Notes under the pieces: generated by a model
Database searches by the model: none
Seen by the model: the letters and a program-made list of their open reading frames with translations, nothing else
What the model was told of the DNA's origin: nothing
Shown here: one piece after another, positions 1 through 34,692 of the stretch
How positions within the stretch are numbered: position 1 is the first letter of the stretch
How the letters are laid out: every line of letters begins with the position of its first letter
DNA from: Klebsiella pneumoniae
Lineage (GTDB): Bacteria > Myxococcota_A > UBA796 > GCA-2862545
Direction of reading: 5' to 3'
Length of the DNA: 34,692 nucleotides
Assembly (NCBI GenBank): GCA_945882675.1
Contig: CAMCWU010000006.1
Coordinates: 1-34,692, forward strand
Position numbers and translations under genes: made by a program

Positions 1-247
1 AGTAGTCCTGGAAGTAAGCACCTACCCCGGCCTGCTCCGCGTCCAGCGGGATCGCGCCCTCTGCCGGGAACAGCGTGTTGGCCACGAGCCGGGCAGTCTC
101 GACCTCGCCATCGGACAGGCGGACGGGCGAGGGGGGTGTGACGACGGACTCCGGCACGGCGCCTCCACCGGTCGGAGCGCTAGCGCGGTCCCCGCCGGCC
201 GTCTCAAGTACGGCGTCGAGAGCGATCGCGCAACATGCCGCATGCAA
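1..247 (-). CDS. Partial CDS running off the left edge; possibly gluconate 2-dehydrogenase subunit 3-like
   Basis: The minus-strand frame with codons ending at position 2 is open from a TTG at 247 to the edge. It reads ...VVTPPSPVRLSDGEVETARLVANTLFPAEGAIPLDAEQAGVGAYFQDY, resembling the LS..E...L..LA..L.P......A..AGV..Y.. pattern of PF13618-type subunits. Absent from the ORF track because it has no stop in the window; start codon uncertain. Confidence 0.45.
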   Translation of the reverse strand, partial: MHAACCAIALDAVLETAGGDRASAPTGGGAVPESVVTPPSPVRLSDGEVETARLVANTLFPAEGAIPLDAEQAGVGAYFQDY

Positions 248-301
248 GCTCCGCGCCTGCGTAGCGGCTTACGCACCGTGGCGCCGGCTACGCACCGACC
301 G

Positions 302-1057
302 TCAGGCGGTGGGCGTTTCGAGCTTGTACAGCCAGTGGGCGGCGCCGCCGCGCTCGGCCGCCGCGTGCATCTCGCGGGTGCGGACCTGGAACTCTGCCGC
401 GTTCGGGCGCCCCGCCGCGTACACGGCGGTGTGGAGCGACCGGTAGCCGTTCGCCTTCGGAGCGCGGATGTAGTCATCGAGCTCGCCTGGGATCGCCACG
501 TGCCGACCGTGGATCAGCGCCAGCACGTCGTCGCACTCCCCGATCGTGCTGACGACGACCCGGAGCGCCACGCGGTCGAAGATCCCGTCGGCGTCCCGCC
601 CTTTCTTCGCCATCTTCCGCCAGGTCGAGTACGCGGACTTCACCCGGCCGGTCACCACGCCGTCGATGCCGTGGTCCGCGAGCAGCCCCCGCGTGTCGTC
701 CGCGAGCCGCTCCAGCAACGCGGCCGCCATCGGCTCGACCGCCTGGAGCTCGGCGTACCGGACCGGCTCCAGCACGCGGAAGCTCGCCTCTTCCAGGGAG
801 GCGCGCCGGTCGCCCAGCCCCCGCCGCTCGGCCAGCGGCGCGAGCACCGCCAGCGTCTCGGTCGCGAGGGTCGAGTCCGGCCGCAGCGCGAGCGAGCCCA
901 CGCGGACGTCGAGCGCCGCGGCGAGGGCGTCCGCGTCCGGAAAGACGGCCGCCATCGCTTCGATTCCGGCGGTAGTGCCGAGCTCCGACACGGCGTCGAC
1001 GCCGAGTTGGGCGCTGTCGAAGAGGGAGGCGAGGAGGAGGGATCGCCAGGCGGTCAT
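302..1057 (-). CDS. RelA/SpoT-type (p)ppGpp synthetase domain protein, short form without an intact HD hydrolase or TGS/ACT domains
   Basis: Motifs LAPLAERRGL, KSAYSTWRKMAKKG, FDRVALRVVV, DDYIRAPKANGYRSLHTAVY and EFQVRTREMHAAAERGGAAHWLYK match the RelA/SpoT synthetase domain. The protein is only 251 aa. Confidence 0.85.
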   Translation of the reverse strand: MTAWRSLLLASLFDSAQLGVDAVSELGTTAGIEAMAAVFPDADALAAALDVRVGSLALRPDSTLATETLAVLAPLAERRGLGDRRASLEEASFRVLEPVRYAELQAVEPMAAALLERLADDTRGLLADHGIDGVVTGRVKSAYSTWRKMAKKGRDADGIFDRVALRVVVSTIGECDDVLALIHGRHVAIPGELDDYIRAPKANGYRSLHTAVYAAGRPNAAEFQVRTREMHAAAERGGAAHWLYKLETPTA

Positions 1058-1166
1058 GCGGCCTCGGTCTGCATGCCTCTAACTGCGTACGACCCGGCCA
1101 ACGGCAACATCCGCGTGACAGGACGGGACAGGGATCGGGCGTGTTATGCGGCGGGCAGGAGGCTGC

Positions 1167-1694
1167 GTGAAGTTCACCCTGGTCGACGAGCTGCCGTATG
1201 CGCGCGAGGTCGTGTTCCGCACCCACCGCGACAAGCTCGTGGACATCGTGCCGTACCTCCCGAACGTGAAGTCGATCGTCGTGGAGTCCCGGATCGAGGA
1301 AGGGCCGCTGGTGAAGCTCGTGAACCTCTGGTCGGGCACCACGAACGACGTGCCTACGGTGATCCGCCCTCTCGTCAAGCCCGAGCTCCTCACCTGGGTC
1401 GACCGCGCCACATGGGACGAGAGCAAGTGGTGTTGTGAGTGGGATATCCAGATCTCGGCGTTGCCGGACGCGATCACGGCCAGGGGCTTCAACACGTTCC
1501 GGGAAGAGGACGGCGAGACGATCATCCAGATGCAGGGAGAGTTCACGATTCACCCCGACCGCATCCCGGGCGTGCCGTCCTTCGTCGCGCGGGCTGCAGC
1601 ACCTGCGCTGGAACGCTTCGTGGTTGGCCTGCTTCAACCCAACCTTCGGAAGACCAACGAGTCGGTGAAGTTCTACATCCGCGATCATGGCTGA
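1167..1694 (+). CDS. DUF2505/START-like (SRPBCC) domain protein
   Basis: ORF 1146..1694; GTG at 1167 is preceded by AGGAGG at suitable spacing and begins [39 protein letters not shown], typical of DUF2505-like proteins. Confidence 0.6.
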
Positions 1695-1719
1695 CATCGG
1701 CCCCGCTGGCGGGTACACT
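1691..1719 (+). promoter_or_regulatory. Putative sigma70-type promoter for the TSP3-repeat lipoprotein gene
   Basis: CTGACA (1691-1696), 17-nt spacer, TACACT (1714-1719), located about 55 nt upstream of the ATG at 1774. Confidence 0.5.
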
Positions 1720-1773
1720 GGCGTGTCACAGGGTCGGGTGCTTCGGCGCCCGCATCCCCGGATCGGAGTTCGG

Positions 1774-3963
1774 ATGCGCATCGCCTCGCTGTGGCTCGCT
1801 CTCGTCGTCGTCGCCGTCGGCTGTGGCTCGAAGAATGAGCCGCTCGATACCGCCATCATCGAAGAGACCGGCGCGCCGGAGGTGCCGCTGGACTCCGACG
1901 GCGACGGCCTGCTCGACATCGACGAGGAGCTGTTCGGGACCCTCGTGAACGATCCGGACACGGACGACGACGGCCTGACGGACGGGGAGGAGATGAACGA
2001 GTTCTTCACCGATCCGCTCCTCGCCGACTCGGACAGCGACGGCCTGTCCGACTTCGAAGAGGTCGGGATCTACGGCACGAACCCGACGAGCGCGGACAGC
2101 GACTTCGACGGCCTGAACGACTCGGGGGAGATCCCGCTCGGCACCGACCCCGCCGACTACGACACGGACGGCGACGGCGTGTCCGATGGCGAGGAGAGCA
2201 TCGCCGGCAGCGACCCGCTGAACCCCGACACGGACGGGGACGGCATCTTCGACGGCCAGGAAGAAGGGCACGGATCCGGTGTCCTGCTCGTCGACACGGA
2301 CGGCGACGGCCTCAACGACTTCGCGGAGATCCGGATCTACGGCACCGACCCGAACGTCGCGGACACGGACGGCGACGGCATCGACGACCGCGAGGAAGCG
2401 GTGGTGCGCGGCCTGGACCCGCGGGAAGCCGATACGGACGGGGACGGCCTCGACGACGGCGAGGAGGTCGCGCTCGGCAGCGATCCGCTGGACAGCGACA
2501 CGGACAATGACGGCGCCATGGACGGCCTCGAGACCTGGGCCGGGACGAACCCGTTCGTCACCGACACGGACGGCGACGGCGTGCTCGACGGCACCGAGTT
2601 CGACAACGGCATGGACCCCACCGACACCGACACGGACGACGACGGCCTGACCGATCTGGTCGAGTTCAACGGCATCACGGATCCCGTAGACGACGACTCG
2701 GACGACGACGGCTTGACCGACGGAGACGAAGTCAACGTCTACGGCACGAACCCGACCCGCGGGGACTCCGACAAGGACACGCTCGAGGACTTCGACGAGC
2801 TGTTCGCGTACTTCACGGATCCGCTCAGCCCCGACACGGACGGCGACAGCCTCGACGACGGGAGGGAGGTGTTCGTCTACCTGACCGACCCGTCAGAAGT
2901 CGATACGGACGCCGACGGGCTCGACGACGGGGACGAGGTCAACCTCTGGAACACGGACCCCCGCGAGTCCGACACGGACGGCGACCTGCTGGACGACGGC
3001 GACGAGCTGTTCACGTACTTCCTCGATCCCCTCGACCCGGACGCCGATAGCGACCGCCTGTTCGACGGCGAGGAGTTCCAGAACGGCACGGACCCGCGGA
3101 CCATCGACTTCGACCACGACGGACTCATGGACGGGGCGGAGGTCCTCGACTTCCGCAGCTCGCCCACCATCGTGGACACGGACGGCGGCGGCTCCCCGGA
3201 CGCGGCGGAGGCCGGCAGCGGCCGCGACCCGCTCGACCCGACGGACGACCTCACCTGCGTGTTCGTGGAGGTGCCGGTCGTCGCGAGCGGCGTGGACGTC
3301 GGCGCCACGATCTTCCCGCAGTATGTTTCCGTCACCATGAAGGGCCACGTCAACGGCGGCACGATCGAGGACTACCGCCTGGACTCGGACGGTAACGGCG
3401 TGGCGGAGGACGAGTCGGCCGAGATCCGGTTCGGCATCCTCGACAACGCGCAGGTCGAGATCTGCTCCGTCACGTACGACGCGAACCTGGCCGCGATTCC
3501 TGCGGACGTGCTGTGGACGACCGACAGTGGCGGCGAGCTCGTGCAGGAGTTCCACCTGAACCTCGCGAACGGCAACAGCACCTGCGCGGCGCTGGACGCC
3601 GCGGACTACGGCACCACGGACATCCGCGCAGTGCTCGAGGCCGAGCTCTGGGGCGTGGCCGTCGGCGAGCTCGTGGAGCTCGCGGACGACCTGCAGGACC
3701 AGGTCGTGCTCGCGGGCGGGAACTGGGCGCTCGACTGGGAGCCCTACGTCGCCGGCTGGTATGTCACGTCCAACCGGGTCAACGCATTCGAGGTCGGCTG
3801 GACCATCGGCAACGACTCGACCTGCGGCCGCGTGGCGCTGGACGCGGCGGACGCGCTGATCCCGCTCGGCACCCCGACGTTGGCCTTCGCGGACGCCTAC
3901 TACACGAGCGAAGTGCTCACCCCGCTCCGCCTCTCGACCATCACGGGTATCGTCAGCCCGTGA
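1774..3963 (+). CDS. Lipoprotein with about 20 thrombospondin type-3-like Ca-binding repeats and a C-terminal unknown domain
   Basis: In-frame ATG at 1774 gives [20 protein letters not shown] (lipobox), followed by tandem DTDGDGLxDGEE repeats of about 22 aa. Confidence 0.85.
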
Positions 3964-4817
3964 GTGCGACAGCGGGGATCGGGCGGTTGTACCTGGTCCC
4001 CACGCCCATCGGAGACGCGACCGACCTCTCGCCGCGCGCGATCGCCGTCCTCGGGGCGGCGGATGTCGTCGCGGCGGAGGACACGCGCGTGGCGCGCGCG
4101 CTGCTGCACGGCGCCGGGATCTCGGGGCGCGACATCGTCCGGTACGACGACCATACGGAGCTCGCGCAGGCCCCGGCGCTCGTGGCGCGGATGCTCGCGG
4201 GGAGCGCCGTCGCGCTGGTGAGCGACGCCGGCACCCCGCTGTGCTCGGACCCCGGCTACCGGCTCGTGCGGGCCGCCATCGACGCCGGCGTGCAGGTCGT
4301 GCCGTTGCCGGGCCCCAACGCGGCCGTCACGGCGCTCATCGCGAGCGGGCTGCCGAGCGACCGGTTCCTGTTCCTCGGCTTCCCGCCTCGCCAGGGTGGC
4401 CCGCGGGAGAGCTTCCTGCGCGCCGTGGCTGCCGAGCCCGCGACCCTCGTGCTGTACGAGGCCCCGCACAGGATCCTCGACACGCTCGACGCCGCGCGCG
4501 CCGCGCTGGGCGATCGGCCGGCGTGCCTCGCGATCTCGCTCACGAAGGAGTGGGAGCGGTTCCACCGCGGGCCGCTCTCCGCCGTCCGCGCCGGGATCGA
4601 CGGCGAAGGCGAGATCCTCGGCGAGATGACGCTGGTGATCGGCGGCTGCCCCGAGGACGAGCGCGGCGACCGCGAGCGCGTCGAGCAGCTCGTGCGCACG
4701 CTCGCCGCGGCGGGCGTGTCGCCGGCCGTGATCCGCGACGCCGTGGGCGAGGCGTTCGGCTGGCCGAAGCGCGAGCTCTACCAGCTCGCCCTCGCGAGCC
4801 GGCCGGCGGGAAGCTAG
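3960..4817 (+). CDS. rsmI: 16S rRNA (cytidine(1402)-2'-O)-methyltransferase
   Basis: GTG at 3960 overlaps the upstream stop (GTGA). Protein [49 protein letters not shown]...[16 protein letters not shown]...[17 protein letters not shown]...FLGFPPR. Confidence 0.95.
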
Positions 4818-4837
4818 ATTCCCGGGGTGGAGGTCCC

Positions 4838-5482
4838 ATGTCCCCCGGCGCCCCGAACCCCGAGCTGGAAGCCCGCGCAGCGCGCTACCGCCGGCTGCTC
4901 GCCTACGAGATCGACCGCATCCTGGGCGACCTCGGCACGCGGCGGTTCATGCTGCTGGAAGTGTGGAGCCGGCACCGCGATCGCGGCCCGTTCCTCGACA
5001 CGCTCGAGTCGCGCTGGAGCACGCTCGGGTTCCCGGAGCTCGCGCTGCTCGAGCCGGACGTGCTCGGGCTGACCGAGCGATTCTACCGGGAGCTCGCGGA
5101 CTTCCGGCTGTACATGGCCTTCACCGACGATATGCCGAGCACGCTCTCGGACCGGTACGATCAGGTCGTCGACCGGCTGCAGCGGGTGGGCGTACCGGCG
5201 ATCGACGCGCTGGGCGGTGTGGAGCTCCCGGATGCGCTCGAGCGCAGCCGGGATCCGGCGATCCGGGTCGGGATGCCCGTGCTGGCGGAGCCCGACGTCT
5301 CGCCAGTTCAGCCGACGACGAGCGTGCGAGAGGTCATCTACGAGGAGATCGAGATGAACAGCTTGAGCGCCGCCGCACCCGGCGGCTCGATGTTCCCGCC
5401 GAGCCCGGCGCAGCTCAACGAGACGCAGGAGGAGCGGGAGGCGCGGGTGAGCTGGCGGAAGACTGGGAAGAGCTTCGAGTAG
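4838..5482 (+). CDS. Hypothetical protein
   Basis: ATG at 4838 within ORF 4241..5482; coherent protein MSPGAPNPELEARAARYRRLLAYEIDRILGDLGTRRFMLLEVWSR...; RBS-like GGAGG upstream. Confidence 0.7.
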   Translation: MSPGAPNPELEARAARYRRLLAYEIDRILGDLGTRRFMLLEVWSRHRDRGPFLDTLESRWSTLGFPELALLEPDVLGLTERFYRELADFRLYMAFTDDMPSTLSDRYDQVVDRLQRVGVPAIDALGGVELPDALERSRDPAIRVGMPVLAEPDVSPVQPTTSVREVIYEEIEMNSLSAAAPGGSMFPPSPAQLNETQEEREARVSWRKTGKSFE

Positions 5483-5518
5483 GCTCCCGCGGCGCGATGG
5501 TCCACCGCTGAACGACAA

Positions 5519-5540
5519 AGGGCGCCCCGAAGGACGCCCT
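5519..5540 (-). terminator. Intrinsic-terminator-like hairpin with a UUCG tetraloop downstream of hppA
   Basis: Minus strand AGGGCGTCC-TTCG-GGGCGCCCT followed by TTTGTC: 9-bp stem including one G-U pair. The equivalent plus-strand pair would be a C-A mismatch, so the fold favours minus-strand RNA. Confidence 0.75.
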
Positions 5541-5561
5541 CGTTCCCCTCAGACGGGCTCT

Positions 5562-7640
<2,079 letters not shown>

Positions 7641-7743
7641 GGTCAGCTGCCCTTCGGGAAAGACGGAGTACGGGGCACGGGCCCCACAAGGAGATTGGCG
7701 CCGCGCATAACGGATTTTGACGACCGCTGCACGTTTGTGACGC

Positions 7744-8583
7744 TCAGCCGCTCGCGATCACGGAGAAATCCAGCGATCCGTCGCCGGCCTGGAGGTGGGC
7801 GTCCATGTGGGCGGCGATCCCGGGGAGCACCATGAGCGGGAGCTCGCCGCAAGCCTCGATCATCAGCCGCACGTCCTTGCGCGCCATCCCGAGCTCGAAC
7901 GACGCCGGGGAGAACTTCCCGGCGGCGATCTTCGGTCCGCGCGCGGTGAGGAACCCACCGGGGTTGAGAGCCGTGAGGACCTCCATGGCCGCCGCGGGAG
8001 GCAGGTCGCTCGCACGCGCGAGCTGGAAGATGTCGCCGAGGACGCCGACCATGGAGATGATGGCCGCATTCCCGAACAGCTTGTACACCGCCGCCTGGTC
8101 CGCCCGCTCCCCGATGTACCAGACCCTGCCGGTCATGGGGGTCAGGAACCCCTCGAGCTCGTCGAACCGGTCCTTCGGGCCGCTGGCGAGCATGAGTCCC
8201 GTGGCGTCCCGCGCGTTCTGCGGGCCCATGAACACCGGGGCCGGGAGGTACGGGATGCCGAGCGTGTCCATGCGGGCCGCGCGCGCCGTGACGCCCGCGG
8301 GCGCGCTCGTGGAGTGATCGATGACCGGCACTCCGCGGAGGATCTCGATCAGCTCCGCCAGGACGGCGTCCACGGCCACATCCTCCGACAAGCACAGGTG
8401 CACGCGGCTCGCGCCCCGCACGGCGTCCGTGGGGCTCGCGGCGGCCCTGGCACCGTGGATCTCCAGCGCCTGGGCCTTGCTCGCGGTCCGGTTCCAGACG
8501 ACTACGTCCTCGCCGCGGCGCCGCATGGCCTCCACCATGCCAGAGCCGAGCAGACCGGTGCCGAGAAACGCGATATGGGACAT
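7744..8583 (-). CDS. NAD(P)-dependent beta-hydroxyacid dehydrogenase family oxidoreductase (3-hydroxyisobutyrate dehydrogenase-like)
   Basis: [49 protein letters not shown], and KLFGNAA near the catalytic Lys region. Confidence 0.85.
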
Positions 8584-8681
8584 GGAGGGGCTCCTTCGGG
8601 AGAGCCCGATAGGTAACCCGACGCCTCCCCACCGGAGTGCGACGATCGGCAGCGGGTGCTACAACGGACGGGGGAGGGTGG

Positions 8682-10157
8682 ATGCGGAGCTGGCTCGTGC
8701 TCGGGCTGCTGGCGTGCCGCGGCAAGGACGCCACGGACACCGCAGGCACCCCCCTGACGGACACCGTCCCGGATGGAACCACCGACCCGGCCGGCGCGGA
8801 TGTGGTGTCTGCGGAATGCACGTTAGACCCTGACAATAGCCTCCGCGCCACCTGCAGCGTGGACCTGGACTCTCCGGACGACGTGGAGATCACGTTCCTG
8901 GCGGACGGCGTGGAAGGCATGGTGTTCCGGAGCGCGGTGCCCGCCGCCCGCCACGTCGTCGAGGTCTGGGGGCTCGTCCAGGAGACGGAGTTCCAGTGGG
9001 CGGCCACGCCCGTGGGCAACCCCGCTGGCGGCCAGCAGGGGAGCCTGATCGCCGGCTCCCTCCCGGTGACGCTCGACCGGATGACGGTAGACGTGCAGGC
9101 GCCCGGCCCGCACGGTGACGACGCCGTCCTGCTCAACTACGGCTGCGACACCTTCCAGGAGGCCCTGGTGATCCTCGACCGTGAAGGTCGGGTTCGCTGG
9201 TACCAGGACATCTCGGAGCTCACGGCCCCACCGGGCCCGAAGACGGTGCGCGGGCTGAACATCACGCCGGAGGGCACGATCCTCGCGGTCCTCGACCGGA
9301 CGGCGGTCGTCGAGTACGCGCTCCACGGGACGCTCCTGCTTTACCTGGACGGCGCGGCGTTGGACCATCCCGTCCACCACGACCTGAACCGCTGGAACGA
9401 CCTCACCTATGTCGTCTTCGCCGAGCAGGTGGAGGGCCCGGACGGCCCGACCGTCACGGACGGGTTCTACGTCTTCGACGGCACGGGCACGCGCGTAGCG
9501 GAGTGGCACTCCGCGGACCACATCTCGCCGGTGGACGGCGGATCCGCGGGCGGCGGGTACTGGGCCGACCTGTTCCCGGGCGCCATCGACTGGTCCCACA
9601 CGAACGCGCTCGCGGTCGACCCGGACGGCGGCGTCACGCTCTCGTTGCGGTACCAGTCGGCGCTCGTGCACGTGGTCGGAGACCCGGCGGCCGCGGACTT
9701 TGGCGCGGTCTCCTGGATCCTCGTCGGGGACCCCGAGAAGTCGGTCCTGACGTCGACGCTCGCGTTCGCGTCGAGCACGGGGATCGCGGACGTCGCGTTC
9801 GAGCAGCAGCATCACGTGGCGTCGGTGGCGGGCGGGCTGACTCTCTGGGACAACGGCCGGGAACCCGAGAGCGGGAGCCGCGTGCTCGAGCTGGCGATCA
9901 GCGGCGGCGCGGCGGACGCCGTGCGCGAGTGGCCCGTCGGCGCGTTCTGCCCCGGGCAGGGGAGCGGAACGGTGCTCCGGAGCGGCAATGTGCTCGTGGA
10001 CTGCGCGCCCGCGGACACCATCGCAGAGGTCGACCCGGCCGGCGTGACGCTCTGGAGCGCGTCCGTGTCGTGCGGTCTCGGGATGATGCTCCGGCCGCTC
10101 TACCGGGGGCTGCCGATCGACCTGTTCCCCGCCGCGGGGGCCAGCTCGGTGCCATGA
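8682..10157 (+). CDS. Arylsulfotransferase (ASST)-like lipoprotein
   Basis: In-frame ATG at 8682 with MRSWLVLGLLAC|RGK lipobox. Body has NYGCDTFQEALVILDREGRVRWYQDI, HHDLNRWNDLTYVVFAE, DWSHTNALAVDPDGGVTLSLRYQSALVHV, QQHHVA...LTLWDNG and GSGTVLRSGNVLVDC, consistent with an ASST-type beta-propeller. Confidence 0.7.
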   Translation: MRSWLVLGLLACRGKDATDTAGTPLTDTVPDGTTDPAGADVVSAECTLDPDNSLRATCSVDLDSPDDVEITFLADGVEGMVFRSAVPAARHVVEVWGLVQETEFQWAATPVGNPAGGQQGSLIAGSLPVTLDRMTVDVQAPGPHGDDAVLLNYGCDTFQEALVILDREGRVRWYQDISELTAPPGPKTVRGLNITPEGTILAVLDRTAVVEYALHGTLLLYLDGAALDHPVHHDLNRWNDLTYVVFAEQVEGPDGPTVTDGFYVFDGTGTRVAEWHSADHISPVDGGSAGGGYWADLFPGAIDWSHTNALAVDPDGGVTLSLRYQSALVHVVGDPAAADFGAVSWILVGDPEKSVLTSTLAFASSTGIADVAFEQQHHVASVAGGLTLWDNGREPESGSRVLELAISGGAADAVREWPVGAFCPGQGSGTVLRSGNVLVDCAPADTIAEVDPAGVTLWSASVSCGLGMMLRPLYRGLPIDLFPAAGASSVP

Positions 10158-11008
10158 CGGGGTTCCGTGACCGCGTGGATGCGCTGCCGCGCCTCGGGCT
10201 CGGGATATCGACGGAGTACGGCGTGGGTGCGCACGGGGTAGATCCGCTCGCGCTGCACCGGCGTCGGCCCGACCTGATCCGCTTCCTGGAGGTCGGCGCG
10301 GACCTGGAGCGCGGGGTGGACGGCCCGACGGACGCGTGGGTGGCCGCGGGCCTGCCGACGACCTGGCACTTCCTGGACATCAACCTCGAGGATCCCGCAG
10401 ACCGGGACCTCGCGTGGGCCGACGACGCGGCCGCGCTCGCGCGGCGGTGCGGTGCGGCGTGGATGTGCGGGGACGCCGGGCGCTGGCGCGTCGGCCCGCG
10501 GGACCGCGGCCACGGGGTGCTCCTGCCGCCCATTTTATGCCGGGAGTCGGCGGAGATCCTGGCGGACAGCGTGACCTGGCTCCGAGACGCCACGGGCCTG
10601 GAGGTCCTGCCGGAGAACCCGCCCGCCCACGTGTTCCTGGGCGACATGCATATCCTCGACTACTTCGCAGTGGTGGCGGAGCGCGCCGATTGCGGGCTGC
10701 TGCTCGACGTCGCACACCTGGCGATCGCACAGCGCGTGGCGGGGCGCGGACCGCTCGACGGCCTCGACGGCTTCCCGCTCGACCGAGTGGTGGAGGTCCA
10801 CGTGGCGGGGGGCCGGGAGATCCGGGTCCGCGGCCGCACGTTCGTGGAGGACGATCACGGCCCGCACCCGCTAACGGACACGTGGGAGATCTTCCGGCAC
10901 GTCGTGGAGCGGGCGCCGAACCTGAGGGCCGTCGTGGTGGAGTGCGAGCGGAACCCGCCGGCGGTAGTGATCCCGCTGTTCGAGCGGGTCGCGCAGGTCT
11001 GGGCGTGA
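10154..11008 (+). CDS. DUF692 / MNIO family (multinuclear non-heme iron-dependent oxidase-like) protein
   Basis: ATGA overlap with the upstream gene. GLGISTEYGVGAH, RFLEVGAD, TWHFLDINLED, LEVLPENPPAHVFLGDMHILDYFAVVAERADCGLLLDVAHLAI, VVEVHVAGG, VEDDHGPHPLTDTW and AVVVECERN match DUF692 positions. Confidence 0.8.
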   Translation: MTGFRDRVDALPRLGLGISTEYGVGAHGVDPLALHRRRPDLIRFLEVGADLERGVDGPTDAWVAAGLPTTWHFLDINLEDPADRDLAWADDAAALARRCGAAWMCGDAGRWRVGPRDRGHGVLLPPILCRESAEILADSVTWLRDATGLEVLPENPPAHVFLGDMHILDYFAVVAERADCGLLLDVAHLAIAQRVAGRGPLDGLDGFPLDRVVEVHVAGGREIRVRGRTFVEDDHGPHPLTDTWEIFRHVVERAPNLRAVVVECERNPPAVVIPLFERVAQVWA

Positions 11009-11793
11009 GCGCGGACGTCGACGGGTGTCAGCGCGCGGCATTCCGGATGCAGCTCGATCCGGCGTTCGCCGCCCGTATCCTCGACGGGGACGTGGCGGCG
11101 ATCGCGTCGACGGGCCTCGGGCCGCGCGAGATCGCGTGGCTGCGCGCAACGGACCGCGCGGCCTGGCTGGCCGAGCCGCGGCGGCGCGAGCAGGTGATCG
11201 GGAACATCGCGGGGGAGTTCGCGCTCACTGCGGCCCTGGCGCCGAAGGTCCGGCTGGACCGGTTCCTGGGCACCGACGGGATGCACGCGGCCATCGCCGG
11301 AGATCGGAGCCTCCCGCTCGCGTTCGCGGAGTGGCTGGTCCCGCTGGTGCCCCCGTCCGCCCGCCCGGTGGCGACCCTGGAGGCGGAGATGGCGCGCGCC
11401 CGGCGGCTGCAGGACCCGCGGCCGGACGCGGAGATCCGCCTCGCTCGCGGGGCGCGGATGGTGACGCTCCCGGGGGGGACGGTAGCGTACGCGGCCGACC
11501 TCCGGGTGGCGCTGGATGCGCGCGCGTCGCCGCCGCCGCGCCCCGTCGCAAGGCCCGACGCCCTCGTCGTGCTGGCTCCGCGCCCCACGCGCCGCTGGAC
11601 CCTCCCCGAGGTCGCCGTGGAGGAGGTGGGTGGCGCCGTCGCGGCCGTGATCCTCGCATCCCGCGACGGGATCCGGCGCGCCGACTTCGCCGTGCTCGCT
11701 GCCGCCTGGGAGGCGGGTCCAGGGGATGTCGAACGGGTCGTCGACGAGCTGGTGGCCGACGGGTATCTGGAAACGAACGCCCCGATCGGGTAG
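11005..11793 (+). CDS. Uncharacterised MNIO partner-like protein with a possible C-terminal winged-helix-like region
   Basis: GTGA overlap with the MNIO gene. N-terminal region AFRMQLDPAFAARILDGDVAAIASTGLGPREIAWLRATDRAAWLAEPRRREQVIGNIAGEF; C-terminal DGIRRADFAVLAAAWEAGPGDVERVVDELVADGYLETN. Confidence 0.7.
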   Translation: MSADVDGCQRAAFRMQLDPAFAARILDGDVAAIASTGLGPREIAWLRATDRAAWLAEPRRREQVIGNIAGEFALTAALAPKVRLDRFLGTDGMHAAIAGDRSLPLAFAEWLVPLVPPSARPVATLEAEMARARRLQDPRPDAEIRLARGARMVTLPGGTVAYAADLRVALDARASPPPRPVARPDALVVLAPRPTRRWTLPEVAVEEVGGAVAAVILASRDGIRRADFAVLAAAWEAGPGDVERVVDELVADGYLETNAPIG

Positions 11794-11804
11794 TGTGGAC
11801 ATCC

Positions 11805-12332
11805 ATGCCGAACGACCTCAGCGCAACGCTCCAGCTCCTCCCGATCTTCAACCTCCTCCGTCCAGAGGAGGTCGAGCGCATCACGGAAGTCGGCCGGGTC
11901 GAGTACTGGCAGGAAGGCGCGCTCGTCCTGGAGGAGCGCGCCGTCGGCCCCAGGATGATGGTAGTGCTGGAAGGCAGGGTAGAGGTCCTGCGGCGCGACA
12001 AGGCCGGCGTGCAGCGCGCCATCGCCGAGCTCGGCCCAGGCGAGATCCTCGGGGAGATGAGCCTCCTCCTGGAGCTCCCGCGCTCGGCCACCGTGCGCGC
12101 CGTGACCCCCCTTCGCGTATTCGCCATGGACCAAGCGGCGTTCCAAGAGCTCGTCGATCAGGACGACCCCGCGACGCTGAAGCTCGGCCTCGCGCTCTCG
12201 CGCATCCTCGCCATGCGCCTGATGCGCCTCAACGACCGGGTCCTCGACCTGCTCGGCCAGGCAGAGGGCGGCGTCCGCGAGCGCTTCCACGAAGCCCGCC
12301 AGGAGATCTTCAACCTGTGGGACGAGGGCTGA
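11805..12332 (+). CDS. Cyclic nucleotide-binding (CNB/cNMP) domain protein
   Basis: MPNDLSATLQLLPIFNLLRPEEVERITEVGRVEYWQEGALVLEERAVGPRMMVVLEGRVEVLR...LGPGEILGEMSLLLELPRSATVRAVTPLRVFAMDQAAF. Confidence 0.9.
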   Translation: MPNDLSATLQLLPIFNLLRPEEVERITEVGRVEYWQEGALVLEERAVGPRMMVVLEGRVEVLRRDKAGVQRAIAELGPGEILGEMSLLLELPRSATVRAVTPLRVFAMDQAAFQELVDQDDPATLKLGLALSRILAMRLMRLNDRVLDLLGQAEGGVRERFHEARQEIFNLWDEG

Positions 12333-12426
12333 TCGCTCGAACGGAGTCGTGGGCGGGTGAACAATTTGGGTCACGGTCGCACCACTGGTGCGCGCCCCCG
12401 GGTTAGTCAGGCGCCTGGAGGGCACC

Positions 12427-13209
12427 GTGTCCCGCACCATCCTCGTCGCTTTCGTCGTGGGCCTCGCCCTCTCCACCCCGGCTGGCGCGCAGGAGACCGG
12501 GGCGCCTCCCCCGGCTAGTCCTCCGGCAGTTGAGCCGATCTCGGTGGGTGAGCCGCCGGCGCCGGTGCCTGCGACGCCGCCGGTTCCCCCGATCGGCCCC
12601 ACGCCGCTGGACGGGCCCTCACCGATGGATGGCAGCGCGCCCGTCCTCCGCGACACGGAGGAAGGAGATCTTCCGATCCCGACCATGCAGATCGATCGCG
12701 TCCTCCCGCGCTTCAGCTACGAGCTGGCGGTCCAGGCCGGCTATGGGGACGTCGGCTACTTCCGGCAGACCGTCGGGCAGTGGATCAGCTTCGGCATCCG
12801 CTCGGCCTGGGGGCGCAACATCGGCCCGCATCGCCTGGCGGTGGAGGGCATCATCGGCCTGGAAGGCCCGTTCGGCACCCACACGACGATCCTCGCGGAG
12901 CCGCGTTTCGCGTGGGACTTCATCACGGGTGTCGAGAAGGGCGCGCAGCTCGGCGCCTCCCTCGGGCCGTCGTTCGCCTACCGGAACGTCGCGGTCGTCG
13001 GCCCGGAGAACAACCTCATCGCGTACACCGTCTCGCCGACCGCCGCGGTCCGCATCGGCTACTCCCAGGGCTGGAGCCGGGAAGGTCGCCGGTTCTTCGC
13101 GTTCGTCGAGCCTCGTGTGCGCTACGAGCTGGTGGGGGAGGCCGTCGATGACGGGCAGCCCTTCAGTCCGGGCGTCGTCATCGCGGTGGGCTCCGGCCGC
13201 GGATACTGA
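12427..13209 (+). CDS. Secreted/outer-membrane protein with Pro-rich N-terminal segment (putative beta-barrel)
   Basis: GTG at 12427 gives VSRTILVAFVVGLALSTPAGAQ signal peptide, a Pro-rich stretch, then alternating amphipathic strands (YELAVQAGYGDVGYF..., FAFVEPRVRYELVGEAV). Confidence 0.6.
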   Translation: MSRTILVAFVVGLALSTPAGAQETGAPPPASPPAVEPISVGEPPAPVPATPPVPPIGPTPLDGPSPMDGSAPVLRDTEEGDLPIPTMQIDRVLPRFSYELAVQAGYGDVGYFRQTVGQWISFGIRSAWGRNIGPHRLAVEGIIGLEGPFGTHTTILAEPRFAWDFITGVEKGAQLGASLGPSFAYRNVAVVGPENNLIAYTVSPTAAVRIGYSQGWSREGRRFFAFVEPRVRYELVGEAVDDGQPFSPGVVIAVGSGRGY

Positions 13210-13367
13210 GCGCGGGTCGTAGGTACCATCCGCGATAGTCACGCTCTGCCGCCCGGGAATGACAGACCTTGACTCGAAGGCGGGCTCGCCAGCGCCGGGC
13301 CCGGTGTTATAGGGCGCGGCAGTCACGCCGGCCCGATCTACCGGGCGTGCGTCGAATTGGAGGATCC

Positions 13368-14126
13368 GTGCGGAACGTCGTCTCTCTCGTGATCGCTGGC
13401 GCGCTGTTCGGGGGCTGCTCCGATCCCGAGCTGGCCGGCAAGGTCGCGGACCTCGAAGCCCGCCTGGCCAAGATGGAGGCGGGCGCCCCCGCGGCCGGCG
13501 CTCCCGGCGCCAAGGCCCCCGGCGCGAAGGCCCCCGGCGCCCCCATGAACGAAGAGAACGAGAAGGCGGCCGCCGAGCTCCTGAAGGCCGCGAGCCAGGC
13601 CGCGGAGGCCATGAACTACGACGACGCCAAGGCCAAGCTCGCCGAGCTCCAGACGAAGTACCCCGAGACCCGCCCGGCCCGCGCCGCGGTCCGCCTGCAG
13701 GAGGAGCTCTCGGTCGTCGGCAAGCCGGCCCAGGCGCTCAAGATCGACCACATGGTCCAGGGCGACCAGATCGACCTGAACTCCGGCAAGGCCACCCTGG
13801 TCGTGTTCTGGGAGGTCTGGTGCCCCCACTGCAAGAACGAGGTCCCGAAGCTCCAGGCGACCTACACGAAGTACCAGCCCAAGGGGCTGCAGCTCGTCGG
13901 CCTCACCAAGCAGACGAAGGGCACGACGGAAGACCAGGTCAAAGCCTTCATCGCCGAGAAGGGCGTGACCTACCCGATCGCCAAGGAGTCGGGCCAGGAG
14001 ACGTCGGAGTACTACGGCGTCAAGGGCATCCCGGCCGCGATCGTCGTCAAGGACGGCAAGGTCGTCTGGCGCGGTCACCCGGCCCGCCTGAGCGACGCCA
14101 TGCTCGACAAGTTCGTCGGGACCTGA
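13368..14126 (+). CDS. TlpA/thioredoxin-like lipoprotein
   Basis: GTG at 13368 with upstream GGAGG; VRNVVSLVIAGALFGGC|SDP lipobox; ATLVVFWEVWCPHCKNEVPKLQATYTKY (WCPHC active site); late cis-Pro region GVKGIPAAIVV. Confidence 0.9.
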   Translation: MRNVVSLVIAGALFGGCSDPELAGKVADLEARLAKMEAGAPAAGAPGAKAPGAKAPGAPMNEENEKAAAELLKAASQAAEAMNYDDAKAKLAELQTKYPETRPARAAVRLQEELSVVGKPAQALKIDHMVQGDQIDLNSGKATLVVFWEVWCPHCKNEVPKLQATYTKYQPKGLQLVGLTKQTKGTTEDQVKAFIAEKGVTYPIAKESGQETSEYYGVKGIPAAIVVKDGKVVWRGHPARLSDAMLDKFVGT

Positions 14127-14135
14127 TCGCACCCG

Positions 14136-14783
14136 TCACGGCTCGGGCCACGAACCTCCGGGGGGCGCCGCGTCGCGCGCTTCCCACACGTCCGTGAGCT
14201 GGGGCAGGATCCGCGTCGAGAGCAGACCTCCGCCGGGGATCGGGATTGGACCCGGCTTTTCCAGGCCCGCCGCGCGCACGCGCTCGCGCACGGCGTCGAT
14301 GTCCGGGACGGCCAACGGCTCCGGTCCCGCGCCCAACGTGAGCGCGGTGCGGACGAACGCGACCCAGGCGTCCTCGTACGGGGTCCGCTGCGCATCCGCC
14401 AGGAACGACGTCTGCAGCGTCCGGTCGCCCACGGGCTCGAGCACCACGACCAGCCAGTGCCGGCGCGACGAGATCTCGCAGATCCCGCCCGCGGCATAGC
14501 GCTTTCCGTCGGTCCACCCTCGGTCGAACAGGACCGGCGCGCACACGCTGCGGCCCCAGCGGAGCGCCGCGTCCTCGGACGGCGGATCTGCCACCCAGGC
14601 GACGTCGAACCAGCTGCGCCCGTCCGGCGCGTCCACCTTGAGCGCGGCTCCGCTCCGCGCCACCACGGCGCCCACCGGCACCATGAGCGCCCACCCGTCC
14701 CCGCGCAGGGGCTCGAGCGGCTCCTCCTCGTGGATCCGGCCCGCGCCGCCTCCGCACGCGATCAGCCACACCAGCGCGAGCAT
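14136..14783 (-). CDS. Hypothetical lipoprotein
   Basis: MLALVWLIAC|GGGAGRIHEEEPLEPLRGDGWALMVPVGAVVARSG...; strong GGGGAGGG upstream of the ATG. Confidence 0.65.
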   Translation of the reverse strand: MLALVWLIACGGGAGRIHEEEPLEPLRGDGWALMVPVGAVVARSGAALKVDAPDGRSWFDVAWVADPPSEDAALRWGRSVCAPVLFDRGWTDGKRYAAGGICEISSRRHWLVVVLEPVGDRTLQTSFLADAQRTPYEDAWVAFVRTALTLGAGPEPLAVPDIDAVRERVRAAGLEKPGPIPIPGGGLLSTRILPQLTDVWEARDAAPPGGSWPEP

Positions 14784-14903
14784 CCACCCTCCCCGGGGAT
14801 CCGGTAGCTCCGCCGCGGCGCCGGGGCCACTCGGGGGGTGCCACCGTTCGCTGCTACCGGCCCGCGTGACGGTTGGTTACGATGTGTCACCCTGGAGGGT
14901 TCC

Positions 14904-15506
14904 ATGCGCACCGCCATCATCGCTCTCGTCCTCGCCGCCTGCGGCACCACCGAGCCCGAGCCGGCCCCGGCCCCGGCCCCGGCCCCCGCGGCTCCGGCTC
15001 CCGCTCCGGCCCCGCCGCCGGCCCCGGCCGTGGACCCCGACCTCACGACCATGACGCCCGAGCAGCAGATGGTCGAGTTGATGAAGATCGGCGAGAACGT
15101 CTACAAGGCGGGCGGAAAGGGCGGGATCGCCTGTACGACCTGCCATATGGAGAACGGCCAGGGCACGCCCGGCGCGTTCCCCCCGCTCGTCGGCGCCAAG
15201 GGGTGGATGGGTGACTGCACCCAGCACGCGGGTATCGTCGTCCACGGTCTCCAGGGCGAGATCGAGGTTCAGGGCCAGAAGTACAATGGCGTGATGACCC
15301 CGCAGGGCACCATGCTGACCGACCTCGAGATCGCGGCCGTCATCACGTACGAGCGGAACAGCTGGGGCAACGACTTCGGCCTGTGCCTCCCCGCGGACGT
15401 CGTCACGGCGCGCGCGGCCCCGCCCCCGACCGCTCCCCAGGCGGGCGGCGGCGAGGGCAAGACGGGCAAGGGCGGCAAGGCCGGCAAGGCCGGCAAGGCC
15501 CAGTAG
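14904..15506 (+). CDS. Lipoprotein c-type cytochrome
   Basis: MRTAIIALVLAAC|GTTEPEPAPAP... lipobox; CTTCH haem-binding motif; GVMTPQG distal Met; cytochrome c fold GENVYKAGGKGGIACTTCHMENGQG. Confidence 0.88.
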   Translation: MRTAIIALVLAACGTTEPEPAPAPAPAPAAPAPAPAPPPAPAVDPDLTTMTPEQQMVELMKIGENVYKAGGKGGIACTTCHMENGQGTPGAFPPLVGAKGWMGDCTQHAGIVVHGLQGEIEVQGQKYNGVMTPQGTMLTDLEIAAVITYERNSWGNDFGLCLPADVVTARAAPPPTAPQAGGGEGKTGKGGKAGKAGKAQ

Positions 15507-15513
15507 TCTCGAC

Positions 15514-16920
15514 CTAGCGCTTGCGTCCGCCGCCTCCGCGGCCGCCCTTGTCACCGGGCGGCTTGCGGTCGCCGGAGGGCTTGCGGTCGCCGGAGGGGCT
15601 GCGGTCGCCGGACGGCTTCCGGTCACCGCTGGGCTTGCGGTCCCCGGCGGGCTTCCGGTCCCCGGAGGGCTGGCGGTCCCCGGAGGGCCTCCGGTTGGCC
15701 GACGGCTTGTGCTCGGCGTGCGAGCGGTCGCCGCCCGGCCGGCGATCCCCGCTCGGCTTGTTGTCGGACCGCGGCCGGCTCTCACCCGGCGGCCTGCGCT
15801 CCGTCCGGCCCTTTCCGTCGACGCCGTCGAGCTTGTCGATCAGCGCGCGGTCCCGCGGCGTGACCAGGTTGATCACCACGCCGGTCCGCCCCGCGCGAGC
15901 CGTCCGGCCGACGCGATGCAGGTAGTTCGCCATATCCTGCGGCAGGTGGTAATTGATCACCCGGCCCACGTGCGGGATGTCTAGCCCGCGGCTGCCCAGG
16001 TCCGTCGACACCAGCACCGGCACCGTGCCCTCGCGGAACGACTTCAGGTTCTTCCGGCGCTCTCCGCGGTCCATCTCGCCGCGGTACACGACGCACTCGT
16101 AGCCGAGCTCCGTCACCTGGTCCGCGATCTCGTCACATTGATCGCGCGTGTTCGCGAAGATCAGCGTCCCACCCTCGACGTCCTCCGCCAGCGCGGCCTG
16201 CAGGTGCGGCAGCCGCTTGCCGCCGTCCACGACCAGGTTCCGGGTGGTGAGCGTGACCACGACCTTGTGGCTGCCCTCGCTCCGGATCACCACGGGCTCA
16301 TGGAAGAGCTTCGCGATCAACGCCTCGATCGGCTTCGGGACGGTCGCCGAGAACAGGGCGAGCTGCCGCTCCCGCGGCGCGGCCTCCACCACGCGCGTAG
16401 CCGCCGGGAGGAAGCCGAGATCCACGAGCTGATCGGCCTCGTCGAGGACCACCACCCGCAGGTCCCCCAGGTGCACCACCTGCGCGTCCAGGAGCTGGGT
16501 GAGCCGCCCCGGCGTCGCCACGAGGATCTCGTACGCGCCCTCCGCGCTCCGCCGCGTCACGTCCGCGCTCGTCCCGCCGAGCACGCTCCGCACGCGCAGC
16601 CGGGTCTCGTGGGTGAACCCCTTGATCACGCGGGTGACCTGCTCGCCGAGGTCGCGCGTCGGCACGAGCACGAGCGCGCGCGGATGGCCGGCCTCCGTCA
16701 CGCGGTCGCCGTCGTCCTCCAGCCGCTTGAGCCGGTCGAGGACCGGGAGCACGTACGTGAGCGTCTTGCCGCTCCCCGTCTCCGCTACGCCGACCACCGA
16801 CTTGCCCATGAGCAACGCCGGGAGCGCGCGGCCCTGGATATCCGTCGGCGTGACGAGCTCCTGGGTGGCGAGGGTCGCCTGGAGGGACGGGAGGAGGTTG
16901 AACTCGGAGAAGGACTGCAC
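15514..16920 (-). CDS. DEAD-box RNA helicase with repetitive basic C-terminal tail
   Basis: GTG at 16920: VQSFSEFNLLPSLQATLATQELVTPTDIQGRALPALL, AETGSGKT, VLDEADQLVDLGF, LFSAT, HRVGRTARAG; C-terminal (SGDRKP)n. Confidence 0.93.
   Translation of the reverse strand: MQSFSEFNLLPSLQATLATQELVTPTDIQGRALPALLMGKSVVGVAETGSGKTLTYVLPVLDRLKRLEDDGDRVTEAGHPRALVLVPTRDLGEQVTRVIKGFTHETRLRVRSVLGGTSADVTRRSAEGAYEILVATPGRLTQLLDAQVVHLGDLRVVVLDEADQLVDLGFLPAATRVVEAAPRERQLALFSATVPKPIEALIAKLFHEPVVIRSEGSHKVVVTLTTRNLVVDGGKRLPHLQAALAEDVEGGTLIFANTRDQCDEIADQVTELGYECVVYRGEMDRGERRKNLKSFREGTVPVLVSTDLGSRGLDIPHVGRVINYHLPQDMANYLHRVGRTARAGRTGVVINLVTPRDRALIDKLDGVDGKGRTERRPPGESRPRSDNKPSGDRRPGGDRSHAEHKPSANRRPSGDRQPSGDRKPAGDRKPSGDRKPSGDRSPSGDRKPSGDRKPPGDKGGRGGGGRKR
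15545..15770 (-). repeat. 18-bp tandem repeats encoding (P/S)SGDRKP-type hexapeptides in the helicase tail
   Basis: Repeated plus-strand units such as GGGCTTGCGGTCGCCGGA; protein PSGDRQPSGDRKPAGDRKPSGDRKPSGDRSPSGDRKPSGDRKPPGDK. Confidence 0.85.
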
Positions 16921-17005
16921 GGGCGGCTCCTGGCGGGGCCACCTGATATCTCGTTTTTTGGGGGTTCGGGTGGGCCGGAGGTGCTGGGGCGCCGGTCCGC
17001 GCGCT

Positions 17006-17743
17006 CTACCGACCGAAGAGATCTCTCCAGACGAGGTCGCCCTGGAAGCACGGGCTGTCGGCGTTCGCGAGCATGGCGGCGCGGACCTCCACCTCCGTCT
17101 GGCGGCGCGCCTGCCACTGCACGCCGAGGCCGCCCTCGACGAGCGGGCGATCCGCCACGACGACCAGGTAGCCCTGGCCGTCCCAGCCCTGGAGCGCCGC
17201 CTGCGCCACGGAGAACCCGCGCCACGCCATCGCGGCCGCAAACGTCTCTTCTAGCGCGACGGGCACCGTGTGGTCGCCCATGGCCGCCGAGAGCTGGAAG
17301 TAGTACGACGGGGGGATCGGGGCCTCGACGGCCGGGGGGCGCAGGCCGTACGGCAGGCCGGCGGCGACGAGCTTCGCGCCGTCCTTCCCGGTCTCCAACA
17401 GATCGGCATAGGCGGGGTACGAAGCGTATAATAGATCGGCGTCGTCGTCCGAGAGGAAGCCCAGACGCTCCGGCAGATCCGGCTCTCCGAGACGGCCCGC
17501 GACCCAGTCGTCGAGCGCGGCCTGGCGCCGCCGGTCCACGGCCTGGAGCGCGACGGTCACGGTGTCCCCGCGCCGGAGCAACGTGCGAACCAGCTTCGCC
17601 GCCCGGTTCGCGTCCATCTCCACGCCGCGGCGCTCACCGAGGACCACCACCGCGGGCGCCGCGAGGTCCTCGATCACGCCGTACATACCGACATATTCAC
17701 AGGTCTGGGCGCTGGCGCCCAGCGCGAGGAGGAGCAACGTCAT
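17006..17743 (-). CDS. Secreted protein, possibly divergent ChaN-like
   Basis: MTLLLLALGASAQ signal; AAPAVVVLGERRGVEMDANRAAKLVRTLLRRGDTVTVALQAVDRRRQAALDDWVAG resembles the N-terminal region of ChaN/haem-binding uptake proteins. Confidence 0.45.
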   Translation of the reverse strand: MTLLLLALGASAQTCEYVGMYGVIEDLAAPAVVVLGERRGVEMDANRAAKLVRTLLRRGDTVTVALQAVDRRRQAALDDWVAGRLGEPDLPERLGFLSDDDADLLYASYPAYADLLETGKDGAKLVAAGLPYGLRPPAVEAPIPPSYYFQLSAAMGDHTVPVALEETFAAAMAWRGFSVAQAALQGWDGQGYLVVVADRPLVEGGLGVQWQARRQTEVEVRAAMLANADSPCFQGDLVWRDLFGR

Positions 17744-18717
17744 CGCATATAGTCGTCGCTGGGGGGTGCGGAAGGTGGCGGAGGGGGCTGGGGGCGGCCG
17801 GGGCCGCGAGTGGCCACGGGAGGAGCGGCGATCTGCTGGTACTCGTGCGCCTTGTCGAGGATCCGGGCGCGCGTGCCCTCGTCCAGCAGGTCGAGCGCGG
17901 CGCTGACCGAGCGCTGGCCGGCCGCGGCCATCTCCGCGCGCTCCTGGGCGCGGGTGAGTTGCCGGCGATTGACCATCAATACCACGCCGCCGATGGCCCC
18001 CGCGATGAAGAGGAAGCTGATGATCCCCTTCAGCGTGCGCTCGGTGCTCTGCGCCTGGAGCGTGACCTGCGCGACCATGTTGTCCGTCAGGCCGCCAACC
18101 GACCGCTCGAACGGCATGAGCAGGTTCTCGGTCATCGTGCTCTCGATGGTCTCGCCGACTGCGGGCGTTCCACCCTGGCCTTCGCGCATGGCGATGTAGA
18201 TCGACTCGCGCAGGACGTCCGAGAGCGCGTACTTCAGGTCCTCGTCCCGGAGCTCCTCCTTCAGCCGGGTCGTGGCGCTCGATACGACACCTTCCACCAT
18301 GTCTTCCAGCGAGCCCTTCAGCTCGCCGCGGAAGCCCTCTGCCAGCGCGAGCACGATGTCCTTGCGGATCATCTCACGCATCTCGGGGCTCACTTCGTTC
18401 CGGATGCCCTGGCCGGCGCGCATGGTGGCGACGGTGATGAGGCCGTCGATCGCCGCTTCGAGCTTCTGCTGCTGCTCGGGCGAGATGTCGGTCGCGCCCG
18501 CCGACAGGCCGGAGCCGAGCTGGTGGCCGAGCTCCGCCATCAGCTGCTTGTCGAGGATGTCCTGGGCGATCCCGTCGACGCCCGGGCTGCGGCCCTCCCC
18601 ACCGACCTCGTCGAGGGCGCCGGCCACCAGCCCCGAGCCGATCTTGTACATGCAGCCGCCGCCGCCGAGCAGCAGGCAGGCCCCCATGACCAGCGATCGG
18701 AGGAGCAGGCGGTTCAA
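17740..18717 (-). CDS. Hypothetical membrane lipoprotein with an internal TM segment and Pro-rich C-terminus
   Basis: MNRLLLRSLVMGACLLLGGGGC|MYK; internal GIISFLFIAGAIGGVVLMVNRRQ; 4-bp ATGA overlap with the downstream ChaN-like gene. Confidence 0.65.
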   Translation of the reverse strand: MNRLLLRSLVMGACLLLGGGGCMYKIGSGLVAGALDEVGGEGRSPGVDGIAQDILDKQLMAELGHQLGSGLSAGATDISPEQQQKLEAAIDGLITVATMRAGQGIRNEVSPEMREMIRKDIVLALAEGFRGELKGSLEDMVEGVVSSATTRLKEELRDEDLKYALSDVLRESIYIAMREGQGGTPAVGETIESTMTENLLMPFERSVGGLTDNMVAQVTLQAQSTERTLKGIISFLFIAGAIGGVVLMVNRRQLTRAQERAEMAAAGQRSVSAALDLLDEGTRARILDKAHEYQQIAAPPVATRGPGRPQPPPPPSAPPSDDYMR

Positions 18718-18723
18718 GCGACC

Positions 18724-19788
18724 TCAGGCGACGGTGATGGCGGAGGCGAGGTACACGTCCTGGATGGCGTTGAGGAGCGCCACGCCGTCCGCGAGCGGCT
18801 TCTGGAACGCCTTGCGCCCCGAGATGAGTCCCATGCCGCCCGCCCGCTTGTTGATGACGGCGGTGCGCACCGCGGCCGCGAGGTCGTTCTGGCCGGACTC
18901 GCCGCCCGAGTTGATCATGCCGATCCGGCCCATGTACGCGTTGACCACCTGGTAGCGCGTGAGATCGATCGGGTGGTCGCTCGTGAGCTGCTCGTAGACC
19001 TTCTTGTGGGTCTTTCCGAACTTCGGCAGCTCGGGGTCGGTGTAGCCGCCGTTGCCCTCCGGCATCTTCTGCTTGACGATGTCCGCGCCGATGGTCGCGC
19101 CGAGGTGGATGGCCTGGCTCGTGAGGTCCGAAGACGTGCTGTGATCGCGGGTCTTCGTCTTGAACGCGTCGTTGCGGACATAGCACCAGAGCACGGTGAA
19201 CATGCCGAGGCGATGGGCTTCCTCGAACGCGGCGGCGATCTCCGTGAGCTGGCGGCGGCTGCCGTCGCTCCCCCAGTAGATGGTCGCGCCGACGCCGATC
19301 GCGCCCAGATCGAACGCCTGGCGGACGGAGCCGAACAGCACCTGATCGAAGGTGTTCGGGTAGGACAGGAGCTCGTTGTGGTTGATCTTGACCATGAACG
19401 GGATCTTGTGGGCGTACTTCCGGGACATGAGGCCGAGGACGCCGAAGGTCGACGCGACCGCGTTGCACCCGCCCTCGATCGCGAGCTGCACGATCTTCTC
19501 GGGGTCGAACATGGCGGGGTTAGGCGCGAACGACGCGCCGGCCGAGTGCTCGATGCCCTGGTCGACCGGGAGGATCGAGAGGTAGCCCGTGCCGCGCAGG
19601 CGGCCGGTATCGAACATCCGCTGCAGGTTTCCGAGCACCGCGGGCGGCCGGTCCGACGGCACGAAGATCCGATCCACGTAGTCGGGGCCCGGCAGCGTGA
19701 GCTGGTCGCGGCTCACGGTGCGGCAGGTGTGCTCGAGCAGCGACTGCGCGTCCGAGCCGAGCAGCTCGGTGATCTGGCCGATGTCCAT
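18724..19788 (-). CDS. Class I fructose-bisphosphate aldolase (FbaB/DhnA type)
   Basis: [93 protein letters not shown]. Confidence 0.93.
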
Positions 19789-19838
19789 CCGGGTCCTCCG
19801 TTACAGCTCCTCCGGGTAACCCGGTGGTCCGGCGGATC

Positions 19839-20885
19839 CTACACCGAAGATGGGCCCGCGGGGGCGACCCGCTTCGCGGCGAGGCGATCGGCCCGGAGCC
19901 AGCCAGCGACCTCGATCGCGTAGTAGGTGAGGATCGCGTCCGCGCCGGCGCGCTTGAAGCCGAGGAGCGCTTCGAGCACCGTCTTGCGCTCGTCGATCCA
20001 GCCGTTGGCGCCCGCCGCCTTGAACATGGCGTACTCGCCGGAGACCTGGTAGGCGAAGGTGGGGCGGCCGAACTCCTGCTTCACCCGGTACAGGATGTCG
20101 AGGTACGGCATGCCCGGCTTGACCATGAGCAGATCGGCGCCCTCGTCGAGGTCGCGGGCGGCCTCCACGAGCGCCTCCGCGCCGTTGCCGGGGTCCATCT
20201 GGTAGGTCTTCTTGTCGCCGCCGCCGCGGGGGGCGCTGTCGAGGGCGTCGCGGAACGGGCCGTAGAACGCCGACGCGTACTTGGCCGCGTACGAGAGGAT
20301 CAGCGTATCCGTGTAGCCGACGGTGTCGAGCGCCTTGCGGATCTCGCCGATCCGCCCGTCCATCATATCCGACGGGGCGACGATGTCCGCGCCGGCCCGC
20401 GCGTGGCACAGCGACTGGCGGATCAGGGCCTCGATCGTCGCTTCGTTGTCGATCCGGCCGTCCACCACGATGCCGTCCTGGCCGAGCGAGCTGTACGGAT
20501 CGAGCGCGATGTCCGTGATGACGGCGAGGTCCGGCGCGACCTCCTTGATCGCGGCGATCGCGGCCGGGACGAGGCCGTTCGGGTTCCAGGCCTCCCGCGC
20601 CTCCTCCGACTTGAGGGAGTCGGCGACCTTCGGGAACAGCGCGATCGCGCGGACGCCGAGATCGTCCGCGCGGCGGGCGATCCCCTGGAGCGACTTCAGC
20701 GAGACGCGGCTTTGCCCCGGCATGGACGCGATGGGCTCGTCCGGGCCGTCGTCGTCCTTCACGAAGAGCGGTTGGATGAGATCGTCGGGGTCGAGGCGGC
20801 ACTCCCGCACGAGGTCGCGGATCGCGCCGCGGGTGCGCAGGCGGCGCATCCGGCCGGCGGGGAAGGGGGCGTGGCGGGGGTCCAT
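19839..20885 (-). CDS. hemB: Delta-aminolevulinic acid dehydratase (porphobilinogen synthase)
   Basis: RMRRLRTRGAIRDLVRECRLDPDDLIQPLFVKD, VITDIALDPYSSLGQDGIVVDG, DIVAPSDMMDGRIGEIRKALD, LSYAAKYASAFYGPFRDAL, QVSGEYAM. Start ATG at 20885. Confidence 0.95.
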   Translation of the reverse strand: MDPRHAPFPAGRMRRLRTRGAIRDLVRECRLDPDDLIQPLFVKDDDGPDEPIASMPGQSRVSLKSLQGIARRADDLGVRAIALFPKVADSLKSEEAREAWNPNGLVPAAIAAIKEVAPDLAVITDIALDPYSSLGQDGIVVDGRIDNEATIEALIRQSLCHARAGADIVAPSDMMDGRIGEIRKALDTVGYTDTLILSYAAKYASAFYGPFRDALDSAPRGGGDKKTYQMDPGNGAEALVEAARDLDEGADLLMVKPGMPYLDILYRVKQEFGRPTFAYQVSGEYAMFKAAGANGWIDERKTVLEALLGFKRAGADAILTYYAIEVAGWLRADRLAAKRVAPAGPSSV

Positions 20886-20969
20886 GGAGGCTCCAGGGGC
20901 ACCGCGTAGCCACCCGGAGCGCGCGCGGCAAGCGGTGACAGGCGGGCTTCGACCGGCTACGGAGCGCGT

Positions 20970-21341
20970 ATGCGTGACATCATCCTGCTCGTCGATGACG
21001 AGGTCGATCTGGTCTCGGTCCTCGCAGAGGTCCTCTCGGCCTCGTGCCCGGCGTACGAGGTCCGCGTGGCCTCGTCCTACGACGACGCGGAGGCCGAGCT
21101 CGACCGTCTCGGGGGCGCGCGGCTCGCGCTGCTCGTGGCGGACCACCGGATGGGCGGGCGGACGGGGACCGAGCTGATCCAGCAGGCGCGGGCGCGGTTT
21201 CCGGGCGTTCCGGCCATGCTCTTCACGGGTCAGGCCACACCGGAGGCAGAGGCGCAGGCGGTCGCTGCGGGCGCGCGCGTCGTGTGGAAGCCGCTCGAGC
21301 TCACGAAGTGGCTCGGCGTGGTCGAGGAGATGCTGGGCTGA
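20970..21341 (+). CDS. Stand-alone response regulator receiver domain
   Basis: IILLVDDEVDLVSVLAEVL, LLVADHRMGGRTG (phospho-acceptor Asp), AMLFTGQ (Thr), VVWKPLEL (Lys); no output domain. Confidence 0.93.
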   Translation: MRDIILLVDDEVDLVSVLAEVLSASCPAYEVRVASSYDDAEAELDRLGGARLALLVADHRMGGRTGTELIQQARARFPGVPAMLFTGQATPEAEAQAVAAGARVVWKPLELTKWLGVVEEMLG

Positions 21342-21424
21342 CCTCCGTGGTTGTCGCGGTACGCCGGACTCCGTGCCATAGTGGTCGCGAGACGCCGCCC
21401 TCCGGGGTGGTGCTGGGAGCACGC

Positions 21425-23002
21425 ATGCGCGACATCCGACCGATCCTCGTCCTGGCGCTGGCTGGCTGCAGCTCCGATATGAGCAGCGCGGAGGGTGGGT
21501 CCTACGGCTACACCGACGCCACCAGCGGCGGGGACTACGACGCGGACGCCGACACGGACTCGGACGCGGACGCCGACACCCCAGCGCCCGAGACGGAGGA
21601 TGATCGCCTGGGCCTCCCACCGGCGCAGACGGATGTGTACGTGTTCGTCCCGAACCCGGACCGGGACACGGTCACCCGGCTCGACGTCAACACGTTAGAG
21701 GTCCGCACGGCTTCCGTAGGATCGGAGCCGACGATCGTGAAGACCACGCCGGACTGGCGGACCGCGGTGGTGTTCAACCGCGCAGACGACAGCGTCACGA
21801 TCCTCGACGCCGACTCGCTCGAAGGCGAGGACGTGGACGTCCGGGACAACTTCAACCAGATGGTCATGTCGCCGGACGGCGCCTTCGTGGTGCTCTGGCA
21901 CGACATCGCGGCGGAGCAGCCGGACGATCCGCCGGCGGAGGGCCTGCAGTCGTTCAACGAGTGCTCGTTCGTGGACGTCGCGACCGGTGAGCACTTCCCG
22001 ATGGCGGTCGGGTTCAATCCGAAGAACGTCGTCTTCACGCCGGACGGGGATCTGGCTACCGTGATCTCCGACCAGTACCTGGCGGTCGTCGACCTGACGG
22101 TACCGGAGCCCGCGCCGCGGCTGATCGAGATCTCGGAGGACCTGCTCGACCCGCTCGTCGCGGAGGAGGTGGTGATCTCGCCCCAGGGAGAGTTCGCGTT
22201 CGTCCGCCAGTTCGGCGCGACGGACATCCTGGTCGTCGACCTCGAGCGCGAGACCGTCGAGCATGTGCCGGTCGGCTCCAACCCGACCGATCTCGATCTC
22301 ACACCGGACGGTGACACCGCCGCGGTGGTCACGCGCGCGAGCGGTGAGCTCTACCTCCTCGACACGGCGAACCCGTTCGCGCCGGCGGACGTCGTCACGC
22401 TACCGATCGGCTCGGCGTACGGTTCGATCCTGTACGCGCCGACCGGCGAGACCGCCGTGCTCTACGCCACCGCGACGCTCACGGACCGGTACGCCAGCTT
22501 CGACGTGGCGACCAGCGAGATCACCGAGCGGTCGCTCGAGAAGCCCGTCGCCAGCATGGTGATCACGCCGACGGGCGAGTCCATGCTCGTGTTCCACACG
22601 AAGGCGGACGCGGACGGCGCGGACACCTCGTCCCCGTTCTTCGGCGAGTGGGCGCTGACCGTCATCTCGCTAGACGACTTCCGCTCGAACCCACTGCTGC
22701 TCCCCGCCGAGCCGATCGGATACGCCAACGCCAACAACGGCGAGTACGGCTACTTCATCATGGACAGCGTCGACTTCCTCGAGGTCATCGACTACACGAC
22801 GTTGCTGCACGAAGAGATCCCGCTCGCCAGCCCGCCTCTCTACGTGGGCGTGCTGCCGGACCTCGATCTGGGGGACGGCCTCGAGCCGCCTGCCTGGGTC
22901 AGCCAGGAGCACCACCTGGGCCGGATCACGCTCTACGATCCGGTCACCGGCGAGACCGACACCATCACGGGCTTCGAGCTCAACTCCGCGATCGAGGACT
23001 GA
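21425..23002 (+). CDS. Lipoprotein with YVTN-type beta-propeller repeats
   Basis: MRDIRPILVLALAGC|SSD lipobox, Asp/Thr-rich linker, then repeats such as VPVGSNPTDLDLTPDGDTAAVVTRASGELYLLDTANP. Confidence 0.8.
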   Translation: MRDIRPILVLALAGCSSDMSSAEGGSYGYTDATSGGDYDADADTDSDADADTPAPETEDDRLGLPPAQTDVYVFVPNPDRDTVTRLDVNTLEVRTASVGSEPTIVKTTPDWRTAVVFNRADDSVTILDADSLEGEDVDVRDNFNQMVMSPDGAFVVLWHDIAAEQPDDPPAEGLQSFNECSFVDVATGEHFPMAVGFNPKNVVFTPDGDLATVISDQYLAVVDLTVPEPAPRLIEISEDLLDPLVAEEVVISPQGEFAFVRQFGATDILVVDLERETVEHVPVGSNPTDLDLTPDGDTAAVVTRASGELYLLDTANPFAPADVVTLPIGSAYGSILYAPTGETAVLYATATLTDRYASFDVATSEITERSLEKPVASMVITPTGESMLVFHTKADADGADTSSPFFGEWALTVISLDDFRSNPLLLPAEPIGYANANNGEYGYFIMDSVDFLEVIDYTTLLHEEIPLASPPLYVGVLPDLDLGDGLEPPAWVSQEHHLGRITLYDPVTGETDTITGFELNSAIED

Positions 23003-23003
23003 T

Positions 23004-24530
23004 ATGCCGCACCACAACCCCGCGCTCCTCGCCGTCGTGGCGCTCGCGAGCGCATGCGACCCGTGGCGGGCCCCGAACGAGCTCGGCTACGACGGCGGCT
23101 CGCCGCTCTGGTCCCCGGCGTCCGCCGTCGCGCTCACGGACGGCGTGTACGTCCTTTTGCCCGCGACGGGCGGCCTCGTGCGGATCCGTCCGGACGGCAC
23201 GTACGCGGCCGTGGACGTGGGCGATGCGCGCGTGACCCGCCTGGACCGCGGCGCCGACGGCACGACGCTCGTGGCGTTCGTCGAGCGCTACACGTGCGAA
23301 GACGAGGACGTCGTGCGCGTCGACGACTGCGACGGCGAGGAGCTCGACGTCACCCAGAGCCTCGCGGTCGTGCGGGACGGCGCGGTCGGCAGCGAGGTCG
23401 CGCTCGACGCGCCGTTCAACGCGCTCGGGTTCAGCGCGGACGGCCGCTGGGCGTTCGCGTTCTTCGACTTTGACCGGCTCGACCTGTCGGATCTCGGCGT
23501 CGTGAGCCTGAACTCGGTGCTCGCCATCGACCTGCAGAGCGGGGACACCACGCCCGTGTCCGTCGGGTTCGACGCCGATCGCGTGCTGTTCACGTACGAG
23601 GCCTCGGGCGACGCCACCCGAGCTGTCGTGCTCTCGCAGAGCTCGGTGGCCGTGATCGACCTCCTCGGGGCTTCTCCAGCTCGGACCACGACCTTCCCGC
23701 TCACGCTCGACGCCGACGTCGCCGTGACGCCCGCGGACGTGTCGCTCACGCCGGACGGCCAGTTCGCGCTGATCTCGACGACGGGCGGCTCGGATCTGTA
23801 CGCATTGGACCTCGTGAACGAGAGCATCCGCATCGTCGAGCTCGGGGGCACACCGGGGGAGATGGCGACCGATCCCATCCACGACGTCACGCTGCTCACG
23901 TACACTTCCGGCCCGTTCGCCGTGGACGTGCTGGACAACCAGAGCTTCGAGATCACCCGGTACGACCTCGAGGAGCGCACGGACCGCGTCGAGATCGCGG
24001 AAGGCGCGCCGTTCGCCCTGCTGTGGGGCGAGGGCGTGCGGGACCTCTACCGCCTCGACCTCGACGACGGGGACATCACCGAGTACCGCCTGGTGGGCGG
24101 CGCGGAGAGCGTGTCCATCGTGCCGGGGGGGCAGGTGGCGGTGGTCACGACGTCCGCGGGCGTCGGCGGAACCGCGGGGATGGAGCTGCTCGATCTGCTC
24201 GGGGACGACACGGCGCCGTACTCGCTCGAGGGCGCGGCGGTCGGCGTCGCGTTCACGGAGGTGCCGGCCGGGACGGACGTGCTGCTCCTTCAGGACGGGA
24301 TCGACTATCTGTTCCGCTTGAACCTCGGTTCGGGCCTGACGGAGGAGGTCGAGCTCCCGGCCCCCCCGGTCGCCATCGGCGCGGTGCCGGACGGCCCGTT
24401 CTACATCACGCACACGACAGGGACGGGCCTCGTGTCGTTCCTGGGCGCCGACGGGGAGCTGACGACGGCGTCCGGCTTCGGCACGATCGGCCTGCTCGAC
24501 ACGCTGAACGTCACGCGGGAGGGGAAGTGA
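23004..24530 (+). CDS. Second beta-propeller lipoprotein, likely paralogous to the upstream gene
   Basis: MPHHNPALLAVVALASAC|DPW lipobox; repeats VAVTPADVSLTPDGQFALISTTGGSDLYALDLVNESIRIVELGGTPGEMATDP. Confidence 0.78.
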   Translation: MPHHNPALLAVVALASACDPWRAPNELGYDGGSPLWSPASAVALTDGVYVLLPATGGLVRIRPDGTYAAVDVGDARVTRLDRGADGTTLVAFVERYTCEDEDVVRVDDCDGEELDVTQSLAVVRDGAVGSEVALDAPFNALGFSADGRWAFAFFDFDRLDLSDLGVVSLNSVLAIDLQSGDTTPVSVGFDADRVLFTYEASGDATRAVVLSQSSVAVIDLLGASPARTTTFPLTLDADVAVTPADVSLTPDGQFALISTTGGSDLYALDLVNESIRIVELGGTPGEMATDPIHDVTLLTYTSGPFAVDVLDNQSFEITRYDLEERTDRVEIAEGAPFALLWGEGVRDLYRLDLDDGDITEYRLVGGAESVSIVPGGQVAVVTTSAGVGGTAGMELLDLLGDDTAPYSLEGAAVGVAFTEVPAGTDVLLLQDGIDYLFRLNLGSGLTEEVELPAPPVAIGAVPDGPFYITHTTGTGLVSFLGADGELTTASGFGTIGLLDTLNVTREGK

Positions 24531-25303
24531 TGCTCCTGGCTCTGACATTCGCCGCCTTCGCCCAGGATCCCGACCCGACCTGGGCCCCCGCACCTCCGGC
24601 CGCACCCGCGGAGCCGGTCGCCCCGGTGGACGCGCCGCCGCCGGTGGTGCCGCCCCCTCCCGCGCCCCCTCCCGCGCCGGAGCCGTGGGTCCGCCCCGTG
24701 CCCGAGCCCCGCGCCGCCCTGGACGACCACTTCGAGGTGAGCGTCGCCCTGGGGTCGATCGGGACCCGCGGCGACGACGTGTCGCTGTTCAACGATGGGA
24801 GCTACCTCGGGAGCAAAGGGCTGCGCGTCGGCTGGCGGCCGGTCCGCAGGCTCGTGGTCTACGGCGACTGGCAGCGCGGCCGTACAGGGAAGGAGCTCGG
24901 CTTCTCGAGCGAGGATGACGCGGGGACGGTCGAGGACGTGGTCGCCACCCTCGTCACGAACCAGGTGGCGCTGGGGGCCCGGGTCGACACGACCGCCCTC
25001 TACGAATGGGTTCGTCCGTACGCCACGATTGCGGCGCTCGGCGTGCAGGGGACGGCGCGGTTCGACGACGATACCGGGGAGCCGGACAGCCCGGGCCAGA
25101 TCGCGCACGGCGGGTTCGCGCCGGGTGGGGTCGCGGCGCTCGGCGTCGCCGGGCGGGTGGCGCCCGTGGCAGAAGTGGACGTCGGCGGACAGGTATGGCT
25201 CGAAATGGGCTACGCCGCGGTGCTCCCGCTGGGGCTCGGGGATCTGGGGCCCATCCGGATGGGTGGGTTCGTGGTCCGATCGGGGCTCGGGCTGGTGTTC
25301 TAG
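24530..25303 (+). CDS. Putative outer-membrane beta-barrel protein with Pro/Ala-rich N-terminal linker
   Basis: TGATG junction with the upstream gene; MLLALTFAAFAQ signal; PAPPAAPAEPVAPVDAPPPVVPPPPAPPPAPEP linker; amphipathic strands ending in ...GGFVVRSGLGLVF (C-terminal Phe). Confidence 0.65.
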   Translation: MLLALTFAAFAQDPDPTWAPAPPAAPAEPVAPVDAPPPVVPPPPAPPPAPEPWVRPVPEPRAALDDHFEVSVALGSIGTRGDDVSLFNDGSYLGSKGLRVGWRPVRRLVVYGDWQRGRTGKELGFSSEDDAGTVEDVVATLVTNQVALGARVDTTALYEWVRPYATIAALGVQGTARFDDDTGEPDSPGQIAHGGFAPGGVAALGVAGRVAPVAEVDVGGQVWLEMGYAAVLPLGLGDLGPIRMGGFVVRSGLGLVF

Positions 25304-26142
25304 GGGGTGGGCTGCGCGGAAGGGGCCACGGGCGTCGCCGCCGGCCCTACCCGCTCGTCGCCCGACCGCATCCGCCGCGCGATGAAGAACACGCAGATCG
25401 CGGACAGGATCAGCGCCCAGTACTGCGCCGGCGTGAAGCCGTAGTAGCGCACATCCGTCGATTCGGGGCGGAGGAAGTCCATCGCGAAGCGCACCGGGCC
25501 GTACACCGCGCCGAGCGTCAGGGTGAGCACCCCGGGGATGAGCTTCCGGCGATCGAGCAGGTTGAACAGGCCGAACATGGACAGCGACCACAGGCCCTCG
25601 TACAGGCCCATGTCGTGGCAGGCGACCTCCTTCCCGTACTCCTTGCACATGCCGTGCACGCCGAGCCAGAAGTTCGTGACCGTCCCCGGGTGATCGTGGG
25701 CGACGAAGCACCCCATCCGGCCGAAGAACCACCCGACGGTCAGCCCGTAGGCCAGGCAGTCGAGGAACAGCCAGACGCTCTTGACCTTCTCCTTGTGGAA
25801 GAACCAGATCGCGATCGGCACGCACACGACGAAGCCGCCCATGCTCGACAGGCCGTGCCAGACCTTGAGGAACTCGATCGGGTTCGCAAGGTAGTTCTCG
25901 GGCTCGTACATCAGCCCGTAGCCGACGTGCCCGCCCACGAACGTGCCGAACACGAGCCAGCCGATGAGGCGGTTGATAATCTCCGGATCGAGGCCCAGGC
26001 GGTTCGCGCGCCCCATGGCGAGCTTGCCGCCCACGATGAAGCCGGTGGCGACGAGCAGCCCGAACCCGTGCAGCGGCAGCGTGAAGTCGCCGATGGGAAT
26101 ATTCAGGACGGGAGGCTCGAACCACGGGATGAGAGGCTTCAC
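25300..26142 (-). CDS. lgt: Prolipoprotein diacylglyceryl transferase
   Basis: GTG at 26142: VKPLIPWFEPPVLNIPIGDFTLPLHGFGLLVATGFIVGGKLAMGRANRLG; GGHVGYGLMYEP; GLSSMGGFV; GRMGCFVAHDHPG; DFLRPE. Confidence 0.93.
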   Translation of the reverse strand: MKPLIPWFEPPVLNIPIGDFTLPLHGFGLLVATGFIVGGKLAMGRANRLGLDPEIINRLIGWLVFGTFVGGHVGYGLMYEPENYLANPIEFLKVWHGLSSMGGFVVCVPIAIWFFHKEKVKSVWLFLDCLAYGLTVGWFFGRMGCFVAHDHPGTVTNFWLGVHGMCKEYGKEVACHDMGLYEGLWSLSMFGLFNLLDRRKLIPGVLTLTLGAVYGPVRFAMDFLRPESTDVRYYGFTPAQYWALILSAICVFFIARRMRSGDERVGPAATPVAPSAQPTP

Positions 26143-26191
26143 GACGGCTCCGGGCTCGACGGATCGAAAGGGGACGACGCGGTCTAACACC

Positions 26192-26221
26192 GTGACCCGG
26201 CGGTGACAGCGGGCGTATACT
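26192..26221 (+). promoter_or_regulatory. Putative sigma70-type promoter for the MglA-like gene
   Basis: GTGACC (26192-26197), 18-nt spacer, TATACT (26216-26221), about 40 nt upstream of the ATG at 26262, in the divergent lgt/MglA-like intergenic region. Confidence 0.4.
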
Positions 26222-26261
26222 GCGGCCACCAGACCCCTCGAGACGGAGCGACCCCGGCGAC

Positions 26262-27470
26262 ATGGCGGTGCTGAACTTCGCGACCCGTGAGATCACCGCC
26301 CGGATCGTCTACTTCGGCGCGAGCGGCGCCGGCTGCAACACGAATGTGCGGCGGCTCTACGACATGGTGCCCACGCGCGAGCGGAGCCGGCTGCACCGCT
26401 TCGGGCCCGCGACGTCGCAGGAGATCAGCTGGTACTTCGACTACGCCCCGGTCGACGCGCTGAACGCCGCGGGGTTCGCGCTCCGCATGCGGGTGTACAG
26501 CCTGCCCGGTGGCATCGAGCTGGCGGCGCACCGGGACGAGGTCCTCGATCAGGTCGACGGCGTGGTCTTCGTGGCCGATCCGCGGCGCGACGCGGCGCAA
26601 GCGAACCTGGACCGGCTGCTCGAGCTCGAGCGGCAGCTGGCGGTGCAGGGCCTCGAGCTGGCGGCCCTCGCGGTGGTGATCCAGGTGAACCGGTCGGACG
26701 AGACCGACGCGCGCGAGCTGGCGGAGGTCGTCTCGGACCTCAACCCTTACGGGTTCCCGGTCGTCTCGGCGGTCGCGTCGAAGGGCGAGGGCGTGGTGGA
26801 GGCGCACCGGGCGGTCACGGAGGCGCTCCAGCAGCGGATCCGGGACGCGTTGTCGGGGAACGACGCCGCGATCACCCTCAGCGCGTTGTACCACCCGACA
26901 TCGGACGCCGACGACGACACGGTGGTCCGCCGCCACTTGGAGGCGATCCGCGAGAAGACCACTTCCCCCGCCGCGCTCCTGGAGGCGACGGAAGACACGG
27001 GCGCGTTCGCAGAGACAGCCGCGACCTTCGAGATCCCGTTCTCTCCTCGAGAGATGGTGTTCGCCCGCCCGATCGAGGTGCTGGGCGCGGACATGGTGGG
27101 CGAGCGGATCGCGGTGCACCTGCTGATGGACCCGGTCGGCGGCGGAGAGCTCCAGCGGATGACCGTGCTGCTCGTGCCGGACGGGGGGCGCGACGGATCG
27201 GAGCCGGCCCTGGTCGGCGCGGCCAAGGGCCCGACATCCGACGCCCGCATCCGGTCCACGTCGTCGCGGCCGCCCGAGCCGGGGCCGGGGGCGTTCCTGC
27301 CGGACGTCGTGGATCTCCCCCTCGAACCCTACGAAGACGACGACGAGGGGGAAGTGACGCTCGTCGACAGGGACGACGACCGGCATCCGGATCTGCCGGG
27401 CTGGGCCTACGGGAGCTTCGGCGTGGGCGCCGGAGTCGTGATCGGCATGCTGCTGGGTTACCTCGTATAG
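26262..27470 (+). CDS. MglA-like small-GTPase-family protein with degenerate P-loop and C-terminal TM anchor
   Basis: ARIVYFGASGAGCNTNVRRLYD aligns with MglA YYGPGxxGKTTNLxxIYD; SWYFDYAPVD, MRVYSLPGG, VDGVVFVADP, VIQVNRSD; C-terminus WAYGSFGVGAGVVIGMLLGYLV. Confidence 0.8.
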   Translation: MAVLNFATREITARIVYFGASGAGCNTNVRRLYDMVPTRERSRLHRFGPATSQEISWYFDYAPVDALNAAGFALRMRVYSLPGGIELAAHRDEVLDQVDGVVFVADPRRDAAQANLDRLLELERQLAVQGLELAALAVVIQVNRSDETDARELAEVVSDLNPYGFPVVSAVASKGEGVVEAHRAVTEALQQRIRDALSGNDAAITLSALYHPTSDADDDTVVRRHLEAIREKTTSPAALLEATEDTGAFAETAATFEIPFSPREMVFARPIEVLGADMVGERIAVHLLMDPVGGGELQRMTVLLVPDGGRDGSEPALVGAAKGPTSDARIRSTSSRPPEPGPGAFLPDVVDLPLEPYEDDDEGEVTLVDRDDDRHPDLPGWAYGSFGVGAGVVIGMLLGYLV

Positions 27471-27486
27471 CTGGCCTGAGGTCCCC

Positions 27487-29220
27487 TTGATCCTTTCGTT
27501 CACCGGCGCGCGCTGGGTCGCGGCGGCGGCGGATCCCGAGCGAGTCCGGCGGAACCGCGCCGCGGGCATGGGTGCCGTGTCCGCCCGGATCCTGGCGTCT
27601 CGGGTGGAGGACGAGACGGACGCCGCATCCTGGCTGCGCCCCACGCTCGAGCACCTGCACGACCCTCGCGCCATGCGGAATATGGACGCCGCGGTCGACC
27701 TCGTACAGCGCGCCGTGCGGGATCGCGTGAAGATCCGGATCATCACGGACTACGACGTGGACGGCACGACGTCGTCGCTGATCCTGCAGGCGGCGGTCCG
27801 GCTCCTCGACCGCGAGACGGCGCTCGACTACCACATCCCGAACCGGTTCGGCGAAGGGTACGGGTTCAGCCAGGTCGCGGCGAAGAAGGCGGTGTCCGAC
27901 AAGGTCGGGCTGGTGGTGACCGCGGACATCGGCGTGCGCGACCACGCGTCGGTGGCGCTCGCGCGGGACGGCGGGGCAGACGTGCTGGTGTGCGATCACC
28001 ACCTGCCGGCCGGCGAGTCCGTGCCGCCGGACGCCGTGGTGCTCTGCCCGCCGCAGGACGGGTGCGCGTACCCGAACCGGTCACTCGCCGCGTGTGGTGT
28101 GAGCTTGAAGCTCGCGAACGCGTTGCTGGGCCACCTGCCGCGCTGGGCGCTCTACCAGGCGTCGCTCCTCAAGCTCGCGGCAATCGGGACGGTCGCGGAC
28201 ATGGTGTCGCTGGCCACGCTCGAGAACCGGGCGATCGTGACGCTGGGGTTACAGGGGTTGAACGGGGCGGATCAGTCACCGGGCCTGCGCGCCCTGCTCG
28301 ACGCAGCTGGGCTCGCGCCGGGCGGCGTGCGGGTGTCGGACCTGGGGTTCCGGCTCGGGCCCAGGATCAACGCCGCGGGTCGGCTGTCGGACGCCACGCT
28401 GGTGGTCGAGCTGATGAACGCCCGCGATCTCGACTCCGCGCGCGCGCTCGCCCAGAAGATCGAGGGGTTGAACGCCGAGCGCAAGAGCATCCAGGGTAAG
28501 CTCCAGGAGGAGGCCCTGGCGCGGATCGCGGGGGATCCCGCCCCGTTCGTCGTCGTCGCCGGGGCAGAGGAGGAAGGCTGGCACCGCGGCGTTGTCGGGA
28601 TCGTTGCGAGCAAGGTGAAGGATTCCGTGAACCGGCCGGTCGCTGTGGTCTCGATCCAGGGCGACCACGCGGTCGGCAGCGTTCGGAGCGTGCCCGGGAT
28701 CCACGCCGTCCAGGCGCTGGACTCGGCGCGCGATCTCCTGGTGAAGTACGGGGGGCACCCCATGGCGGCGGGGTTCACCGTGCGGACCGCGGACCTCCCC
28801 GAGCTGGAGCGGCGCCTGGGCGCGTTCGTGGCGTCGGCGGTGGACGTGAGCGCGTGGGTGCCGACGCGGCCGATCGACGCCGAGATCCCCATCGCGGACG
28901 TGGGGGACGCGCTGTTCCGCGAGCTCGACCGGCTCGGGCCGTTCGGCTCGGCGAACGCCACGCCGCTGCTGATGATCCCGCGGGTGCGGCCCTCCCGGAT
29001 CGAAGTGCGCCGCACCAAGACGGATCGGCCGTACGTGCGGTTCCAGGTCACGGACGGCCGCCGCGCGAGCGACGCGACCTGGTGGGACGGCGCGGAGCAC
29101 GCGGACGCGCTGGCGCAGGGCCCGGTGGACCTGCTCGTCCAGCTCGAGGAGAATGTGTGGAACGGGAACCGCTCGATCCGCCTCGACATCCGCGACGTGC
29201 GGGTCAGCCCGTCGGCCTGA
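27487..29220 (+). CDS. recJ: Single-stranded-DNA-specific exonuclease
   Basis: IITDYDVDGTTSSLIL, VCDHHLPAGE (DHH motif), SDLGFRLGPRINAAGRLSDA, GVVGIVASKVK, KYGGHPMAAGFTV. TTG start at 27487. Confidence 0.93.
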   Translation: MILSFTGARWVAAAADPERVRRNRAAGMGAVSARILASRVEDETDAASWLRPTLEHLHDPRAMRNMDAAVDLVQRAVRDRVKIRIITDYDVDGTTSSLILQAAVRLLDRETALDYHIPNRFGEGYGFSQVAAKKAVSDKVGLVVTADIGVRDHASVALARDGGADVLVCDHHLPAGESVPPDAVVLCPPQDGCAYPNRSLAACGVSLKLANALLGHLPRWALYQASLLKLAAIGTVADMVSLATLENRAIVTLGLQGLNGADQSPGLRALLDAAGLAPGGVRVSDLGFRLGPRINAAGRLSDATLVVELMNARDLDSARALAQKIEGLNAERKSIQGKLQEEALARIAGDPAPFVVVAGAEEEGWHRGVVGIVASKVKDSVNRPVAVVSIQGDHAVGSVRSVPGIHAVQALDSARDLLVKYGGHPMAAGFTVRTADLPELERRLGAFVASAVDVSAWVPTRPIDAEIPIADVGDALFRELDRLGPFGSANATPLLMIPRVRPSRIEVRRTKTDRPYVRFQVTDGRRASDATWWDGAEHADALAQGPVDLLVQLEENVWNGNRSIRLDIRDVRVSPSA

Positions 29221-30973
29221 GAGCGTCTCCACCGTCGAACTGACGCTCCACGAGCCTGCGATAGAGGCGGTTTGCCCGCACCAGATCGTCGTGCGTGCCC
29301 TGCTCGGCGATGCGGCCCCGGTCGAGCACCACGACGCGGTCCGCGTCCTTCACTGTCGACAGCCGGTGCGCGATCACGAGGGTCGTCCGGTCCTGCATGA
29401 GCCGCTCGAGGGCCTCCTGCACCAGGTGCTCGCTCTCCGAGTCCAGCGCGCTCGTGGCCTCGTCCAAGATGAGGATGGCCGGATCCTTGAGGATCGCGCG
29501 GGCGATCGCGATGCGCTGCTTCTGGCCGCCCGACAGCCGGACGCCCCGCTCGCCGACCAGGGTGTCGTACGCTTCCGGGAACCGGCTCACGAACTCGTCC
29601 GCGTTCGCGGCAATGGCGGCGGCGCGCACCTGTTCGTTCGTGGCGTCCGGGCGCCCGTACCGGATGTTCTCTGCGATGGAGGCTGCAAATAGCAGGGGCT
29701 CCTGGGCCACGACGCCGACGTGGCGCCGCAGGGCCCGCGGGTCCAGCATCCGGATGTCCACGCCGTCCACGCGGATCACGCCGCGCTCGGGATCGTAGTA
29801 CCGCGCGAGGAGCGCCGCGATCGTCGACTTCCCCGAGCCGGACGGGCCGACGAGCGCCACGACCTCCCCCGGGCGGATGGCCAGATCGATGCTCTGCAGC
29901 ACGGGCTGGTCGGACCGGGTGGGGTAGGCGAAGGTGACGCCTTCGAGCGCGATCTCTCCGCGCGGTCGGTCCAGCGCGGTGCCCGTGGTGGACTCGAGCG
30001 CTCCGACCTGGTCCATGAGCTGGAAGACGCGCTGGCTCGCGCCCATGGCGTTCATGAAGTCGCTGTACAGGCTGGTGACCGCCCCGAGCGAGACCGCGAC
30101 CACCACGGTGTACAGGAGAAACGCAGTGAGCTCGCCCATCGTCATCGAGCCGGCCGTGACCATGCGCCCGCCGTACCAGACCACCAGCGCGATGGCCGAC
30201 TGGCCGGCGAAGCCCACCACGCCCTGGAACGACCCGTTCGCGAAAGCGCGCTTCGCGGCGAGGTTGTACGCGTCGCCGACCGCCTTGTCGTACCGGGCGA
30301 TCTCCGCTTCCTCCCGAGCGAAGCTGCGCACCGTGCGGATCCCGCCGATCGTATCCTCCGCCACCGCGGTCGAGTTCGCGAGCGCGTCCTGCACCTTCGA
30401 CGAGAGCGAGCGGAGGACGCGGCCATACAGCGCGGCCGCCACCACCACGACCGGGACCACCAGCATGGCGAGGCCGGTGAGCGTGGGGCTCGTCCACGCG
30501 AGCACCGCGATCCCGCCGATGGCGCCCATCCCGAACCGCAGCGCCATCGACACGTTCACGGTCACCGTGTTCTGCAGGACCGTCGTGTCCGACGAGAGGC
30601 GGTTCGTGAGCTCGCCGGTTCGCGCGCTGTCGAAGAACGACGTGTCCTGGCGCAGGATCGCCGAGTACAGGTCCCGCCGGAGCCGGGAGACCACGCGCTC
30701 GCCCGCGACGGTGAACTTCCAGGCGCGGATCCACGAGAATACGGCCTGGATCAGGAACATCACCACGAGCGCCGCCGCCGCGGTGTCGAAGTCGACGGCG
30801 GCGTTCCCCTCCGTGATCGAGTCCACCATCCACTTGACGGCCTGCGGATAGGCCAGGTTCATCCCAGAGCTGATCAGCAGGGCGACGGTCGCGACGGCGA
30901 GCGTGGGGAGCTCGGGCCGCGCGAGCGCATACAGCCGGCGTGCCGCGGCCTTCCGATCGGCACCTTCCGTCAT
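29204..30973 (-). CDS. ABC transporter (fused TM + ATPase; ABCB/MsbA-like exporter)
   Basis: Walker A GPSGSGKST, signature LSGGQKQR, Walker B AILILDEATSALD, H-loop VIAHRLST; N-terminal TM domain. Confidence 0.95.
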   Translation of the reverse strand: MTEGADRKAAARRLYALARPELPTLAVATVALLISSGMNLAYPQAVKWMVDSITEGNAAVDFDTAAAALVVMFLIQAVFSWIRAWKFTVAGERVVSRLRRDLYSAILRQDTSFFDSARTGELTNRLSSDTTVLQNTVTVNVSMALRFGMGAIGGIAVLAWTSPTLTGLAMLVVPVVVVAAALYGRVLRSLSSKVQDALANSTAVAEDTIGGIRTVRSFAREEAEIARYDKAVGDAYNLAAKRAFANGSFQGVVGFAGQSAIALVVWYGGRMVTAGSMTMGELTAFLLYTVVVAVSLGAVTSLYSDFMNAMGASQRVFQLMDQVGALESTTGTALDRPRGEIALEGVTFAYPTRSDQPVLQSIDLAIRPGEVVALVGPSGSGKSTIAALLARYYDPERGVIRVDGVDIRMLDPRALRRHVGVVAQEPLLFAASIAENIRYGRPDATNEQVRAAAIAANADEFVSRFPEAYDTLVGERGVRLSGGQKQRIAIARAILKDPAILILDEATSALDSESEHLVQEALERLMQDRTTLVIAHRLSTVKDADRVVVLDRGRIAEQGTHDDLVRANRLYRRLVERQFDGGDALRPTG

Positions 30974-31020
30974 CCGCCCTCCGGCCGGCAGGATAAGCGC
31001 GGGGCCATCGGGGGCAAGCG

Positions 31021-31464
31021 ATGGCGCGCTGGGAGATCCGCGAAGTCGGGTTCGGGAAGGGCGTCTTCGCGCGGGACGCGCTGCTCCCGGGTGAGCCCTT
31101 GTTCGCGTACGAAGGGCCCAAGGTCCGGTGGGAGGATGTGCCGGACGCGGAAGCCGCGCACGTGATCAAGTCGGGCGGTCGCTGGGTGATCCCTGGCTCA
31201 CCGGCTCGGTACGTCAACCACGCGTGCGAGCCGAACTGCGACGTCGACGACGACCTGCGGCTCGTCCCGCTGCGGACGATCGCCCCCGGCGAGGAGCTGA
31301 CGATCGACTACCATACTGCCGATCCGGCAGCCATGGCCGCGGATCCGGGCGCGTACTTCTGGGATCCGCGCTGGTCGTTCGACTGCCGGTGCGGGTCGCC
31401 GCGCTGCGTGGGGCGCGTCGACGGATGGCGCATCGTCGCTTTGGGCGAATGTCGCCGGGGTTAA
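31021..31464 (+). CDS. SET domain protein with post-SET-like Cys motif
   Basis: GFGKGVFARDALLPGEPLFAYEG, YVNHACEPNCDV (NHxCxPN), GEELTIDY, FDCRCGSPRCVG (CxCxnC post-SET). Confidence 0.92.
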   Translation: MARWEIREVGFGKGVFARDALLPGEPLFAYEGPKVRWEDVPDAEAAHVIKSGGRWVIPGSPARYVNHACEPNCDVDDDLRLVPLRTIAPGEELTIDYHTADPAAMAADPGAYFWDPRWSFDCRCGSPRCVGRVDGWRIVALGECRRG

Positions 31465-31570
31465 TCGAGTTTGCAGGTTGTCCAATCGTGACCCCGGTCA
31501 GATTGCCGCCCCGGCGCGTCGACGTGGCCGGCATTCCGCGTGACGGAGTGGGTGCCATATGGAGGCTCCG

Positions 31571-32740
31571 ATGCGAATGATGATGTGTGTGGTCGTGCTG
31601 CTTCCCCTCGCCGCGTGCGAGATCATCGTGGAGGCCAAAGACTCCGGCGATACCAGCGCTCCCGGGATCGACACTGGAGAGGCGGACGCGGACACCGATA
31701 CGGACACCGACACCGATACGGACACCGACGTAGCGGTCGACCCCTCGACCTGGACGACGTACGCCGGGCCGTGCAGCGGCTATCGGACGGAGACCTTGGT
31801 GTTCGATGCGGACGGGTCGGCCTGGGCTGGCTGCGGCGCGGACGTGGGCCTGTTCTACGCGGCGACCCCTGGCGCATGGGTCAGCGTGAACGACCACGAC
31901 CAGTTCCACTGCTTCGACGCCCACCTCGCGGACGACGGCCTGCTCTACATCGCGGGTGACGACACCACGAGCGACGCCCTCGCGTACCGCGGCGACCCAG
32001 CGCAGGGGGATCTGTTCGACGGAACCCCGATCTTCTTCTACGGGGGGTCGATCGACAGCGTCGCCCTGGCCGGCACCATCCTGCGCGCGCCTGACGGGAC
32101 CATCGTCATCGACGCCGAGAACAGCTACCAGTACGGGCTGTCCCTGGACGACGGAGACTCCTTCACGGAAGAGTACTTCTCCACCTACCAGTGGATGGAC
32201 ACGGATCTCGCGTCGGACGGGAAGATCTACGCTTCCGGCAGCCGGATCTCCGATCCCCCGACCATCATCGTCCCAGCGGCGAAGGCCGGCCAGTTCACCG
32301 CGTTCGAGATCGGCGATGGCCAGTTCACGGGCGAGCTGTTCGGCATCGCGGCGATCGACGCCGACCGGATCTTCGCCGTGGGCGTGGACGAGCCCACCCA
32401 CCACGCCATGTTCGCCCGCTGCACGGGGTCCTGCAACAGCCCGGCGTCCTGGACGGTGGAGGATCTGACCGACTCGGTCGAGCTCGGGCAGCCCGCCGAT
32501 CTCGGGCGGCTCCACGCGATCCGGTTCGACGAGAGCGGCGTCTTCGGCATGGCCGTCGGCGAGCGGTACCCGCAGGGGCTGGGCGGCTGGGCGATGTACA
32601 CGACGGACCGTGGCGACACGTGGAAGATGGCGGATGACGCGGGCTTCCCGATTCTGACGCAGGTGTGGTCGTTCGGCGACGGCAGCTTCGCGGTCGCCGG
32701 GGGCGGCGGCTACATGGCGCTCTCGGTCGTCCTCCCGTAG
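31571..32740 (+). CDS. Lipoprotein with Asp/Thr-repeat linker and beta-propeller-like body
   Basis: ATG at 31571 preceded by GGAGG; MRMMMCVVVLLPLAAC|EII lipobox; EADADTDTDTDTDTDTDVAVDPSTW linker; body with recurrent SWxxxxD and FAVGVDEPTH-like segments. Confidence 0.75.
   Translation: MRMMMCVVVLLPLAACEIIVEAKDSGDTSAPGIDTGEADADTDTDTDTDTDTDVAVDPSTWTTYAGPCSGYRTETLVFDADGSAWAGCGADVGLFYAATPGAWVSVNDHDQFHCFDAHLADDGLLYIAGDDTTSDALAYRGDPAQGDLFDGTPIFFYGGSIDSVALAGTILRAPDGTIVIDAENSYQYGLSLDDGDSFTEEYFSTYQWMDTDLASDGKIYASGSRISDPPTIIVPAAKAGQFTAFEIGDGQFTGELFGIAAIDADRIFAVGVDEPTHHAMFARCTGSCNSPASWTVEDLTDSVELGQPADLGRLHAIRFDESGVFGMAVGERYPQGLGGWAMYTTDRGDTWKMADDAGFPILTQVWSFGDGSFAVAGGGGYMALSVVLP
31682..31732 (+). repeat. 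GACACC/GATACG microsatellite encoding (DT)n
   Basis: gcggacgcggacaccgatacggacaccgacaccgatacggacaccgac encodes ADADTDTDTDTDTDTD. Confidence 0.85.
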
Positions 32741-32811
32741 AGGGGGCGGCGGGCGCGCGCTCGGGATAGGGCGCGTGTCCGCGGAGCCCCTTCGGGCGCA
32801 CGGGAGGGCGC

Positions 32812-34146
32812 ATGGCGAGCAGCGAGGGCCGGGGCAGTTCCCCCATCGAAGTCGGCAGCTTGTACGCCGGTCACGAGGATCTGGCGGCCACCGCCCCGAA
32901 CGCGTGGGCGCTCGGGATGGAGGGCTCGGACATCCTCGCGATCGCGGCGCAGGTCAACGCGATGAAGGCCCGCGGCGAGGCCGTCGCGAACTTCACGGTC
33001 GGCGACTTTGATCCCAAGCAGTTCTCGATCCCGGAGGCTCTCGGCGTCGCCATCGGGGAGGAGCTGGCGGCGGGTCAGACCAACTACCCGCCGGCCATCG
33101 GCATCCCCGAGCTCCGCAAGGCGATCGCGAGCTTCTACGCGGATCGCCTCGGGCTGAAGTTCTCCCCCGACCACATCCTGGTCGGCTCGGGCGCGCGGCC
33201 GCCGATCTACGCCGCGTTCCAGACGCTCGTGGCGCCCGGCGACAAGATCGTCTACCCGGTCCCCACGTGGAACTGTCGGTACTACGTGTATCTGGCGCAG
33301 GCAGTGGGGGTCCCGGTCACCACCCGGCCCGAGAACGGGTTCATGCCGAGCGCCGCGGATCTCGCGCCGCACCTGCGCGACGCCCGCGTGTTGTACCTGA
33401 ACAGCCCGCTCAACCCGTGCGGCACCGTAATCTCGGAAGAGCTGCTCCGCGGCGTCTCCCAGGCCGTCGTGGACGAGAACCGGCGGCGCGAGGAGACCGG
33501 CGAGCGGCCGCTCATGCTGATCTACGACATGGTCTACTGGCAGCTCACGTTCGACGGCGCGGAGCACTTCACGCCGATCGGCCTCGTGCCCGAGATCGCG
33601 CCGTACACGCTGATCATCGACGCGATCTCGAAGTCGTGGGCGGCGACCGGGCTGCGCGTCGGCTGGGCGGCGGTGCCGCCCTGGATCCATGGGCCGATGC
33701 AGTCGCTGATCGGCCACGTGGGCGCATGGGCCGGGCGGGCGGAGCAGCGGGCGACCGCGCGGCTCCTCGCCGAGCCGGCGCAGGTGGACCCGTTCATGGA
33801 CGGCTTCCGGGCGGGGCTCAAGGCGCGGCTCGGGCGTCTGCACGCGGGCCTGCAGGCGATGAAGGCGGCGGGGAAGCCCGTGGACAGCGTGGCCGCGGGC
33901 GGAGCCATGTACCTTTCGGCGCGGTTCGACCTCGTCGGCATCACCACTCGCAGCGGCCGGACCATCGCGAACGCAGAGGACGTACGCCGGTTCCTCCTCG
34001 ACGAGGCTGCGGTGGCAGTCGTGCCGTTCACCGCGTTCGGGTACCCATCGGACACGCCGTGGGTGCGGTTCTCGGTGGGCGCGGCGTCGGAGGCGGATGT
34101 CGACGCGGCGCTGGATCGCCTGCGGGCGGCGCTCGATCGCATCTGA
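32812..34146 (+). CDS. Aminotransferase class I/II (PLP-dependent)
   Basis: VANFTVGDFDPKQFSIPEAL, GQTNYPPAIGIPELRKAIA, LNSPLNPCGTVIS, LIYDMVYWQL, DAISKSWAATGLRVGWA (PLP Lys). Confidence 0.93.
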   Translation: MASSEGRGSSPIEVGSLYAGHEDLAATAPNAWALGMEGSDILAIAAQVNAMKARGEAVANFTVGDFDPKQFSIPEALGVAIGEELAAGQTNYPPAIGIPELRKAIASFYADRLGLKFSPDHILVGSGARPPIYAAFQTLVAPGDKIVYPVPTWNCRYYVYLAQAVGVPVTTRPENGFMPSAADLAPHLRDARVLYLNSPLNPCGTVISEELLRGVSQAVVDENRRREETGERPLMLIYDMVYWQLTFDGAEHFTPIGLVPEIAPYTLIIDAISKSWAATGLRVGWAAVPPWIHGPMQSLIGHVGAWAGRAEQRATARLLAEPAQVDPFMDGFRAGLKARLGRLHAGLQAMKAAGKPVDSVAAGGAMYLSARFDLVGITTRSGRTIANAEDVRRFLLDEAAVAVVPFTAFGYPSDTPWVRFSVGAASEADVDAALDRLRAALDRI

Positions 34147-34201
34147 GGGGGCGGACAGTTCCTGACCGGGGCGTCGGCTAGCTTCCTTGGGGGGAGGCGC
34201 C

Positions 34202-34692
34202 GTGCTCGACTACCTGCTGGCCACGCCGAGCGTCGCGCTGCTGCTGCTGCTGTGCGCGGCGGTGGTGCTGCTGGCCATCGGCTGGTGGCGGGCGCGCTGG
34301 CGCGTGCGGCGCGGCAACCTGGCGCGCCAGAGCGTCGCGGCGGAGGGCGAGCGCGCGGCGGTCCGGCTGCTGAAGCTGCAGGGCTATCGGGTGCTCGACC
34401 GCCAGCTCACGCGGTGGTGGTCCATGCAGGTAGACGGCGAAGACGTGGAGGTCGGGTGCCGCGCCGACCTGCTGGTGCAGGACGCGCACGGCAGCACCTA
34501 TGTCGCGGAGGTCAAGACCGGGCAGCTGGCGCCCGATCCCACGCGGCCGTCCACCCGGCGTCAGCTCCTCGAGTACTGGCTCGTGTTCGACGTGGACGGA
34601 GTGCTGCTGGTGGACATGGAGGAGGGCGTCGTCCGCACCGTCTCCTTCGCGGGGACGGAGGACGCGATCATGCCGTCTCGCGCCGCCAGCGC
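34202..34692 (+). CDS. Partial CDS running off the right edge: N-terminal TM anchor plus PD-(D/E)XK nuclease-like domain
   Basis: GTG at 34202 with GGGGGGAGG upstream; VLDYLLATPSVALLLLLCAAVVLLAIGWWRARW..., AEGERAAVRLLKLQGYRVLDRQ...CRADLLVQDAHGSTYVAEVKTGQLAP (D...ExK). Open to the edge and absent from the ORF track. Confidence 0.75.
   Translation, partial: MLDYLLATPSVALLLLLCAAVVLLAIGWWRARWRVRRGNLARQSVAAEGERAAVRLLKLQGYRVLDRQLTRWWSMQVDGEDVEVGCRADLLVQDAHGSTYVAEVKTGQLAPDPTRPSTRRQLLEYWLVFDVDGVLLVDMEEGVVRTVSFAGTEDAIMPSRAAS

Follow-up and report, generated by a model that had tools for sequence, protein, structure and literature searches.

An obligate pair of MNIO and partner protein with exchanged metal ligands and no linked precursor gene in several bacterial phyla

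Introduction

TglH of the pearlin (3-thiaglutamate) pathway is a TIM-barrel MNIO (DUF692) enzyme that goes with a two-domain partner, TglI, and its iron ligands are His71, His107, Glu151, Asp184, Asn187, His216, Asp229, His231, and Glu258 (PMC10880893). Equivalent iron ligands, including Asn168, are present in VcMbnB (PMC8888699). In bufferin and oxazolin clusters (BufABC and HvfABC), a Cys-rich precursor is encoded ahead of the MNIO, which is followed by a DUF2063-like partner. Partners of the PME-type 2 class are also already known; as surveyed by Antoine et al. (2025), they combine a DUF2063-like helical domain with an RRE-type domain and are separated from type 1 by the absence of a Pfam DUF2063 match (PMC12452194). 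MNIOs with altered site-3 residues have likewise been described, PesH and PflD being without the HxD of site 3 and the MNIO-like protein PesX without iron-binding residues (PMC13060819), and the field has yet to settle what the third MNIO iron site does (PMC13419390, PMC13060819).

Here we compare with these systems an MNIO–partner pair encoded in a 34,692-nucleotide stretch of DNA (the window), which makes up the entire contig C6 in a draft assembly of 3.7 Mb (377 contigs, 81% complete). We consider it likely that the pair is a stand-alone, trans-acting holoenzyme of a divergent MNIO clade, with a rearranged metal centre and no linked precursor. Computation shows that its two proteins are homologous to MNIOs and TglI/DUF2063-type partners, respectively, that they form an obligate pair with no linked precursor, and that two iron ligands are exchanged.

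Results

The locus comprises three genes on the forward strand, encoding an ASST-like lipoprotein of 491 aa with the lipobox LLAC (8682..10157; PF05935, E 1.8e-21), an MNIO (DUF692) of 284 aa belonging to a divergent DxxH clade (10154..11008; PF05114, E 1.2e-20), and a TglI/DUF2063-like partner protein of 262 aa with no Pfam match (11005..11793). The preliminary description had presented them as a translationally coupled operon, and the three genes and both 4-bp overlaps (ATGA at 10154-10157 and GTGA at 11005-11008) proved real. A codon-model gene caller chose exactly the same starts for all three, and another species of the genus (L033) has both overlaps as well, with 43-63% identity per protein. 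A fourth gene on the same strand, overlooked at that time, begins 11 bp downstream of the partner gene and encodes a cyclic-nucleotide-binding-domain protein (11805..12332; PF00027, E 9.7e-20). It is also kept in the second species, after a gap of 21 bp, and is probably co-transcribed in the window's genus only. Too little room is left for a precursor gene in the gaps around the genes, which measure 98 bp before the ASST-like gene, 11 bp after the partner gene, and 55 bp downstream of the next gene.

The MNIO scored 74.4 bits against the PF05114 (MbnB_TglH_ChrH) profile, for which the gathering score is 25, and fell below the NCBIfam equivalog cut-offs for BufB (69.5 of 310 bits) and HvfB (41.9 of 360 bits). 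The structure prediction that had been suggested for the complex was run for MNIO and partner as a natural fusion (L048, 547 aa), and AF2 returned a single confident unit (pLDDT 95.0, pTM 0.92), the alignment used (A6) having 27 residues out of place at the N-terminus of the partner-only rows. The fusion model contains a TIM barrel of the MbnB/TglH type, its top matches being TglH, 3bww, and MbnB (TM 0.68-0.76 by target), and TglI was matched too. The DxxH motif is familiar from endonuclease IV and sugar epimerases, and by sharing it with these TIM-barrel relatives the protein could be read as no oxidase at all, acting instead on DNA ends or sugars in the manner of endonuclease IV/UVDE or the epimerases. 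APN1, UVDE, and epimerases do appear in the Foldseek list for the fusion model (E 1e-5 to 1e-4). We regard this reading as very unlikely, since they stand behind the MNIOs, which rank first by orders of magnitude in the fold search, and since the obligate partner resembles those of MNIOs.

Taken in the order of the TglH ligands, the counterparts in the window MNIO are H72, none, E154, D185, H188, H216, D233, H235, and E263. Seven of the nine ligands in the set H,H,E,D,N,H,D,H,E of MbnB and TglH are thus kept, and these seven are invariant across the clade. At site 3, the Asn187 of TglH is replaced by His188, within the motif DVAH (residues 185-188; 10706..10717, forward strand). The preliminary description had remarked on this motif and suggested a divergent clade, and both points are borne out: the position is His in 93 of 93 clade members and in 4 of 4 sister sequences, and Asn in 7 of 7 canonical MNIOs, which points to a real change of metal ligands. 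At site 1, the S-D-H segment that carries His107 in TglH is replaced by CGDAGRW (residues 105-111; 10466..10486, forward strand). A segment of this CGDxGxW type (W-x-C-G-D-x-G / C-G-D-x-G-x-W) occurs in 100 of 101 clade members, and the SDH-His column has no His in 92 of 92 clade members and none in four sister members, compared with His in 7 of 7 canonical sequences. Two of the nine ligands are therefore exchanged clade-wide. The SDH segment has a one-residue gap in some alignments, its His lying opposite D107 or A108, and the residue that might replace the lost site-1 His is uncertain from these alignments. Since exchange of the site-3 Asn for Ala abolished activity in HvfB (PMC13419390), the natural Asn-to-His exchange is unlikely to be neutral.

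MNIO-like proteins with altered ligand sets include PesH, PflD, and PesX, from which the clade differs in keeping the D-x-H of site 3 while having His for Asn and lacking the site-1 His. The exchange of two ligands, together with the precedent of PesX as an MNIO-like protein that binds a partner and has no iron residues (PMC13060819), would fit a regulatory pseudo-enzyme engaging its partner without redox chemistry. We think this improbable, because seven ligands are invariant here and a new invariant His has been added, and because every module comes with a partner of its own and no other MNIO to be regulated was detected in eight genomes of the order. A sister MNIO group (L053-L056, from G003, G004, G052, and G050) shows the motifs YHPSxLNLCG, AQD, and DAGH and the same ligand exchange; its partner is adjacent in L054 and fused in L055 and L056, and no obvious precursor was seen alongside.

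To examine the distribution of the pair, neighborhoods were compared at ~100 orthologous loci. Sixty-four genomes of the order yielded 22 close MNIO orthologues, and a scan of genome contigs gave 116 MNIO relatives, the best 80 of which come from records of Myxococcota, Planctomycetota, Acidobacteriota, Eiseniibacteriota, and Krumholzibacteriota. The clade is present in Myxococcota, Planctomycetota, Acidobacteriota, and some candidate phyla, and its MNIO is carried by 40 of the 284 genomes sampled from the window's phylum. Of the loci of the best 80 relatives, two stop at a contig edge, and 75 of the other 78 contain the partner. No partner adjoins the MNIO in L103, L112, and L118; in L106 and L134, the distance between the two is 0.5 to 2.3 kb. 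In the related genomes of L112 and L118, the unpartnered MNIO is followed by a different protein of 228 aa, with a 4-bp overlap. Within the order, the partner occurs beside the clade MNIO only, the one exception being a spurious hit with stop codons.

The spacing between the two genes is -4 in 25 of 44 cases, and in 10 genes, whose spread over the tree requires at least eight state changes, MNIO and partner form one fused chain. MNIO distances correlate with partner distances (r 0.73, p 0.0005), in part through shared species history. The link is very strong by fusions, co-occurrence, and co-variation, and MNIO and partner are an obligate pair. The upstream gene is on the opposite strand in 29 of 69 loci, and the only recurrent neighbors are lineage-specific housekeeping genes such as der, prfB, ribD, and rpmF. 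The clade MNIO is the sole MNIO detected in the eight order genomes mentioned above, and the module is therefore not dependent on a bufferin-type cluster.

The AF2 model of the partner (pLDDT 93.8) shows two domains, an all-helical one at the N-terminus and a winged-helix one behind it. The former spans residues 5-134 (11017..11406, forward strand) as judged by the AF2 helices, and the latter, an RRE-type domain, spans residues 144-257 (11434..11775, forward strand) as judged by AF2 strand and helix order and a full-length alignment with TglI. The best Foldseek match, over the full length, was 8hi7_A (prob 1.00, TM 0.54), which, going by its length, should be TglI from TglHI. Comparison of the partner profile with DUF2063-type partners using hhalign gave 95.6% (E 1.1e-8), and the partner thus combines structural similarity to TglI and DUF2063-RRE proteins with a location beside an MNIO. 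The Pfam families listed for 58 partner members did not include DUF2063 (PF09836), and the protein fits the PME-type 2 class (PMC12452194). Example D of that class, from the myxobacterium Plesiocystis pacifica, may be a relative.

The N-terminal domain of TglI was reported to be without a structural homologue (PMC10880893). In many members of the present partner family, the first ~50 residues (11005-11160 in the window) resemble NHLP/Os17 leader domains and the N-terminus of the nitrile hydratase alpha subunit: NF038399 was matched in 26 of 58 partner members (best E 9.3e-8; the window's own copy fell below the threshold), and the partner family profile matched PDB 6lk7 with E 0.0014. This leader-like N-terminus may point to descent from a leader, or to no more than a helical pattern in common. 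The partner itself was also considered as a Cys-modified substrate, and this was rejected for want of a conserved Cys.

The order of MNIO gene and partner gene is that of BufABC and HvfABC, from which the clade differs in its ligands and in having no Cys-rich precursor ahead of the MNIO; similarly, in contrast to the TglH-TglI system, no tglA-like peptide or PEARL genes are present and the subunits are often fused. A low-stringency all-against-all comparison of short ORFs within -2.5/+3.5 kb of ~70 loci in five or more phyla revealed no recurrent family near the pair, the sole recurrent family being rpmF (ribosomal protein L32) at 4 loci of one lineage. The absence of a linked short precursor, initially noted for this operon, consequently holds both for the gaps in the window and across the ~70 loci, at none of which does a precursor gene stand beside the modifying enzymes as in a RiPP cluster. 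The substrate is therefore encoded elsewhere or is not a dedicated peptide.

A conventional RiPP system with a dedicated small precursor elsewhere in the genome is a narrower form of the holoenzyme reading, in that it names the kind of substrate, and not its opposite. In the structural model, the partner's RRE-type domain resembles those of leader-binding MNIO partners, and unlinked precursors are known for bufferins (PMC12452194). A linked precursor at 0 of ~70 loci would, however, be unusual for a dedicated pair, and Os17/NHLP, the one candidate family tested, fails to track the module. On balance, we treat a dedicated unlinked precursor as a realistic possibility about which we remain somewhat doubtful. 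Stand-alone NHLP/Os17 peptides were found in 16 genomes of the order, only half of which carry the module, and were rejected as the unlinked precursor; no Os17-type short peptide is present in the window's genome. The same genome also contains an oxazolin-like cluster (L052:5465-7480; G000:C45) encoding a 148-aa lipoprotein with NECKGxGGCK, an MNIO that retains SDH and DLNN, and a DUF2063-like partner, and the contrast between a conventional cluster and the clade pair is hence visible inside one genome.

The ASST-like lipoprotein matched the PF05935 profile with 77 bits (threshold 24.2). H233, H306, and H377 are invariant in 15 aligned ASST sequences, comprising the window protein and its paralogues, and R323 is present in 13 of 15; we presume that these are the ASST active-site positions. 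With its likely active-site residues intact, the protein is probably an ordinary secreted sulfotransferase relative. Its gene lies next to the MNIO in G000 and G008 only, that is, in the window's genus, and an ASST profile run over every locus detected no ASST-like ORF near the MNIO outside the genus. In the nearest relatives (L066 and L083), the gene upstream of the MNIO is of another kind, and elsewhere outside the genus it is unrelated or on the other strand. Conversely, close ASST homologues are present in genomes without a clade MNIO, and the family has 14 copies in the window's genome. The family is greatly expanded in the order, with 25 or more copies in several relatives.

The neighborhood comparison proposed for the triplet thus confirmed the MNIO–partner part and confined the ASST part to one genus. 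The ASST-like gene is a genus-specific operon neighbor outside the conserved module, and its candidacy as a conserved partner was rejected, as adjacency is confined to one genus and many homologues occur in genomes without this MNIO; the accidental adjacency that the preliminary description had named as the outcome against its proposal was what we found for this gene. The idea that the pair oxidizes the co-encoded ASST-like protein before export draws on the tight overlaps that two species of the genus share, on Cys 423, 441, and 464, which are conserved in ASST paralogues, and on the discussion of long MNIO substrates in PMC12452194. It is nevertheless scarcely credible, given that no ASST-like ORF adjoins the MNIO outside the genus, that ASST homologues are plentiful in genomes without this MNIO, and that the same Cys residues are found in homologues from those genomes.

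Discussion

Of the initial interpretation, the non-canonical, divergent MNIO–partner system without a linked precursor is retained, and the role assigned to the ASST-like lipoprotein is not. Since the L048 fusion forms one unit matching both TglH and TglI, we favor for the stand-alone holoenzyme the mechanism of the known holoenzymes. MNIO and partner would be two subunits, sometimes fused into one chain, in which the helical domain of the partner may clamp the TIM barrel and its winged-helix domain may recruit a peptide or protein segment, both as in TglI and MbnC. The substrate would be encoded elsewhere, with the partner presenting the segment to the altered multi-metal site. This metal centre is predicted to consist of site 2 (E154, D185, H216, and E263) and a strengthened site 3 (D185, H188, D233, and H235), with site 1 apparently retaining only H72 of its two histidines. 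We offer more tentatively the rather doubtful suggestion that the working metal pair has moved from sites 1 and 2 to sites 2 and 3 and that the enzyme serves, in several phyla, a non-dedicated substrate outside any RiPP cluster, which might be a small molecule or a housekeeping protein.

A clade that exchanges one site-1 and one site-3 ligand provides a natural test of which sites are needed, and the retention of the pair in different phyla, with no peptide gene linked to it, suggests MNIO roles beyond the maturation of cluster-encoded peptides. The natural fusions, such as the 547-aa protein of L048, are ready-made single-chain constructs. We found no description of the clade in the open-licence literature, and an earlier account elsewhere is possible; the part of the PMC12452194 survey consulted describes neither the clade nor its exchanged ligands and recurrent fusions. 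The module is also carried by the public record CAMAXZ010000021.1 (L133), which is titled Klebsiella pneumoniae, a label that looks wrong.

Follow-up and report, generated by a model that had tools for sequence, protein, structure and literature searches.

A tail-anchored MglA-like protein encoded between lgt and recJ represents a family of putative bacterial pseudo-GTPases

The open reading frame at positions 26262-27470 on the plus strand of the window (the whole 34,692-nucleotide stretch of DNA that was analysed) encodes a 402-amino-acid protein in which a predicted MglA fold is kept, the residues characteristic of an MglA GTP switch are replaced, and a C-terminal transmembrane helix serves as a tail anchor. 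Computational evidence established the residue losses and their fixation across a family of uncultured bacteria that is probably related to the myxobacteria, along with the tail anchor, the retained fold (as a prediction) and purifying selection on the gene. On this basis, we consider the protein to be probably a membrane-tethered, non-switching adaptor with an MglA fold, whose gene arose at its present locus from that of a tail-anchored GTPase.

The boundaries of the reading frame are exact, running from an ATG start codon through a TAG stop codon. Its GC content at the three codon positions (0.75/0.46/0.93) matches that of other genes in the window, and the orthologues share the same start, MA[x]xNFA. 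None of the Pfam or NCBIfam models matched the protein above its cut-off. By contrast with the single-domain format of at most 240 amino acids by which the MglA family is defined, the protein carries a beta module and a transmembrane helix in addition to the G domain, the latter being homologous to MglA over its whole length. A phmmer comparison with solved structures matched residues 1-193 to MglA of Thermus thermophilus (3t12, E 4e-32) and of Myxococcus xanthus (E about 2e-27), and significant matches were to MglA only. In this register residues 25 and 26 correspond to K25 and T26 of M. xanthus MglA, giving the substitutions K25C and T26N. A match of 83% on contig C31 covers 42 bases of the sequence that encodes the acidic linker, and we took it to be fortuitous.

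The MglA-type G domain spans residues 1-196 (26262-26849), as delimited by phmmer matches to 3t12 and 5ymx and by the structural model described below. As the sequence-only reading had pointed out, the P-loop (G1) reads GASGAGCNTN (residues 19-28, 26316-26345), with Lys25 replaced by Cys and Thr26 by Asn while Gly19 and Gly24 are kept, and the G4 motif reads NRSD instead of NKxD (residues 143-146, 26688-26699), with the Lys lost and the Asn and Asp retained. That reading had also listed SLPGG and VDGVVFVADP as kept landmarks; both are present, but it went unnoticed that LPGG, within the G3/switch II sequence YSLPGGIE (residues 79-86, 26496-26519), represents VPGQ without the catalytic switch-II Gln. 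Switch I (residues 46-58, 26397-26435) contains a two-residue insertion relative to canonical MglA, and the ERT sequence providing the Arg-finger/Thr pair has become EIS, with neither residue left. Thus, the protein lacks each of the switch features of a functional MglA GTPase, namely GxxxxGK[T/S], the switch-I Arg finger and Thr, TVPGQ (in Group 1) and NKxD. Judged by sequence, its phosphate and Mg contacts to the nucleotide are lost and its base contacts are kept, and the motif losses together with the predicted MglA fold are the features of a pseudo-GTPase.

This state is not the oddity of one gene. Among 21 sampled genomes of the family an orthologue was found in 20, of which 19 align well and provide the motif counts. 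The P-loop Lys is kept in none of the 19, being replaced by Cys (8), Ser (6), Thr (4) or Val (1), so that the loss of Lys is common to all 19 and the Cys occurs in eight. The switch-II Gln (position 84) is likewise kept in 0/19, as is the G4 Lys (position 144), where His (15), Arg (2) or Gln (2) is found. Switch I is less uniform, with the Arg retained in 10/19 and the Thr in 6/19. Against these losses, G19, G24, P82, R91, D99, N115, N143, D146 and G177 are identical in all 19 sequences. Together with the predicted fold and a transmembrane helix in every member, these counts support the initial proposal of a tail-anchored MglA-like pseudo-GTPase, and extend it by the switch-I and switch-II losses and by family-wide fixation. 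One member (genome G006, L051:4914-5954) has lost the G4 Asn and Asp and most other landmarks, with the glycine-zipper transmembrane tail and the lgt and recJ neighbours kept. The contig of another member (L077, CAMASI010000011.1) was deposited as Klebsiella pneumoniae and is probably a mislabelled metagenome bin.

An AlphaFold2 model built with 23 sequences contains a confident G domain (pLDDT mostly above 90). A helix and a small beta module come next, and an acidic linker without predicted order connects them to the C-terminal helix. In a Foldseek search of the PDB with this model the top 14 matches were all MglA, with target-normalised TM-scores of 0.86-0.93 (0.89-0.93 for MglA-GDP). The model is nearer to MglA-GDP (rmsd 1.5-1.8) than to GTP-bound or MglB-bound forms (1.9-2.5), whereas a Lys-bearing control model fits the GDP-bound and the GTP/MglB-bound forms about equally; since AlphaFold2 models contain no ligands, we gave this comparison no weight. 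The beta module (residues 266-305, 27057-27176, with strands at 268-304) is common to the canonical orthologues, and hhalign aligned it with the C-terminal module of sister families with a probability of 98.3%, indicating homology. The acidic stretch and hydrophobic C-terminal segment recognised from the letters correspond to the disordered linker (residues 306-378, 27177-27395; pLDDT below 50 at 308-358 and 365-374), with a net charge of -11 across the 70 residues preceding the transmembrane helix, and to residues 381-402, up to the stop. The helix itself covers residues 380-401 (27399-27464; pLDDT about 93) and contains a GxxxGxxxG motif that is found in 20/20 family tails, with G387, G391 and G395 invariant. 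In all 20 members only 1-7 residues follow the most hydrophobic 19-residue window, as in a tail anchor, for which a single transmembrane helix at most about 30 residues from the C-terminus is required.

The direction of change is indicated by the genomic locus. In the window the gene is flanked by the divergently oriented lgt (prolipoprotein diacylglyceryl transferase; 25300-26229, minus strand; PF01790, E 4e-36) and by recJ (27487-29220, plus strand; TIGR00644 above cut-off), which begins 16 nucleotides downstream of the stop codon and possibly belongs to the same operon; both served as syntenic markers. Orthologues from sister families within this order (L052-L063, L016, L029-L032, L177-L179) occupy the same locus, with lgt divergent upstream and recJ 0-100 bases downstream, and have the beta module and the tail anchor. 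They differ by reading GPAxSGKTTN, ERT, VPGQ and NKRD, and by a slower evolution of the G domain. That GKT stands in these orthologues, which the sequence-only reading could not see, shows that the P-loop loss is a derived state and no error, and their being tail-anchored as well indicates that the anchor is older than the disappearance of the GTPase motifs. Homologues from another order of this class (G058) have GPASSGKTTN or GPALSGKTTN and a hydrophobic C-terminus; lgt/recJ linkage was not found for them on the stretches read. In the tree a single branch, supported at 100/100, separates all family members without Lys from the other sequences, and this branch kept an SH-aLRT value of 100 when the motif columns were removed. 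The simplest reading is one loss in place in the ancestor of the family, rather than a change in a duplicated copy. A paralogue of a canonical copy in its own genome was ruled out, as the protein is the single match there and shares the lgt/recJ locus with the canonical orthologues. The linkage to lgt and recJ, being present around canonical orthologues too, may be merely positional.

Other genes of the window deserve mention. Upstream of lgt, the region 21044-25300 encodes two beta-propeller-like lipoproteins (21044-23002 and 23004-24530, the latter product without a Pfam match) and a likely outer-membrane protein, and these genes are conserved in the pseudo-GTPase family and in the sister families. 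A stand-alone 147-amino-acid SET-domain protein (31021-31464; PF00856, E 4e-12) adjoins an MsbA-like ABC transporter. The gene at 305-1057 (minus strand) encodes a small protein that contains a RelA/SpoT synthetase domain (PF04607) and is possibly a small alarmone synthetase.

In the pathway that we favour, the ancestor would have been a tail-anchored, MglB-independent MglA-like GTPase encoded between lgt and recJ, and the phosphate/Mg-binding and catalytic residues would have been lost in the common ancestor of the family with the MglA fold being kept. Cycling between GTP and GDP would thereby have been abandoned. The protein is predicted to insert post-translationally into the membrane via its C-terminal glycine-zipper helix, whose GxxxGxxxG motif may mediate oligomerisation, and to display the G domain and the beta module on the cytoplasmic face, held by the flexible acidic linker. 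There they would form a docking surface that is always available to a partner which the ancestor might have bound in a single nucleotide state only. In M. xanthus, the K25A, T26N, N141A, K142A, D144A and Q82A variants of MglA abolished motility and were undetectable as proteins (PMC3000849). Given that these changes leave no detectable MglA, a stable lineage with K25C, T26N and no switch-II Gln implies that the fold has been re-stabilised without ordinary dependence on a nucleotide. Counting against an adaptor, the invariance of Asn143, Asp146 and both P-loop glycines exceeds a purely structural need and would fit a protein that still binds guanine to some degree.

The main rival is an unconventional nucleotide binder (pseudo-GTPase class ii or iii), suggested by the unchanging Asn and Asp of G4 and by an Arg that closes beta4 in sequences without the Lys. 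By this model the base pocket of Asn143, Asp146 and His/Arg144 is kept, Arg108 or main-chain contacts of the P-loop stand in for Lys25, and GDP, GMP or another guanine ligand is bound weakly or without Mg for stability or sensing. Arg108 (26583-26585) is invariant in the family (19/19) and rare in canonical relatives, occurring in 26/27 sequences without Lys versus 8/43 Lys-bearing ones when rows selected by a pattern containing Arg108 (L087-L098) are left out, and human LIC1 offers a precedent as it binds GDP without switching (PMC4359372). However, only 1-2 independent pairs are informative for this association, which loses significance once relatedness is taken into account, and Arg108 is found in Lys-bearing relatives too; we therefore rejected it as a proven compensating residue and retain it as a candidate with suggestive counts. 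Moreover, most of the orthologues have lost Lys25 and Thr26, the latter a ligand of Mg, and changes of the T26N type strongly reduce the GTP affinity of MglA (PMC3000849). We regard unconventional binding as somewhat unlikely; it would account for the retention of N143, D146, G19 and G24 in 19/19 orthologues despite the loss of catalytic residues. A more specific version, in which the pocket was re-tooled by keeping Asn and Asp and gaining Arg108 and His/Arg144, so that the protein, evolved from a GTP switch, would sense a different guanine ligand (GMP, Mg-free GDP or an alarmone) at the membrane, appears quite improbable.

The protein could instead help to regulate a canonical polarity system built on MglA, acting as a decoy or as a heteromeric partner of MglA/MglB, and four family genomes (G010, G015, G019 and G020) do encode, besides the pseudo-GTPase, a short MglA of the canonical type and, close to it, MglB. 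Roadblock/MglB (PF03259) was found in 7/21 family genomes and not found in 14/21, these being mostly fragmented metagenome assemblies of uncultured bacteria in which absence counts hinge on completeness. Restricting the count to the ten genomes at least 90% complete left 7/10 without MglB and 8/10 without another full MglA homologue. Neither MglB, which an MglA/MglB polarity module would include and usually encodes next to mglA, nor another MglA was found in the protein's own genome, an assembly that is 81% complete, and pilT was found in only 3/21 family genomes. Even among the canonical tail-anchored orthologues, MglB is present in 2/22 genomes and absent from the other 20. The scarcity of MglB, a second MglA and pilT indicates that a role as MglA decoy or in the polarity of type IV pili cannot be general. 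The regulator model is thus very unlikely, and the Myxococcus-like polarity role suggested by the sequence-only reading is not supported. The G006 genome contains two Roadblock-domain matches.

A gene with such motif losses might simply be decaying on its way to loss. Such decay could explain the faster evolution of the G domain, whose divergence relative to RecJ has a median ratio of 1.48 in the family versus 0.77 in canonical orthologues (about twofold), and 0.81 versus 0.38 at a matched RecJ distance of 0.4-0.6; the far more degraded G006 member, without a G4 motif, and the G016 genome, without a match, point the same way. By contrast, intact reading frames of the same architecture were found in 20/21 family genomes, with invariant motifs and the tail anchor, and the C-terminal part evolves about equally relative to RecJ in the family and in canonical orthologues (1.53 versus 1.44). 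NG86 estimates of dN/dS for the G domain, crude values obtained at high dS, were 0.18, 0.18, 0.23 and 0.21 for four family pairs versus 0.05, 0.07 and 0.14 for canonical pairs. A dN/dS of about 0.2 combined with a faster G domain points to constraint that has loosened and changed in character, not to neutral decay, and we regard decay as very unlikely. That the P-loop was misread or misassembled was ruled out as practically negligible, because all 19 alignable orthologues, from separate assemblies, lack the Lys, with Cys, Ser, Thr or Val codons in its place, and other motifs are lost too.

A second MglA-like family in the same phylum, of which 33 members were sampled (L092, L093, L095, L141-L170), resembles the protein in combining an MglA G domain with a C-terminal extension (about 280-380 amino acids in total) and in having lost the switch-II Gln, here in 33/33. 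The P-loop Lys is lost in 11/33, with Thr, Val, Ile or Ala instead, and the tree forces at least 4 label changes on supported branches, indicating independent losses and hence that loss of this Lys is recurrent among MglA-like proteins. The second family differs in that no transmembrane tail was seen, the G4 motif is mostly NKxD, and the Lys loss is patchy and repeated, as opposed to one family-wide event.

Compared with the MglA family of M. xanthus and T. thermophilus (Group 1, PMC4316618), the protein shares 31-35% identity in the G domain, the predicted fold, a VPG-type switch II without the Ras Asp, the conserved G4 Asn and Asp, and AxxxGxGV. It departs from that family by lacking the P-loop Lys, the switch-I Arg finger and Thr, the switch-II Gln and the G4 Lys, by the added beta module and transmembrane tail, and by having no coupled MglB. 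The survey by Wuichet and Sogaard-Andersen (2014) included proteins of at most 240 amino acids only, so that tail-anchored members fall outside it; it describes loss of the G4 Lys in both Group 2 and Group 3, one Group 2 protein, CvnD9, having measured GTPase activity, and in the passages covered it makes no mention of P-loop Lys loss (PMC4316618). Eukaryotic pseudo-GTPases such as fungal dynein light intermediate chain (LIC), CENP-M and pG1/pG2 of p190RhoGAP (class i) and Rnd (class ii) likewise keep a Ras fold as a binding platform with the P-loop Lys and switch-II residues replaced (PMC4359372, PMC5593906). In fungal dynein LIC, which also combines a G domain with an effector-binding C-terminal half, Gln replaces the P-loop Lys and the pocket is closed with no nucleotide bound (PMC4359372). 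These proteins are distant and not tail-anchored, whereas in the present family the P-loop glycines and, in G4, Asn and Asp are strictly kept; the non-switching adaptor logic may nevertheless be comparable to that of fungal dynein LIC or CENP-M. Our search of the open-access literature for bacterial or MglA pseudo-GTPases found none within the MglA family. Pseudo-GTPases as such are already known, and what we rate as new here is a tail-anchored one belonging to a Ras-like family of bacteria.

The existence of MglA-like proteins, some of them tail-anchored, in genomes without MglB calls for caution in annotating such proteins as GTPases or polarity proteins. With one gene at one locus that is canonical in sister families and inactive across the family, these bacteria provide a natural before/after experiment for the apparent conversion of a GTP switch into a scaffold, and a second family in the same phylum that repeatedly loses the same lysine adds to this case.
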